Positions 1 through 64,000 of a stretch of 64,000 nt of DNA are shown here, one piece after another. Numbering within the stretch: the stretch's first letter is position 1; each line of letters starts with the position of its first letter. Source of the DNA: Rhizobium sp. NXC24 (GTDB lineage: Bacteria; Pseudomonadota; Alphaproteobacteria; Rhizobiales; Rhizobiaceae); NCBI RefSeq assembly GCF_002944315.1, contig NZ_CP024311.1:2642501-2706500 (forward strand), in the 5' to 3' direction. The translations under genes and the position numbers were made by a program. The notes under the pieces are model-generated. The model saw nothing but the letters and a program-made list of their open reading frames with translations. It did not search any database and was not told the DNA's origin.

Positions 1-1111
1 GCTGATCCTGCGATTGTTGCTGTGGCTGCGCTCCTCCGGTCGTCGGCACGGCAACATCCGGCACGACCTTGGGATCAGCCGCGGCCTGCTGCTGATCTAC
101 CTGCCCTTCGGCAGTCTTCGCTAGTCCCGCTATGGGATCGGACGCCGCTCCGTCCTTTTGATCCGCCTGCGTGCCTGCTGCATCCATAGACGGCGTGTTC
201 GGCTCGACGATCTGGGTGTCAGACGGCTGGTCCGTCGCCAGCTCTTCCGGCGTCGGCGTCGATGCGGGATCACTGGAATTCGGATCGGTTGCAGACGCTG
301 CGGCGTCCGGCTTGGCGGCCTTGGCTTCCGCGTCGGTCTTCGCTGCCTCCTCCGCCTTCGCCTGTTGCTGCTGCGCAGTGTCATCGCTTGCCGGCGGCGT
401 CGGGTTCGCCTGCGGCTGCGTGTGGGCCTCTGCCGCAGCCTGCTGGGCGGATGTCTGTTGTGGTGGATTATCGGCAGATGGCGTCGATTGATCCGCAGTT
501 TGCTGCTGCGGCTGTGTCGCCGGATCGGAACTAGGTGGCTGGTCCTGCTTTGCTTGTGCCGGATCGTCGGTCGTCGGCGTCTGATCTTGCGGCTTGGCTT
601 GATCATCGGCCGGCGTCGGCGACGGCGCATCACCCGGCTGCGGCTGCGCGTCGGCCTGCTCGGTGGTCGGTGCTGGCTGATCGGCCTTCACATCGGCAGG
701 CTTATCGGCCTGCGCGGGTTCCTGCGATTTCGCATCCTGATCCTTAGAGTTCGGGTCAGGCCCCTTCTCAGCCTTCGTCTTGCTCTCGTCGCTCAGCTTG
801 TCAGCGGTCTGCTCGCCCTCAGTCTTGTCGGTGGACGCCGCCTTCGGTTCCTTCGAAGGCTGCTTTTCATCGGGCCTGGGTGTCGGCGTCGGCACGCGGC
901 CGGCGCGCTCCGACGGCTTTGCGGCGTTCTTTGCCTCCTCCTTGGGCTGCGGCACCATCTCGACATTGATGCTGTCTTCCGGCTGCGGTATCGGCATAGC
1001 CACCACCGGCAGCAGGAAAAGCGCAGCGAAAAACAGGATGTGCACCAGAATGGAAGGGATCAGTCCCCATCGACGCTCATCCGGTTTCCGCTGTTCGGCG
1101 ACGCGCTCCAT
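1..1111 (-). CDS. TonB-like, Pro/Gln/Ala-rich membrane-anchored protein (3' end outside window)
   Basis: An open minus-strand frame of 370 codons runs from ATG at 1111 off the left edge of the window. An in-frame TGA lies two codons upstream of this ATG, so no longer ATG start exists. The N terminus (MERVAEQRKPDERRWG) is followed by one hydrophobic segment at about residues 17-39 (SILVHILFFAALFLLPVVA). A long periplasmic-type linker rich in Pro, Gln, Ala, Asp and Lys with PTPTP repeats follows. This layout is typical of TonB-like and DUF930 proteins of rhizobia, where the functional domain is C-terminal; that domain is not visible here. The long plus-strand frame at 158-1330 is its antisense shadow. 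The gene is transcribed in the same direction as rpoD but lies beyond the rpoD terminator. The DUF930 assignment is an inference. Confidence 0.75.
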   Translation of the reverse strand, partial: MERVAEQRKPDERRWGLIPSILVHILFFAALFLLPVVAMPIPQPEDSINVEMVPQPKEEAKNAAKPSERAGRVPTPTPRPDEKQPSKEPKAASTDKTEGEQTADKLSDESKTKAEKGPDPNSKDQDAKSQEPAQADKPADVKADQPAPTTEQADAQPQPGDAPSPTPADDQAKPQDQTPTTDDPAQAKQDQPPSSDPATQPQQQTADQSTPSADNPPQQTSAQQAAAEAHTQPQANPTPPASDDTAQQQQAKAEEAAKTDAEAKAAKPDAAASATDPNSSDPASTPTPEELATDQPSDTQIVEPNTPSMDAAGTQADQKDGAASDPIAGLAKTAEGQVDQQQAAADPKVVPDVAVPTTGGAQPQQQSQDQ

Positions 1112-1393
1112 CGGTCAGCGGCCGCAAGGCTGACGACGCAGGACAGACGGAAAAGCGCTCAACAATTTCATCCAAACCTTACCGACAAACGACATCCGAC
1201 GACGCCTAGATTCCCGACATATGGTGTTAAACATCAAGGCCAGAAAGAGGCAGCCGGAAAATTGCAGACTGTTAGTCTGATCACAGCTCCGCGGTGCGCG
1301 GAAAACCCTCACCAACACCGTAGCACATAACGTTGCACCGTTAGAAGGACCTGTCGCGAAGCGTGCAGTGCAGGCACATCTGACAAAACGAAA

Positions 1394-1421
1394 AACCCGG
1401 CTCGCTTGTACGAACCGGGTT
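1394..1421 (-). terminator. Rho-independent terminator of rpoD
   Basis: AACCCGG (1394-1400) pairs with CCGGGTT (1415-1421), and the stem is extended inward by TCG/CGA. Read on the minus strand, the stem is followed by TTTTTCGTTTT. It lies about 30 bp after the rpoD stop codon. The rest of the 338-bp gap between rpoD and the TonB-like gene shows no convincing gene; the minus frame at 1115-1444 has no family resemblance. Confidence 0.85.
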
Positions 1422-1449
1422 CTAATTTCATAGCAACAAAGCAACCTGC

Positions 1450-3513
<2,064 letters not shown>

Positions 3514-3959
3514 CTCTATATCGTCGCTTTCCCTGACGCTTGAAACTTACACGCGGTGACTGACCGCTCTGGCCCGGCACGCCTCGCGCCAGCCCCGAAT
3601 CACCGACAAACACCTAACGGAATGACCTTTAATGCCTGATTAACCACGATCACCGGCTCCCAACAGCAAAGCTGGATTGCGTTTGGAATTCCGGCCATGG
3701 TATACGTGATCCGCCTGACCCACTTCACCGTTTTTCCGAGGACAAACGGTGATTCCTACAATTTTTGCTCTCGTCAAGCTTTTCCAGCAAAAAAGCCTGT
3801 TAAAATCGTGAAAAAGCCTTATCCACAGGCCCAACACGCCCAGAAACAATTGCTTCCCGTATTTAGGAAGTCCCCGCGCGTTGACAAGGGCAGGCCCATG
3901 AAACCACCCGCATTTCCGCAGTTCGCGGCAATGCTGATGCGGCCGGGCCACGAATTTGG
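3514..3959. other. 446-bp rpoD upstream region, no gene seen
   Basis: There is no convincing coding frame on either strand. On the minus strand a possible promoter reads CTTGTC (3888-3883), a 16-nt spacer, then CTAAAT (3866-3861). This matches five of six bases of each rhizobial consensus box (CTTGAC and CTATAT) and would give rpoD a leader of about 350 nt. A perfect DnaA-type box TTATCCACA lies at 3819-3827 on the plus strand. No clear terminator is visible after tdh. Confidence 0.4.
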
Positions 3960-4997
<1,038 letters not shown>

Positions 4998-5018
4998 GAG
5001 CTGCCGTCTCCATCCGAT

Positions 5019-6206
5019 TCAAATGATTCCGAGTTCGCGTCCCGCCTCGGCAAAAGCTGCAATCGCGCGCTCGACATCGGCCTTCGAATGCGCCGCCGAC
5101 ATTTGCGTGCGGATGCGCGCCTGACCCTTCGGCACCACCGGGAAGGAGAAGCCGATGACGTAGACGCCCTTTTTCAGCATCAGCGCTGCCATCTCCTGCG
5201 CTAGCTTGGCATCGCCGAGCATGACGGGGATGATCGGATGATCGGCGCCGGCCAGCGTGAAACCGAGCTTGGTCATTTCGCTGCGGAAGAACTCGGCATT
5301 GCCACGGAGCCGGTCGCGCAGATCGCTGCCGTTTTCGATCAGATCAAAGACTTTCAGCGAAGCAGCCGCGATGACCGGAGCCAGCGTGTTTGAGAAGAGA
5401 TAGGGGCGCGAGCGCTGCCGCAGCCAATCAACGATCTCGGCTTTGGCCGAAGTATAGCCGCCCGATGCCCCACCGAGCGCCTTGCCAAGCGTACCGGTGA
5501 TGATGTCGACCCTGCCCTCGACGCCGCAATGTTCCGGCGAGCCGCGGCCATGATCGCCGACAAAACCGACGGCATGGCTGTCATCGACCATCACCATCGC
5601 ACCATATTGTTCGGCAAGATCGCAGACGCCCTCGAGATTGGCGATGATGCCATCCATGGAGAAAACGCCGTCGGTGGCAATCAGCTTGAAACGGCTGCCC
5701 TCGGCCTTCTTCAGCTCCTCTTCTAGGGCCGCCATGTCGTTATTGGCGTAGCGGAAGCGCTTCGCCTTGGAGAGACGCACACCGTCGATGATCGAGGCGT
5801 GGTTGAGCGCATCGGAGATGATCGCATCCTCCTCCGACAGCAGCGTCTCGAACAACCCGCCATTGGCATCGAAACAGGAGGAATAAAGGATCGTGTCCTC
5901 CATGCCGAGAAAGGCCGATATCCGCGCCTCAAGCTGCTTGTGCTCTTCCTGAGTCCCGCAGATGAAGCGCACCGAGGCCATGCCGTAGCCATAGCGATCG
6001 AGCGCTTTCTTTGCCGCTTCTGCCAGTTCCTCATTATCGGCGAGGCCGAGATAGTTGTTGGCGCAGAAATTCAGAACTCGCTCGCCGCCCACGACGGCAA
6101 TCTCGCCCGCCTGCTTGGAGGTGATGACGCGCTCGGATTTATAGAGGCCCGCATCTTTCAGACCGGCGAGTTCTGTACGCAAATGGGATATGAATTCAGA
6201 GGTCAT
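5019..6206 (-). CDS. kbl: 2-amino-3-ketobutyrate CoA ligase (glycine C-acetyltransferase)
   Basis: This PLP enzyme cleaves 2-amino-3-ketobutyrate with CoA to glycine and acetyl-CoA, the step after Tdh. I place the start at [15 protein letters not shown] (ATG at 6206, 395 residues), close to the E. coli length of 398. The longer frame to 6278 adds 24 residues with no family similarity. Fold type I signatures are [11 protein letters not shown] near the N terminus, [16 protein letters not shown], and the PLP-lysine segment [12 protein letters not shown]. The gene heads the kbl-tdh operon. The intergenic region toward the plus-strand SDR gene carries the divergent promoters. Confidence 0.96.
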
Positions 6207-6428
6207 CGTCGCATTCCGATGTTGGTCGTGGGCGGAGACGGCCCGAGAAATAACACAGGATTTGGTTTCTTGCTGCATTCAGCAGCGGCAAAAATGCGCG
6301 AGGCATTGACGCTCATGCGATATGGCAATGAACGACATCGATATTGCTCGTCCTTATTGCAAAATTTATTTGACTGAGTCCACTATCTGCCTGCAAACAT
6401 AATGCGGTTCCCGTATGGTGAGGATGTG

Positions 6429-7199
6429 ATGAGCATATTCCATAGATTTTCGCTCAAGGGTCGGGTCGCGCTCGTCACCGGTAGTGGTCGCGGTCTCGGT
6501 CTGGAGATGGCGAAGGCGCTTGCCGGCGCAGGAGCGCATGTCGTCATCAATGGGCGTACGGCCGCGACGTTAGACAGCGCCGTGGAAACCATCCGCGCGG
6601 CAGGCGGCACCGCCGAAGCTGCCGCTTTCGACATCGCCGATCACGAGGCGCAGCGTGCGACAATGGCGGATATCGAAAGGAACCACGGCCGGCTCGACAT
6701 ACTGATCAACAATGTCGGCGCCCGTGACAGACGCCCGCTGGCCGACTTCGACGACGAAGCGATCCTTGCTCTCCTCAACACGGATCTGGCTGCCTCGATT
6801 GCGCTCTCGCGCAACGCTGCACGCCTGATGAAACGTCATGGTCATGGACGGTTGATCTCGGTAACCTCGATCAGCGGCCATGTCGCCATGCCGGGAGACT
6901 GCGTCTACCCTGCGGCCAAACAAGGGCTCACTGGCCTTATGCGCGGCATGGCCGTGGAATTTGGCCCGCACGGCATCACAAGCAATGCCATCGCACCGGG
7001 TTGGTTCGCGACGGAAACGAACGCCGCGATGGCGGCAAACGAAGAGCTTATGCCCTTCGTGCGCCAGCGCATTCCCGTTCAACGCTGGGGCCGTCCTGAC
7101 GAGATCGCCGGCGCGGCACTATTTCTCGCCAGCGACGCCGCCTCCTTTGTCAACGGTCATGTGCTGACCGTCGACGGCGGCATGACCGTCAGGATGTGA
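6429..7199 (+). CDS. SDR-family oxidoreductase (gluconate 5-dehydrogenase-like)
   Basis: This is a classical short-chain dehydrogenase of 256 residues from the ATG at 6429. GAGG sits 4-8 nt upstream in GTGAGGATGTG. The longer frame from 6402 would add nine residues and has no SD. Motifs are TGSGRGLG for NAD(P) binding, NNVG in place of NNAG, the catalytic Ser in SVTSISG and the YPAAK (YxxxK) pair. The C-terminal [19 protein letters not shown] and VDGGMTV are typical of gluconate 5-dehydrogenase or 3-oxoacyl-ACP-reductase-like members. The substrate cannot be told from sequence. It is a single gene convergent with recQ and divergent from kbl. Confidence 0.9.
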
Positions 7200-7219
7200 G
7201 TGCGCCTGGCGAGAAGGTG

Positions 7220-9100
7220 TCACCGATCGGTGAAATTCTCTATCGCCTTCAAGAACGCATCTCCATAGCGCTCCAACTTCGCCTGCCCCACGCCCGAAAT
7301 GCCCAGGAGCGCATCGCGGCTCGTCGGTCGCTCCATGGCAAAAGCAATCAGTGTCGTATCCGGGAAGACGACATAGGGCGGCACGCCGAGTGCCTTAGCG
7401 ATGCTCGCGCGCTCGCTTCTCAACGCTTCGAACAATGGCTGCGCCTCGCTCGACAGGCTTGACTGCCGCTTCTCGATCCGCCCTGCCTTCTTGGTGCGCC
7501 GGCCTGTCTCCGGCCGATCCTTGCGGAAGAAAACCTGACGCTCGCGTTTGAAGACCGCCCGCGCCTCCGGCTCCAGCTTCATCGCGCCGAAAGCAGTATG
7601 ATCGATGCTGACAAAGCCACTCGCCAGCAGTTGTCGGAAGACGGACTGCCAGATGCGCGAGGGAATATCCTTACCCGCCCCGAAGACCGGCATGTTCACA
7701 TGGCCGAAACGCTCGGTCTTCTCATTGACCGTCCCCATCAACACATCGATGACATGGCCGGTGCCGAAACGTTCGCCGGTCCGGTAGACGGCAGCGAGCG
7801 CCTTGATCGCCGCCTCGGTGCCGTCCCAGGTTTCGACCGGTTTCAGGCAGGTATCACAATTGCCGCAACCGCCGGCGTGAGGTTCGCCGAAATGCGCAAG
7901 GATCGCTTGGCGTCGGCAGCCGGCCGTCTCGCAGATCGCAAGCAATGCGTTCAGCTTCGCGCGCTCGACGCGCTTGATCTCTTCCGCTGCATTGCCCTCG
8001 TCGATCATCCGCCGCCGCTGGATCACGTCGGCCATGCCATAGGCCATCCAGACTTCGGACGGTAAGCTGTCGCGTCCCGCGCGTCCCGTCTCCTGATAAT
8101 AGGCCTCGACGGAGCCGGGAAGATCGAGATGGGCGACATAGCGGACATTCGGCTTGTCGATGCCCATGCCGAAGGCGACCGTCGCCACCAGGCAAAGATC
8201 CTCTTCCTTCAGGAAGGCATCCTGGTTGGCGTCGCGGACCGATCGATCCATGCCGGCGTGATAGGCAAGCGCACGAATGCCCTGCCCGTTCAGCCACTCC
8301 GCGATATCCTCGACCTTGGCCCGTGACAGGCAATAGACGATGCCGCTATCGCCGCGATGACCATCGAGGAAACGCAGCAATTGTTGGCGCGGCTGATCGC
8401 GCTCGACGAGCTCATAGGTGATGTTCGGCCGGTCGAAGCTGGTGGTGAAAACCTTGGCATTATCGAGCGCCAGCCTCTCGATGATGTCGTCGCGCGTATG
8501 CGGATCGGCCGTCGCCGTCAACGCGATGCGCGGCACATCGGGAAAGAGCTCCGCAAGCCTGCCGAGATCACGGTATTCCGGCCGGAAATCATGTCCCCAT
8601 TGCGAGACGCAATGCGCCTCGTCGATCGCGAACAAGGCAATCTTCGCCTTGGCGATCATCTGGCTGAAGCCATCCGTCAAAATGCGTTCCGGCGTGACAT
8701 AGAGCAGATCGAGCGTTCCGCTGGAGATAGCGCGATAGACATCGCTTGCCTCTTCCCGCGACAAGGACGAGTTCAACGCCGCCGCGCGGATACCGAGCTG
8801 CTTCATTGCCTCGACCTGGTCACGCATCAGGGCGATCAACGGCGAAACGACGATGCCGACGCCTTGGCGGCACAAGGCCGGAATCTGGAAACACAGCGAT
8901 TTGCCGGCGCCAGTCGGAAACAGCACGACCGCGTCGCCGCCGGAAACCACATGGTCGACCACCTGCTGCTGCTTGCCGCGAAAGGCGGAATAGCCATAGA
9001 CCCTCTTGAGGATGTCGAGCGGCGTTGCGCCGGAGCTACGGTCACCGAACAGCGCATCGTCGGCGGAAAATCGCGGCTCCTGTCGATCTGGCTGTGACAT
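7220..9100 (-). CDS. recQ: ATP-dependent DNA helicase RecQ
   Basis: This is a superfamily-2 3'-5' helicase for recombination and fork repair, 626 residues (E. coli 609). Walker A is FPTGAGKS (61-68). The DEAH box is at 160-163, followed by the RecQ signature [13 protein letters not shown]. Motif VI lies in [11 protein letters not shown]. The RecQ-Ct zinc site reads [11 protein letters not shown] then [10 protein letters not shown] single HRDC domain closes the protein ([20 protein letters not shown]). The stop codon lies inside the palindrome TCACCGATCGGTGA. The ATG is only 7 bp from the dnaG stop with GGGGA upstream, so recQ is probably co-transcribed with dnaG. Confidence 0.96.
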
Positions 9101-9107
9101 CTATCCC

Positions 9108-11099
9108 CTATTTCCCCGCGGACCCTTTGATGCGGCCGGAAAGCACGCCAAACCCATCGATGATTGCTTCCTGGTTTTCCAGGCGCAAAGCTTCGAGCTG
9201 CACTTCCTGCAAAGCGCGCATGAGCTGTTCGATGAGGTCGCCATCGCCGTCTTCCGTTGCCTCGGCGATTGCGCTTTGCAGCTCGATCTTGTGCCAACGC
9301 AATGCTTTCGAGCGCTTGTGAAGCGCAAGCGCCTGACGATAGCCCTCCCGCGCATCTTCCGTCGCGGCTTCCTCAGTCGCCGTCCAGAGGCGAGCATTGC
9401 GCACCTGCTGGTCGAGGCTCTTCAGCAATGCCGCAAAACCCTGCTCTTCCAACTGTTCGAGCAGCCGTTCGCGATTGAGCTGCGGGCCGGCCATGGCTGC
9501 TGCCGTACCCAACAAGGCGGACCACAGACGCTGCAATTCGCGACTTTCGTAGTCGATCGCGGCGATCTCATCATATTCGTCCTGCAGCAGCAGCGGATGA
9601 TTGACGATGGTCAACGCCAATACGCTCTCGCGCAGCCCTGGAATGTCCTGATGACCCTTGATCATGCCCGAACGCGTCAAGCGATCCGACGCCGTCACAT
9701 TGGCGGCCGGCTGCCGATCCCAGCCCGGCCCGCCGCGACCGCCGAAATTGCGGCCATTGCCGTCGCGGGAAAAGCCGCGTCCCTGCTGATTGCCGCCGCG
9801 CTTAAACTGCGGCTGAAACAGGCCGTTCAGCCGATCGCGCATGTCCTGCTGATAGTGCCGGCGGACGTTCTCGTCTGATATGACCGAAACCATCTGTTTC
9901 AGTCGCGCCTCAAGTTCGGCGCGCGCCTCCGGCGTATCGAAGGTGCCGCTGCCTGCTTCGCGGCTCCAGATCATTTCCGCCAGCGGCTTTGCCTGTGCCA
10001 TCACCTTGTCGAAAGGCGCGCGGCCTTCATGGCGGACAAGATCATCCGGGTCCTTTCCATCCGGCAAAAGCGCGAAACGGACGGTGCGGCCTGGTTTGAT
10101 ATGCGGCAGCGCCAGATCGGCAGCGCGATTGGCGGCACGAATGCCGGCTCCGTCTCCATCGAAGCAGAGCACCGGCTGGGGCGTCATCTTCCATAGAAGT
10201 TCGAGCTGGTTTTCCGTCAGCGCCGTGCCGAGCGGGGCGACTGCATTTTCAACGCCAGCCTGATGTAGCGCAATGACGTCCATATAGCCTTCGACGGCGA
10301 TGATCGTACCCGCGCCGTCATTCCCCTGGGCGGCACGGCGCGCGCGCGTAAAATTGTAGAGTACATTGCCCTTGTGAAAGAGTTCCGTCTCATTGGAATT
10401 GAGATATTTGGCCGGCGCATCCGGCGACATGGCGCGGCCGCCGAAGGCGATCACCTTTTCGCGCGAAGACAGGATCGGGAACATGATGCGATCGCGAAAA
10501 CGGTCGTAGGAGACCGGCACATTCTCATGCACGACCAAGCCACAGGCTTCCATCTGTTCTTTCAATACGCCTTTGCCGGCTAAAAACTCCTTGAGCGCAT
10601 TGCGGCTGTCCGGCGAGTAGCCAAGGCGGAAGGTCTCAATGGTGCGACCGGTCAGGCCGCGGTCGCGCAGATAGGCTCGTGCCCTCGCACCGTTTGCCGT
10701 CTGGAGCTGATCCTGAAAGAACTGCGTCGCCATTTCCATGACGTCGAGCAGCGACGTGCGTTCCTTTTCGCGCTTTGCTTCCATGGGATCGGCGACCGGC
10801 ATGGCAACGCCCGCCATGTCGGCGATCTGCTGCACCGCTTCGGGAAAACTAAGCCCCTCGAGTTCGGTCAGGAAACGGAAATGATCGCCCGTGACGCCGC
10901 AGCCGAAGCAATGGTAACGGCCCTTGCGGTCTTCACAGTGAAAGCTCGGTGATTTTTCGCCATGGAACGGGCAGCAGGCCCAATAGTCACCCCGCGGCAC
11001 ATTGGTCTTGCGCCGGTCCCAGGTCACACGTCGACCGATCACGTCCGAAATGGGAACGCGGTCGCGAATCTCATCGAGAAACGTATTGGAAAATCGCAT
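9108..11099 (-). CDS. dnaG: DNA primase DnaG
   Basis: This enzyme synthesises RNA primers for replication. The 663 residues carry the CHC2 zinc-binding domain at the N terminus (Cys43, His46, Cys64, Cys67), the RNA-polymerase core (GGRAMSPDAPAKYLNSNET) and a TOPRIM domain (VEGYMDVIALHQAGVENAVA, then CFDGDGAG). A Gly/Arg/Gln-rich linker (about residues 430-460) precedes the helicase-interacting C terminus. In this window dnaG is followed by recQ, and rpoD lies 5.6 kb further on the same strand. The classical dnaG-rpoD adjacency is therefore broken by recQ, an SDR gene and kbl-tdh. Confidence 0.97.
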   Translation of the reverse strand: MRFSNTFLDEIRDRVPISDVIGRRVTWDRRKTNVPRGDYWACCPFHGEKSPSFHCEDRKGRYHCFGCGVTGDHFRFLTELEGLSFPEAVQQIADMAGVAMPVADPMEAKREKERTSLLDVMEMATQFFQDQLQTANGARARAYLRDRGLTGRTIETFRLGYSPDSRNALKEFLAGKGVLKEQMEACGLVVHENVPVSYDRFRDRIMFPILSSREKVIAFGGRAMSPDAPAKYLNSNETELFHKGNVLYNFTRARRAAQGNDGAGTIIAVEGYMDVIALHQAGVENAVAPLGTALTENQLELLWKMTPQPVLCFDGDGAGIRAANRAADLALPHIKPGRTVRFALLPDGKDPDDLVRHEGRAPFDKVMAQAKPLAEMIWSREAGSGTFDTPEARAELEARLKQMVSVISDENVRRHYQQDMRDRLNGLFQPQFKRGGNQQGRGFSRDGNGRNFGGRGGPGWDRQPAANVTASDRLTRSGMIKGHQDIPGLRESVLALTIVNHPLLLQDEYDEIAAIDYESRELQRLWSALLGTAAAMAGPQLNRERLLEQLEEQGFAALLKSLDQQVRNARLWTATEEAATEDAREGYRQALALHKRSKALRWHKIELQSAIAEATEDGDGDLIEQLMRALQEVQLEALRLENQEAIIDGFGVLSGRIKGSAGK

Positions 11100-11669
11100 G
11101 ACTACCTCTGGCCTGCTCCCATATAATCAGGAACGGAGCGCATTGCCACGAGAACCCTCCGCCACGCCCGCTATTCACAGCCCTCCTCATGCGGCGATCG
11201 AATTCAACCTTTCCGATCACAACTCCGTGAAAACCTCGGCTCAATTCATGTTCGCGCGCTTGCTTGGATGGCGGTTTTGGCATCGTCTGAGGCAGGGCCC
11301 AAGGAAAGCTTTGCAGCTTGTATGTGCATCACGGAAACGCGGCTACACAGCCTGGCCGCGCAAAAAAATCTGAAAAAGCAAAGAGTTACTGATTATCAGG
11401 GTGAATAACCAAGAGCGTACGACGACGCAGGCGCAATCATTATCGAAGATCGAAAGGCGCGCGATCCTGCGCGCTGGTGGCGCATTTGGGGCATAGTTCG
11501 TAAGCCAAACATTATTTTTTTGTAATTTGATTGTTGGTGTGCGCCGCAATAGCGTTCTTCTCACGGGGCGAGACAAGCCGGCGAAGAAAATGCTTCGCGA
11601 CACGACATGCCTAGACGTCCCGCTGGACTGGAAACCTAAGGTACAGGTTTTCTGTTTAGGAGAATTCAA
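11100..11669. other. 570-bp region between dnaG and a small exported-protein gene
   Basis: No credible gene is seen. The small frames here (for example the minus frame 11343-11669) have no recognisable protein features. The left part should hold the dnaG promoter. The right part is the leader of the gene at 11670: it contains GCGAAG (11581-11586) pairing with CTTCGC (11593-11598), and a second set of alternative pairings next to the ribosome binding site. Between 11500 and 11535 the sequence is markedly AT-rich. Confidence 0.4.
11631..11662 (+). promoter_or_regulatory. Leader with competing hairpins at the ribosome binding site
   Basis: GAAACCT (11631-11637) can pair with AGGTTTTC (11645-11652). 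The overlapping segment CCTAA (11635-11639) can instead pair with TTAGG (11656-11660), which is part of the Shine-Dalgarno sequence AGGAG (11658-11662). The two pairings exclude each other, so the leader could switch translation of the DUF1344-like gene. This is an inference from base pairing only. Confidence 0.35.
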
Positions 11670-11912
11670 ATGCGCGTTTTGCTCGTACCCTTTGCTGCCG
11701 CCGCCCTCTTCGCCACGGCCACCTATGGCTCGGCTACGATGACGGATGGTGTGGCTCCTGCGGCTACTGGCAACGTGCTTTATACCGATACCGGCTACCA
11801 GCTACCTGTTGATATGAAAGTTCCGGCTCTCAAGGCCGGCATCAAAATTCAGGTATCCTGGCTGGAGTCGCAAGGCATGGATTTGCCCCAGCAAGTCAGG
11901 ATCATCAGGTAA
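11670..11912 (+). CDS. Small exported protein, DUF1344-like
   Basis: The 80-residue product begins MRVLLVPFAAAALFATATYG, a clear signal peptide, with likely cleavage near residue 20-22. The mature part (GYQLPVDMKVPALKAGIKIQ) resembles rhizobial DUF1344 proteins, which carry a short beta-rich unit ending with a KxGxKVxV pattern. That match is by eye and moderate. The ribosome binding site TTAGGAG lies 7 nt upstream of the ATG. The leader can fold in two mutually exclusive ways around this site. A strong terminator follows 13 bp after the stop, so the gene is monocistronic. The function is unknown, probably periplasmic. Confidence 0.75.
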   Translation: MRVLLVPFAAAALFATATYGSATMTDGVAPAATGNVLYTDTGYQLPVDMKVPALKAGIKIQVSWLESQGMDLPQQVRIIR

Positions 11913-11924
11913 AGTTCACCCCAT

Positions 11925-11971
11925 ACCCAGGTGAGGCACCATCCCTACCCCCGGCGCCGCCTCACCTGGGT
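11925..11971 (+). terminator. Intrinsic terminator of the small DUF1344-like gene
   Basis: A perfect 13-bp stem pairs ACCCAGGTGAGGC (11925-11937) with GCCTCACCTGGGT (11959-11971), with a 21-nt loop. It starts 13 bp after the stop codon. The downstream tract (gcctttgc) is only weakly T-rich. Confidence 0.7.
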
Positions 11972-11975
11972 GCCT

Positions 11976-12072
11976 TTGCAATAGACGTTTGATTTTTGGG
12001 CCCCACCCTGCGTTATCAAACGGCTGCAAAGCGCAAGAAGGCAGGAGCTCCCCCAGCTCCTGCCTTCTTTAT
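11976..12072 (+). ncRNA. Candidate small RNA between two terminators
   Basis: There is no reading frame here. CGTTTGAT (11986-11993) pairs with ATCAAACG (12015-12022). This is followed by a very strong terminator at 12035-12072. A second complete terminator this close behind the first makes most sense if a separate short transcript ends here. No clear promoter is visible, so it could also be a processed 3' product of the upstream gene. Confidence 0.3.
12035..12072 (+). terminator. Strong intrinsic terminator, 15-bp perfect stem
   Basis: AAGAAGGCAGGAGCT (12035-12049) and AGCTCCTGCCTTCTT (12055-12069) pair perfectly across a CCCCC loop and are followed by TTTATTT on the plus strand. It is the strongest hairpin in this part of the window and lies 122 bp beyond the DUF1344-like gene. 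Confidence 0.85.
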
Positions 12073-12200
12073 TTGCCGTCAAGGCTGATGAGAGACGCGC
12101 AAAGCTTGGTGTCGCTTTCGTCCGCCGCCGTCAGCTCGTCAAATCTGTAGCCGCCGCAAGTATATTAGAAACTGTCAATTTTACACCACAGCATCCAAAT

Positions 12201-12215
12201 TCAATTGACAATTGA
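12201..12215. promoter_or_regulatory. Perfect palindrome TCAATTG-A-CAATTGA upstream of the HTH-like gene
   Basis: Two 7-bp arms flank one central base, 45 bp upstream of the ATG at 12260. The palindrome contains TTGACA (12205-12210), which could serve as a -35 box, although the -10 position 17 bp on (AATGAA) is poor. It looks like an operator for a homodimeric regulator, possibly the downstream product. Confidence 0.35.
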
Positions 12216-12259
12216 TACTGCGATGCCAATGAATTCCCTAATTCATCGGAAATCACTAT

Positions 12260-13162
12260 ATGTCGTTCGCTGCGGAAGAGCTTACCTCTGACCTTGGTTT
12301 CTTCACGGCTGTTCTCGGCTGCGCGCGGGAGATGGTTGCCGCCTACGCTGACAATCCACGCGCAAGCTCAATTTTTGCTTCGCAGCAGCGCTGGCTGATG
12401 GCCCAAGCCGGCCTCGGACTGTATTACGGCGGAATCGATGGAGAGCAGCCGGGCTTATATGCCCGCCGCTTTGTCGATTACGTTCTCAAACATGAGATCG
12501 CCAGCCACAATACGGCGCTGAGCTTCATCCAGGAAATGCTGACCTACCGCTTTTTGCGTTATCTGGCCGATCCACCAATCAAGCGTCTGCGACCAATAGA
12601 GCCGACCGAAGCGGCGGTGGAACATCTATCGAAATGGATTTATATCCATCTGATGGTGCTCGACAGCCTGGATGACGGCAAGCGGATAGCAACTTTTGTC
12701 GAGCGACCGGAGATCATTGCGGCGCTGCAGCCGGCAATCGCAGCAAGAATCATTGCCAACGACCGGGTGCGTCATCCCGGCGAGACCTTCGATCTCTTCA
12801 CTTGGGCAAATTCCGGCGGCGTGGTGATGGATTACCTGATGTCCCGCATCGCAACGATCGATCCGACAGCGGCAAGAATGGTCATTGGCCCGATTTCGTT
12901 CACCGAAATCTGCGACCGATTCCTAATCTCAAGAACGCATGTGAAGCGGCTGATGAGCAAGGCATCGAGTATGGGAAGCGTGGGCTGGACCGGTAGTCCG
13001 GGCAAGAGCCACTTCTGGCTCTCGCGCGGCTTCATTCAGGAATATTGGGATTACCAGGCGGAAAAATTCGCCATCATCGGCGCCGTCTGGGAAGAGGCCT
13101 TCGGCGCGCAGCCCGAGCCAGCGCCGACGGAGCCACCAATACTTACTTCAGCAGCTCTTTGA
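12260..13162 (+). CDS. Conserved-type hypothetical protein with a helix-turn-helix-like segment
   Basis: I do not recognise the 300-residue product. It is largely alpha-helical with no signal peptide. Residues about 213-240 (ISFTEICDRFLISRTHVKRL) look like a helix-turn-helix, and the following SMGSVGWTG and FWLSRGFIQEYWDY could form a wing or support. An N-terminal helical domain (about 1-190) with several aromatic and charged helices could be a ligand or multimerisation domain. A perfect palindrome lies 45 bp upstream. The last 20 bp overlap the convergent yqeY gene. A transcriptional regulator is the best guess. Confidence 0.7.
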   Translation: MSFAAEELTSDLGFFTAVLGCAREMVAAYADNPRASSIFASQQRWLMAQAGLGLYYGGIDGEQPGLYARRFVDYVLKHEIASHNTALSFIQEMLTYRFLRYLADPPIKRLRPIEPTEAAVEHLSKWIYIHLMVLDSLDDGKRIATFVERPEIIAALQPAIAARIIANDRVRHPGETFDLFTWANSGGVVMDYLMSRIATIDPTAARMVIGPISFTEICDRFLISRTHVKRLMSKASSMGSVGWTGSPGKSHFWLSRGFIQEYWDYQAEKFAIIGAVWEEAFGAQPEPAPTEPPILTSAAL

Positions 13163-13595
13163 GAATCCCCGAAGCCTTGGCGAAATCCATCTGCCCGGCA
13201 TAGCGCTCGCGCAGGGCAGCGACGCACTTGCCCATGTCCTTCAGGCCTTGCGCACCGAGCTCGGCGACGACAGCGACGCAGATCTCGCGCACCTTCTCGT
13301 CGGAAAGCTGCTCGGGCATGAAGCCCTGGATAACAGCGATTTCCTCGCGCTCCTTGTCGGCCAGTTCCGGGCGGCCACCATCGATGTAGATCTTCACCGA
13401 CTCTTCGCGCTGCTTGATCATCTTGGCGAGCAACTGCAAAATCTCGTCGTCACTCGCCTGTTCCTTGCCGAGACCACGATTGGCGATGTCCTTGTCCTTG
13501 ATCGCGGCGAGGATGAGGCGCACGGTCGAAAGCCTCGCCGCGTCCTTGGCCTTCATGGCATCCTTCTGGGCGGTGGAAAGCGTTTCGCGGATCAT
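13143..13595 (-). CDS. YqeY/GatB-domain protein
   Basis: The 150 residues match the stand-alone YqeY family, related to the tRNA-binding C-terminal domain of GatB. The conserved N terminus (MIRETLSTAQKDAMKAKDAA), the KQREESVKIYIDGGR segment, FMPEQLSDEKV and the C-terminal GKCVAALRERYAGQMDFAKA are all present. In the family it is proposed to influence tRNA-dependent amidation or tRNA binding; the exact role is unclear. AGGGAG lies 9 nt before the ATG. The gene is divergent from carA, a pairing I know from other rhizobia, and its 3' end overlaps the HTH-like gene by 20 bp. Confidence 0.9.
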   Translation of the reverse strand: MIRETLSTAQKDAMKAKDAARLSTVRLILAAIKDKDIANRGLGKEQASDDEILQLLAKMIKQREESVKIYIDGGRPELADKEREEIAVIQGFMPEQLSDEKVREICVAVVAELGAQGLKDMGKCVAALRERYAGQMDFAKASGILKELLK

Positions 13596-13901
13596 GTCTT
13601 AAACTCCCTAAGCAGGCCGGCGACGATCGCCCAGCCTCTCATTTCATGTTGCCAGTCTCATAGACCATGAGCGGCGATCAATGCAATTACGTCCGGGCGA
13701 TCGAAAGCTGGCGATTCCTTGGCAGGAAACGAACGGGGCGCATTGACCGACACGCCTTGTTTGGCTATGTCCAGCACCTGCACATTAGATCGATATGAAG
13801 GTCTCAAGCCGCGACGCACGTCGCCGGCTGCAATCTGCACAAACATGGCGGAAGCCCCCGGTCTTTTCAAGGCCGCGCACGACGCCGGAAACGGGATGAG
13901 A
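13596..13901. other. 306-bp divergent region between yqeY and carA
   Basis: This stretch must hold promoters for yqeY (minus) and carA (plus). The carA frame stays open back to 13719 with in-frame ATGs, but the translated extension has no CarA similarity. No T-rich hairpin or obvious pyrimidine-responsive attenuator is visible. Confidence 0.35.
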
Positions 13902-15110
13902 ATGACCGCGACAGCCCCATGGACAACTGAAAAGCCGAGTGCCCTGCTCGTCCTCGCCGACGGCACCGTAATCGAAGGCAAGGGTATCGGCGCGACCGGC
14001 AAGGTCCAGGCCGAAGTCTGCTTCAACACGGCGCTGACCGGCTACGAGGAAATCCTGACCGATCCCTCCTATCTCGGTCAGATCGTTACCTTCACCTTCC
14101 CCCACATCGGCAATGTCGGCACCAACGACGAAGACATCGAAGACTTGACGCCTGCCGCCCGCCACGGCGCCGTCGGCGTCATCTTCAAGGCCGATATCAC
14201 CGATCCTTCGAACTATCGCGCCGCAAAGCATCTCGACCAGTGGCTGAAGGCTCGCGGTATCATCGGCATGTGCGGCATCGACACCCGCGCGCTGACCGCC
14301 TGGATCCGCGAAAACGGCATGCCGAACGGCGTCATCGCCCATGACCCGAACGGCGTCTTCGACATCGAGCAGTTGAAGGCGGATGCGAAGGCTTGGAGCG
14401 GCTTGGAAGGCCTAGATCTCGCAAAGGTCGCCACTTCAGGCCAATCGTCGCAATGGGCGCAGACGCCCTGGATCTGGAACGAAGGCTATGGCGCACTCAA
14501 TGCCGACGACGCCAAATATCACGTCGTCTGCCTCGACTACGGCGTCAAGCGCAACATCCTGCGCCTCTTCTCCGGCCTCGACTGCAAGGTCACCGTATTG
14601 CCGGCAACCGCATCCACCGATGACGTGCTGGCGCTGAAGCCCGACGGCATTTTCCTGTCGAACGGTCCCGGCGACCCCGCGGCAACCGGCGAATATGCCG
14701 TGCCTGTCATCAAGGACCTGCTGAAGACGGAAATCCCGTTGTTCGGCATCTGCCTCGGTCACCAGATGCTCGGCCTCGCGCTCGGCGCCAAGACGGCGAA
14801 GATGCATCAGGGCCATCATGGCGCCAACCACCCGGTCAAGGATCACACCACGGGCAAGGTCGAGATCGTCTCGATGAATCACGGCTTCGCAGTCGACTCG
14901 AACAGCCTTCCGGAAGGCGTTGAAGAGACTCACATTTCTCTTTTCGACGGCAGCAATTGCGGCCTGCGCGTTGCCGGCAAGCCGGTCTTCTCCGTGCAGC
15001 ACCACCCGGAAGCTTCCCCGGGCCCGCAGGACAGCCATTACCTCTTCCGCCGCTTCGTCAATCTCGTGCGCGAGAAGAAGGGCGAACCGGCTTTGGCCGA
15101 GCGCGCCTGA
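13902..15110 (+). CDS. carA: Carbamoyl-phosphate synthase small (glutaminase) subunit
   Basis: CarA hydrolyses glutamine and passes ammonia to CarB, making carbamoyl phosphate for arginine and pyrimidines. The start MTATAPWTTEKPSALL (402 residues) fits the family length; an ATG two codons upstream (13896) is an alternative. The N-terminal CPSase_sm_chain domain (VLADGTVIEGKGIGATG) is followed by a class-I glutamine amidotransferase domain. Its nucleophile Cys lies in LFGICLGHQML, and the His-Glu pair is in HHPEASPGP. A strong terminator follows at once, so carA is not in an operon with carB, which lies 9 kb away on the same strand. Confidence 0.96.
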   Translation: MTATAPWTTEKPSALLVLADGTVIEGKGIGATGKVQAEVCFNTALTGYEEILTDPSYLGQIVTFTFPHIGNVGTNDEDIEDLTPAARHGAVGVIFKADITDPSNYRAAKHLDQWLKARGIIGMCGIDTRALTAWIRENGMPNGVIAHDPNGVFDIEQLKADAKAWSGLEGLDLAKVATSGQSSQWAQTPWIWNEGYGALNADDAKYHVVCLDYGVKRNILRLFSGLDCKVTVLPATASTDDVLALKPDGIFLSNGPGDPAATGEYAVPVIKDLLKTEIPLFGICLGHQMLGLALGAKTAKMHQGHHGANHPVKDHTTGKVEIVSMNHGFAVDSNSLPEGVEETHISLFDGSNCGLRVAGKPVFSVQHHPEASPGPQDSHYLFRRFVNLVREKKGEPALAERA

Positions 15111-15139
15111 GCACACCGACTGCCCGAATCCATAAAAAG

Positions 15140-15175
15140 AAGCCTCGGATTGGCAAACAATCCGAGGCTTTTTTT
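15140..15175 (+). terminator. Intrinsic terminator of carA
   Basis: AAGCCTCGGATT (15140-15151) pairs with AATCCGAGGCTT (15159-15170) across a 7-nt loop, followed by seven Ts. The left side carries an A-run, so it may also end the convergent EVE-domain gene. Confidence 0.92.
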
Positions 15176-15212
15176 GTGTGTCGACTTGGGAGGAATATGT
15201 CTTCACATCGGC

Positions 15213-15785
15213 TTACGCCTGCAGGCGACGCTGCTTCACGACTTCCAACTCGCTCGTCATGATCTCCTGCAGGAATTCAAAATCGGACGCGCCAAAGGCA
15301 ACAAGCCCGAACCTCAGTTTGTAGCCCCAGTTCTTGTCTTGGGTAAAATCCAGCCAGCCCAGCAATGGACGGAGCGGCTGTTCGGGCGCATCGAGCCAGT
15401 CGACATCGCGGCGATAGGCCTTTCCACAATCCATCTGCGCCGGATACGGCTCGCCCTCACGGACATAGCCAATGGCCGTGAAGCTCTGGAAACCGTCCTT
15501 GCCTCCCATCGTTATCGATGGAGAATAATAGATGATACCGTCACCGGGCTTGATGCGCTTCAGCGGCCCCGGTTTGCCGTGGCAAACCTGCATGAAGCCC
15601 TGCTCTTTCCCATGGCGAACATGTTCCGCGCTGGCAACGGCCAGCCAATAGGATTTCTGCACAGGCTCGGGCCGCCGGCCGGACGCATTGGCGTGCGGGA
15701 AGAGGCGAACCATCTTGCCCTGATCAGAGGAATCTTCCCGCGGGAAAAGCGCGGCATCAATATGATCGCTTGCTTTGAATGTCAT
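15213..15785 (-). CDS. EVE (PUA-like) domain protein
   Basis: The 190-residue product carries an EVE domain, a PUA-like fold that in characterised members binds modified bases in DNA or RNA. Visible family features are the aromatic start YWLAVASAEHVRHG, the FMQVCHGKPGPLKRIKPGDG core and IIYYSP. I chose the ATG at 15785 because GGGAG lies 6 nt upstream; the ATG at 15791 would sit directly on that SD. It is convergent with carA. Free-standing EVE proteins of this size are common in proteobacteria and their cellular role is mostly unknown. Confidence 0.85.
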   Translation of the reverse strand: MTFKASDHIDAALFPREDSSDQGKMVRLFPHANASGRRPEPVQKSYWLAVASAEHVRHGKEQGFMQVCHGKPGPLKRIKPGDGIIYYSPSITMGGKDGFQSFTAIGYVREGEPYPAQMDCGKAYRRDVDWLDAPEQPLRPLLGWLDFTQDKNWGYKLRFGLVAFGASDFEFLQEIMTSELEVVKQRRLQA

Positions 15786-15881
15786 GGTCATCTCCCGTCG
15801 TTGGTATGAGATGACTATAGACGAACATGCTGTCAATTTTTGTCAGCAGTCTCGTCGCCAGATATCAAAATTGGCCGGGCT

Positions 15882-17279
15882 TCAGCCGGCCAATTTCTCG
15901 GAGCGCATCAGGATATAGAATCGCGCGCAGAGCATGGTCGCGGCCGAGCCAAGGCCGAGCAAAAAGCCGATCCAGATGCCGATCCCGCCGAAGCCAAGCG
16001 GGAAGGCCAGCAGCCAGGCCAGGAAGAAACCGATCGGCCAATAGGCGATCAGCGCCATGATCATCGGCACGCGCGCATCCTTCAGGCCACGCAGCAGACC
16101 ACTGGCGACCACCTGCAGGCCGTCGACGAGTTGGAACAGGCCAGCCACGACGATCAGCGGCGCCGCATAGGCAAGCACCTGCGGCGCATCGACCGACTTG
16201 ACGTCAAGGAACCAGCTTCCGAGCCAGGATGGCGCTGTCGCGAACAGGATGCTGCCGCAGAACGCAATACAACTCGAAACGATGAGCACCACGATGGCTG
16301 CCCGCTTCAGCCCGAAGTGATCGCCCTGTCCATGCGCGACACCGACCCGCACGGTCGCCGCCTGGCTGAGGCCGAGCGGGATCATGAAGGCGATCGACGC
16401 CCATTGCAGTGCGATACCATGCGCGGCAAGCTCGATCGTGCCGATTTGACCCATCAGCAGCGAAGCGGCCGTGAACAGGCTGACTTCAGCCAAAACCGTG
16501 ATGCTGATCGGAAAACCAAGGCGAACGACTTCCCACAACGCATGCCAATCCGGCCGCCAAAGACGGACGAAGATTTCATAGCGTCGTGTGTCCTGGCGGC
16601 TCTGCACATAGCCGACGATGAACAGAAAGCCCGCCGTCTGCACTGCAACGGATACCATGGCAGCACCACGCAGCCCGAGCGCCGGCATGCCGAAATGGCC
16701 GAGCACCAGGCAATAGGCAAGCACGGCGTTCATCACCAGCATAGTGAGGGTGACATAAAGGATGACGCCTGCCCGACCCATGGCGCTGACCAGGGCCCGG
16801 ATGACGTTGTAGAGCAAGCCCGGCAGCACCGCGAAATGGCCGATGGCGATATAATCGCTGGCAAGCTTCGCCACGTCGGGCTTCTGTCCGGCGGCCAATA
16901 GGATCTGTTCGGAATAAAGAAAGGCCGGCTGCGCAATCAGCCAATAGACGGTAACGGCCCAGAGGCCCATGCGCAGCGCCCGCCGAACCGAGGTGACATC
17001 ACCCTGACCATAGGCCTGCGCCACCAACGGCACGACGGCAATGGCAAAACCGGAACCGAAAAGCAGAATCGTAAACAGGAACTGGCCGGCAAGAACCATG
17101 GCGGCCAATTGCTCGGCACCGAGACGACCGATGATCATCACATCCGTCGTATTGATGCCAAGCTGCGCCAGTTGCGCGCCGATCAGCGGGATGCCGAGCG
17201 CCAGGGTGGCGCGGAGATGCGCAAACCACGAATTATTGTTGTCGTGCGCGAAGGGGCGCGCAGCTACCGGCATATCCAT
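15882..17279 (-). CDS. MATE-family multidrug efflux transporter (NorM-like)
   Basis: This is a polytopic inner-membrane antiporter of about 465 residues with twelve predicted hydrophobic segments in two homologous halves. MATE signatures include GIPLIGAQLAQLGINTTDVM in TM1, GFAIAVVPLVAQAYGQGD in the first half, and the repeat FPISITVLAEVSLFTAASLL plus GLSQAATVRVGVAHGQGD in the second. Members export cationic drugs or secondary metabolites using Na+ or H+. The frame is open to 17312, but MDMPVAARPFAH (17279) or the second ATG at 17273 is a more normal start. It lies downstream of the TetA-like MFS gene on the same strand with a 145-bp gap, so it may be transcribed separately. Confidence 0.92.
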   Translation of the reverse strand: MDMPVAARPFAHDNNNSWFAHLRATLALGIPLIGAQLAQLGINTTDVMIIGRLGAEQLAAMVLAGQFLFTILLFGSGFAIAVVPLVAQAYGQGDVTSVRRALRMGLWAVTVYWLIAQPAFLYSEQILLAAGQKPDVAKLASDYIAIGHFAVLPGLLYNVIRALVSAMGRAGVILYVTLTMLVMNAVLAYCLVLGHFGMPALGLRGAAMVSVAVQTAGFLFIVGYVQSRQDTRRYEIFVRLWRPDWHALWEVVRLGFPISITVLAEVSLFTAASLLMGQIGTIELAAHGIALQWASIAFMIPLGLSQAATVRVGVAHGQGDHFGLKRAAIVVLIVSSCIAFCGSILFATAPSWLGSWFLDVKSVDAPQVLAYAAPLIVVAGLFQLVDGLQVVASGLLRGLKDARVPMIMALIAYWPIGFFLAWLLAFPLGFGGIGIWIGFLLGLGSAATMLCARFYILMRSEKLAG

Positions 17280-17424
17280 CTCGAAAACTCGGTTTAAGAA
17301 CGCGCAGACCACCTACCCAAGGGTGCGCAAGATCGTCGGCTTAGCGCAACTTTGCGTGAAAAGCCAGCCGGCAGGGCCTCGATGCTGAAGAATTCATCGT
17401 ATCATCAAAATATCTGATGAATAT

Positions 17425-18681
17425 TTAGGCCACTTCCTGAACAGCCGGCTCTGCCGCGGCTTTCGGTTCACTCTTCTGCACCTTGGCGACAAAGACGATC
17501 ACCGCAGCTGCAATCAGGATCGCCGACATGATGAACGGGGCGCCGGCGAAAACGACGGGCGCGGACGGGTCGGTAAAATAACGGAACAGGTAGGGAAACA
17601 GCACCGGCCCTATGATGGCGGTGATGCTGGTCAAGCTGCCGAGAGCGCCTTGCAGTTCGCCCTGCGCCGATGGTGGCACCTTGCTTGCCGCAATGGAGCG
17701 CAGCGGCGCGTCCGAGACGTTTTCGATCACGGTGACGACGATCACGGCATAGACCATCCAGCCCTGCCAGGCGAAAGCATATCCCAGCAAGCCGATGCCG
17801 GAAAAGGTAAGCCCGAACACCACAGTCTTCCATTCGCCGAGCACCGAAACGATGCGAGGCAGAGCCAGCCCCATCACCAGCGCCATGCCGATGCCGTAGG
17901 TGCCGAGCGAAAGGCCGATTTCCAACGAGGTCCATTCATAACGATAGGAGCTGACGAAGGACCAGACCGCCGGAAACACGCCATGCGCCAGCCAGTTGAA
18001 GAACATGACAACGAAGACCCAGCCAAGGCCCTGATAGCGGCCCACTTGCCGCAATGCGCCGAGCGGACTGGCGCGCCAAAATTCGAAACGGCGGCGGTTC
18101 CTCGCTTCCAGCGTTTCCGGCAGGAGGAAATAGGCACCGATAAAGTTTATGAAGGCCACCGCCGCTGCACCGTAAAAGGGCGCGCGCGGGCCGAATTCCC
18201 CAAGGAAACCGCCGATCACAGGTCCAAGGACAAAACCCACGCCGAAGGCCATGCCGATCAGGCCGAAATTCTTAGCCCGGTTCTCGTCATTGCTGATGTC
18301 GGCGATATAGGCGGAGCATGTCGAGAAACTCGCTCCGCTGACACCGGCCAGGATGCGACCGGCGAACAATATCCAGTAGCTGCCGGCAATGGCGCAGATG
18401 AAATTGTCGATCGCGAAGGTCAACACGGAGGCAAGCAAGATCGGGCGGCGACCGAAACGATCGCTCAAATTGCCGATCAGCGGCGAAAACAGGAATTGCA
18501 TGGCCGCATAGGCAAGCAATAGCCAGCCGCCATCGGTTGCCGCCTCGCTGACTGAAGCGCCCGTCAGTTCCTCCAGATATTTCGGCATGACCGGCATGAT
18601 GATGGCGATGCCGATGACGTCGAGGAAGAGGGTGACGAAGACGAGGAAAAGGCCGCGACGGACGAATTTCTGATCGATCAT
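17425..18681 (-). CDS. TetA-like MFS efflux transporter (drug:H+ antiporter-1 type)
   Basis: The 418-residue major facilitator has 12 predicted transmembrane segments. TM1 carries [20 protein letters not shown], typical of the tetracycline/bicyclomycin antiporter family. Motif A reads [14 protein letters not shown] between TM2 and TM3. The antiporter motif C region is [17 protein letters not shown] in TM5. The C-terminal tail is polar ([16 protein letters not shown]). Many alphaproteobacterial proteins of this type are annotated as tetracycline resistance, but the substrate here is unknown. Its neighbours, a MATE pump and a LysR/AKR pair, suggest a detoxification area, but no shared operator is visible. 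Confidence 0.9.
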
Positions 18682-18845
18682 GGAGTTTGCCTATTGGTGG
18701 CCCCATCTCCATGAAGAGACAGAACGTGAACGAAAAACCGCAGCGTCCCCCTTACCTAAAGATTTTGCCGGAAACAATGCGTGAACGCTTCAATCTTCCT
18801 GATTCACCGACCGATTTTTTTGATCTTTGACATGAGGATGACGCC

Positions 18846-19757
18846 CTACCCCTCGTTCATCCGCCGCTGCTCCAATTTGAGAAAATCGACGAAGGCTCGA
18901 AGCGGTGCCGGCATATGGCGGCGGCTGGCATAATAGAGAAATGGCCCGGGAAAAGCAGTATCCCAGTCTTCGAGAATCGGTATGAGGTCACCGCTTGCAA
19001 TCTGCGGCGCGACGAACTCCCTGAAGGTTCGGATGATACCAAGTCCCTCCAAGGCGGCGTTGCGCTCGATATCGACGGAATTGGTGGCGAGAACCATGGG
19101 CGGCGAAATGACGATCCTCTCGTCCTTCCTTTCAAACTCCCAGGGAAAGGCAGAGCTGCCGAGGAAACGGTGGCGGATACAGCGATGGTCGAGAATGTCG
19201 CGCGGGTGCTGGGGCGTACCATTTGCCGCAAGGTAGGCCGGCGACGCGGCGGTGACATAGCATTGCTCCCGTGGCCCGATCGGAACGGCGATCATGTCGC
19301 GCTCCAGCCGCTCATCGTAACGAATACCGGCATCATAGCCCGCCGCCAGCACGTCGATAAAACTGTCCTCGGCGACGATTTCTACCGAGATACCCGGATA
19401 GGCTTTCAGGAAACGGTTGATGATGCCCGGCATGATGACCATGGCTGCCACGGTCGGCACATTGAGCCGCAGAGTGCCGCCAGGACTGTCACGAAATGTG
19501 TTGATATCGTCAAGCGCGGTGGCGATCTCGCCCATCGCCGGTCCCAGCCGCTCGATGAGCCGTTCGCCGGCCTCTGTTGGTGTGACGCTGCGGGTGGTAC
19601 GGTTGAGCAGACGCACGCCGAGCCGCTCCTCGAGCCGCCGCAGCGCCTCGCTCAATGATGATGCGGAGACACGGCGTTTCCGCGCCGCCTCACGAAAACT
19701 GCGTTCGCGCGTGACAGCGGCAAAGGCATCGAGATCGGCAAGCGGCAAATCGTTCAT
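18846..19757 (-). CDS. LysR-family transcriptional regulator divergent from an aldo-keto reductase
   Basis: The 303 residues start at MNDLPLADLDAFAAV (19757); the longer frame adds five residues. The N-terminal winged HTH (SFREAARKRRVSASSLSEAL, then RLGVRLLNRTTRSVTPTEAG) is followed by a substrate-binding domain with the usual GYDAGIRYDERLERDMIAVP stretch. It is divergent from the AKR gene with a 115-bp intergenic region holding a textbook T-N11-A site. It is therefore the probable activator or repressor of that reductase and of itself. The inducer is unknown. Confidence 0.93.
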   Translation of the reverse strand: MNDLPLADLDAFAAVTRERSFREAARKRRVSASSLSEALRRLEERLGVRLLNRTTRSVTPTEAGERLIERLGPAMGEIATALDDINTFRDSPGGTLRLNVPTVAAMVIMPGIINRFLKAYPGISVEIVAEDSFIDVLAAGYDAGIRYDERLERDMIAVPIGPREQCYVTAASPAYLAANGTPQHPRDILDHRCIRHRFLGSSAFPWEFERKDERIVISPPMVLATNSVDIERNAALEGLGIIRTFREFVAPQIASGDLIPILEDWDTAFPGPFLYYASRRHMPAPLRAFVDFLKLEQRRMNEG

Positions 19758-19783
19758 TATGCAAAATTCCAAACAACCTGTTT

Positions 19784-19802
19784 CGATTTACACGGATTAT
19801 CG
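19784..19802. promoter_or_regulatory. LysR-type operator (T-N11-A with CGAT/ATCG arms)
   Basis: CGAT (19784-19787), eleven bases, then ATCG (19799-19802) form an interrupted dyad with the T-N11-A pattern of LysR recognition sites. It sits 26 bp before the LysR ATG and 70 bp before the aldo-keto reductase ATG, the expected position for a divergent LysR target. Confidence 0.6.
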
Positions 19803-19872
19803 CACAACAGCCAATGCAGTAAAACCAATCTCGAAGACGCCCTTGGAGCGCCGCTGATGAAGGAGACCTGAA

Positions 19873-20865
<993 letters not shown>

Positions 20866-20873
20866 GAAACGTC

Positions 20874-20897
20874 ACCTTCTCCCCGCCGGGAGAAGGT
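20874..20897. repeat. Short palindrome ACCTTCTCCC-n4-GGGAGAAGGT in a convergent gap
   Basis: Perfect 10-bp arms (20874-20883 and 20888-20897) flank CGCC. It lies between the stop codons of the aldo-keto reductase and the YpfJ-type protease. A sister copy lies at 56715-56735. Neither has a real T-tract. I read them as members of a dispersed rhizobial intergenic palindrome that may also act as a 3'-end stabiliser. Confidence 0.65.
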
Positions 20898-20905
20898 ATT
20901 TCCGT

Positions 20906-21826
20906 TTAAACCGGATTGTTCAGCGTATCGCAGTTGCTGAGCTTGCCGGAGTCGAAGCCCTGCTTGAACCATTTCACACGCTGGGCCGAGGTGCCGTGGT
21001 TGAAACTATCCGGAACAACATAACCCTGGCTGCGCTTCTGCAGCGTATCGTCGCCGATCTGCTGCGCGGCATTCAGCGCCTCTTCGAGGTCGCCTTCCTG
21101 CAGAATGCCTTTCTGCTGCGTGAACTTGCCCCAGATGCCGGCAAGGCAATCGGCTTGAAGCTCGATCCGCACTGACAACTTGTTGGCATCTGCCTCGCTC
21201 ATGGTTTGGCGGGCCTGATTGAACTTCGGCAGAATGCCGAGCTGGTCCTGAACATGATGGCCGACTTCATGCGCAATGACATAGGCCTGGGCGAAATCGC
21301 CGGCTGCGCCGAACTGGTCCTTCATCTGCTTGAAGAAGGCCATGTCGAGATAGACCTTCTGATCGCTCGGGCAATAGAAGGGGCCGGTGGCCGCCGAAGC
21401 TTGCCCGCAAGCCGAGGGGAAACTGCCGGAGAACAGCACCAGCTTCGGATCCGTATAGGTCTGGCCCATCGACTTGAAGATGCCGGTCCAGGTGTCTTCT
21501 GTGTCGGCGAGCACCGTTGCGACGAACTGCTTCATCTCGTCATTGGCGGGCGGAGCATTGCCGCCACGGGAATCGCTCTGCTCGTAACCAGATCCACCAC
21601 CTTCCAACATGCCGCTTTGCTGTAGCAGGCCGATAACGTCGACGCCCATCGCCCTCAGGATCAGGAAAATCACGACGAGTACGATAATGGTGCGGAAACT
21701 CAAACCGCCGCCGCCGATACCTCCGCCGGGGAATCGGAAGCCGCCGCCACCCGTGCCGCCGCTCATCGGCGATGAGCCACGCTCATCCTCGATATTGTCG
21801 GATTGCCGACGCCCCTTCCAATCCAT
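20906..21826 (-). CDS. YpfJ-family neutral zinc metallopeptidase, membrane-anchored
   Basis: The 306 residues start at MDWKGRRQSDNIEDERG (21826) with GGGAGGTG upstream; the longer frame is a shadow. The Arg/Gly-rich N terminus (GGTGGGGFRFPGGG) precedes one transmembrane helix (about 44-65, TIIVLVVIFLILRAMG). The periplasmic domain carries HEVGHH with zinc ligands His186 and His190 and catalytic Glu187. It also contains the family strings PFYCPSDQKVYLDMAFF, RIELQADCLAGIW and SFNHGTSAQRVKWF. The family (zinc_peptidase, formerly DUF541-like YpfJ) is widespread; its substrate is not established. It is a single gene. Confidence 0.92.
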   Translation of the reverse strand: MDWKGRRQSDNIEDERGSSPMSGGTGGGGFRFPGGGIGGGGLSFRTIIVLVVIFLILRAMGVDVIGLLQQSGMLEGGGSGYEQSDSRGGNAPPANDEMKQFVATVLADTEDTWTGIFKSMGQTYTDPKLVLFSGSFPSACGQASAATGPFYCPSDQKVYLDMAFFKQMKDQFGAAGDFAQAYVIAHEVGHHVQDQLGILPKFNQARQTMSEADANKLSVRIELQADCLAGIWGKFTQQKGILQEGDLEEALNAAQQIGDDTLQKRSQGYVVPDSFNHGTSAQRVKWFKQGFDSGKLSNCDTLNNPV

Positions 21827-22160
21827 ATTGCACCTCCCGGCGATGCAGGTCCCTAACAAAAGACTCTAACGCATTCTGAGATATATCGTGCCACTTTAAA
21901 TTATGAAAAGCGGAAAGAAAATTTTCACCATCGTGTCTTTCGGGCCTTAGACAGCAACAAAAACTGGGCGGATATTCTTTAAATATCTCAGGCGCCCACC
22001 TACGTCTTTGGACGCGCCAATATTCTTTACGTTGCATTTTATAACCATGTGGACAACCGCAATTCCGCGTTTCGCGGTACATTGCGGTTGAGTAAGTACA
22101 TGCACGTCATAATTGAAGTGTAAAGGCGCGTGAACATATGCGCTATGCGCCGAGGGTTTG
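21827..22160. other. 334-bp divergent region, no gene seen
   Basis: This relatively AT-rich stretch lies between the YpfJ-type gene (minus) and the DUF1190 lipoprotein gene (plus). It should hold both promoters, but none stands out. No RNA structure or reading frame with a ribosome binding site was found. Confidence 0.35.
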
Positions 22161-22763
22161 ATGAAACGATCGATGAGTGTGTCACTGCTGCTGATGGGAA
22201 CGGCGGCGCTGACGGGCTGTGGCCAGAAGGACAGTAACACCGCCAAGATTTACAAGGACGTCGATGCCTGCATCGCCGACGACATCTTTACGGCGGAGAG
22301 ATGTCGATCCGATTTTGCCGCAGCGGAAAAAGAGCGTCTTCAGAATGCGCCGGCCTACGAGACGGCCGCCGCATGTGAAAAGGACTATGGCGTCAACGAT
22401 TGCCAGCCTACGACAGACGCTCACCGTGCCGGCTTGGGCCATTTTATTCCTTTCATGGCCGGCTACGTCGTCGGCAACACCGCACAGACCTACAATGCCA
22501 ATGCACTATACCAACCGCGCGGCAGTAGCGATTTCAGAACCGCCGCCGGGCGAAGCCTCGCCAACAGCACGCCGATCACAAATCGCGATTATGCGCCGAG
22601 AAAGAAGGATGACGACACCCAGCCCTCCTATTCTTCGTCATCCGGCGGTGGCGGGGGCGGCGGCGGTGGATCCGGACGCTGGTTTTCTGAACGTTCGGCC
22701 AGTTCGACGACAACGGCGGAACGCGGCGGCTGGGGCTTCCGCGGTTTTCACCTTTCGAGTTGA
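22161..22763 (+). CDS. DUF1190 (YgiB-family) lipoprotein
   Basis: The 200-residue product has a lipoprotein signal: MKRSMSVSLLLMGTAALTGC, with Cys20 as the lipidation site. DUF1190 features follow: KDVDACIADDIFTAERCRSD, two further Cys residues (in AAACEKDYGVNDC), HFIPFMAGYVVGN, then a low-complexity Ser/Gly-rich tail with a run of glycines. The ATG at 22161 has GAGGG upstream; the frame also starts one codon earlier at TTG. It is followed 12 bp later by a YgiC-type ATP-grasp gene. This ygiB-ygiC order is conserved in enterobacteria, where both genes have unknown but envelope-linked roles. Confidence 0.9.
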   Translation: MKRSMSVSLLLMGTAALTGCGQKDSNTAKIYKDVDACIADDIFTAERCRSDFAAAEKERLQNAPAYETAAACEKDYGVNDCQPTTDAHRAGLGHFIPFMAGYVVGNTAQTYNANALYQPRGSSDFRTAAGRSLANSTPITNRDYAPRKKDDDTQPSYSSSSGGGGGGGGGSGRWFSERSASSTTTAERGGWGFRGFHLSS

Positions 22764-22775
22764 GGAAATCCGTCA

Positions 22776-23945
22776 ATGAAACGTGTGGTCGTCAGCGAAA
22801 GACCAGATTGGCAGGCCGATGCCGAGGCCTGCGGCTTTTCCATCCACTCCATGTACGGCGAGCGCTATTGGGACGAGCGCCATGCCTACGTCTTCACACT
22901 GGACGAGATCGAAACCAGGCTCGAGGACCCGTCCGCCACGCTCTTGCAAATGTGCTACGGCGCGGTCGACCGGATCGTTGCCGATGCCGGTCTGATGTCC
23001 CGCATGGCGATCCCGCCGGAATATCACGACGCAGTCGTCCGGTCGTGGCGCAACCGGGAGCACGATCTCTATGGCCGCTTCGACCTCGCTTACGGCGGCG
23101 ACGGACCAGCGAAACTTTTGGAATTCAATGCCGATACCCCCACGAGCCTGTTCGAAAGCGCCGTCTTCCAGTGGCAATGGCTGGAGGACATGAAGGCGCG
23201 CGGGGAAATCCCGCGGACCGCCGACCAATTCAACTCGATCCATGAGCGACTGATCGATGCCCTGCGGTTTCTCGCCGGCCCATCCAGACGAATGCATTTC
23301 GCCGGCGTTCTGGAATCGGAAGAGGATTTGGTGACACTGAACTACCTCGTCGACTGCGCCGCCCAGGCAGGGTGCGAGACGACGCTGCTCGGCATGGCCG
23401 ATATCGGCGTCGATGCCAAACATTGGCTGACCGACTTGCAGGATCGGCGCGTCGATTGCCTGTTCAAGCTTTATCCGCTGGAAGACATGGTGCGCGAGCC
23501 CTTCGGTCGCCATCTGCCGGCGACGCCGACCAGGGTGATCGAGCCCCTGTGGAAATTGACGCTTTCGAACAAGGGACTGTTGCCGGTTCTATGGGACATG
23601 TTCCCCAATCATGAAAATCTGCTTCCCGCCTATTTCGATGACGATCCCCGCGCCGAAACCCTTGGCGAGACATATGTCCGCAAGCCGCTGCTCTCCCGCG
23701 AGGGCGCGAATGTAACGCTGGTCAACCATCAGGCGGATGGAGGCAATTATCGGGTCGACGGCCCCTATGGCGCGGAAGGCTATATCAGGCAGGCGCTGCG
23801 GCTCCTTCCCCGCTTCGGCGACGACTGGACCGTCATCGGCTCCTGGATCATCGCCGGACAACCGGCCGGCATCGGCATCCGCGAAGACGACACGCCGGTC
23901 ACACGCGACACCTCGCGCTTTGTGCCACACTATATATTGGATTGA
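22776..23945 (+). CDS. YgiC/YjfC-family glutathionylspermidine synthase-like ATP-grasp protein
   Basis: The 389 residues match the glutathionylspermidine synthase preATP-grasp/ATP-grasp family without the amidase domain. Family strings include YWDERHAYVFTLDEIE, FDLAYGGDGPAKLLEFNADT (metal/ATP region), WKLTLSNKGLLPVLWDMFPN, TYVRKPLLSREGANVTLV and DWTVIGSWIIAGQPAGIGIR. Members ligate amines or peptides, but YgiC itself does not make glutathionylspermidine in E. coli, so the true product is open. It follows the DUF1190 lipoprotein gene at 12 bp and is probably co-translated with it. No terminator is visible after it; carB starts 235 bp further on. Confidence 0.92.
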   Translation: MKRVVVSERPDWQADAEACGFSIHSMYGERYWDERHAYVFTLDEIETRLEDPSATLLQMCYGAVDRIVADAGLMSRMAIPPEYHDAVVRSWRNREHDLYGRFDLAYGGDGPAKLLEFNADTPTSLFESAVFQWQWLEDMKARGEIPRTADQFNSIHERLIDALRFLAGPSRRMHFAGVLESEEDLVTLNYLVDCAAQAGCETTLLGMADIGVDAKHWLTDLQDRRVDCLFKLYPLEDMVREPFGRHLPATPTRVIEPLWKLTLSNKGLLPVLWDMFPNHENLLPAYFDDDPRAETLGETYVRKPLLSREGANVTLVNHQADGGNYRVDGPYGAEGYIRQALRLLPRFGDDWTVIGSWIIAGQPAGIGIREDDTPVTRDTSRFVPHYILD

Positions 23946-24180
23946 TGGATATTCGCGAGGGCGACGGAGTTCCGGCGGTTAAGACCCGCATCGATAGCGC
24001 CAAACACTGCAACGACCCTCTCCTCGCGATTCCTGTCGATTCCGCGATTTATGGGGTTCCGTTTACAAATACATTTGCCTATAAGCCGCTTCTAGCCTGA
24101 AAAGACATGCCCATGCGCCCCGGCCGGTGATCTCCCACCCTGGCCGGTTTTTCGCGCAACAAAAAAACGGATGTGAGCCC

Positions 24181-27100
24181 ATGCCGAAGCGCCAAGATAT
24201 CAAATCGATCCTCATTATCGGCGCAGGACCGATTGTCATTGGCCAGGCTTGTGAGTTCGATTATTCCGGCACACAGGCCTGCAAGGCGCTTAGGGAGGAA
24301 GGCTACCGCGTCATCCTCGTCAACTCCAACCCGGCAACGATCATGACCGATCCGGGCCTGGCGGACGCGACCTATGTCGAGCCGATCACGCCGGAAGTGG
24401 TTGCCAAGATCATCGCCAAGGAGCGCCCGGATGCGCTGCTGCCGACCATGGGCGGCCAGACGGCGCTCAATACGGCGCTTTCGCTGAAGCGCATGGGCGT
24501 GCTCGACCGCTACAATGTCGAGATGATCGGCGCCAAGCCCGCCGCCATCGATATGGCCGAAGACCGCGCCCTCTTCCGCGAAGCCATGGCCCGCATCGGC
24601 CTCGAAACCCCGCGCTCGATGCTGGCGAATGCCACCGACATCAAGGATGCTGACCGCAAGACGCATGAGGCTGAGCGCACCAAGCTGAAGGCGCAGCTTT
24701 CCGGCGGTGAGCTCGACAAAGCGCTGGACGAGCTGGAAAACCAGTGGAACCTCGGCGAAAGCGACCGCAAGCAGCGCTATATGAACCACGCCATGGCGGT
24801 CGCCGCCCAGGCGCTTGATCATGTCGGCCTGCCCGCCATCATCCGCCCTTCCTTCACCCTCGGCGGCACCGGCGGCGGCATTGCCTATAACCGCTCGGAA
24901 TTCTTCGAGATCGTCGGCGGTGGTCTCGATGCTTCGCCGACCACGGAAGTGCTGATCGAAGAATCGGTGCTCGGATGGAAAGAATTCGAGATGGAAGTGG
25001 TCCGCGACAAGGCGGACAACTGCATCATCATCTGCTCGATCGAAAACATCGACCCGATGGGCGTTCATACCGGCGATTCGATCACCGTCGCTCCGGCACT
25101 GACGCTGACGGACAAAGAATACCAGATCATGCGCAACGCCTCGATCGCGGTGCTGCGCGAGATCGGCGTCGAGACCGGCGGCTCGAACGTGCAGTTCGCA
25201 GTCAATCCGAAGGATGGCCGCCTCGTCGTCATCGAAATGAACCCGCGCGTGTCGCGCTCCTCCGCCCTCGCCTCGAAAGCCACCGGTTTCCCGATCGCCA
25301 AGGTCGCGGCCAAGCTGGCGATCGGCTATACGCTGGACGAACTTGAAAACGACATCACCGGCGGCGCGACGCCGGCATCCTTCGAACCCTCGATCGATTA
25401 CGTCGTCACGAAAATTCCGCGCTTCGCCTTCGAGAAATTCCCCGGTGCCTCGCCGGTGCTGACCACCGCGATGAAATCGGTCGGCGAAGTCATGGCGATC
25501 GGCCGCACCTTCGCGGAATCGCTGCAGAAGGCGCTTCGCGGCCTGGAAACAGGCCTCACCGGTCTCGATGAGATCGAAATTCCCGGCACCGAAGAGGGCG
25601 AAGGCAGCCAGAACGCCATCCGCGCCGCCATCGGCACCCCCACTCCCGACCGCCTTCGCATGGTCGCCCAGGCACTGCGCCTCGGCATGTCGCCCGAAGA
25701 GGTGCATGAAGGTTGCAAGATCGACCCGTGGTTCATCGCCCAATTCAAGGCGATCGTCGACATGGAAGCCCGCATCCGCGAACATGGCCTGCCGGAAGAT
25801 GCTGCCAACCTGCGCATGCTGAAGGCCATGGGCTTCTCGGATGCGCGCCTCGCCACGCTGACAGGCAAACGCCCGAAGGAAGTTGCCGAACTGCGCAACG
25901 GCTTGAACGTCCGTCCGGTCTTCAAGCGCATCGACACCTGCGCCGCCGAGTTCGCCTCGCCGACCGCTTATATGTATTCGACCTATGAGACGCCCTTCGT
26001 CGGTGCTGCCCGCACGGAAGCGCAGGTTTCCGATCGCAAGAAGGTCGTCATCCTCGGCGGCGGTCCGAACCGCATCGGCCAGGGGATCGAATTCGACTAT
26101 TGCTGCTGCCACGCCGCCTTCGCCCTGAAGGATGCCGGCTATGAAGCGATCATGATCAATTGCAACCCGGAAACCGTCTCGACCGACTACGATACTTCGG
26201 ACCGGCTCTATTTCGAGCCGCTGACCGCCGAAGACGTGATCGAGATCCTCAAGGCGGAACAGGAGAATGGCGAGCTGGTCGGCGTCATCGTCCAGTTCGG
26301 CGGCCAGACGCCGCTGAAGCTCGCCGAAGCGCTGGAAAAGAACGGCATCCCGATCCTCGGCACCGCGCCGGACGCGATCGACCTTGCCGAAGACCGCGAC
26401 CGCTTCCAGAAGCTGCTGATGAAGCTCGATCTCAACCAGCCGAACAATGGCATAGCCTATTCCGTCGAGCAGGCTCGCCTCGTTGCCGGCGAAATCGGCT
26501 TCCCGCTCGTTGTGCGCCCGTCCTACGTGCTCGGCGGCCGCGCCATGCAGATCATTCATTCCGAAAGCATGCTGCAGACCTATCTTCTCGACACCGTGCC
26601 GGAACTGGTGCCGGAAGATATCAAGGCGCGCTATCCGAACGACAAGACCGGCCAGATCAACACCCTGCTTGGCAAGAACCCGCTGCTGTTCGACAGTTAT
26701 CTCACCAACGCCATCGAAGTCGACGTCGACTGCCTCTCCGACGGCACCGACGCCTACATTGCCGGGATCATGGAGCATATCGAAGAGGCCGGCATTCACT
26801 CCGGCGACTCGGCCTGCTCGCTGCCGCCGCGCACACTGTCACCCGCCATGATTGATGAGCTGGAGCGCCAGGCGAAGGCCATGGCCAAGGCGCTGAACGT
26901 CGGCGGCTTGATGAACGTGCAGTTCGCCATCAAGGACGACACCGTCTACGTACTCGAAGTCAACCCGCGCGCTTCGCGCACCGTGCCTTTCGTCGCCAAG
27001 ACCATCGGCGCGCCGATCGCCAAGATCGCCGCCCGCGTCATGGCCGGCGAAAAGCTGGATGCGACCTTCGCCGCCTATGGCGAAAAGCCCGATCCGCGCA

Positions 27101-27666
27101 AGCTGAAGCACATCGCCGTCAAGGAAGCCGTCTTCCCCTTTGCCCGCTTCCCGGGCGTCGACACCCTGCTGGGCCCGGAAATGCGCTCGACCGGCGAAGT
27201 CATCGGCCTGGATACGGATTTCGCGCTGGCTTTCGCCAAGTCGCAGCTTGGCGCCGGTGTCGAGTTGCCGCGCGACGGAACGGTCTTCGTTTCTGTCCGC
27301 GACGACGACAAGCCGCGTGTCCTGCCAGCCATCCGCATGTTGACCGAGCTGGGCTTCAAGGTGCTCGCAACCGGCGGCACGCAGCGTTACCTGGCCGAAA
27401 ACGGCATCGAGGCGACGAAGATCAACAAGGTTCTGGAAGGCCGTCCGCATATCGAGGATGCCATCCGCAACCGCCAGGTCCAGCTCGTCATCAACACGAC
27501 CGACAGCAACAAGGCGATCTCGGACTCGAAGTCGCTTCGCCGCGCGACGCTGATGCAGAAGGTGCCCTATTACACCACCATGGCCGGTGCGGAAGCCGCC
27601 GCCATGGCGATCAAGGCACTGAAGGCCGGCAACCTCGAAGTCCGGCCTCTGCAGAATTATTTCTGA
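24181..27666 (+). CDS. carB: Carbamoyl-phosphate synthase large subunit
   Basis: CarB makes carbamoyl phosphate from bicarbonate, two ATP and ammonia supplied by CarA. It has 1161 residues, starting [20 protein letters not shown]. Two homologous ATP-grasp halves are visible, each opening with a [24 protein letters not shown] motif (the second as [20 protein letters not shown]) and containing [11 protein letters not shown] or [10 protein letters not shown] loops. The C-terminal MGS allosteric domain (about 1020-1161, [19 protein letters not shown]) binds UMP or ornithine in relatives. The open 906-codon minus frame across this gene is a composition-driven shadow. A terminator follows 12 bp after the stop. 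Confidence 0.98.
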
Positions 27667-27677
27667 GAACTGCTCGG

Positions 27678-27716
27678 GATGACGGAGCCAGAATAACGGC
27701 TTCGTCATCTTTGTTT
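27678..27716 (+). terminator. Intrinsic terminator of carB
   Basis: GATGACGGAGCC (27678-27689) pairs with GGCTTCGTCATC (27698-27709) with one G-T pair and an 8-nt loop, followed by TTTGTTT. Confidence 0.85.
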
Positions 27717-27753
27717 AACGCACGCTCCCCTCGTCAGTGAGGAGACGCACGCT

Positions 27754-27834
27754 ATGGCTTTAGCTTCAAGAAAGACTGCCGCGCCGAGCCAGGCGTTGGG
27801 ACAACCGCCTATTATTTCCAACGGTACAACCTAA
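27754..27834 (+). CDS. Possible 26-residue small protein (leader-type ORF)
   Basis: ATG at 27754 is preceded by GAGGAG with a 9-nt spacer, and 26 codons follow (MALASRKTAAPSQALGQPPI...). It lies between the carB terminator and greA, in a 417-bp gap otherwise without genes. The strong ribosome binding site is the main support. The peptide has no signal sequence or known motif. It could equally be chance. Confidence 0.3.
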   Translation: MALASRKTAAPSQALGQPPIISNGTT

Positions 27835-28083
27835 ATCCACGGCTGCGGTTGGCGTCGTCCGTCGCCGCCAAACTGCCGGTCGATGGGTGCCTGAAATCAG
27901 GCTTCCGCAAGTATCGGCCAAGACCAGCCTTGCCATAAGTCACCGAATTTTCTGGAAATCGGCCTTCGCAATCTGCTATAGATGACAGAATAATGGCTCT
28001 GTATGGTTCCGAAGTACCGCTTCGGGACCTGTTTTCTTTTTGTGTCTGCGACAGAGCAACGCAGGGAGTGAAGGACAAGAAAA

Positions 28084-28560
28084 ATGGTTGAAAAGGTACC
28101 GATGACGCAGAACGGGTTCGTCAAGCTGCAGGAAGAACTGCGCTGGCGTCAGCAGGAAGAGCGCCCGCGAATCATCGAGGCAATTTCGGAAGCCCGCGCC
28201 CATGGCGACCTCTCCGAAAATGCCGAGTACCATGCCGCCAAGGAGGCCCAAAGCCACAACGAGGGCCGCATCACCGAGCTTGAAGACCTGACGGCGCGCG
28301 CCGAAGTCATCGACCTCACCAAGATGTCCGGTTCGAAGATCAAGTTCGGCGCCAAGGTGAAGCTCGTCGACGAGGACACCGAAGAAGAGAAGATCTACCA
28401 GATCGTCGGCGACCAGGAAGCCGATGTGAAGGCCGGCCGCATCTCCATCTCCTCCCCGATCGCCCGTGCGCTGATCGGTAAGGAGGTTGGCGATTCGATC
28501 GAGGTTAACGCGCCCGGCGGCGCCAAGGCCTACGAAATCCTCTCCGTCTCCTGGGGTTGA
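28084..28560 (+). CDS. greA: Transcription elongation factor GreA
   Basis: GreA rescues backtracked RNA polymerase by stimulating transcript cleavage. The 158 residues match the family exactly. The N-terminal coiled coil (about 10-78) contains the acidic tip in [13 protein letters not shown]. The C-terminal FKBP-like domain includes [20 protein letters not shown] and [20 protein letters not shown] lies 9 nt upstream of the ATG. The lpcC gene starts 6 bp after the stop, so the two are co-transcribed, as in other Rhizobiaceae where greA neighbours the LPS-core gene lpsB/lpcC. Confidence 0.97.
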
Positions 28561-28566
28561 TCGCCC

Positions 28567-29646
28567 GTGCGCGATCGCGACGCATCGCATTCAAGCGATC
28601 TCAGCGAAATCGAGGTCATCGCGACGAACTTCAAACGCCGGCTCTCCGGCGTTACCTCGACGATCGTGCAATTGATCCCGAAACAGCTCGAACTCGGCTG
28701 CCATATCGCCACGCTCGGGCCAGGGCTGCCGGAAGACCTGCCGAAGCTTGGCTGGGCGCGGATACCCGGCCTCTGGATGAAGCCGCGCCGCCACCGTGTT
28801 CGTGTCTGGCATGCCCGCCGCAACAACGAGATGCTGGTCGGGCTGTTGTTGCGCTCCGTGCTGCGCATGCCGCTGAAGCTGGTCTTCACCTCGGCAGCTC
28901 AGCGCCGGCACACTGCCTACACGCGCTGGCTGATCCGCCGCATGGACGCCGTGATCGCCACCAGCGCGCGCTCCGGCAGCTTTTTGCAGGTGCCGCACAC
29001 GGTCATCCAGCACGGCATCGACCTGAAGATGTTTCATCCGCCGGAAGTGCCGCATGATCGCATGGCCTCCACCGGTCTGCCCGGCACCTATCTGATCGGC
29101 TGCTTCGGCCGCGTTCGCCACCAGAAGGGGACGGATCTCTTCGTCAAGGCGATGATCGAGCTTCTGCCGCGCTATCCGGACTGGACCGCCGTCGTCTGTG
29201 GCCGGGTAACTGCGGAGCATCGCGGCTTCGGCGACGAATTGGTGAAGATGGTAGCCGCCGCCGGCCTCACCGATCGCATCCGCTTTCTCGGTGAAGTCGA
29301 CGATATCAGGCCCTGGTATCGACGCGCGACGCTGTATGTCGCCCCTTCCCGCAATGAAGGCTTCGGCCTGACGCCGCTGGAGGCCATGGCCTCACGCACC
29401 GCCGTCGTCGCCTCCGACGCGGGCGCTTATGCCGAATTGATCGTACCCGGAGAAACCGGCGCGATCGTACCCGCCGGCGATGGCGAAGCGCTGACGAAAG
29501 CGATCGACTTCTATCTCGCCAATCCCGAAGAAGCGCTCAGCCAAGGGGAAAACGCAGTGCGTCACGTACGTAGCGAGTTCGCCTTGGAAAAGGAAGCGAC
29601 AGCGATCGGCGACATCTATCGGCAATTGCTCGGCGGCGCCCGCTGA
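28567..29646 (+). CDS. lpcC: LPS core mannosyltransferase (GT4 family, LpcC/LpsB)
   Basis: The 359 residues start at a GTG 6 bp after greA. The protein resembles R. leguminosarum LpcC and S. meliloti LpsB, which add mannose from GDP-mannose to the Kdo of the inner core. GT-B fold features are the N-terminal FKRRLSGVTSTIVQLIPKQ, the central GCFGRVRHQKGTDLFVKAM and the C-terminal ExxxxxxxE motif in APSRNEGFGLTPLEAMASR. The genomic position next to greA, and close to lrp and trxB, is the same as for lpsB, which strengthens the call. Loss of this enzyme in rhizobia truncates the core and impairs symbiosis (family knowledge). Confidence 0.88.
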   Translation: MRDRDASHSSDLSEIEVIATNFKRRLSGVTSTIVQLIPKQLELGCHIATLGPGLPEDLPKLGWARIPGLWMKPRRHRVRVWHARRNNEMLVGLLLRSVLRMPLKLVFTSAAQRRHTAYTRWLIRRMDAVIATSARSGSFLQVPHTVIQHGIDLKMFHPPEVPHDRMASTGLPGTYLIGCFGRVRHQKGTDLFVKAMIELLPRYPDWTAVVCGRVTAEHRGFGDELVKMVAAAGLTDRIRFLGEVDDIRPWYRRATLYVAPSRNEGFGLTPLEAMASRTAVVASDAGAYAELIVPGETGAIVPAGDGEALTKAIDFYLANPEEALSQGENAVRHVRSEFALEKEATAIGDIYRQLLGGAR

Positions 29647-29655
29647 AGCGAGGGC

Positions 29656-30570
29656 CTATTGGCCGAGATCGATGCGGTTGCGCTCGACGAAATCGATCAT
29701 CGCCCGGTCCTCGACCAGATCTTTCTCAATGCTTTTGACGATCGACAAGACCTTGTCCCGGTACTTGGTCGGCGAGGCATCGTAGGTCCATCCGCGCGCC
29801 AGCTTGGCCATCAGCTCTTCACGGGATTTGGTGTAGTAGTGATTGAGTTGCAGGAACCGGTTCGAATAGAAATCCGGCGATTTCCGTGCGCGGCGCGTGA
29901 AACGCTTTCCGGCATCATTCGCCGTCAGATCGCCGAATGATCGCGTCTGAAACTGATGCACCGTGACTTCCGTCACCTCGCAGGGATCAACGATGCATTT
30001 GAAATTGCTGACATTTTCCTTGTTCGTCATCGGATCGGCACCGCGCATCGTGTAGTTCAGCGCCAGCGGACCGTCGGGCCGCTTCTCGTGACCGCTCGTC
30101 GCGAACATATGCCATGGCAACGAGACATTTGGAAAATCGCCGACTGCCGCTAGCGCCTCCTCGACCGTTCGCCCTTCCTTCGGCAACAGGAATTCGTCGA
30201 CATCGATGAAGGCCATCCAGCGATATGCGCCGCCGAAATTGAGGATGGCGTGGGCGAAGACGATGACCTGACCGTTCAGGGGCGCCCCCGTGGTTGCATC
30301 GGTCATACGTCCGATCCAAGGGATGATCGTCAGCGTGTCGGCATCGAGGAGGCCACGTAGAATAGCGAGGGTCTCGTCCGTCGAGCCATTGTCATAGATA
30401 TAGAAGTGACGAATGCCGACAGCTTGGTGGAAGCGTATCCATTCCTCGATATAGCGCGCCTCATCCTTGACGCAAACGGCAATCGCGATGCCGTGTCGGC
30501 CCGCCTGCGGCTTCGGCGGATCGATTGTAAGCCGCTTCGCATCCGATATCTTGGGCTTCAACCAACCCAT
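29656..30570 (-). CDS. Glycosyltransferase family 92 (DUF23-like) protein
   Basis: The 304-residue protein has a GT-A-like fold. The nucleotide-sugar start is IAVCVKDEARYIEEWIRFH, then HFYIYDNGSTDET, a metal-binding FIDVDEFLLP (DxD), a conserved VSLPWHMFATSGHEKRPDGP segment, and the late LQLNHYYTKSREELMAKLARG typical of GT92. It is probably cytoplasmic or peripheral. It is the last gene of a minus-strand run after the GT42-like gene (18-bp gap) and lrp. It converges on lpcC with only 9 bp between the two stop codons. An LPS or surface-polysaccharide role is inferred from location; the sugar is unknown. Confidence 0.85.
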   Translation of the reverse strand: MGWLKPKISDAKRLTIDPPKPQAGRHGIAIAVCVKDEARYIEEWIRFHQAVGIRHFYIYDNGSTDETLAILRGLLDADTLTIIPWIGRMTDATTGAPLNGQVIVFAHAILNFGGAYRWMAFIDVDEFLLPKEGRTVEEALAAVGDFPNVSLPWHMFATSGHEKRPDGPLALNYTMRGADPMTNKENVSNFKCIVDPCEVTEVTVHQFQTRSFGDLTANDAGKRFTRRARKSPDFYSNRFLQLNHYYTKSREELMAKLARGWTYDASPTKYRDKVLSIVKSIEKDLVEDRAMIDFVERNRIDLGQ

Positions 30571-30588
30571 GCGTCCGTTCCCCGCAAC

Positions 30589-31497
30589 TCAGATCGTCGA
30601 TACCGCGGCAAACCGCGCATCGTAGCCAAATCCGTGCTTCAATAGCGCCGAAACCGGCGAATAATTGACAAACGTCACGCCTCGCTCCGACGCGATTTCC
30701 TTTGCCAGAACAAAATGCTCAAGAATGCGGTCTTCGGCCTGGGCAATGCCAGAAAAGGCGGTCTCGTCGCTGGTCTCATAAAACCGGGGCTCACCGGCAT
30801 TGGAAATATCGATACCGAGAAAGCCGATCGTTCGGGGCGAGCAATAAAGCGCGAACTGCAGCGCCGATACCGCGACCGAGCCACCCTGGAAAACACCGCG
30901 ATCCGGCGCGAAGGAAAATCCGGCGGAGCCCGTTGCGTTGAGCCGCACGAAATCGAGCCTTCTGATGTCATCGATGGAGCGGCGGCGCACGCCGTAAGGC
31001 TTGCGGATATCGTCGATCAGGATGATCGTCTTATCCGCCAGCCAACGGCTGTCAAATTCCGAGATCGCCCGCAGCACGGCGACCGAAAACAGGCAAATCG
31101 TATCGGACGTGATCCTGCGCCGCATCATCTCGGAATGCCGCCAGACGAAACGCTCGTCCTCAACGGCGATGGCAAGCGGCGCGGCAATCTGCTCATCGAT
31201 CAACCCGATAGCGCCGTTCAGCAGGATCGCGCTGCCCTTCTCAAGTCCGGTCAGATCGCAGTCGCGGATCGATGGGCCGGAGCCGACGATATGGATGATT
31301 TGACCGGACTGTTTGCGCAGCCGGTCGATGGGAGAAAGGGCCGCGACCTTGGCACGTCGGTAATAGACCTCGCCTACCCCGTTTGCCCGCACGATGTTGA
31401 GCCCTGGAAACCAGTCCTGCGCATGGGCGCGCGAACCGCCGAGCAGCAAGCGCGCACCCGTCTTGATCAACGATCGGTGCCAGGGGCGGTCCGCCAT
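30589..31497 (-). CDS. Putative GT42/DUF115-like glycosyltransferase
   Basis: The 302-residue protein has no signal peptide. The strongest motif is IHIVGSGPSIRDCD (residues about 69-82), which resembles the GNGPSL motif that binds CMP-sugar in GT42 sialyltransferases and the related DUF115/MAF-flagellin group. LLNGAIGLID, GGSVAVSALQFALYCSPRTI and GFLGIDIS fit the same fold, where the last Asp-rich turn lies at a similar place. I do not recognise the exact subfamily. Its position between lrp and a GT92 gene, near lpcC, supports a role in decorating LPS or another glycan, possibly with a CMP-activated acidic sugar. That is inference. Confidence 0.6.
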   Translation of the reverse strand: MADRPWHRSLIKTGARLLLGGSRAHAQDWFPGLNIVRANGVGEVYYRRAKVAALSPIDRLRKQSGQIIHIVGSGPSIRDCDLTGLEKGSAILLNGAIGLIDEQIAAPLAIAVEDERFVWRHSEMMRRRITSDTICLFSVAVLRAISEFDSRWLADKTIILIDDIRKPYGVRRRSIDDIRRLDFVRLNATGSAGFSFAPDRGVFQGGSVAVSALQFALYCSPRTIGFLGIDISNAGEPRFYETSDETAFSGIAQAEDRILEHFVLAKEIASERGVTFVNYSPVSALLKHGFGYDARFAAVSTI

Positions 31498-31500
31498 ATC

Positions 31501-31968
31501 CTAGAGCTCCACCAGCCCGAGTTTCTTCACCTGCCGGATGGTCAGCATGGTGCGCACCGTATCGACATGCTCGTTCGCCGTCAGCACCTCGATGACGAAA
31601 TCCTGGAACCGGGTGAGGTTTTCGGCGACGCAATGCAGCAGGAAATCGCTGTCGCCGGAAACCATCCATGCCTGCCGCACGAGCGGCCACTCGGCTGTCA
31701 CAGCGGCGAAGGCTTTGAGATTGGCCTCCGACTGATGCTTGAGACCGACCATGCAGAAGGCAACGAGATCGAAGCCGAGCTTTGGGCTGTTCAGCATCGC
31801 ATGGTAGCCCTCGATGACGCCGGCCTCCTCCAGCTTGCGCACCCGGCGCAGACAGGGCGGCGCGGAGATGCCGACGCGATCGGCGAGTTCGACATTGGTC
31901 ATGCGCCCGTCGCGCTGGAGTTCCCGCAAGATCTTGATATCGATGGCGTCGAGTTCAGCCCGCAGCAC
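31501..31968 (-). CDS. lrp: Lrp/AsnC-family transcriptional regulator
   Basis: The 155 residues start at MLRAELDAIDIKILRELQRD. The N-terminal HTH (NVELADRVGISAPPCLRRVR) is followed by the RAM ligand-binding domain (GFDLVAFCMVGLKHQ, then VSGDSDFLLHCVAENLTRFQ). Relatives sense leucine or other amino acids and form octamers. The start lies 241 bp from trxB on the opposite strand, and the same lrp-trxB divergence occurs in S. meliloti. The two putative glycosyltransferase genes follow on the same strand after 3 and 18 bp, so an amino-acid-responsive regulator appears to be transcriptionally coupled to envelope enzymes. Confidence 0.93.
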   Translation of the reverse strand: MLRAELDAIDIKILRELQRDGRMTNVELADRVGISAPPCLRRVRKLEEAGVIEGYHAMLNSPKLGFDLVAFCMVGLKHQSEANLKAFAAVTAEWPLVRQAWMVSGDSDFLLHCVAENLTRFQDFVIEVLTANEHVDTVRTMLTIRQVKKLGLVEL

Positions 31969-32209
31969 TTTTCTTGCCTTTCTTTAATTCCCAACCGGCA
32001 GCTTCTATATAAAGCGCGAAAATACGCAAGAAAGTTTCCCGCGCGTGACCGAATCTTACACAAAGCAGATTTGCTCTGTTAGTAATGCAAGGCTGCCCTT
32101 GAATAAATGCATGCGACAATCATAAATGAGGCGGCGGATCGTGAAATCGCCTGCTTTTGCCCGTTTGAAGCCGCGGCTTCCCGAAGCGCTTAGATTGAAA
32201 GGACTACAC

Positions 32210-33184
32210 ATGCCTGCCCGCCATACCAAGGTGCTCATCATCGGTTCCGGCCCCGCCGGCTATACGGCCGCCGTTTATGCCGCGAGAGCCATGCTGAAGC
32301 CGGTTCTGATCGCCGGCCTCGAACAGGGCGGCCAGCTTATGATCACCACGGATGTCGAAAACTATCCGGGCTTTGCCGATCCGATCCAGGGCCCGTGGCT
32401 GATGGAACAGATGCTGCTGCAGGCCCAGCATGTCGGCGCGGAAATCGTCAACGATCTCGTCACCGAAGTCGATACCACCAAGCGCCCCTTTGTCGCGCGC
32501 ACCGACAGCGGTCAGGTCTGGACCGCCGACACGCTGATCATCGCGACCGGCGCCAAGGCCAAATGGCTGGGCATCGAGAGCGAACAGCATTTCCAGGGCT
32601 TTGGCGTTTCCGCCTGCGCCACCTGCGACGGCTTCTTCTATCGTAATAAGGATGTGATCGTGGTCGGCGGCGGCAACAGCGCCGTCGAGGAAGCGCTCTA
32701 TCTCTCCAATATCGCCAAGTCGGTCACCGTCGTGCATCGCCGCGATTCGTTCCGCGCCGAAAAGATCCTGCAGGAGCGCCTGTTCGCCAAGGCAAACGTC
32801 AAGGTTCTCTGGAATACCGAGGTTGCCGAAATCACCGGCACGCCGGCCAAGCCGCCGATGCCGCCGTCGGTTTCCGGCGCACGCCTGCGCGACACCCGCA
32901 CGGGCGTCGTCACCGACGTAACGATAGACGGCGTGTTTGTCGCCATCGGCCACGCACCGGCAACGGAACTCTTCAAGGGCAAATTGAAGCTCAAGGACAA
33001 TGGCTATCTCTGGACTGCACCCGATTCGACTGCGACCAACGTCGAAGGCATCTATGCCGCCGGTGATGTGACCGACGATACGTTCCGGCAGGCGATCACG
33101 GCAGCAGGGATGGGCTGCATGGCGGCGCTTGAGGCGGAACGCTACTTGACCGGGCATATGCCCGTCGCCGTAGCTGCGGAGTGA
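32210..33184 (+). CDS. trxB: Thioredoxin-disulfide reductase
   Basis: This flavoprotein reduces thioredoxin with NADPH. The start MPARHTKVLIIGSGPAGYTA (32210, 324 residues) has AAAGGA 8 nt upstream and matches the usual length; the open frame continues 28 codons upstream without similarity. The FAD site GSGPAGYTAA, the redox CATC (Cys136, Cys139) and the NADPH site GGGNSAVEEALYL are intact. The C-terminal FAD site reads GIYAAGDVTDDTFRQAITAA. A LysR gene (lsrB) starts 23 bp after the stop, so redox enzyme and regulator are likely co-transcribed. Confidence 0.97.
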   Translation: MPARHTKVLIIGSGPAGYTAAVYAARAMLKPVLIAGLEQGGQLMITTDVENYPGFADPIQGPWLMEQMLLQAQHVGAEIVNDLVTEVDTTKRPFVARTDSGQVWTADTLIIATGAKAKWLGIESEQHFQGFGVSACATCDGFFYRNKDVIVVGGGNSAVEEALYLSNIAKSVTVVHRRDSFRAEKILQERLFAKANVKVLWNTEVAEITGTPAKPPMPPSVSGARLRDTRTGVVTDVTIDGVFVAIGHAPATELFKGKLKLKDNGYLWTAPDSTATNVEGIYAAGDVTDDTFRQAITAAGMGCMAALEAERYLTGHMPVAVAAE

Positions 33185-33207
33185 TGCAGCCGATGAGGGG
33201 AAACGGC

Positions 33208-34104
33208 ATGCCATTGGATTGGGACAAGCTGCGTATCTTTCACGCGGCTGCCGAAGCGGGCTCGTTCACGCACGCGGCGGATAAATTGCATCTGTCCCAA
33301 TCCGCCATCAGCCGCCAGGTCAGCGCGCTCGAGCAGGACGTCGGCATCAAGCTGTTCCACCGCCACGCACGCGGCCTGATCCTGACCGAACAGGGCGAAT
33401 TGCTGTATCGCACCGCGCATGACGTTCTCTTGAAGCTCGAAACGGTCAAGATGCAATTGACCGAAACGACCGATAAGCCGAGCGGCAAGCTGCGCGTGAC
33501 GACGACCGTCGGCCTCGGCCAGGGCTGGCTGACCGACAAGATCCAGGAATTCCTACAGCTTTATCCCGACATGTCGATCCAGCTCATCCTCGACAATGAG
33601 GAGCTGGACGTGAACATGCGCCATGCGGACTGCGCCATCCGACTGCGCCAGCCGCAGCAATCGGACTTGATCCAGCGCAAGCTCTTCACCGTCCATATGC
33701 ATGTCTACGCCGCCCCCTCCTACATCAACCGCTATGGCGAACCGCAGTCGGTGGAGGCTCTGGACGAGCATCGCATCATCAGTTTCGGCGAACCGGCGCC
33801 GAACTATTTGCTCGACGTCAATTGGCTGGAGATTGCCGGCCGCTCGTCGGACAACAAGCGCGTTCCACATCTGCAGATCAACAGCCAGACGTCGATCAAG
33901 CGCGCCTGCCTGCTCGGTATCGGCATCGCCGTACTGCCGGACTACATCGTCGGCCGCGATCCGGGCCTTATTCAGCTTGCGATCAATGCCGACGTGCCGT
34001 CCTTCGACACCTATTTCTGCTATCCCGACGAAATGAAAAACGCCGCCAAGCTCAAGGTTTTTCGGGATTTCATCGTCGCCAAGGCACGGAACTGGAACTT
34101 TTAG
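33208..34104 (+). CDS. lsrB: LsrB/VtlR-type LysR regulator
   Basis: I start the 298-residue protein at MPLDWDKLRIFHAAAEAGSF because AGGGG lies 8 nt before this ATG; other in-frame ATGs overlap trxB. The winged HTH (HAADKLHLSQSAISRQVSAL, FHRHARGLILTEQGELLYRT) is followed by a LysR substrate domain. Sequence and position directly after trxB match S. meliloti LsrB and Agrobacterium/Brucella VtlR. These control oxidative-stress, LPS and symbiosis or virulence genes and activate AbcR sRNAs (family knowledge). Two AbcR-like sRNA genes follow immediately, which supports the identification. Confidence 0.9.
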   Translation: MPLDWDKLRIFHAAAEAGSFTHAADKLHLSQSAISRQVSALEQDVGIKLFHRHARGLILTEQGELLYRTAHDVLLKLETVKMQLTETTDKPSGKLRVTTTVGLGQGWLTDKIQEFLQLYPDMSIQLILDNEELDVNMRHADCAIRLRQPQQSDLIQRKLFTVHMHVYAAPSYINRYGEPQSVEALDEHRIISFGEPAPNYLLDVNWLEIAGRSSDNKRVPHLQINSQTSIKRACLLGIGIAVLPDYIVGRDPGLIQLAINADVPSFDTYFCYPDEMKNAAKLKVFRDFIVAKARNWNF

Positions 34105-34176
34105 TTGAGCTAAGACTCTGTGTTACAAGCGTTTTTTGCCGTAATATATCTGTCACGCGTATGACGCATGGCTGAT

Positions 34177-34220
34177 ATGCACAAAACAGAGTTGAAGCCT
34201 GCCCAATTAACTACCATATC
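34177..34220 (+). promoter_or_regulatory. Promoter and upstream box of the first AbcR-like sRNA
   Basis: The box ATGCACAAAACAG (34177-34189) abuts a -35 element TTGAAG (34192-34197), a 17-nt spacer and a -10 element CATATC (34215-34220). The predicted start is near 34227. The same layout aligns without gaps to the second copy, and the box position just upstream of -35 suits a LysR-type activator such as LsrB. Confidence 0.6.
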
Positions 34221-34226
34221 GCACAT

Positions 34227-34342
34227 AGCTGATGCATATGGTGGCTTTTCCTCCCAGTTCCACCGCATTGGCTGTTCCCCTCTGGAGGTTTTTAACCTTC
34301 ATACCTATAGGGCCCTGGTTGTTACCGGTGGCCCTTTTTTTT
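34227..34342 (+). ncRNA. abcR: AbcR-family (alpha-r15) trans-acting sRNA, copy 1
   Basis: This is a non-coding transcript of about 116 nt. A first hairpin GGTGG (34240-34244)/CCACC (34260-34264) exposes the anti-Shine-Dalgarno loop CCTCCC (34250-34255). A second unpaired C/T-rich motif CCCCTCT (34277-34283) precedes GGAGG. The 3' end is an intrinsic terminator with AGGGCC (34309-34314)/GGCCCT (34330-34335) and eight Ts. The tandem arrangement behind lsrB and ahead of an arsR gene is that of S. meliloti AbcR1/AbcR2. These Hfq-dependent sRNAs silence many ABC-transporter mRNAs by covering ribosome binding sites. Which copy equals AbcR1 is not determined here. Confidence 0.9.
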
Positions 34343-34379
34343 GCCCTTTTTCAGCAGAGGCCGCAAACGCATAACTGCC

Positions 34380-34423
34380 ATGCACAAAAAAGCATTGCGC
34401 ACTGCACAAATTAGCATCATACC
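34380..34423 (+). promoter_or_regulatory. Promoter and upstream box of the second AbcR-like sRNA
   Basis: ATGCACAAAAAAG (34380-34392), then TTGCGC (34395-34400), 17 nt, and CATACC (34418-34423). The -35 and -10 boxes are weaker than in copy 1, so the two copies may differ in strength or in dependence on an activator. Confidence 0.55.
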
Positions 34424-34429
34424 GCACAT

Positions 34430-34545
34430 AGCTGATGCACATGGTGGCTTTTCCTCCCAGTTCCACCGCAGCAGCTGTTCCCCTCTGGAGGTTTTTGACC
34501 TTCACACCTATAGGGCCCTGGTTATTCCGGTGGCCCTCTTTTTTT
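34430..34545 (+). ncRNA. abcR: AbcR-family (alpha-r15) trans-acting sRNA, copy 2
   Basis: This second transcript of about 116 nt is roughly 90% identical to copy 1 and begins 203 bp downstream of it. It keeps the GGTGG/CCACC hairpin with the CCTCCC loop, the CCCCTCT motif and the terminator AGGGCC/GGCCCT (34512-34517/34532-34537), followed by CTTTTTTT. Differences are concentrated between the two anti-SD motifs (GCAGCAG instead of GCATTGG) and in the terminator loop. The target-pairing loops are identical, so target sets should overlap while expression may differ. Confidence 0.9.
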
Positions 34546-34604
34546 GCCCAAATTCTAAGCATGCCCACGAAGCGCATTGCATAAAATAATTTGCTGCGCC
34601 GCAT

Positions 34605-34652
34605 CTTGATATATCGAAAATCGACGATACATGAATCGTTAATTTTCGATAT
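34605..34652. promoter_or_regulatory. Long perfect dyad over the arsR promoter (putative operator)
   Basis: ATATCGAAAAT (34611-34621) and ATTTTCGATAT (34642-34652) are perfect 11-bp inverted repeats. An inner pair ACGAT (34624-34628)/ATCGT (34635-34639) is also present. CTTGAT (34605-34610) could be the -35 box with TACATG (34628-34633) as -10, inside the dyad. The arsR ATG lies 15 bp beyond. This is the expected arrangement for autorepression by an ArsR dimer. Confidence 0.7.
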
Positions 34653-34667
34653 TCAGCCGGTGACGTC

Positions 34668-34961
34668 ATGGATAGAACTGAGATACTAAAGGCCTTGGCC
34701 CATCCCGCCAGGCTCGAAATCCTCAATCAGCTCAAAGATCCGCACGCCCATTTTCCGACCCAGGAACATCCGCTGGAGCTGGGTGTCTGCGCCAGCCAGT
34801 TCGAGCGCTGCGGCCTATCGCAATCCACCGTTTCCGCCCATCTCGGCACATTGCATCGCGCTGGCTTGGTGACCACCAAGCGCCTCGGCCAGTGGATTTT
34901 TTATAAGCGCAACGAAGAAACCATCGCCGAATTCCTTGCCACTCTTCAGAAGGAACTTTGA
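34668..34961 (+). CDS. ArsR-family repressor
   Basis: The 97-residue winged-HTH protein has the ArsR core ILKALAHPARLEILNQL and recognition region CGLSQSTVSAHLGTLHRAGL, then the wing TKRLGQWIFYKRNE. It lacks the ELCVCDL metal motif. Instead Cys41 and Cys48 sit just before the recognition helix (GVCASQFERCGLSQ), which suggests thiol or redox sensing rather than arsenic. It is followed after 1 bp by an MFS gene and then an old yellow enzyme gene. An 11-bp dyad covers its promoter. A homologue lies at the same place beside the AbcR genes in S. meliloti. Confidence 0.92.
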   Translation: MDRTEILKALAHPARLEILNQLKDPHAHFPTQEHPLELGVCASQFERCGLSQSTVSAHLGTLHRAGLVTTKRLGQWIFYKRNEETIAEFLATLQKEL

Positions 34962-34962
34962 G

Positions 34963-36129
34963 ATGCCGCTCGCCCTCCTTGTCCTGGCGTTGAGCTCCTT
35001 TGCCATCGGAACGACTGAATTCGTCATCATGGGCCTGCTGCCCGAAGTTGCCACTGATCTGTCCATCAGCATCCCGCAAGCCGGCTGGCTGGTGACCGGC
35101 TATGCGCTGGCGGTGGCGATCGGTGCGCCGATCATGGCCATCGCCACGGCGCATCTGCGCCGCCGCTCAACGTTGATCATGTTGATGGGCTTCTTCATCC
35201 TCGGCAACCTGCTCTGTGCCATCGCACCCGGCTATTGGGTCCTGATGATCGCCCGCATCGTCACCGCGCTTTGTCATGGTGCCTTCTTCGGCATCGGTTC
35301 GGTTGTCGCCGCAAGCCTCGTCACTGAGGACCGCAAGGCTCGCGCCCTCGCATTGATGTTCACCGGTCTGACGCTTGCCAATGTGCTCGGTGTGCCGCTC
35401 GGCACCGCATTGGGCCACGCTTTCGGCTGGCATGCGCCCTTCTGGATAATCACCCTGCTGGGCGTCGCCTCGCTTATCGGCCTGGTGCTTGTCCTGCCAA
35501 AAGGAGAAGAAGTCCGCCAGGACAGTCTTGCCCGCGAACTCTTGGCGCTACGCGGTCTCGGCCTATGGCTGTCGCTGCTGACAACGGTGTTTTTCGCCGC
35601 AGCCATGTTCACCCTGTTCACGTATATTGCGCCGCTGCTGCGCCAAATCACCGGCGTTTCGCCGCGATGGGTATCTTTGACGCTGCTATGGATGGGCATC
35701 GGCCTGACCATCGGCAATCTCATCGGCGGCAAGCCTGCGGACTGGCGTCTGGGCACCACGCTTGCCAGCACCTTCGCGGCAATCGCGCTGACCTCGGCCA
35801 TATTCAGCATCACCAGCCATTCCTTCGTCCCAGCCGAGATCACCCTCTTCCTCTGGGCTGCGGCAAACTTCGCCGCAGTGCCGGCGCTGCAGATCAACGT
35901 CGTCGGTTTCGGCAAGGATGCGCCGAACCTGGTGTCGACCATCAATATCGGCGCCTTCAATACCGGCAATGCACTCGGGGCTTGGGTCGGTGGCGTCGTC
36001 ATCGATACCGGCTTCTCGCTGTCGCATGTGCCGCTGGCCGGTGCCGCGATGGCTCTCCTCGGCCTTGCCACCGTGGCGTTGATCTTCGCGACGGTCAGAG
36101 CGAAGAGCGCCGCACCCGCCTCCTCCTAA
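34963..36129 (+). CDS. MFS transporter (AraJ/YdhP-type, DHA1 family)
   Basis: The 388-residue 12-TM permease starts at MPLALLVLALSSFAIGTTEF, whose ATG is separated by 1 bp from the arsR stop; the frame also stays open inside arsR. The GTTEFVIMGLLPEVA signature in TM1 and the GWLVTGYALAVAIGAPI and LCHGAFFGIGSVVAASLV segments are typical of the AraJ/YdhP/chloramphenicol-type group. It is translationally coupled to arsR and is probably an exporter for the compound that releases the repressor. The substrate is unknown. Confidence 0.92.
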   Translation: MPLALLVLALSSFAIGTTEFVIMGLLPEVATDLSISIPQAGWLVTGYALAVAIGAPIMAIATAHLRRRSTLIMLMGFFILGNLLCAIAPGYWVLMIARIVTALCHGAFFGIGSVVAASLVTEDRKARALALMFTGLTLANVLGVPLGTALGHAFGWHAPFWIITLLGVASLIGLVLVLPKGEEVRQDSLARELLALRGLGLWLSLLTTVFFAAAMFTLFTYIAPLLRQITGVSPRWVSLTLLWMGIGLTIGNLIGGKPADWRLGTTLASTFAAIALTSAIFSITSHSFVPAEITLFLWAAANFAAVPALQINVVGFGKDAPNLVSTINIGAFNTGNALGAWVGGVVIDTGFSLSHVPLAGAAMALLGLATVALIFATVRAKSAAPASS

Positions 36130-36175
36130 GCTTTTCTTTCAACACTTCACCCCGGACAACAAGAAAGGACCTCCC

Positions 36176-37288
36176 ATGGCCAAACTCTTTGAACCGACTA
36201 AGCTTGGCGATATCTCCCTCGCCAACCGCATCGTCATGGCGCCGCTAACGCGCAATCGTTCTCCGAATGCGGTGCCGAACGATTTGAACGTCAAATACTA
36301 CGCCCAGCGCGCCACAGCCGGCCTCATCATCACCGAAGCGACCGCCATCACCCATCAGGGCCAGGGTTATGCCGACGTGCCCGGTCTCTACACCCGGGAA
36401 GCCCTCGACGGCTGGAAGAAAGTGACCGACGCCGTGCATGCAAACGGCGGCAAGATCGTCGTGCAGATGTGGCACGTCGGCCGTATCTCCCATACGACGC
36501 TGCAGCCGAACGGCGGCAAGCCCGTCTCCTCCACCTCCAAGCGCGCCAACAATGCCAAGACCTATCTGGTCAACAGCGACGGTAGCGACGGATTTACCGA
36601 TGTCTCCGAACCCCGCGCCCTTGAGACCTCGGAAATTCCGGGAATCATCGAGGATTATCGCAAGGCCGCCCGCGCCGCGATCGAAGCCGGTTTTGACGGT
36701 GTCGAAATCCACGGCGCCAACGGCTATCTCATCGACCAGTTCCTGCGCGCCGATGTGAACGATCGTACCGACCAGTATGGCGGCTCGATCGAAAACCGCG
36801 CCCGTTTCCTCTTCGAAGTCGTGGATGCCGTGACCAAGGAAGTCGGCGCCGGACGCACTGCGATCCGCGTCTCGCCGGTAACGCCGTCGGGCGATTCCAG
36901 CGATCCTCACCCGCAGGCCCTCTTTACCTACGTCGTCGAAGGTCTGGCGAAATATGGTCTCGCCTATGTCCACATCGTCGAAGGCCAGACCGGCGGCGCG
37001 CGCGACTTCCTGCCCTTCGACTATGACGCGCTGCACGCTGCCTATAAGGCTGCAGGCGGCAAGTCTGCCTGGATGCTCAACAACGGCTACAATCGCGACA
37101 TGGCGATCGAAGCGGTCGAAAGCGGCAAGGCCGACGTCGTTGCCTTCGGCAAGCCGTTCATCTCCAACCCGGACCTCGTTCGCCGGCTGAAGGAAAACGC
37201 CTCCCTCACCGCGCTGAACCAGGCAACGCTCTATGGCGGCGGCGCAAACGGCTACGCCGACTACCCGACGCTGGACGAAGTGGCTTAA
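36176..37288 (+). CDS. Old yellow enzyme-family alkene reductase (NemA-like)
   Basis: This 370-residue FMN (beta/alpha)8 flavoprotein reduces activated C=C bonds, N-ethylmaleimide or nitro compounds with NADPH. MAPLTRNRS near the N terminus, the QMWHVGRISHTTLQPNG loop, EIHGANGYLIDQFL with the FMN/substrate-binding His-Asn pair, DQYGGSIENRARF and VAFGKPFISNPDLV are all classical. AAAGGA lies before the ATG, 46 bp after the MFS stop. As third gene of arsR-MFS-OYE and followed by a strong terminator, it completes a likely electrophile-response operon. Confidence 0.94.
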   Translation: MAKLFEPTKLGDISLANRIVMAPLTRNRSPNAVPNDLNVKYYAQRATAGLIITEATAITHQGQGYADVPGLYTREALDGWKKVTDAVHANGGKIVVQMWHVGRISHTTLQPNGGKPVSSTSKRANNAKTYLVNSDGSDGFTDVSEPRALETSEIPGIIEDYRKAARAAIEAGFDGVEIHGANGYLIDQFLRADVNDRTDQYGGSIENRARFLFEVVDAVTKEVGAGRTAIRVSPVTPSGDSSDPHPQALFTYVVEGLAKYGLAYVHIVEGQTGGARDFLPFDYDALHAAYKAAGGKSAWMLNNGYNRDMAIEAVESGKADVVAFGKPFISNPDLVRRLKENASLTALNQATLYGGGANGYADYPTLDEVA

Positions 37289-37311
37289 CTTCCGCCGCTC
37301 CGATCATGACG

Positions 37312-37344
37312 GAAAATCCCGCTGCGAGGCGGGATTTTCTTTTT
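37312..37344 (+). terminator. Intrinsic terminator of the arsR-MFS-OYE operon
   Basis: GAAAATCCCGC (37312-37322) pairs with GCGGGATTTTC (37329-37339) across a 6-nt loop, followed by TTTTT. Confidence 0.92.
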
Positions 37345-37368
37345 GGCGACAGCCGTTAGAGTACCCGT

Positions 37369-38169
37369 ATGTTTGATCCCTATCTCAACCGTTGGTCGCT
37401 CACGCCGGATGGCAACGCGATCATCACCCGTTCCAGCCATCTCCTGCCGGTCCTCTGGCGCGGCCTGCCCGCCATGCTGAAGGTCGCCCTCGATATTGAC
37501 GAGAAGCTCGGCAGCCAGGTCCTGCGCTGGTGGGACGGCGACGGCGCCGCGCATGTCTATGAACACGACAGCGACGCTGCGCTTTTGGAACGGTCGACCG
37601 GACCGGGCTCGCTGCTGACGATGGCAATGGAAGGCGGTGATGACGAAGCAAGCCGGATCATCTGCCGCACGGCCGCAAAGCTTCACGCACCGCGCGCGAC
37701 ACCGTTGCCGGATCTTGTCCCGCTGGATCTCTGGTTCCGCGAGTTGGAGCCGGCGGCCCGTGCCCATGGCGGTCTTCTTGCCACCTGCGCCGAGATTGCC
37801 CGTCACCTGCTTGCCGATCAACGCGATCTCACCGTGCTGCACGGCGACATCCACCACGAGAATATCATGGATTTCGGTCCTCGCGGCTGGCTCGCCATCG
37901 ACCCGAAGCGTGTTCATGGCGAACGCGGTTACGATTTCGCCAATACCTTCTGCAATCCGGAACTCCCCATCGTCACCGCTCCCGGTCGCCTGCAGCGGCA
38001 ATTGCCGATCGTCTGCACCGAAGCAAGACTGGAACCGAAGCGGATGCTGCAATGGATCGTCGCCTATGCCGGCCTCTCCGCCGCCTGGTTCCTCAGCGAC
38101 GGCGATAGCAGGAATGCCGAGTCGGATTTTATCGTCGCCAGGATAGCGTTGGCCGAACTCCGGACCTGA
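37369..38169 (+). CDS. APH(6)/hydroxyurea-phosphotransferase-family kinase
   Basis: The 266-residue protein belongs to the aminoglycoside/hydroxyurea antibiotic-resistance kinase family (StrB-like). The Brenner motif is VLHGDIHHENIMDFG with catalytic Asp and Asn. The metal-binding segment is AIDPKRVHGERGYDFANTF. The N-terminal lobe contains PAMLKVALDIDEKLGSQVLR with the probable ATP-binding Lys. Chromosomal rhizobial members are common and are not proven resistance genes. It is followed after 9 bp by the convergent SDR gene, with no terminator between them. Confidence 0.85.
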   Translation: MFDPYLNRWSLTPDGNAIITRSSHLLPVLWRGLPAMLKVALDIDEKLGSQVLRWWDGDGAAHVYEHDSDAALLERSTGPGSLLTMAMEGGDDEASRIICRTAAKLHAPRATPLPDLVPLDLWFRELEPAARAHGGLLATCAEIARHLLADQRDLTVLHGDIHHENIMDFGPRGWLAIDPKRVHGERGYDFANTFCNPELPIVTAPGRLQRQLPIVCTEARLEPKRMLQWIVAYAGLSAAWFLSDGDSRNAESDFIVARIALAELRT

Positions 38170-38178
38170 CAACGTTTC

Positions 38179-39153
38179 TCATCGTGCCGGCAGACAGCCG
38201 AGTGCCATGAGGCTCGTCTTCACCGCCTCGTCGATCGGAGTATGCGGCTCCTCGCCGAGCACAGCCAGCAGCCTGTCATTCCTCATCTGCAGCGGCACTT
38301 TCCAGAGATAGCGCATTTCACGCAACTCCTTCATCAGCGGCACGAAAGGAGCGGCAAGCGGCAGTATCCACCAAGGAAAGGATTTCGCTTTCACTTTATG
38401 TCCGACTGCCCGCTCGACCGAGCCGATCATCTGCCGGCCGTCACCATCCCAATGGCCGCGCATGTGATAGACAGCGAAGGCCGGAAGCGCATCGCCTCTC
38501 TCGATCAGGCGGATCATCGTTTCCGCGACATCGGGCAGATAGGCCCATTGATGGCCGATGCCCGCCCTTCCCGGGTTGGTCACCGATGTCACTGGTTTGC
38601 CGGGTTTGACAATGCCCTGCGAGAACCAGCTATTGGTGCCATGCCCACCGAAGAAATCCCCGGCGCGGAGAATGATGATCGGCGTGCCGGCCTCCGCCGC
38701 GACCTTCAGCCGCCGCTCCATTTCGACGCGGATCGCACCCTTGCGTGTCTGCGGATGCTGCGGGCTGTCCTCGGTCACATCGGGAAGGACATCCGGCCCA
38801 AAATTGTAGACCGTGCCCGGCAGGACGATCCGCGCGCCGACTGCCTTCGCCGCTGCGATCGTGCCATCGAGCATCGGCAGGACCAGTTGCCCCCAATTGC
38901 GATAGCCGGGCGGGTTGACGGCATGCACGATCAGCTCGACACCCGTCGCCGCCTTCAACACATCGCTCGCCTGCATCGCATCGCCTTGCACCCAATCGAA
39001 GCCGGGCTCCCGGCGTGCAGCCGCGGCTGCGTTGCGGTTCAGCGCCCGGATGCGCCAGCCGCGGGCGGCAAGGCCGCGGGCAACGGCGCCGCCGATGCCG
39101 CCAGTGGCACCCAATATCAGAGCCGTCTTTCCATTGTTCATCTGCTCGGTCAT
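38179..39153 (-). CDS. NAD(P)-dependent epimerase/atypical SDR
   Basis: The 324 residues (start MTEQMNNGKTALILGA, GGAG 6 nt upstream; other close ATGs exist) carry an N-terminal Rossmann motif LGATGGIGGAVARGLAARGW. This is the extended/atypical SDR group. GTVYNFGPDVLPDVTEDSPQ takes the place of the YxxxK region, followed by RAGDFFGG and WAYLPDVAETMIRLIE, as in NmrA-like or sugar-epimerase-like proteins. It is divergent from a LysR gene with a 91-bp gap that contains dyads, and is probably controlled by it. The substrate is not known. Confidence 0.87.
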   Translation of the reverse strand: MTEQMNNGKTALILGATGGIGGAVARGLAARGWRIRALNRNAAAAARREPGFDWVQGDAMQASDVLKAATGVELIVHAVNPPGYRNWGQLVLPMLDGTIAAAKAVGARIVLPGTVYNFGPDVLPDVTEDSPQHPQTRKGAIRVEMERRLKVAAEAGTPIIILRAGDFFGGHGTNSWFSQGIVKPGKPVTSVTNPGRAGIGHQWAYLPDVAETMIRLIERGDALPAFAVYHMRGHWDGDGRQMIGSVERAVGHKVKAKSFPWWILPLAAPFVPLMKELREMRYLWKVPLQMRNDRLLAVLGEEPHTPIDEAVKTSLMALGCLPAR

Positions 39154-39225
39154 CGTCATCTCCATCGATTTGATGGTGTGACTATGCCGCGCAACTTCGA
39201 TAAACGAAATTGCCGAAAAATCTGG

Positions 39226-39244
39226 ATATGATATACAAAAATAT
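39226..39244. promoter_or_regulatory. Possible LysR site ATAT-N11-ATAT
   Basis: ATAT (39226-39229), 11 bases, ATAT (39241-39244), immediately before the LysR start codon. It fits the T-N11-A pattern, but the AT-rich arms make chance likely. TTCGATAAACGAA, about 30 bp upstream, is another small dyad. Confidence 0.3.
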
Positions 39245-40156
39245 ATGACGACATCGGAACCAAGCTGGGATTTCTATCGCACCTTCCTCGCCGTACTCCG
39301 CCACGGCTCGCTTTCGGCTGCCGCCCGGGATCTCGGTCTGACCCAGCCGACCATCGGCCGTCATATCGACGCGCTGGAAGAAACCGTCGGCGCCGAGCTT
39401 TTCACGCGCTCGCAACAAGGCCTTCTTCCGACGGACGCTGCCCTCGCCCTCCGACCCTATGCGGAAACGTTGGCCAGCACGACCGCCGCCCTACTCCGCG
39501 TCGCTTCCGGTGCACACGATAGGGTCAGCGGCACCGTGCGCATCAGCGCCAGCGAGGTCATCGGCGTGGAAGTATTGCCGCCGATCCTGGCTGGGCTGCA
39601 GGCCGCGCATCCCGATCTTGTCATCGAACTCTCCGCCTCGGATGCGGTGGAGGACTTGTTGCTGCGAGAAGCGGATATCGCGGTGCGCATGGTCGCGCCC
39701 ACGCAGGATGCCCTGTTGGCCCGCCGTATCGGCACCATCTCCCTCGGCTTGTTCGCCCATCGCAATTATCTGGAGCTATACGGCGAGCCCAAAAGCATCG
39801 GTGAGTTGCGCCATCACAAGCTGATCGGTTTCGACCGACAGACCGCTTACATCCGCACGATGTTGAAGCGCTATCCCATGCTGGACGGCATCTCTTTTGC
39901 CTTCAAGTCGGATAACAGCATCGCTCTGCACAACGCGTTGCGCGCTGGCATCGGCATCAGCTTCTACCAAATGCCGCTTGCGAAAAGGGATGAGGATCTT
40001 GTCCGGCTGCTGCCCGAAATCGAGTTACCGCTCGACACCTGGGTCGCCATGCATGAGAATCTGAAGGCGTCACCGCGCTGCCGCGTGACGTTCGATGCAC
40101 TGGTGAGCGGATTGCTGGACTACGTCAAAACCGACACAGAGCAGAAAAGATCATGA
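39245..40156 (+). CDS. LysR-family transcriptional regulator divergent from the SDR gene
   Basis: The 303 residues start MTTSEPSWDFYRTFLAVLRH. The HTH is SLSAAARDLGLTQPTIGRHI, then AELFTRSQQGLLPTDAA. The effector domain contains EADIAVRMVAPTQDALLARR and ALRAGIGISFYQMPLAKRDE. It belongs to the large group of LysR proteins that regulate an adjacent oxidoreductase, here the SDR gene transcribed the other way. The C-terminal KTDTEQKRS tail is unremarkable. Confidence 0.92.
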   Translation: MTTSEPSWDFYRTFLAVLRHGSLSAAARDLGLTQPTIGRHIDALEETVGAELFTRSQQGLLPTDAALALRPYAETLASTTAALLRVASGAHDRVSGTVRISASEVIGVEVLPPILAGLQAAHPDLVIELSASDAVEDLLLREADIAVRMVAPTQDALLARRIGTISLGLFAHRNYLELYGEPKSIGELRHHKLIGFDRQTAYIRTMLKRYPMLDGISFAFKSDNSIALHNALRAGIGISFYQMPLAKRDEDLVRLLPEIELPLDTWVAMHENLKASPRCRVTFDALVSGLLDYVKTDTEQKRS

Positions 40157-40227
40157 CGACGAGCAATCCGGTTGAACTCGTGCTGTGTGATCCCGATTGG
40201 CCGGCAGCTTTACGCAGGCCATAACGT

Positions 40228-40509
40228 TTAGGCGCCGGGAGCCGTATCGACAGGCGGGAAACGGACCTTACCGTCGACAACCTCAGTTTCCGGTCGGTCG
40301 CCGCCATCGGTATATTCTTCGTGCCATTTTCCACGCTCGTCCTGCCAACTGATCTCGGCCGAATCGCCGCCGACCTGCTGCTCGGCCGCCACGATCCTGG
40401 CCGCCTCCACTGCTTCGGAATGAGTCGGAAATGCCTCGGAATAGACGTCGCCGAAACGATATGCCCATCCTCCATCATGTGGCACAATTTCGTAAGTGAC
40501 CTTGACCAT
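40228..40509 (-). CDS. DUF2188-like small protein
   Basis: The 93-residue protein begins MVKVTYEIVPHDGGWAYRFG and has SEAFPTHSEAVEAARIVAAEQ, the pattern of DUF2188, a small alpha-beta fold of unknown function often linked to stress-regulated genes. An upstream AGGAGGC (about 8 nt from the ATG) is a near-perfect ribosome binding site. The C-terminal third is polar and probably flexible. It stands alone, convergent with the LysR gene and divergent from the antiporter gene. Confidence 0.8.
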   Translation of the reverse strand: MVKVTYEIVPHDGGWAYRFGDVYSEAFPTHSEAVEAARIVAAEQQVGGDSAEISWQDERGKWHEEYTDGGDRPETEVVDGKVRFPPVDTAPGA

Positions 40510-40740
40510 TCACAGCCTCCTTCTCATCTGCCAAGACCTTCGGATCCGAGTACTACCCGGCAGGACCGCGGTCCATCTGAGACGATTTGCAAGGATGCCG
40601 CGATATTGGGTTGGGCAGACCGATCGAGATAGTATTCCATTAAACGGCGCGGACTGCAAATCTTGTCATCTCCGCGCATGCTTGATGTGCGAAATCATTG
40701 ATTTAGACTGAGAAAGTGAATCCGTGCGAAAGGTGAGGAC

Positions 40741-41838
40741 TTGGCAATATCGAGCTGGCTGAAGCAGGAAAAGTTCCTGATCATCGCGTTTGCAATCGCT
40801 GTAATCGCCTATCTCGGTGAGCATACGTTGCTAGAAATGGGGCGGATCGCATCCCTGTTGGCCGCCGTCGCATTGATTGCAACCATCGTACTTGTCTCGA
40901 TGCGCGTTGCCCACCACGCCGAGATTCTGGCGACGAAAGTCGGCGATCCTTATGGCACGATGATCCTGACGCTGTCGGCCGTCGCCGTCGAAGTGATCAT
41001 GCTGGCAATCCTGATGGGCGGCGAAAGCTCGCCGACGCTGGTGCGCGATACGATCTATTCCGCCGTCATGCTCGACATCAACGGCATCCTTGGCCTTGCG
41101 GCGCTGATCGGCGGCCTGAAGCACGGCGAGCAGCCCTATAACGACGATTCCGGCAAGACTTACGGTGTCATGATCCTAACGGCCATGGGCATTTCGATGA
41201 TCGTGCCGGAGTTCATCCCCGATGTGAAATGGCACTATTACTCCGCCTTCACCATCGTGGCGATGATCGCGCTCTACGGCCTCTTCCTGCGCATGCAGGT
41301 CGGTCAGCACAGCTATTTCTTCAGCTACAGCTATCCGCGCGCCGAGAAGAAACATGGCGCGCATGAGGATCATCATGGCGAAGATGCCACTGCGATCTCC
41401 ATCGTCACGATCCTGATCGGCGTCGTGCTGATCGGCGGGCTTGCCGAGTTCATGTCAGCCTTCATGGATGTCGGTCTAAGGGATAGCGGCGCGCCGCCCG
41501 CGATCGCGGCCATTGTGGTCGCCGCCATTTCCGCCGCCCCCGAAATCCTGACCGCACTGCGCGCGGCACTACGAAACCGCATGCAGGCGACTATCAACAT
41601 CGCCATGGGCGCCTCGCTCTCGACTGTCATCCTGACCGTGCCGGTCATGGAGGCGATCGCGCTCTATACCGGCCAGCCCTTCATCATGGCCATGTCGCCG
41701 GTACAGACCGTGATGATCATGATCACCTTGATTGCCGCCGCGATCAATCTCAACGACGGCGAGACCAATGCCATTGAAGGGATGACCCACTTCATCCTCT
41801 TCGCCACCTTCATCATGCTGACGGGATTGGGGCTTTGA
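40741..41838 (+). CDS. chaA: ChaA-type calcium/sodium:proton antiporter
   Basis: The 365-residue CaCA-family membrane protein has 11 predicted TM segments in two inverted halves. Each half carries an alpha-repeat: GDPYGTMILTLSAVAVEVIM in the first and AAISAAPEILTALRAALRNR in the second, with the acidic residues used for cation binding. A His/Glu-rich cytoplasmic loop (KHGAHEDHHGED, about residues 206-217) may sense metal. The start is TTG with AAGGTGAGG upstream; no ATG fits. It is a single gene ending just before a bidirectional terminator. Confidence 0.9.
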   Translation: MAISSWLKQEKFLIIAFAIAVIAYLGEHTLLEMGRIASLLAAVALIATIVLVSMRVAHHAEILATKVGDPYGTMILTLSAVAVEVIMLAILMGGESSPTLVRDTIYSAVMLDINGILGLAALIGGLKHGEQPYNDDSGKTYGVMILTAMGISMIVPEFIPDVKWHYYSAFTIVAMIALYGLFLRMQVGQHSYFFSYSYPRAEKKHGAHEDHHGEDATAISIVTILIGVVLIGGLAEFMSAFMDVGLRDSGAPPAIAAIVVAAISAAPEILTALRAALRNRMQATINIAMGASLSTVILTVPVMEAIALYTGQPFIMAMSPVQTVMIMITLIAAAINLNDGETNAIEGMTHFILFATFIMLTGLGL

Positions 41839-41930
41839 GCCTGATTTCAATGACTTGCACCGACAGGCGGACTCAAATTGCGAAGCGCTTGAATCAGTTG
41901 ATGAACCCGAAGCCATCGGCCTGAACGCAA

Positions 41931-41956
41931 AAAGCCCGCCATCTCTGGCGGGCTTT
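41931..41956 (-). terminator. Terminator shared by aatA and chaA
   Basis: AAAGCCCGCC (41931-41940) pairs with GGCGGGCTTT (41947-41956). On the minus strand it is followed by TTTTTGCG, ending aatA 22 bp after its stop. On the plus strand the tail is weaker (TTTCATTTG). Confidence 0.85.
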
Positions 41957-41978
41957 CATTTGACTTATCTTCGACTGC

Positions 41979-43638
<1,660 letters not shown>

Positions 43639-46041
43639 ATGTTTCTGGGTGACGAATGCACAACCGAGCGCCTTAGGGCGCACAATCTCATCTCTTCCTT
43701 CTCGATCGCAATAACAACATTGGCCGCATTGGCGGTCATGATGCTGAGTCTCATCACCACCGCACGCGCCGAAATCGCCGACCAGGCCGGCCAATCCGGC
43801 CGGCAGCTCGCCGGCCTCGTTCGCCCGAACGACGTCAACAGCGGCTCGCTGCTCTTCCCATCCAAGGAGCCTGGCTATTATGTCGAGGCACCGCGCCTGA
43901 AGACGGATGTCGAAATCGACGTCACCGGCCCGGTTTCCCGCGTCAAGGTTACGCAGCGGTTCCAGAACCCGAGCAAGGGCTGGGTCGAAGGCACCTATGT
44001 TTTCCCGCTGCCGGACAATGCAGCCGTCGACACGCTGCGCATGCAGATCGGCGACCGCTTCATCGAAGGCCAGATCAAGCCGCGCCAGGAGGCCCGGCAG
44101 ATTTATGAGGATGCCAAAGCCCAGGGCAAGAAGACGGCCCTGCTCGAACAGCAGCGGCCGAACATCTTCACCAATCAGGTTGCCAATATCGGCCCCGGCG
44201 AAACCGTCGTCATGCAGATCGAGTACCAACAGAGCGTCCATCAGTCGTCCGGCGAATTCTCGCTGCGCTTCCCGATGGTCGTCGCGCCGCGCTATAACCC
44301 GCAGCCGATCGTTCAGAGCGTCGAGTTCAACAATGGCACCGGCTTTGCCGTGCCGCAGGACCCGGTGCCGAACAGAGAGAAGATCGAAGCTCCAGTTCTC
44401 GATCCGCGTGAAAATGCCAAGATCAATCCGGTATCGCTGACCGTCAACCTCAAGGCCGGCTTCCCGCTCGGCGAGGTAAAGTCCGCCTTCCACGAGATCA
44501 ATATCACTGAGAACGGCGAACAGAACCGTGCGATTTCGCTGAAAGGCGACTCCGTGCCTGCCGATCGCGATTTCGAGCTGAGCTGGAAGGCGGCTCCAGG
44601 CAAGACGCCGAGCGCCGGCCTCTTCCGGGAAATGAAGGACGGCAAGACCTATCTGCTCGCCTTCGTCACGCCCCCGACGGCACCGGATGCGACGACGGAG
44701 CAGCCGAAACGCGAGATAGTCTTCGTCATCGACAATTCAGGCTCCATGTCCGGCCAGTCGATCGAACAAGCCCGCGCCAGCCTGGCGCTTGCGATCTCCA
44801 AGCTGCAACCCGGCGACCGCTTCAATGTCATCCGCTTCGACGATACGATGACCGACTATTTCCACGGTCTCGTCGCCGCCATACCGGATAACCGGGAAAA
44901 GGCGATCGCCTATGTCGATGGCCTGACCGCCGCTGGTGGCACGGAAATGCTCCCGGCCCTGTCGGATGCACTCCGCAATCAGGGACCGATCGCCAATGGC
45001 GCGCTCCGCCAGGTCGTCTTTCTGACCGATGGCGCGATCGGCAACGAGCAGCAACTCTTTCAGGAGATCAGCCAGAACCGCGCCGAAGCCCGCGTCTTCA
45101 CCGTCGGCATCGGCTCCGCACCGAACACCTACTTCATGACCAAGGCCGCCGAAGTCGGTCGCGGCACCTATACCGCAATCGGTTCGCAGGATCAGGTGGC
45201 CGAGCGCATGGGCGCATTGTTCACCAAGCTCGAAAATCCGGCGATGACCGACATTGCTGCCAGCTTCGACAATGCCAAGGCTGACGATATCACACCCAAT
45301 CCGATGCCCGACCTCTATACCGGTGAACCGGTGGTGCTGACAGCCGAGCTCTCCGACGCACAGCCGAACGGCAAGCTGCAGATATCAGGCAAGACCGGCG
45401 CCCAGCCCTGGCGCGTCGAAATGGACATCGCCAATGCCGCCGAAGGCAAAGGCATTTCGCAGCTTTGGGCGCGCCGCAAGATCGACGATATCGAGGCTCG
45501 CGCCTATGAGATTCAGGATCAAGGAGCGCTGGACAAGCAGGTCGAAGCGGTGGCACTCGCCCACCACCTCGTCTCACGCGTCACCAGCTTGGTCGCCGTC
45601 GACGTCACGCCCTCCCGCCCCACCGACCAGCCGCTTGGTTCCGCCAAGCTGCCGCTCAACTTGCCCGCCGGCTGGGATTTCGACAAGGTCTTCGGCGAAG
45701 GCGAAGCTCCGGTCACTGCGCCCAGCGGCGAACGCAAGGCCTCGGTCGAGCCGATCGGCACGACCGATGAACAGGCTGAAGCAGATCAGGCCGATATTAA
45801 CGGCGCCATGCTTCCCAAGAACGGCTCAGCAAGGCGACAGTCCGCGCTGGCAAGCCAGATTGCCGCCGCGCCGACACCCGCAACCGCCGGCATGATCGCC
45901 CGCCAGGCCACATCGAGTGTCAACCTGCCGCAAACTGCGACACCGGCCGAGCGGAACATCCTGATCGGCCTGACCTTACTTGTTTTCGCGGCGATCGCGG
46001 CGGGGCTGATGCTGCTGCGCCGCCGAGTCTTTGGATGGTGA
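43639..46041 (+). CDS. VIT and von Willebrand A domain protein, class-GN sortase substrate
   Basis: The 800 residues (ATG at 43639, AGGGGG upstream) have a hydrophobic segment at about 19-43 as signal/anchor. A VIT domain (about 80-215, EGTYVFPLPDNAAVDTLRMQ) follows, then a VWA domain from about 358 with the MIDAS motif DNSGSMSG (Asp365). The C terminus holds the sorting signal LPQTA (763-767), a hydrophobic helix (ILIGLTLLVFAAIAAGLMLL) and RRRVFGW. This is the architecture of the marine proteobacterial sortase-target family. The adjacent sortase gene confirms the pairing. The last motif position is Ala instead of Gly. It is probably displayed at the envelope, with metal-dependent adhesion via MIDAS. 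Confidence 0.92.
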   Translation: MFLGDECTTERLRAHNLISSFSIAITTLAALAVMMLSLITTARAEIADQAGQSGRQLAGLVRPNDVNSGSLLFPSKEPGYYVEAPRLKTDVEIDVTGPVSRVKVTQRFQNPSKGWVEGTYVFPLPDNAAVDTLRMQIGDRFIEGQIKPRQEARQIYEDAKAQGKKTALLEQQRPNIFTNQVANIGPGETVVMQIEYQQSVHQSSGEFSLRFPMVVAPRYNPQPIVQSVEFNNGTGFAVPQDPVPNREKIEAPVLDPRENAKINPVSLTVNLKAGFPLGEVKSAFHEINITENGEQNRAISLKGDSVPADRDFELSWKAAPGKTPSAGLFREMKDGKTYLLAFVTPPTAPDATTEQPKREIVFVIDNSGSMSGQSIEQARASLALAISKLQPGDRFNVIRFDDTMTDYFHGLVAAIPDNREKAIAYVDGLTAAGGTEMLPALSDALRNQGPIANGALRQVVFLTDGAIGNEQQLFQEISQNRAEARVFTVGIGSAPNTYFMTKAAEVGRGTYTAIGSQDQVAERMGALFTKLENPAMTDIAASFDNAKADDITPNPMPDLYTGEPVVLTAELSDAQPNGKLQISGKTGAQPWRVEMDIANAAEGKGISQLWARRKIDDIEARAYEIQDQGALDKQVEAVALAHHLVSRVTSLVAVDVTPSRPTDQPLGSAKLPLNLPAGWDFDKVFGEGEAPVTAPSGERKASVEPIGTTDEQAEADQADINGAMLPKNGSARRQSALASQIAAAPTPATAGMIARQATSSVNLPQTATPAERNILIGLTLLVFAAIAAGLMLLRRRVFGW

Positions 46042-46045
46042 TGTG

Positions 46046-46720
46046 ATGGGAGGGGAAAGCACTGCATTTTCCCCTTCTTCTCCCCTCGGGAAGAAGGCAT
46101 TTACACGCCTCGAAAAGCTCGCCCTCGCCTGCATCGCCGCCCTTGCCGTGACAGGCCTGACCTTCCTCGGCAACGGCCTCTATATGAAAGCCAAGGCCGA
46201 GCTTGCGCAGATCCTGCTGAAACGCGCCTTCGCCGCCGAGCCTCGTGGCGAGGATGCAAAGCCGTGGCCCTGGGCGGATTTCACCACCGAGGCCGAGGTC
46301 CGCGCACCCCGGATCGGTGCGGAAGCGATCGTGCTTGCCGGCGCCAGCGGCCAAGCGCTGGCTTTCGGGCCTGGATGGCTGACGAATACGCCACAGCCGG
46401 GCGAAGAAGGCACCGCCGTCATTGCCGCCCATCGCGATACACATTTCCGCTGGCTGCAGGATATCAAACCGGGCGATCTGATCGAAGTCACCCGCCGCGA
46501 CGGTAGGATACTCACCTTCCGGGCCGGTCAGGGCCGTGTCGCACCATGGGACCGGAACGGCATCGATCCCGCCACGCCCGGTCGTCACCTGGCACTCGCC
46601 ACCTGCTGGCCATTCGGCGCCGTCACGCGCGGGCCGCTGCGTTATATCCTTGATGCCGAGTTAGTGGACACCGCCAAACAAACGGCTTTACTGGACACAA
46701 AGACGTTACCCTCGCCGTAA
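46046..46720 (+). CDS. Class-GN sortase
   Basis: This is a Gram-negative sortase of 224 residues, 4 bp after the VIT/VWA stop. An N-terminal TM helix (about 25-45, LALACIAALAVTGLTFLGNG) is followed by a sortase beta-barrel. Catalytic residues are His129 (AVIAAHRDTHF), Cys187 (LALATCWPF) and Arg195 (AVTRGPLRYI). APRIGAEAIVLAGASGQAL and GEEGTAVIAAHRD match the TIGR03784-type family. The enzyme should cleave the neighbouring protein in its LPQTA motif and transfer it to an unknown envelope acceptor. The first codons overlap two DNA hairpins. A TTG at 46031 is an alternative start. Confidence 0.92.
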   Translation: MGGESTAFSPSSPLGKKAFTRLEKLALACIAALAVTGLTFLGNGLYMKAKAELAQILLKRAFAAEPRGEDAKPWPWADFTTEAEVRAPRIGAEAIVLAGASGQALAFGPGWLTNTPQPGEEGTAVIAAHRDTHFRWLQDIKPGDLIEVTRRDGRILTFRAGQGRVAPWDRNGIDPATPGRHLALATCWPFGAVTRGPLRYILDAELVDTAKQTALLDTKTLPSP

Positions 46721-46786
46721 CGCGCCTTGAACAGCAATCCGCTCGTCCCACGTTGCATAAACAGTTCATCGAAGGGAGGAGACGGA

Positions 46787-47935
46787 TTGAAGCGCCTTCA
46801 CAGAACGGGATATTGCACTGTCCTTGCGGCTTCCGCGCTGCTGATGGCGAACGCCGCCCTTGCCGATCCGGTCAAGACGATCGGCACGCAGAAGGTCAAG
46901 GTGAAGATCGAGACGATCGCGAGCGGCCTCGACCATCCTTGGGCCGTCGAAGTGCTGCCGGATGGCGCCTACCTCGTGACGGAGCGACCGGGCCGGATGC
47001 GCGTCATCCGTGATGGCCAGACGTCGGCTCCGATCGCCGGTGTGCCGGATGTCTATGCCCGCGGCCAAGGCGGCTTGCTTGACGTCGCCCTCGATCCAAA
47101 ATTCGCCGGCAACCGTACCATCTATTTCACCGCTTCCATCGCCGCCGGTGGCGGCAGCGGCACGGCAGTCTTCCGCGCGGTCTTATCGCCGGACGAACGG
47201 CGCCTGACCGACGTGAAACGCATTTTCGTGATGAACAAGATGTCGCGCGGCAGCATCCAATATGGCTCGCGTATTGCGGTCGCTAAGGATGGCAGCCTGT
47301 TCGTCAGCCTCGGCGACCGCGGTGAACAGGACCGAGCCCAGGATTTCCAAGACGATGCCGGTTCGATCATCCATATCGGGACTGACGGCAGCATTCCCGC
47401 CGACAATCCGTTCAAGGATGGCGCAAAGGCCCTGCCGGAAATCTGGTCCAAGGGGCATCGCAATCCCGAAGGCATTACCTTCGACGCTGCTGACGGCAAG
47501 CTCTATACGGCTGAACACGGCGCCAGAGGCGGCGATGAAATCAACACACCGGAGGCGGGCAAGAATTATGGCTGGCCGGTCATCTCCTATGGACGCAACT
47601 ATACCGGCACCAAGATCGGCGTCGGTACGGCAAAGAAAGGCATGGAACAGCCGCTTTTCTATTGGGACCCGTCGATCGCGCCCGGCGCCATCGCCGTTTA
47701 CCGCGGCAAAATGTTCCCGGAATGGAAAGGCGATTTCCTCGTCGCCGCGCTGAAATTCGAGCTGTTATCGCGCCTCGATCGCAACGATAGCGGCAAGGTG
47801 ACCGAACGCGAGCGCATGTTCGATGGAGAATTCGGTCGGTTGCGCGATGTCGTGGTCGCGCCGGACGGAGCGCTGTTGCTCACGACGGACGAAGACGATG
47901 GCGCGTTGCTGCGTGTTTCCAGGGCCGCGGAATAA
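46787..47935 (+). CDS. Secreted PQQ-dependent aldose sugar dehydrogenase-like protein
   Basis: The 382-residue soluble beta-propeller starts at a TTG (46787) with GGAGGAG 5 nt upstream. The frame back to 46727 lacks a signal. The signal peptide is KRLHRTGYCTVLAASALLMANAALA. The glucose/sorbosone dehydrogenase fold shows LDHPWAVEVLPDGAYLVTER, RGQGGLLDVALDPKFAGNRT, the catalytic-region SLGDRGEQDRAQD, SKGHRNPEGITFDAADGKLY, TAEHGARGGDEIN and NYGWPVISYG. Members (YliI/Asd type) oxidise aldoses with PQQ in the periplasm. Rhizobia often depend on external or endogenous PQQ. It follows the sortase gene by 66 bp; co-regulation is possible but not shown. Confidence 0.92.
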   Translation: MKRLHRTGYCTVLAASALLMANAALADPVKTIGTQKVKVKIETIASGLDHPWAVEVLPDGAYLVTERPGRMRVIRDGQTSAPIAGVPDVYARGQGGLLDVALDPKFAGNRTIYFTASIAAGGGSGTAVFRAVLSPDERRLTDVKRIFVMNKMSRGSIQYGSRIAVAKDGSLFVSLGDRGEQDRAQDFQDDAGSIIHIGTDGSIPADNPFKDGAKALPEIWSKGHRNPEGITFDAADGKLYTAEHGARGGDEINTPEAGKNYGWPVISYGRNYTGTKIGVGTAKKGMEQPLFYWDPSIAPGAIAVYRGKMFPEWKGDFLVAALKFELLSRLDRNDSGKVTERERMFDGEFGRLRDVVVAPDGALLLTTDEDDGALLRVSRAAE

Positions 47936-48029
47936 TGCAGGCCGCCGCTAATGGCCTTCGCGCTTGCCCTGAGGAAAAGCAACTGCTAACGGTCGGTCTC
48001 CCCTTTCCTCCCCCTCCCGTAGGATGCAG

Positions 48030-48920
48030 ATGACTCGCATACAGGCGAATTTGGTGTTGTTGTTGGCTGCCGCCATCTGGGGCGGCGGCTTCGTCGCGCA
48101 GTCGACGGCGATGAAAGCCATCGGGCCGTTCTGGTTCATCGGCCTGCGCTTCGCCGTTGCCACCATCGTTGTCCTGCCCTTTGTCTGGATGGAAAACCGC
48201 AAGGCCAAAAAACCGCTGACGCGCCGGAACTGGCTTTCCTTCTTCCTCATCGGCGTTGCGCTCTTCGGCGGAGCGGCAACGCAGCAGATCGGGCTTTTGA
48301 CGACGACCGTCACCAATTCCAGCTTCATCACCGGCCTCTACGTCGTTTTCGTGCCGCTGATCGCCGTCGTCTTCCTGCGCCGGCCGCCGCATTGGATCGT
48401 CTGGCCGGCGGCGCTGACAGCGCTCGGCGGGATATATCTGTTGTCCGGCGGCTCCTTTTCACGGCTGACGGTCGGCGATTTCCTGACCGTCATCTGCGCC
48501 CTCTTCTGGGCAGCGCAGATCACCCTCGCCGGCTCCTCCGTCAGCGAAACCGGCCGCCCGCTCGGAATCTCCGCCATGCAATTTGCGGTTACCGCGATCG
48601 CAGCCCTTGCGGTCGCCGTGATTGCCGAGCCGATCAGCTTCGCCGCCATCCAAGCAGCACTGGGCGAAATCCTCTATGTCGGCATCTTCTCGTCCGGTCT
48701 TGCCTTCGTGCTTCAGGTTATCGGCCAGCGTTATACAACCGCGCCCCAGGCTGCGATCTTCCTCTCCTCCGAGGCTCTGTTCGGCGCCTCGCTGGGCAGC
48801 CTGCTGCTCGGTGAAACCATGGGCCCCCCGGGCTATGCCGGCTGCACCCTGATGTTCATCGCCATGCTTGCGGTGGAGTTGGTGCCGGAACTCGTCCGGC
48901 GGCGTAGCATCGCAGCGTGA
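48030..48920 (+). CDS. EamA/DMT-family transporter
   Basis: The 296-residue membrane protein has ten predicted TM helices in two EamA repeats: LVLLLAAAIWGGGFVAQSTA opens repeat one, and TVICALFWAAQITLAGSSVS opens repeat two. The ATG at 48030 has AGGA 5 nt upstream; an ATG two codons earlier is too close to the SD. GLTFFxxxVPLIA-type helices end each repeat (TGLYVVFVPLIAVVFLRRPP, AAIFLSSEALFGASLGSLLL). The family exports metabolites or amino acids; no substrate can be assigned. It is a single gene, with no clear terminator downstream. Confidence 0.9.
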   Translation: MTRIQANLVLLLAAAIWGGGFVAQSTAMKAIGPFWFIGLRFAVATIVVLPFVWMENRKAKKPLTRRNWLSFFLIGVALFGGAATQQIGLLTTTVTNSSFITGLYVVFVPLIAVVFLRRPPHWIVWPAALTALGGIYLLSGGSFSRLTVGDFLTVICALFWAAQITLAGSSVSETGRPLGISAMQFAVTAIAALAVAVIAEPISFAAIQAALGEILYVGIFSSGLAFVLQVIGQRYTTAPQAAIFLSSEALFGASLGSLLLGETMGPPGYAGCTLMFIAMLAVELVPELVRRRSIAA

Positions 48921-49419
48921 AAATTGTTGAAAATACGCGTTATGGCTGTTCTACGCCGGCCTTAATGAATTTTTTTCGAATGATCCGAAAGATGGATTTT
49001 GGCTATATCATTTGGGAAAATTTCGCCAAAATTATATCGCAAACGATACAAAAACCTTAGAAACTAGTTGTCGGCGTGGGAAAATTTGCGATTCGCGCTA
49101 ACACACTTGCATTACGGCAGTGTGCTCTCCGGAACACGTTAAAAAACTTTTGCTTGCCAATTCCCGATAAACACAGCACTCTCAGCGCTGTTCGGGCATT
49201 TTTAGAGCATGGGAAGTCCTTAATAAAGTTGCGCGCCGGAAACGCTAAATTATTCCGGTCAGCTTGGTTGAGAAACGATGCGCGAATTCGCTTCGAAACC
49301 ACGCCGAGGTATAGGGGACCTTTTCCTTCAAATTGCGAGAACTGCCTGCAAGCGCCCGCAAGGGCAATACAGCAATGCTGCCCGTGTGGATGGTGGGCAG
49401 AGAGAAAAGGACCTGAGGC
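48921..49419. other. 499-bp AT-rich region upstream of the cold-shock gene
   Basis: GC content drops sharply between about 48945 and 49260. It contains TATCG (49035-49039)/CGATA (49044-49048) and several A/T runs. No coding frame is credible. It probably holds the cold-shock promoter and a long 5' leader, a usual feature of cspA-type genes in which the leader folds by temperature. The exact promoter is not resolved. Confidence 0.4.
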
Positions 49420-49635
49420 ATGGCCGAGACTGGCACTGTAAAGTTTTTCAATACCGATAAGGGCTTCGGTTTCATTAAACCGGACAAGGGTGGCGCGGAC
49501 ATCTTTGTGCACATTTCCGCAGTACAGGCTTCTGGTCTGGCAGGACTGTCAGAAAACCAGAAGGTAAGCTTCGACACGGAACCGGATCGCCGCGGCAAGG
49601 GACCGAAGGCTGTCAATCTTCAGATTGCCGGCTGA
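49420..49635 (+). CDS. cspA: Cold-shock domain protein
   Basis: The 71-residue OB-fold protein carries RNP1 (KGFGFIKPD) and RNP2 (DIFVHISAV), preceded by MAETGTVKFFNTD. It binds single-stranded RNA/DNA and melts secondary structure; whether it is cold-induced cannot be told from the coding part. The ATG follows CTGAGGC, with AAAGGA a little further upstream. The long AT-rich upstream region and a close terminator mark it as a monocistronic gene. Rhizobia have several paralogues, so the letter is nominal. Confidence 0.95.
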   Translation: MAETGTVKFFNTDKGFGFIKPDKGGADIFVHISAVQASGLAGLSENQKVSFDTEPDRRGKGPKAVNLQIAG

Positions 49636-49663
49636 GAGCGCCTTACGGCTGTCATTCGAGTTG

Positions 49664-49690
49664 AAGCCCGGCAGTGATGCCGGGTTTTAT
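49664..49690 (+). terminator. Intrinsic terminator of the cold-shock gene
   Basis: CCCGGC (49667-49672)/GCCGGG (49679-49684), extended by A-T and G-T pairs, ends in TTTTATC. It lies 28 bp after the stop. Confidence 0.85.
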
Positions 49691-49781
49691 CATTCAGTCT
49701 GCATTCAGCTTGCCGTGTCTAGTGTGTCCTCCATAAAGATTGGGAACTACGGTCTTCCGGTTCCCCTTAGAGGACAGACTC

Positions 49782-50213
49782 ATGAACATGCTCGGCAAAT
49801 CCCTCCTTATGTCCGCCATGGCTGCAGCCCTGACGCTGACATCCATGTCTACCGCTTCGGCCGATGACCGTTGGCATCATCACAACGGGGAAGGTTGGGC
49901 AATTGGCGCGGCAGGCCTCGCCACCGGCCTCATCGTCGGCTCCGCAATTGCCAGCCAACCACGTTATGTCGAACCTGATCCGGTCTACGTCGATCCCGAC
50001 TATGCGGCGCCCGCGCCTTATTACTATCGCGCGCCACCGCGCCGCGTCTATGTCGAGCGTGATGTCGGCTATTACGCACCGCAGCCCGTCGGCCTGCGCC
50101 CCTGGTCGTCCCAATGGATGCGTTATTGCTACGACCGCTACAGCAGCTTCGACGGCCGCAGCGGTACCTATCTCGGCTATGACGGCATGCGCCATTTCTG
50201 CACAGCCAATTAA
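49782..50213 (+). CDS. BA14K-family exported protein
   Basis: The 143 residues start MNMLGKSLLMSAMAAALTLT with AGAGGA upstream, giving a signal peptide that ends near AMASA-type TASADD. A glycine-rich hydrophobic stretch (IGAAGLATGLIVGSAIA, about 43-59) precedes a Tyr/Pro-rich region with several YYRAPP-like units. The conserved C-terminal BA14K segment is WMRYCYDRYSSFDGRSGTYL followed by HFC. Brucella BA14K is a lectin-like immunoreactive antigen required for smooth LPS, so an envelope role is plausible. It is monocistronic. Confidence 0.92.
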   Translation: MNMLGKSLLMSAMAAALTLTSMSTASADDRWHHHNGEGWAIGAAGLATGLIVGSAIASQPRYVEPDPVYVDPDYAAPAPYYYRAPPRRVYVERDVGYYAPQPVGLRPWSSQWMRYCYDRYSSFDGRSGTYLGYDGMRHFCTAN

Positions 50214-50241
50214 TCCCTGTGCAAGCTGATGTCTCGAAAGG

Positions 50242-50270
50242 AAGCGCCGCCATCGAGCGGCGCTTTTGTT
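50242..50270 (+). terminator. Intrinsic terminator of the BA14K gene
   Basis: AAGCGCCGC (50242-50250) pairs with GCGGCGCTT (50257-50265), then TTGTTTTGG. It may partly serve the convergent hydrolase gene too. Confidence 0.9.
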
Positions 50271-50276
50271 TTGGCG

Positions 50277-50921
50277 TCAAAGCCCCCGCAGGAAGGGATT
50301 GGTGCGCCGCTCTTCGCCGATCTGGCCGCCGGGGCCATGGCCGCAGATGAAGCCAACATCGTCACCCAGCGGAAACACTTTGTCGCGGATCGACTCCAAG
50401 AGCTGCTGGTGATTGCCGCCCGGCAAGTCGGTACGGCCGATCGAGCCGTGAAACAGCACGTCGCCGACATGGGCGAATTTCTGCGTTCTGTTGAAATAGA
50501 TGACATGACCCGGGGCATGGCCGGGACAATGGAAGACCTCAAACTCATGTTCGCCGAAGGAAACCTTGTCACCGTCCTTCAGGAAACGATCCGGCACGAC
50601 GTTGCGAACGCCCTCGATGTTGAACATCTTGCTCTTCGCCTCGATATCCTGCAGCAGCGGGCGATCATCCTCATGCGGGCCGATGACCTCCAGACCCAGC
50701 GCTTCCCGAAGTTCGTCGGCGCCGCCGGCGTGGTCGATGTGACCATGCGTCAGCCAGATCGCCTTCAGCACGATGCCATTTTCGCGCACCGTCTGCAGGA
50801 TAACATCGACGTCACCGCCGGGATCCACCACGACTCCCTCCTTCGTTTCCGGATCGAACAAGATGGTGCAGTTCTGTTCGAAGGGTGTCACCGGAATGAT
50901 GCCGGCCTGGAGCATGCCCAT
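50277..50921 (-). CDS. MBL-fold hydrolase, glyoxalase II-like
   Basis: The 214-residue metallo-beta-lactamase-fold enzyme has the metal motif THGHIDH (His59, His61, Asp63, His64), further ligands in HCPGHAPGH and GDVLFHGSIGRTDL, and FICGHGPGG. It belongs to the YcbL-type hydroxyacylglutathione hydrolase-like group; the exact substrate is not established. I start at MGMLQAGIIPVTPFEQNC because GAGG lies 8 nt upstream. An ATG at 50948 is a weaker alternative. The open frame up to 51380 is not coding and overlaps the divergent SH3 gene. Confidence 0.92.
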   Translation of the reverse strand: MGMLQAGIIPVTPFEQNCTILFDPETKEGVVVDPGGDVDVILQTVRENGIVLKAIWLTHGHIDHAGGADELREALGLEVIGPHEDDRPLLQDIEAKSKMFNIEGVRNVVPDRFLKDGDKVSFGEHEFEVFHCPGHAPGHVIYFNRTQKFAHVGDVLFHGSIGRTDLPGGNHQQLLESIRDKVFPLGDDVGFICGHGPGGQIGEERRTNPFLRGL

Positions 50922-51089
50922 GGGAAGCGCCTCGTCTGTTGAATGCATATCCCGCCGATATAATCCCAAACACCGGGCAAAACAGCCCCTCCTCCCCGGA
51001 AAATGCCGAGACTGCGAAACAGCGCAGCGGAACCCTCCGCCCCTGCGAGCGTTTGCACAGGTAGGCTGCCAAAGCAGAGGAGAAAACCA

Positions 51090-51707
51090 ATGTTCGCAAA
51101 GAGAAACTTGCTGCTGACGGGCCTTGTGCTCCTGGGCAGTGCCGGGCTCGCGCAAGCGCAGATGTCGGCGACAACTGCGACCGATCTCAACGTCCGCACC
51201 GGCCCTGGTCCGCAGTACCCGAGTGTCGGCATGGCAACCCGCGGCTCTGAAGCGACCCTCGACGGCTGCATCCAAGGCAGTAGCTGGTGCCGCATCGATG
51301 TCAATGGCATGCGCGGCTGGGTGGATGCTGAGGCCCTGAGCGTTGAGCAGAACGGCAATCCGGTGGTGGTAGAGGAGCATTACAGCCAGCTCGGCGTACC
51401 GACGATTACCTATACCGAAACCGATCAGGGGACGACGGGCAGTGTTTCCCCCTCACCGGACGACGAGCTGATCGGCCCGGTCAGTGAGGTCGATGCCGTC
51501 GCCCCGCCGGCGGAAGTCCGCACCTACATTACCCAGAACCGGGTCAACACCGTGCGCCTGCGCGGCAACGTCGTGGTCGGCGCCACCTTGCCGCAAAGCG
51601 TCGTCATCCACCGTATCCCGGATTATCAATACAGCTACGTGGAAGTGAACCGCCAGCCAGTGCTGGTCGATCCGAATACCCGCCGCATCGTCTACGTGTA
51701 TCAATGA
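51090..51707 (+). CDS. Exported SH3-like / DUF1236 protein
   Basis: The 205 residues start MFAKRNLLLTGLVLLGSAGL with AGAGGAG upstream; signal peptide cleavage is near AQA-Q. The bacterial SH3 domain (about 25-85: TATDLNVRTGPGPQYPSVGM, then CIQGSSWCRIDVNGMRGWVD) is followed by a linker. A C-terminal DUF1236-like beta unit (VVVGATLPQSVVIHRIPDYQ ... VLVDPNTRRIVYVYQ) closes the protein. The architecture is common in Rhizobiales; the protein is periplasmic, with binding function unknown. It is divergent from the hydrolase gene and ends in its own terminator. Confidence 0.9.
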   Translation: MFAKRNLLLTGLVLLGSAGLAQAQMSATTATDLNVRTGPGPQYPSVGMATRGSEATLDGCIQGSSWCRIDVNGMRGWVDAEALSVEQNGNPVVVEEHYSQLGVPTITYTETDQGTTGSVSPSPDDELIGPVSEVDAVAPPAEVRTYITQNRVNTVRLRGNVVVGATLPQSVVIHRIPDYQYSYVEVNRQPVLVDPNTRRIVYVYQ

Positions 51708-51741
51708 TTCACGGCCACTAATCGACATTCCTCAAAATCGC

Positions 51742-51769
51742 CGGCGGCCAAAGGGCCGCCGCTCTTTTT
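51742..51769 (+). terminator. Intrinsic terminator of the SH3/DUF1236 gene
   Basis: CGGCGGCC (51742-51749) pairs with GGCCGCCG (51754-51761) across AAAG, followed by CTCTTTTT. Confidence 0.9.
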
Positions 51770-51952
51770 GCGCGGACTTTCCCGCCGATTATTGCAGAAT
51801 TCTCCCGTATGAGTTGCCTTCCTGTTTTCACCGGCCGATACATGATGTATTCCTAATATCGACGAGGATTACCGCCACTCCCCAGGCATGAGCAGGGATG
51901 TGGCAGAGGGCATTCCGGAAAGGGCTTCCGGAACAAGGGGGAGAAGGTAATC

Positions 51953-52213
51953 ATGGAAAGTCTGGGGCCAATCATCACACAACTGATCGCCGGCGCAATC
52001 GGCGGTAACGCGGCCAGCGCCGCCCTGAAGCAGGAAGGGATCAATCTCGTCGCCAGGACGATTGCCGGCGCCGTCGGCGGTCTGGGCGGCGGCCTCATCC
52101 TCAACCTGATCGGCAGCGAAGCGCTGACGGGCATTATCGCACAGGGCATCTCCGCGCTCATCGCCGGTGGTGTGCTCTCGGCGATCGTCGGCGCAGTTCT
52201 CGGCCGGAAATAA
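51953..52213 (+). CDS. Small glycine-rich hydrophobic membrane protein
   Basis: The 86-residue product has GGAGAAGG as a ribosome binding site (7 nt). Two or three hydrophobic stretches are interrupted by Gly and Ala at regular spacing (LIAGAIGGNAASAAL, TIAGAVGGLGGGLILNLIG, ISALIAGGVLSAIVGAVLG), which suggests glycine-zipper helix packing. It has no signal-cleavage motif and one basic residue pair at the C terminus. Similar short proteins are common in Rhizobium and are usually called hypothetical. A palindrome ATACATGATGTAT (51838-51850) lies about 100 bp upstream, and a terminator follows. Confidence 0.75.
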   Translation: MESLGPIITQLIAGAIGGNAASAALKQEGINLVARTIAGAVGGLGGGLILNLIGSEALTGIIAQGISALIAGGVLSAIVGAVLGRK

Positions 52214-52236
52214 GACGAGGTGTCGGATAGAATAAG

Positions 52237-52266
52237 AGCCGGGGGGACCAACCCCGCCCGGCTTTT
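52237..52266 (+). terminator. Terminator after the small membrane protein gene
   Basis: AGCCGGG (52237-52243) pairs with CCCGGCT (52257-52263), with an inner GGG/CCC pair, then TTTAT. It is convergent with ilvE, which ends at 52285. Confidence 0.8.
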
Positions 52267-52284
52267 ATGGGCTATTCTGAGGTC

Positions 52285-53175
52285 TTATGCGGCGGCAGCC
52301 GCAGTCGGATACACTTCCTTCATATAATCGTTCATCAGCGTTTCGCTGATCGATGCCGGCGTGAAGCGATAGGGGCCGATTTCCGAGACCGGCGTCACTT
52401 CCGCTGCCGAGCCTGTCAGGAAACATTCGCTGAAATCAGGCAATTCTTCCGGCATGATCGCCCTTTCGATAACCTGCAATCCACGACGTTTGGCAAGTTC
52501 GATCACCGTCTGGCGCGTAATGCCGTTCAGGAAGCAATCCGGCGTCGGCGTATGGATTACACCGTCCTTGACGAAGAAGATATTGGCGCCCGTCGCTTCC
52601 GCCACTTGGCCGCGGTAATCGAGCATCATCGCGTCGGCATAACCCTTGGCTTCGGCCGCATGTTTGGAGATGGTGCAGATCATGTAGAGGCCGGCGGCCT
52701 TGGAAGCGCAAGGTGCTGTCTTCGGATCGGGGCGGCGATACTCGGCGATGTCGAGGCGGATACCCTTCAGCTTTTCGGCCGGATTGAAATAGCTGCCCCA
52801 CTGCCAGATCGCGATCGCGACATTGATGCGGTTGTTCTGGGCGGACACGCCCATCATCTCGCTGCCGCGCCAGGCGATCGGCCGCACATAGGCCTCGGAA
52901 AAGCCCTGGCGTTTCAGCAGTTCGATTGTCGCCGCATCCAGCTCGGCGACGCTGTAGGGAATTTTGAAACCGAGAATGTCGGCGGACTTGTGAAGACGCT
53001 GATTGTGCTCCGTCAGCTTGAAGACCCGGCCGCCATAGGCGCGCTCGCCTTCGAAAACTGCGCTCGCATAATGCAGACCATGGGTCAGCACATGAATCTT
53101 AGCGTCCTTCCAGGGCACGAATGCGCCGTTGAACCAGATCTCCCCATCCAGTTGATCAAAAGGAACCGATGCCAT
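52285..53175 (-). CDS. ilvE: Branched-chain amino acid aminotransferase
   Basis: This PLP fold-type IV enzyme handles the last step of Val, Leu and Ile synthesis and the first of their degradation. The 296 residues start MASVPFDQLDGEIWFNGAFV, with GGAGGAG 7 nt upstream. Motifs are KIHVLTHGLHYASAVFEGER, YVRPIAWRGSEMMG, the PLP-binding CTISKHAAEAKGYADAMMLD (Lys in SKHAAEAKGY), RGQVAEATGANIFFVKDGVI and FLNGITRQTVIELA. It is a single gene with a divergent marR-type gene 257 bp away. ATATGGCCATAT (53303-53314) lies in that gap. Confidence 0.95.
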   Translation of the reverse strand: MASVPFDQLDGEIWFNGAFVPWKDAKIHVLTHGLHYASAVFEGERAYGGRVFKLTEHNQRLHKSADILGFKIPYSVAELDAATIELLKRQGFSEAYVRPIAWRGSEMMGVSAQNNRINVAIAIWQWGSYFNPAEKLKGIRLDIAEYRRPDPKTAPCASKAAGLYMICTISKHAAEAKGYADAMMLDYRGQVAEATGANIFFVKDGVIHTPTPDCFLNGITRQTVIELAKRRGLQVIERAIMPEELPDFSECFLTGSAAEVTPVSEIGPYRFTPASISETLMNDYMKEVYPTAAAAA

Positions 53176-53302
53176 CTTGCTTCTCCTCCGGCGCCCGGAC
53201 GCCATGACTGTTGATTGTTGTCCCCATTACGCATTATCCACGATGGAAGTGGGGAAAATATGAGACGTGTTGGAGTTTTGCGCAGCCGGGCTTAGTTTCC
53301 AA

Positions 53303-53314
53303 ATATGGCCATAT
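53303..53314. promoter_or_regulatory. Palindrome ATATGGCCATAT between ilvE and the marR-type gene
   Basis: This perfect 12-bp palindrome lies in the divergent intergenic region, about 120 bp before the MarR start and 128 bp before ilvE. MarR dimers often bind such sites in their own promoter. No partner site is obvious, so the role is a guess. Confidence 0.35.
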
Positions 53315-53432
53315 CCGTCCGGGCGGCGCAAGATCGGCGAAAACTAGCAGCGGCGCAAAAATACGTCAATAAAGCTGACATATTTTTGCATAAGTTTCCC
53401 GATTGCCCCAAAATAGGAAAGGAAATGCCAAG

Positions 53433-53909
53433 GTGCCACGACTGACGAGCCCAAAAGCAGTAAAACCGGAGCTGCTGGCGACGCCGATGGAGAATGCGGG
53501 GATCATCGATTTCGAGATTATCGAGCTGCTTTTCTTTGCCTATCGGGACTTCGTGTCCGATCCCGACCAAATTCTGGACAAGAGCGGATTCGGCCGCGCC
53601 CATCACCGCGTCGTCCATTTCGTTAACCGCGAACCCGGTATGACGGTTGCGGACCTGTTGGAAACATTGAAGATCACCAAACAGAGTTTGGCGCGGGTTC
53701 TCAAACAATTGATCGATTCAGGGTATATTCATCAGGTGGCCGGACCTGAGGATCGTCGGCAGCGCAAGCTCTATCCGACACAAGCCGGCCGAGATTTGGC
53801 ACTGGCGCTGGCCGAGCCGCAATCGCGCCGTATTGAACGGGCATTCGAAGGCGCGTCCGATGCGACGCGCGAAAGCGTCAAAAGGTTCCTGAGGGGAATG
53901 CAGGACTGA
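53433..53909 (+). CDS. MarR-family regulator, PetP-like
   Basis: The 158 residues start at GTG 53433 (MPRLTSPKAVKPELLATP); AAGGAAATGCCAAG precedes it. The MarR winged HTH is GMTVADLLETLKITKQSLAR, then the wing VAGPEDRRQRKLYPTQAG. Order and type match the petP-petR pair of Rhodobacter and other alphaproteobacteria, where PetP (MarR) sits upstream of the OmpR-type PetR. The response regulator begins 89 bp downstream. A weak hairpin CCGC/GCGG with TTTT in that gap could reduce read-through. The ligand is unknown. Confidence 0.85.
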   Translation: MPRLTSPKAVKPELLATPMENAGIIDFEIIELLFFAYRDFVSDPDQILDKSGFGRAHHRVVHFVNREPGMTVADLLETLKITKQSLARVLKQLIDSGYIHQVAGPEDRRQRKLYPTQAGRDLALALAEPQSRRIERAFEGASDATRESVKRFLRGMQD

Positions 53910-53998
53910 GCCATGGTCTCGAACCGAAGAGCCGCAAAGCGGGGTTTTGGACAAGACCATCTCAATCAAACGGATAGAACAAGATCGAGACGGATTGA

Positions 53999-54700
53999 AT
54001 GACAACAAAAACAGCAATTTCGGACGATGCAGCGCACCTCCTGGTCGTGGATGACGACACGCGTATCCGCGCCCTTCTCAACCGTTATCTCATGGAAAAG
54101 GGATTCCGGGTGACGGCCGCCGCCGATGGCGCCGAGGCCCGCCGTAAGCTCGAAGGGCTCGATTTCGACCTGATCATCATGGACGTGATGATGCCCGGCG
54201 AATCCGGAATCTCGCTGACGGCAAGCCTGCGCGCCATCAAGAGCATTCCGATCATCATGCTCACCGCCCTTGCCGAGTCCGAAGCCCGGATCGCCGGACT
54301 GGAAGCCGGCGCCGACGATTATCTGCCGAAGCCTTTCGATCCGCGCGAACTCGTGCTGCGCATCAACAATATCCTGCGCCGCAACGCGCCGGCCGACGCG
54401 CCGAAGATCGAACAGGTAATGTTCGGCCCCTATACCTTCTCGCTGACCCGCAAGGAGCTGAAGAAGGCCTCCGAGCTCATCCGCCTGACCGACCGGGAGC
54501 AGGAAATCATGCTGCTTTTTGCCAAGCGCGCCGGCGACACGATTCCCCGCCACGAACTGATCGGCAGCGACGCCGAAGTCGGCGAGCGCACCATAGACGT
54601 GCAGATCAACCGCCTGCGCCGCAAGATCGAGGACGATCCGGCCAACCCCATCTGGCTGCAGACGGTGCGCGGCATCGGCTATCGGCTGAGCATAGATTAA
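53999..54700 (+). CDS. OmpR-type response regulator, PetR-like
   Basis: The 233-residue regulator has a receiver domain with acidic Asp18-Asp19, phosphorylation site Asp62 (IIMDVMMPGESG), Thr89 and Lys111 (YLPKPF). A winged-HTH output domain (about 135-232, LTDREQEIMLLFAKRAGDTI then TIDVQINRLRRKIEDDPANP and GYRLSID) follows. It lies between a MarR gene and a sensor kinase (25 bp downstream), consistent with a petP-petR-kinase unit. The direct partner is therefore probably the following kinase. Confidence 0.93.
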   Translation: MTTKTAISDDAAHLLVVDDDTRIRALLNRYLMEKGFRVTAAADGAEARRKLEGLDFDLIIMDVMMPGESGISLTASLRAIKSIPIIMLTALAESEARIAGLEAGADDYLPKPFDPRELVLRINNILRRNAPADAPKIEQVMFGPYTFSLTRKELKKASELIRLTDREQEIMLLFAKRAGDTIPRHELIGSDAEVGERTIDVQINRLRRKIEDDPANPIWLQTVRGIGYRLSID

Positions 54701-54725
54701 TTTCAATTCCCTGGGATCAGCGGCG

Positions 54726-56105
54726 ATGGTGACATTCGACTCGATCAGACGCGATCAGGAGCACATGCCCTCCAATGGCATGCGCTGGCTTTCGCGCTGG
54801 TGGCGGCGACGGCTGCCGACCGGCCTTTATGCGCGTACGCTGCTGATCTTCATCCTGCCCATGATCATCCTGCAGGCGGTCGTCACCATCGTCTTCATGG
54901 AGCGCCACTGGCAGATGGTGACGCAACGCCTGTCGATGGCCACCACCCGCGACATCGCCGCCGTCATCGACATCATTCAAACCTATCCGCAGGATGCCGA
55001 CTATTCCCAGGTCGCGCAGATGGCTCGGCAAAAGCTCGACCTCGCCATCTCCATCGAGCCGGGCGGCGAACTGCCACCGCCGCGCGAGAAGCCGTTCTTT
55101 TCGATTCTCGATGGCATCTTGAGCGACGAAATCCGCGACCAGATCAATCTCCCCTACTGGGTCGACACGGTCGGAAATTCGAGCCTCGTCGAAATCCGCA
55201 TCAAACTGCCGGACAAGGTGCTGCGCGTCTTTGCCAAGCGGAGCCAGACCTACGCCTCGAATACACATATCTTCATTCTTTGGATGGTCGGCACATCGCT
55301 GGTGCTGATCGGCATTGCCGTCTTGTTCCTGCGCGGCCAGATACGGCCGATCCTGGCGCTGACGCAGGCCGCCGAGAGTTTCGGCAAGGGCCAGCGGCTG
55401 GAGAACTATTCGCCGCGCGGCGCCGACGAAGTGCGCCGCGCCGGTCTCGCTTTCATCCTGATGCGCGAGCGCATCGAACGGCAGATCGAACAGCGCACCG
55501 CGATGCTTTCCGGCGTCAGCCATGACCTGCGCACCGTGCTCACGCGCTTCAAACTGCAGCTCGCCCTTGTCGGTGATAATCCCGATCTTGTCGGCCTCAG
55601 CGAGGACGTCGAGGACATGCAGAGCATGCTGGAGGGCTATATGGCCTTCGCCCGGGGCGAGGCGGAAGAGGATGTCGGCAAGCTGCGGCTCAGCGATATC
55701 CTCGACAAGGTCGAACAGGACTTCTCGCTGCACGGCAAATCCATGAGCTTTTCCATCGATGGCGACAATGAAATCTCCGTCCGTCCGAATGCCTTCACAC
55801 GGCTGGTGACAAACCTCGCCTCCAATGCGCGTCGCTATGCACATACGCTACGTATCGAAGCTAAGCACAGCCCCAAATGGCTGACGATTAATTTCGACGA
55901 CGACGGCCCCGGCATTCCCGTCAATGCGCGAGAGGATGTGTTCAAGCCGTTCTTCCGGCTGGACGAGGCGCGCAATCTCGACAATTCCGGCACCGGCCTC
56001 GGCCTTGCCATTGCCCGCGATATCGCTCGCAGCCACGGCGGCAATGTCACGCTCGGCGACAGCCCGTTGGGTGGCCTGCGCGCCACCATCCGCATTCCCG
56101 CTTGA
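54726..56105 (+). CDS. EnvZ-type membrane sensor histidine kinase
   Basis: The 459-residue kinase has two TM helices (about 36-57 and 181-203) flanking a periplasmic sensor region of about 120 residues, then HAMP (204-256). The H-box His266 is in GVSHDLRTVLTRF, an EnvZ-like sequence where the usual Pro after Thr is replaced by Val271. The ATPase domain shows the N box RLVTNLASNARRYA, G1 DDDGPGIP, F box FFRLDEARN and G2 GTGLGLAIARD. It is the probable partner of the response regulator 25 bp upstream. The periplasmic signal is unknown. Confidence 0.92.
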   Translation: MVTFDSIRRDQEHMPSNGMRWLSRWWRRRLPTGLYARTLLIFILPMIILQAVVTIVFMERHWQMVTQRLSMATTRDIAAVIDIIQTYPQDADYSQVAQMARQKLDLAISIEPGGELPPPREKPFFSILDGILSDEIRDQINLPYWVDTVGNSSLVEIRIKLPDKVLRVFAKRSQTYASNTHIFILWMVGTSLVLIGIAVLFLRGQIRPILALTQAAESFGKGQRLENYSPRGADEVRRAGLAFILMRERIERQIEQRTAMLSGVSHDLRTVLTRFKLQLALVGDNPDLVGLSEDVEDMQSMLEGYMAFARGEAEEDVGKLRLSDILDKVEQDFSLHGKSMSFSIDGDNEISVRPNAFTRLVTNLASNARRYAHTLRIEAKHSPKWLTINFDDDGPGIPVNAREDVFKPFFRLDEARNLDNSGTGLGLAIARDIARSHGGNVTLGDSPLGGLRATIRIPA

Positions 56106-56126
56106 GGACCCAAGAGAGGACATTGC

Positions 56127-56708
56127 ATGCCGATCGACATCAACGACATGCATTGGCTCAATCTGCCGCCGGCCTGGGAAATGAATAACGGCCGGCTCAT
56201 CGTCCGCTCCGGCGACAAGACGGATTTCTGGCAGGGAACCTATTACGGCTTCCACCGCGACGACGGCCATTTCCTCGGTCGACATTGGCATGGCGACTTC
56301 ACCGCCGAGATCACTTTCATCGGTCACTATCGCGAACTCTATGACCAGGCCGGCCTCATGGTCCGCCATGACGACATGCACTGGATGAAATGCGGGATCG
56401 AATATACCGACGACGCCAAGCATTTCAGCGTTGTGGTCACAGACGGCAATTCCGATTGGTCTGCCTTCCGGCTCGATCATGAGTTTGACGCCATGTCGGC
56501 GCGGGTGACGCGCAACGGCGACGCGCTTTTCGTTCAATACCGCACCGACAAGATGAACGAGTGGCGCATGGCCCGCCTCGCCTGGTTCGACCCTACGCTG
56601 GAAGACGTCGCCATCGGCCCCGTCTTCTGCTCACCGCAACGCGATGGTTTCGAAGCGGAGTTTCTGGATTTCATTGTATCGGAGCCGGTGTCGCGGGATA
56701 TTCATTAA
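56127..56708 (+). CDS. DUF1349 domain protein (concanavalin-like fold)
   Basis: The 193-residue protein (AGAGGA 8 nt before the ATG) has no signal peptide. Family features are WEMNNGRLIVRSGDKTDFWQ, HGDFTAEITFIGHYRELYDQ, AGLMVRHDDMHWMKCGIEY and IGPVFCSPQRDGFEAEFLDF. DUF1349 members, related to fungal Regulation-of-glycolysis proteins, have a jelly-roll lectin-like fold, and function is unknown. It starts 21 bp after the kinase stop and may share its transcript. It ends 6 bp before a dispersed palindrome. Confidence 0.9.
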   Translation: MPIDINDMHWLNLPPAWEMNNGRLIVRSGDKTDFWQGTYYGFHRDDGHFLGRHWHGDFTAEITFIGHYRELYDQAGLMVRHDDMHWMKCGIEYTDDAKHFSVVVTDGNSDWSAFRLDHEFDAMSARVTRNGDALFVQYRTDKMNEWRMARLAWFDPTLEDVAIGPVFCSPQRDGFEAEFLDFIVSEPVSRDIH

Positions 56709-56714
56709 CGTAAG

Positions 56715-56735
56715 ACCTTCTCCGGGGGAGAAGGT
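56715..56735. repeat. Short palindrome ACCTTCTCC-GGG-GGAGAAGGT in a convergent gap
   Basis: Perfect 9-bp arms (56715-56723 and 56727-56735). The sequence is the same family as 20874-20897. It is placed between the stop codons of the DUF1349 gene and csaA, and neither side has a T-run. Confidence 0.6.
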
Positions 56736-56740
56736 AAAAC

Positions 56741-57082
56741 TCACATCATCTTCCTGCCATTCGGCACAGGCTGGGTCACGGCAGCAAGCACGATCGCGCC
56801 GGATTCGTCCTCGAAGCCGAGGGTCAGCACTTCGGAGCGGACGGGACCGATCTGGCGCGGCGGAAAGTTGACGACGCCGAGGACCTGGCGGCCGATGAGG
56901 GATTCCGGCGTGTAATGCACGGTGATCTGCGCCGAGGAGCGCTTGATGCCGATCTCCGGTCCGAAATCGATCTTCAATTTGAAGGCGGGCTTGCGTGCTT
57001 CTGGAAAAGGCTCCGCCTCGATGATCGTCCCGACACGGATATCCACCCGCTCGAAATCGCCATAGGTGATCTCTTCCGCCAT
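56741..57082 (-). CDS. csaA: CsaA-type tRNA-binding-domain protein
   Basis: The 113 residues ([25 protein letters not shown] upstream) form a single OB-fold tRNA_bind/EMAP-II-like domain. Visible are the [20 protein letters not shown] core, the [20 protein letters not shown] dimer region and the C-terminal [14 protein letters not shown]. Bacillus CsaA is a dimeric chaperone and export factor and others bind tRNA; the role in rhizobia is untested. It starts 19 bp after the proC stop, so it is the last gene of a ybjN-proC-csaA run. Confidence 0.93.
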
Positions 57083-57101
57083 AGGCACACCCTCTGGAAA
57101 T

Positions 57102-57941
57102 TTAACCGGCCAGTTCCTGCGCGCGCTTACGCGCTGCCTCCAGCGCCTCATCGAACAGAGGCTGCATGCCATCTTCCGCCATCAGAACGGCAAGGGCTGC
57201 GGCAGTCGTTCCGCCGGGAGACGTCACGTTCTGACGCAGTCGCGAAGCGTCATCGGGGGACTGATGCAACAATTCACCAGCCCCCGCGACAGTTTCCCGT
57301 GCGAGACGCATGGCGAGGTCCGCCTGCAGGCCGAGCTTCCGGCCCGCCTCCGCCATGCACTCGACGAGATAAAAGACATAAGCCGGTCCGCTGCCGGAAA
57401 CGGCCGTTACCGAATCGATATCGGCCTCCGCTGGCACCCACTCGACCGGACCGGACACCTTCAAGAGATTTTGCACCAACTGGCGCTGGCGCTCGCCGAC
57501 TTTGGCATTGGCAAACGCACCGGTAACGCCGCGGCCGACCATGGCCGGCGTGTTCGGCATTGCGCGCACCATCGCCGCTTCACCGAGATGATTTTCAAGA
57601 AAAGCCAATGTCTTACCGGCAGCAATCGACACCACCACCGTATTCGGCCCGATCGACGCCTTGAATGGCGGCAATACATCTTCCATGACCTGCGGCTTGA
57701 CGGCGATGAAGAGAACGCCGGCGGTCACACCTGCGGGAACGCTGGTAACATGGCTCGCACCGGCATCGGCGATCAACTTCAGCATCGCCTCGGACGGCTT
57801 GGGATCCACGACGGTCACCGAGGAACCCGGCACGCCGTTCTTCAGCCAACCCGTCAACAGGGCGCCGCCCATGTTGCCGGCCCCGATCAGGATGATCGGA
57901 TCGGAGGATGCGAAAGCGCTCGAGGATGCCTCAGTTGCCAT
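57102..57941 (-). CDS. proC: Pyrroline-5-carboxylate reductase
   Basis: ProC makes proline from pyrroline-5-carboxylate with NAD(P)H. The start [20 protein letters not shown] (279 residues) lies 1 bp after the ybjN-type stop; the frame extends further but overlaps it. The Rossmann motif is [28 protein letters not shown] and [15 protein letters not shown] are catalytic regions, and [20 protein letters not shown] plus the helix with [13 protein letters not shown] complete the family pattern. The tight spacing suggests translational coupling to the YbjN-domain gene. Confidence 0.96.
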
Positions 57942-57942
57942 A

Positions 57943-58443
57943 TCAGGCTTCGCCCACGGTTTCGAAAAGTACGGCTTCCATGGCGCGGTTTGCGTCAAGG
58001 CCGGACCACACTACAAATTGGAAAGCCTGATAGTAAGCTTCGCAGGTGTCAAGAGCATTGGACAGCAACACTTCCACCTGCCTGTTGGTCGGCTCGGCGC
58101 CGCCGGAAAGCAGCAGCGACTGCCGGAAGATCACGATATCTTCCTGCCGCCACAGATCGAAATGCCCCATCAGCACCTGACCATTGATGCAGGACAGCAG
58201 CTTGATGACCTCGTTGACACGCGGATCAGGAACTTTGATGTCGAAGGCGCAGGCGATGTGCAGCGCCTCGAACTCCTCCATCCAGGAGAAGGAGACATGA
58301 TAATCGGTCCACCGGCCTTCGACGGTCATGGCGATTTCATCCTCGCCGGACCGCTCGAACGACCAGTCATTATTGGCGGCCACGAATTCGATCATGTCGA
58401 CCGGATTCGACTGTCGTTCGACTTCCATTTCCATAAGGCTCAT
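57943..58443 (-). CDS. YbjN-domain protein
   Basis: The 166 residues (start MSLMEMEVERQSNPVDMIEF, or the second ATG at 58434) have the YbjN/T3SS-chaperone-like fold: DEIAMTVEGRWTDYHVSFSW, a central ALHIACAFDIKVPDPRVNEV, INGQVLMGHFDLWRQEDIVI and the C-terminal ETVGEA. YbjN-type proteins are linked to stress and motility regulation in enterics, but the alphaproteobacterial function is unknown. It is located one base before proC in rhizobia, so it probably shares the transcript. The 391-bp gap upstream holds its promoter and the ubiK terminator. Confidence 0.9.
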   Translation of the reverse strand: MSLMEMEVERQSNPVDMIEFVAANNDWSFERSGEDEIAMTVEGRWTDYHVSFSWMEEFEALHIACAFDIKVPDPRVNEVIKLLSCINGQVLMGHFDLWRQEDIVIFRQSLLLSGGAEPTNRQVEVLLSNALDTCEAYYQAFQFVVWSGLDANRAMEAVLFETVGEA

Positions 58444-58834
58444 GCAGCACCTTCTTGACCGGAATGAATGCAGTTTCCCCGTGCTCGAACACTGAAAAAA
58501 CGCAAACAGTTTTACTCCGGAAACATACTCGGGATGATGTTGAACGGCCGCCAGACTAACGCATCCACCCTGCCCGGAGCTTACCAAGTCCGTTTCGAAT
58601 CATCATTTAAAATCAGTGTATAACGGCATGCCCGGCATGCCAGCCCCTCATCGGAGATTTTGGCGAAGGGTGCTGTGGACAGCTCTTCCGATGTCTATTC
58701 AGAAGGGAGTCATAACTGACTCTGACGATTGGCTTTTTTGCCTGTGTCCACAGGTGGAAAAACTGTCGAAAATTTTAGAGGAAAAATGCGCGGCAGACGC
58801 GTGCCGCGCCGATTTCTCGCAAAATTAATTGCGA
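58444..58834. other. 391-bp region with hairpins between the ybjN-type gene and ubiK
   Basis: No gene is seen. It carries GGCATGCC twice in tandem (about 58626-58642), GAGTCA-taac-TGACTC (about 58709-58724), CCTGTG-tc-CACAGG (about 58740-58753) and the ubiK terminator. The last two hairpins resemble DnaA-type TGTCCACAG/CTGTGGACAG words but deviate from the consensus. Confidence 0.4.
58782..58809 (-). terminator. Intrinsic terminator of ubiK
   Basis: GCGCGGCA (58788-58795) pairs with TGCCGCGC (58802-58809) around a 6-nt loop. On the minus strand the stem is followed by ATTTTTCC, 26 bp after the ubiK stop. Confidence 0.85.
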
Positions 58835-59095
58835 TTACTTGCCTTCGGAGGAAAGACGCGCTTCCAGCGCTTCGATTCTTGCAAGCAGCGCTTCGTTTTC
58901 GTCGCGCGCCTTGATCGCCATTTCGCGAACGGCTTCGAACTCCTCGCGCTTGACGATATCCAGGCTGTTCAACCAGCGTTCGGCCTGGGCATTGAACGCC
59001 GTTTCGATCTCGCGGCGCACGCCCTGGGCAGCACCGGCGGCATCGGTCATCAGCTTGGCGAATTCATCCAAGATACGGTTCGGTCCAGTGCTCAT
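58835..59095 (-). CDS. ubiK: UbiK/YqiC-type accessory factor (BMFP family)
   Basis: This 86-residue small acidic protein (MSTGPNRILDEFAKLMTDAA; AAGGAG 7 nt upstream) has an amphipathic N-terminal helix (about 4-25) and a C-terminal coiled coil (about 45-80, AIKARDENEALLARIEALEA). The E. coli homologue UbiK/YqiC binds UbiJ in the ubiquinone-biosynthesis complex and trimerises. A fusogenic role was proposed for Brucella BMFP. It is a single gene divergent from the lgt operon, with a terminator on its 3' side. Confidence 0.88.
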   Translation of the reverse strand: MSTGPNRILDEFAKLMTDAAGAAQGVRREIETAFNAQAERWLNSLDIVKREEFEAVREMAIKARDENEALLARIEALEARLSSEGK

Positions 59096-59359
59096 AGTGA
59101 TCTCCTTACGGCCGTCGGCCCCGAAAATGGACGGCATCATAGATGGGGCCAGATAGATCTGAGGTAAGATTTCCGAGGGTTCGATGCAAGCAAATTGAGA
59201 TAGAGCGGGACAACCGGTGCCGTGGTGCGGGACACACGAATAATCGACTTGACCGTTTCATTAGCGAACGCCATGTTCCGCGCACATTGGATTTAGCATG
59301 CTCTTATCCAATAGCTGCGTCATAGCTTTGGGAATCATGCTCTAACGGACCCGACAATC

Positions 59360-60247
59360 TTGCTGACATCCGCCTACCTCGCCGCCATCCTGCCGTTTCC
59401 GGATATCGATCCGATCGCTTTTTCGCTCGGGCCGCTGTCGATCCACTGGTACGGCCTCGCCTATGTCGCTGGCATCCTGCTCGGCTGGTTTTATGCGAGA
59501 CGGCTGGTCGACAACGGCAAACTCTGGCTGAACGACACAGCGCCGATGACGCGTGCGCATCTGGACGACTTCATCCTGTGGGTCGCCTTCGGCATCGTGC
59601 TCGGCGGACGCATCGGCTATATCCTGTTCTACGACCTCGATCCGGTGCTCGCCAATCCGATCCGCGCCATCGAGGTCTGGAATGGCGGCATGTCTTTCCA
59701 CGGTGGATTGATTGGCACGACCATCGCCATGATTTTGTTTGCCAATCGCAACAAGATTCCGGTTTGGAGCCTGTTCGATATCGTCGCCGCCGTTGCCCCG
59801 ATCGGTCTTTTCTTCGGCCGTATCGCCAATTTCATCAACGGCGAGCTCTGGGGCCGGACCACCGATGTGCCCTGGGCGATGGTTTTCTGCAGCCCGCATA
59901 TCATAGCCGCTCACCAGGGCGTCTGCCCTGCCGGCCCTGATCCGCGCCACCCCAGCCAGCTCTATGAAGCCGGCATCGAGGGCATCGTGCTCTTCACCGT
60001 CCTCTTCATCCTCACGCGCTGGGTGTTGGCGCTGAAGAAGCCCGGCACCGTCAGCGGCGTCTTCGTCATCGGTTACGCCTTCTCGCGCATTTTCGTCGAA
60101 TTCTTCCGCCAGCCTGATGAGCAGCTCGGCTATCTGCTTGGCACGAACTGGCTGACCATGGGCATGGTGCTCTCCCTGCCAATGGTCGCGATCGGCCTGT
60201 GGGCCGTTATCCGCGCCCGCCACGTTGCAGCCAGGCAGACGGCTTGA
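59360..60247 (+). CDS. lgt: Prolipoprotein diacylglyceryl transferase
   Basis: This inner-membrane enzyme transfers diacylglycerol from phosphatidylglycerol to the lipobox Cys of prolipoproteins. The 295 residues have seven predicted TM helices. LSIHWYGLAYVAGILLGW (H-x-YG) opens TM1. The HGGLIGTTIA segment and the Lgt signature GRIANFINGELWGR with essential Arg and Asn follow, then RHPSQLYEAGIEG and FSRIFVEFFRQPDEQLG. The start is TTG (MLTSAYLAAILPFPD), as no ATG fits. It is the first gene of lgt-midA-pgeF-M24. Its likely clients in this window are the lipoproteins at 22161 and 63541. Confidence 0.95.
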   Translation: MLTSAYLAAILPFPDIDPIAFSLGPLSIHWYGLAYVAGILLGWFYARRLVDNGKLWLNDTAPMTRAHLDDFILWVAFGIVLGGRIGYILFYDLDPVLANPIRAIEVWNGGMSFHGGLIGTTIAMILFANRNKIPVWSLFDIVAAVAPIGLFFGRIANFINGELWGRTTDVPWAMVFCSPHIIAAHQGVCPAGPDPRHPSQLYEAGIEGIVLFTVLFILTRWVLALKKPGTVSGVFVIGYAFSRIFVEFFRQPDEQLGYLLGTNWLTMGMVLSLPMVAIGLWAVIRARHVAARQTA

Positions 60248-60325
60248 ACTCTGGGTTTAATGTCGCATGATCCGCCCGAAAGCCGCTTCATATTTTTCGG
60301 GACCATGCTTTTGCGAGACCAAACG

Positions 60326-61423
60326 ATGACGACCGCGCTCGGGGAAAAAATCAAGGCCATTATCCGTGCCAACGGACCGGTCAGCATCACCGACTATTTC
60401 TCGCTTTGCCTCGCTGACCCGCAGCACGGCTACTATAAGACGCGCGAGCCCTTCGGCCGCATCGGCGATTTCGTCACGGCACCCGAGGTCAGCCAGCTCT
60501 TCGGCGAGATGATCGGCGTCTTCATGGTGCACGCCTGGCAGCGCCACGGCACGCCGGCCAATGTCCGCCTCGTCGAAATTGGCCCTGGCCGCGGCACGAT
60601 GATGGCCGACATGCTGCGCGTCATCGCCAAGCTTGCGCCGCCGCTCTTCGATGCGATGAGCGTGCATCTGGTCGAAACCAGCGAGCGGCTGCAGGGGTTT
60701 CAGCGCCAGACGCTCGACGCTCATGGTGACAAGGTTTCCTGGCATTCGGACTTTGACGAGGTGCCGGCGGGTTTCACCCTTCTAGCCGCCAACGAACTGT
60801 TCGACGCCATTCCCATTCGCCAGTTCGTCCGCACCGCCAACGGTTTTCGTGAGCGCACGGTCGGGCTCGACGTCAATGACGAGCTGAGTTTCACGGCCGG
60901 CGTCGCCAGCCTCGACCCCGCGCTTCTTCCCGCGGGGCCGCTTCCGCCGGTCGGCACGATCTTCGAAATCGCCCCTGCCCGCCAAGCGGTTATGACGACG
61001 ATCTGCGACCGGCTCGCCGCCCATGGCGGCACTGCGCTCGCCATCGATTACGGCCATATGGCGACGGGCTTCGGCGATACGCTGCAGGCCGTGCGCATGC
61101 ATGAATACGACCCGCCGCTGGATCATCCCGGCGAAGCGGACCTCACCAGCCATGTCGATTTCCAACATCTGGCCGAAACCGCTCTTGCTTCCGGCCTGCA
61201 TATCAATGGATGCTGCCATCAGGGTGATTTTCTCATCGGCCTTGGGCTTTTGGAGCGGGCTGCGGCGCTTGGCCGCGACCACGATGCCGCGACGCAAGAC
61301 AATATCCGTACCGCCGTGGAACGGCTCGCCGGCGCCGGCGAAGGCAAGATGGGCGAGCTTTTCAAGGTACTGGCCGTCTCCAGTCCGGCGATCGATCTTT
61401 TGCCCTTTCGTCCAGTCCGCTGA
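60326..61423 (+). CDS. midA: MidA/NDUFAF7-family SAM-dependent methyltransferase
   Basis: The 365-residue class-I methyltransferase (DUF185). The SAM-binding motif is LVEIGPGRGTMMADMLRVIA. VHLVETSERLQGFQRQTL, LLAANELFDAIPIRQFVR and GTALAIDYGHMATGFGDTLQ are the family markers. In mitochondria the homologue dimethylates an Arg of complex-I subunit NDUFS2. In bacteria the target is assumed to be the equivalent NuoD/CD Arg, though not tested widely. The start MTTALGEKIKAIIRAN is chosen for alignment; ATG at 60305 is possible. It follows lgt by 78 bp. Confidence 0.92.
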   Translation: MTTALGEKIKAIIRANGPVSITDYFSLCLADPQHGYYKTREPFGRIGDFVTAPEVSQLFGEMIGVFMVHAWQRHGTPANVRLVEIGPGRGTMMADMLRVIAKLAPPLFDAMSVHLVETSERLQGFQRQTLDAHGDKVSWHSDFDEVPAGFTLLAANELFDAIPIRQFVRTANGFRERTVGLDVNDELSFTAGVASLDPALLPAGPLPPVGTIFEIAPARQAVMTTICDRLAAHGGTALAIDYGHMATGFGDTLQAVRMHEYDPPLDHPGEADLTSHVDFQHLAETALASGLHINGCCHQGDFLIGLGLLERAAALGRDHDAATQDNIRTAVERLAGAGEGKMGELFKVLAVSSPAIDLLPFRPVR

Positions 61424-61549
61424 TCAACGCTAGTGATCTCTGCGGATTGACAGAACGCGCATCGCTGGGCCAACATCCCGCTCAAATCGAACCGCTTCGC
61501 CACGGAAGCGTTATTTCCAGCACGAAAGAACATATCAAGGGACGCCGCA

Positions 61550-62332
61550 TTGCCGACTCCGATCGAAAGCACGCTGCTGAGCGCCGCCAAGAGCGCCGGC
61601 ATCCGCCACGGCTATTTCACCCGTGACGGCGGCGTTTCTGAGGGCCTTTATCGCGGATTGAATGTCGGCCTCGGCTCCAACGACAATCGGGAGCATGTCC
61701 AGGAAAATCGCCGTCGCGTCGCTGCCTGGTTCGGCCTGCCGCTGGAACGGCTCGCGACCGTTCATCAGATCCATTCGCCCGACGTGATCGCCGTCGACGC
61801 AAACTACGACGGCACGCGCCCGCAAGCCGATGCCATGGTGACGGCGACGCCAGGGATCGTGCTCGGCGTGCTCGCCGCCGATTGCGGCCCAATCCTCTTC
61901 GCTGATCCTGAAAACCGGGTGATTGGAGCTGCCCATGCCGGCTGGAAGGGCGCACTGACCGGCGTTCTGGAAAACACCATCGAAGCCATGGTCGCGCTCG
62001 GCGCCAAGCGGGGGATGATCACCGCCTGCCTCGGCCCCTCGATCAGCCAGGCAAGCTACGAAGTCGGCCCGGAATTCGTGGATCGCTTCATCGCTTACGA
62101 CCCGGGCTATGCCAAATACTTCATTCCGTCCGAGCAGGCCGGTCACGCGATGTTCGACCTGCCGGGTCTGACGATCGACCGCCTGCGCAAGGCCGGCGTG
62201 ACCGCCGAAAACCTCAATCTCTGCACCTATCCCGATCCCGACCGCTTCTTCTCCTATCGCCGCACCACGCATGCGAAGGAACCGGATTACGGTCGACAGA
62301 TTTCCGCTATTGCCATCGAGGAGACGTTCTAA
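61550..62332 (+). CDS. pgeF: PgeF/YfiH-family peptidoglycan editing factor / purine nucleoside phosphorylase
   Basis: The 260-residue multicopper polyphenol-oxidase (laccase)-like family (DUF152). The metal-ligand segments are TVHQIHSPDVI, AADCGPILFAD and GAAHAGWKGAL, with conserved His/Cys/His; a further CLGPSISQASYEVGPEF and PDPDRFFSYRRTTH end the fold. Characterised homologues cleave purine nucleosides with phosphate, and the E. coli one prevents mis-incorporation into UDP-MurNAc peptides. The start is TTG with AAGGG 8 nt upstream. The M24 gene begins 1 bp after the stop. Confidence 0.93.
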   Translation: MPTPIESTLLSAAKSAGIRHGYFTRDGGVSEGLYRGLNVGLGSNDNREHVQENRRRVAAWFGLPLERLATVHQIHSPDVIAVDANYDGTRPQADAMVTATPGIVLGVLAADCGPILFADPENRVIGAAHAGWKGALTGVLENTIEAMVALGAKRGMITACLGPSISQASYEVGPEFVDRFIAYDPGYAKYFIPSEQAGHAMFDLPGLTIDRLRKAGVTAENLNLCTYPDPDRFFSYRRTTHAKEPDYGRQISAIAIEETF

Positions 62333-62333
62333 A

Positions 62334-63485
62334 ATGGCCCTGCATTTCGAACGCAGTGAATTCGACGCCCGCCGTGCCCGCCTTCTCGCGAAAATGCAGG
62401 AAGAGAAGATCGACGCCATGCTGCTCTTCGCGCAAGAGAGCATGTTCTGGCTGACGGGTTACGACACCTTCGGCTACTGCTTCTTCCAGACGCTGGTGGT
62501 CAAGGCTGATGGTACGATGGTGCTGCTCACCCGCTCGGCCGATCTTCGCCAGGCGCAGCTCACATCGGTCATCTCCGACATCCGCATCTGGGTCGACCGC
62601 GTGAACGCCGATCCGACTCTCGATCTCAAGGAATTGCTGGTGGAGCTCGATCTCCTCGGCGCCCGTATCGGCGTGGAATACGATACCCATGGCATGACCG
62701 GCCGCGTCGCGCGCCTGCTCGACAACCAGATAGCCACCTTCGGCCAGATCATCGACGCTTCCTATCTCGTCAGTCGTCTGCGCCTCGTCAAAAGCCCGAC
62801 GGAAATCGCCTATGTCGAGCGCGCCGCTGCGCTTGCCGACGATGCGCTGGACGCAGCACTTGCCCTGATCAAGCCCGGTGCCGACGAAGCTGACATCCTT
62901 GCCGCCATGCAGGGCGCGATCTTTTCCGGCGGCGGCGATTATCCCGCCAATGAGTTCATCATCGGCTCCGGCGCCGAGGCCCTGCTTTGCCGCTACAAGG
63001 CTGGCCGCCGCAAGCTGGATGCCAACGACCAATTGACCCTCGAATGGGCCGGCACCTATGCGCATTACCACGCCGCCATGATGCGTACGGTCGTCATCGG
63101 CGATCCGACTCATCGCCACCGCGAACTCTACAATGCGTGCCTCGAGACCATCCAGGCGATCGAAACCGTGCTGAAGCCCGGCCACACCTTTGGCGACGTC
63201 TTCGACATGCATGCCAAGATCATGGACGAGCGCGGCCTTGCCCGACACCGGCTGAACGCCTGCGGCTACTCGCTCGGCGCCCGCTTCTCGCCCTCTTGGA
63301 TGGAGCATCAGATGTTCCATATCGGCAATCCGCAGGAGATCGAAGAAGGCATGTCGCTCTTCGTGCACATGATCATCATGGACTCCGACACCGGCACCGC
63401 GATGACGCTCGGCCAGACCTATCTGACGACCTCTCAGGCTCCAAAATCTTTGTCGCGTCACCAGCTCGAATTTCTTAACCGTTAG
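62334..63485 (+). CDS. M24-family peptidase-like protein lacking the metal ligands (creatinase-like)
   Basis: The 383-residue protein has the pita-bread fold: an N-terminal creatinase domain (FERSEFDARRARLLAKMQEE, about 1-135) and a C-terminal M24 domain. It starts at the ATG 1 bp after pgeF. The five aminopeptidase metal ligands (Asp, Asp, His, Glu, Glu) are not in place. The first two fall in LTLEWAGTYAHYHAAMMRTV, the His site reads CGYSLGARFSPSW and the Glu sites LFVHMIIMD and GQTYLTT. It therefore resembles the metal-free creatinase/DoeA branch more than true Xaa-Pro dipeptidases, although it is usually annotated as Xaa-Pro peptidase. The substrate is open. Confidence 0.9.
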   Translation: MALHFERSEFDARRARLLAKMQEEKIDAMLLFAQESMFWLTGYDTFGYCFFQTLVVKADGTMVLLTRSADLRQAQLTSVISDIRIWVDRVNADPTLDLKELLVELDLLGARIGVEYDTHGMTGRVARLLDNQIATFGQIIDASYLVSRLRLVKSPTEIAYVERAAALADDALDAALALIKPGADEADILAAMQGAIFSGGGDYPANEFIIGSGAEALLCRYKAGRRKLDANDQLTLEWAGTYAHYHAAMMRTVVIGDPTHRHRELYNACLETIQAIETVLKPGHTFGDVFDMHAKIMDERGLARHRLNACGYSLGARFSPSWMEHQMFHIGNPQEIEEGMSLFVHMIIMDSDTGTAMTLGQTYLTTSQAPKSLSRHQLEFLNR

Positions 63486-63540
63486 CAGCGTAAAATAGCG
63501 ATCCTGAACGGGGTGACCGTCGAGGGAAAGGATCGCGCAA

Positions 63541-64000
63541 ATGGGACTGGTCAGGACAGCGTTTATTTCCGTTGGCTTCTGCTTCGCGCTCGCCGCCTGC
63601 AACACGACGGATGCCCTGACCCCGCCCGAAAGCATCGGCGATGCCGGCTCCAGCCCCGTCACCCAACGCGACGTCGAGCGCATGGCTTCCGCGCCGCAAC
63701 GCCAGCAGAATTATGAGACCGCGCAGGACAGCTACAGCTACCAGCGGCAGGGCTATCAGCAGCAGGGATATCAGTCGCAAAACTATGGCGGTGGTGGCTC
63801 GCTCGACGATCAGGCGGCCGCGCTAAGAAGTGGCGGTCGCAATCCCTATGCCTCCCGCCCGCTCGACGGCTCGCGGACCGCCTCCATCCAGTCACAGGAT
63901 TCGCAGGCTTCGGACGCAGACGAGCAGCGCGAGGCCGATCGCCGCCTCTCCGACGATCCACAACCGCAGCCGCAGCGGCAACAAGCGGCTGAAGACCCGC
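63541..64000 (+). CDS. Lipoprotein (3' end outside window)
   Basis: A reading frame from ATG at 63541 (GGAAAGGA 7-8 nt upstream) remains open to the right edge, 153 codons. The lipoprotein signal is MGLVRTAFISVGFCFALAAC, with Cys20 in a LAAC lipobox. The mature protein is low-complexity and polar, with Tyr/Gln-rich repeats (SYSYQRQGYQQQGYQSQN) and a Gly/Ser segment, and becomes acidic near the edge. I recognise no domain in the visible part. It is separated by 55 bp from the M24 gene on the same strand, so it may join that operon. Confidence 0.8.
   Translation, partial: MGLVRTAFISVGFCFALAACNTTDALTPPESIGDAGSSPVTQRDVERMASAPQRQQNYETAQDSYSYQRQGYQQQGYQSQNYGGGGSLDDQAAALRSGGRNPYASRPLDGSRTASIQSQDSQASDADEQREADRRLSDDPQPQPQRQQAAEDP

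Follow-up and report, generated by a model that had tools for sequence, protein, structure and literature searches.

Sibling sRNA pairs are often explained by split inputs. LsrB is a redox-sensing activator. The stretch of 64,000 nt from Rhizobium sp. NXC24 analyzed here (the window) contains two tandem copies of an AbcR (ar15) sRNA downstream of a gene for an lsrB/vtlR-type regulator, which raises the question of whether the second copy adds a new input or a larger dose. In the AbcR pairs of Sinorhizobium meliloti and Agrobacterium tumefaciens, one copy is driven by LsrB/VtlR and the other is not; Rhizobium pairs with the same activator site on both copies allow dosage to be compared directly with input splitting as the cause of the persistence of such pairs. 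The best reading of the window locus, and one considered probable, is that of a dose-doubled AbcR pair driven by LsrB, in which each copy has a promoter and a terminator to itself.

The sRNA pair between lsrB and arsR

The gene order at the locus is trxB-lsrB-sRNA-sRNA-arsR, all on the plus strand. The thioredoxin-disulfide reductase gene trxB, a conserved neighbor, was taken as the listed ORF (32126..33184; TIGR01292, 400 bits, cut-off 343.45, part 32210-33181); its real start is possibly more internal. The product of lsrB (33208..34104) belongs to the LysR family by NCBIfam, none of the 25 NCBIfam matches listed being an equivalog above its own cut-off for this product, and the gene order is that given for A. 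tumefaciens (trxB-vtlR-abcR1-abcR2-arsR) in the accessible part of PMC7486931. The start codon at 33208 was chosen within an ORF that begins at 33181, and the stop codon lies at 34102-34104. Between this stop and the start of the conserved downstream neighbor, an arsR-type regulator gene (34668..34961; NF033788, 65.5 bits, cut-off 55), there is a gap of 563 bp that holds both sRNA copies. The window LsrB was 99% identical to those of the R. multihospitium and Rhizobium sp. P40RR-XXII loci (the best named records, in a ranking from which records of the host genome itself were possibly excluded) and 90–91% identical to those of Sinorhizobium/Ensifer loci.

An Rfam scan of the window at the gathering threshold listed two matches, two lower-scoring overlapping matches of the same clan having been dropped. 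The proximal copy (34227..34344, with terminator and U-tail) matched the ar15 model RF02345 at 34227-34340 with 116.1 bits (E-value 8.1e-24), and the distal copy (34430..34546, likewise) at 34430-34542 with 122.5 bits (E-value 1.9e-25); both matches covered the full model length, the cut-off being 40 bits. Given these E-values, a chance match is excluded for both copies, and the covariance search bears out the AbcR membership proposed when only the letters of the DNA had been read. The model spans 114 nt of the proximal and 113 nt of the distal copy, the U-tails ending near 34344 and 34546, and the two are 92.1% identical (105/114 columns). The sequence-only reading had described two ∼116 nt stretches, some 90% identical, in a 563-bp intergenic region next to lsrB as in S. 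meliloti and Agrobacterium, which agrees with these values and with the gene order; the S. meliloti pair lies between lsrB and SMc01226 according to excerpts of PMC3712013. Tandem AbcR pairs are already known, and the one in the window is an authentic pair of the usual kind. Two ORFs that overlap the sRNA region, 34341-34589 (+) and 34305-34604 (-), were regarded as chance ORFs.

Each copy folded into three predicted hairpins, with CCUCCC in the loop of the first, CCCCUCU between the first and the second, and a terminator hairpin, matching the elements noted in the sequence-only reading. Minimum free energy z-scores were -3.77 for the proximal copy and -2.86 for the distal one (equally stable shuffles, 0/200 and 2/200, respectively). 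The three hairpins were kept in an alignment of 30 ar15 sequences, with at least one two-sided change in 10 of the 27 predicted pairs. A generic terminator scan listed neither sRNA terminator (both stems are bulged) and found one minus-strand site. The putative anti-Shine-Dalgarno seed aSD1/M1, TCCTCCCA, occupies the hairpin-1 loop at 34249..34256 in copy 1 and 34452..34459 in copy 2, unpaired in both folds; seed aSD2/M2, TTCCCCTC, is at 34275..34282 and 34478..34485. The S. meliloti AbcR1/AbcR2 pair, as described in the accessible parts of PMC3712013 and PMC8844928, likewise lies in tandem between lsrB and arsR and has three hairpins, aSD1 and aSD2, and a box before AbcR1.

The hairpin-1 loop and both seeds are identical between the window copies, as the sequence-only reading had noted for the loops. 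This departs from the alphar15 sRNAs surveyed in PMC3712013, which are multi-copy and, in the text available, have a variable 5′ loop in most chromosomal duplicates. It also differs from A. tumefaciens, where AbcR2 reportedly lacks M1 and is VtlR-independent (excerpts of PMC7486931), whereas both window copies have M1, M2 and a box. A 3-nt difference, ATT/GCA, sits in the 3′ strand of the hairpin-1 stem; the remaining differences are single bases and one terminator-loop indel. The ATT/GCA change, earlier attributed to a linker between the anti-SD motifs, thus belongs to the stem.

Promoters of the AbcR copies

In S. meliloti, LsrB drives AbcR1 via the sequence GCAT-N3-TG-N3-T at -61 to -49, while AbcR2 is mostly RpoH1-dependent, with no LsrB box found in its promoter, according to the accessible part of PMC8844928. 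For A. tumefaciens, binding of VtlR to the abcR1 promoter has been shown, with no competition from abcR2 DNA (excerpts of PMC7486931); for S. meliloti 1021, the same excerpts report that LsrB has no effect on AbcR1/2, which contradicts PMC8844928.

Both window copies showed the AbcR1-type motif at -61. The predicted LsrB box of copy 1, GCATGGCTGATATGCACA (34166..34183), fits the published consensus, and that of copy 2, GCATAACTGCCATGCACA (34369..34386), is a strict-pattern match; each begins 61 nt before its sRNA. Scored with a matrix made from the first copies of other loci, the boxes reached 27.6 (copy 1) and 23.6 (copy 2), values attained in either case by 0/300 base shuffles of the 100 nt lying upstream. 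The strict pattern GCATNNCWGNNNTGCRCA had two matches in the genome (7.3 Mb, 4 contigs), both at this locus, and the reversed control had none; since the pattern had been tailored to this pair of copies, only the absence of further matches is informative. The RpoH-like sequence CCCATAT was present in neither window promoter. The sequence-only suggestion that the copies might be expressed differently thus finds no support as regards input. Their core promoters do differ (TTGAAG...CCATAT in copy 1, TTGCGC...TCATAC in copy 2), with the larger departure from the published -35/-10 in copy 2, so the two promoters may possibly be of unequal strength. A generic sigma-70 scan of 34000-34700 returned no promoter, its consensus differing from the alphaproteobacterial one given in the accessible part of PMC8844928. 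AbcR2 in the S. meliloti sense has an RpoH1-type promoter without an LsrB box; the distal window copy is boxed and lacks CCCATAT, and judged by its sequence should not be named AbcR2 in that sense. More generally, the label ‘AbcR2, stress sRNA’ is not safely transferable to Rhizobium.

Of 80 named lsrB loci compared, 78 yielded ar15 matches at the gathering threshold, the two without one being L068 and L078; with the window included, the 79 loci comprised 47 tandem pairs and 32 single copies. Box scores exceeded 10 for all 47 proximal copies and for 31 of the 32 single ones, the exception (L085) scoring 8.0. Distal promoters were bimodal: 21/47 were boxed (+14 to +28) and 26/47 boxless (-9 to -24). 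CCCATAT was present in the -10 region of 19/26 boxless distal copies, as against 0/21 boxed distal, 0/47 proximal and 1/32 single copies. The boxless distal copies included, by record title, those of Sinorhizobium/Ensifer, Agrobacterium, Neorhizobium, Shinella, Mycoplana and Martelella, together with Rhizobium-titled records outside the window's clade. Within that clade (35 rows with support 88/88, not starred, in an sRNA-body tree built on a short alignment and with many forks open), all 17 distal copies of the 17 pairs were boxed. The tree omits ten loci whose first match was below 80 bits (L070, L071, L076 and L079-L085). Four pairs outside the clade were also boxed (L010, L059, L060 and L072). 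In the last of these, Hoeflea halophila (L072:4065-4412), both tandem copies are boxed and their 75-nt upstream stretches are identical at 70/75 positions; this pair is perhaps an independent duplication. Two loci resembling those of Rhizobiales came from records titled Bacillus subtilis (L083) and Arenimonas sp. (L042), which are probably mislabeled or contaminated.

The M2 sequence CCCCTCT was conserved in 125 of the 126 ar15 copies scored. Among the 21 boxed distal copies, the M1 sequence CCTCCC was found in seven, namely those of the window, L006-L010 and L072; in the window's clade, the remaining 12 distal copies have CTCTCCC in its place.

Conservation in the genus and origin of the pair

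Across 60 genomes from the genus to which the window belongs (its own counted), ar15 was identified in 59, and a tandem ar15 pair in at least 53 going by the matches listed. These counts rest on 150 ar15 and 150 box matches listed, genome G047 being incomplete for the boxes; box matches were listed for 38 genomes, whose 37 pairs made up the checkable set. Among these matches, the strict box preceded both copies in 29/37 pairs, the distal copy alone in 7/37 and neither in 1/37; the distal copy had it 61–62 nt upstream in 36/37. Two proximal copies without a strict box had a box-like sequence at -61 (L250, scoring 25.5, and L251, scoring 20.3). Other ar15 copies in those genomes had a strict box at -61/-62 listed in at least 24 of 34 cases, and of the ten extra copies left, eight were boxed and two (L244 and L249) boxless; a strict box was present at L248, and seven extra copies had a box-like sequence at -60 or -61 with scores of 11.9 to 14.1. 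In total, 89 of the 150 box matches listed precede listed ar15 copies.

The boxless copy L244 (G024:C7:24775-24886) has CCCATAT in its -10 region and is possibly an RpoH-type copy inside the genus. The host genome contains a third, divergent ar15 copy (74.1 bits; C2:54947-55060, equivalent to L004:9948-10061 on the minus strand) on a 271-kb contig, flanked by a gene for an LLM-class flavin monooxygenase and a cysE-like gene; the region upstream of this copy lacks an LsrB box, the best matrix score being -9.2.

Two other readings of the pair have to be weighed against these data. The window might be wired as in S. meliloti, the proximal copy being LsrB-driven and the distal one a stress (RpoH) sRNA, so that expression is split. 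That arrangement is known from S. meliloti (accessible part of PMC8844928), and the host genome encodes RpoH, with one match above the family cut-off and a second below it. The lack of an RpoH-like promoter at the pair is therefore not for want of RpoH, and a distal copy that is boxed at -61 and lacks the CCCATAT of most boxless distal copies makes such a division of inputs improbable.

The distal copy might instead be a duplicate or gene-converted copy with no function of its own, its likeness to the proximal one reflecting homogenization and not selection for dose. The history of the sequences is compatible with this: a single clade of all tested distal copies was rejected (p_AU 3.25e-6; 44 rows vs 69, with four odd or long rows omitted, namely the L039, L064 and L015 distal copies and L003), proximal and distal copies interleave within the window's group in the body tree, and the 92.1% identity within the genome falls among the values obtained when species of that group are compared (89.6–94.0% for the window proximal copy against four others, 93.0–97.4% for the distal one). 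Given the rejected topology, the distal copies of different genera do not form one orthologous line in the body tree, which either repeated tandem duplication or gene conversion would explain; when the single-clade grouping was restricted to the 17 distal copies from the clade of the window, p_AU was 0.057. However, the distal copy has lost neither its seeds nor its terminator nor its box, and the distal position is boxed in all but one of the checkable genus pairs among the matches listed, so a distal copy without a function of its own seems unlikely.

In the preferred reading, that of a dose-doubled pair, LsrB is predicted from the boxes to bind upstream of and activate both copies, and Hfq, the gene for which was found in the genome, would be expected to hold each sRNA. 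The two unpaired C/U-rich seeds would then pair with the ribosome-binding region of mRNAs for substrate-binding proteins, blocking their translation. With LsrB as the predicted activator of both copies, the second would mean more dose and not a new input: it would raise the output of one LsrB-driven response with no added stress (RpoH) input. The identical seeds and the presence of a box on both make the window copies alike in seed and promoter class, which fits the redundancy that the sequence-only reading had proposed. A statement that both AbcR copies have the LsrB motif was not found in the literature searched; that search covered neither the del Val 2012 survey of alphar15 nor the Sheehan and Caswell 2018 review nor supplementary promoter alignments, so the claim to novelty is weak.

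Candidate targets and the NfeR1 genes

In S. meliloti, the two seeds work through base pairing at ribosome-binding sites, and a seed equivalent to aSD1/M1 has been tested there (excerpts of PMC8844928). To look for such sites in the host genome, the translation starts of 44 substrate-binding-protein genes (the best 14 of 22 PF13458 and 30 of 31 PF00497) were compared with those of 60 TetR/SDR controls (the best 30 of 44 TetR_N and 30 of 84 adh_short), start codons being set by a rule that prefers ATG plus a Shine-Dalgarno sequence. GGGAGGA or TGGGAGG was present in 7/44 genes vs 1/60 controls (one-sided Fisher 0.0096, uncorrected, with six motif sets tried), and GGGAGG in 7/44 vs 2/60 (one-sided Fisher 0.029, uncorrected). 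No clear excess was seen for the exact M2 complement GAGGGG (1/44 vs 2/60) or for the set GAGGGGA, AGAGGGG or GGGGAAC (4/44 vs 2/60); AGGAGG was found in 1/44 vs 8/60 and GGAGG in 10/44 vs 11/60. Raw duplex energies did not separate transporter from control starts (Mann-Whitney p 0.29 for M1 and 0.085 for M2), while shuffle-normalized duplex z values gave p 0.014 (M1) and 0.025 (M2). The motif counts may thus lend modest backing to a role in transporter regulation that otherwise comes from published relatives. The earlier view of the pair as repressors of transporter mRNAs stands mainly on those relatives, this test adding weakly to it.

The box was also checked at other genes. Allowing one mismatch, the pattern had 49 sites in the host genome, 47 of them additional to the pair, against 7 for the reversed control. 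The genome contains four ar14/NfeR1 genes (RF02344), and a box-like site was found upstream of three: 56 nt upstream of the gene at C1:4101877-4101999 (L228:1378-1500, minus strand), 56 nt upstream of that at C1:529643-529768 (L254; ar15 matrix score only 7.5) and 95 nt upstream of that at C4:676939-677061 (L253; score 21.1 with the same matrix). The fourth gene (L252) had no box-like site upstream. By our own arithmetic, with the distance picked post hoc, about 0.001 such coincidences would be expected by chance within 100 nt on the same strand. NfeR1 (alphar14) belongs to a separate Rfam family and lies elsewhere in the genome; like AbcR it is an anti-Shine-Dalgarno sRNA, and it is activated by LsrB in S. 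meliloti (accessible part of PMC10746234), so the box derived from ar15 recovers a known LsrB target.

For the genus Rhizobium as a whole, the chances appear about even that LsrB drives nearly the whole set of anti-Shine-Dalgarno sRNAs (the two AbcR copies of the tandem, most of the additional AbcR copies elsewhere in relatives' genomes and most NfeR1 copies), and would thereby set the total dose of a multi-copy brake on nutrient uptake, the Sinorhizobium RpoH branch being missing at the locus. A further box-like sequence, GCATTTCAGCCATGCGCA, was located 117 nt upstream of a tRNA gene in two genomes (L230:1537-1554, minus strand; L231:1486-1503, plus strand), and the same or a near-identical sequence was present in further members of the genus among the matches listed.
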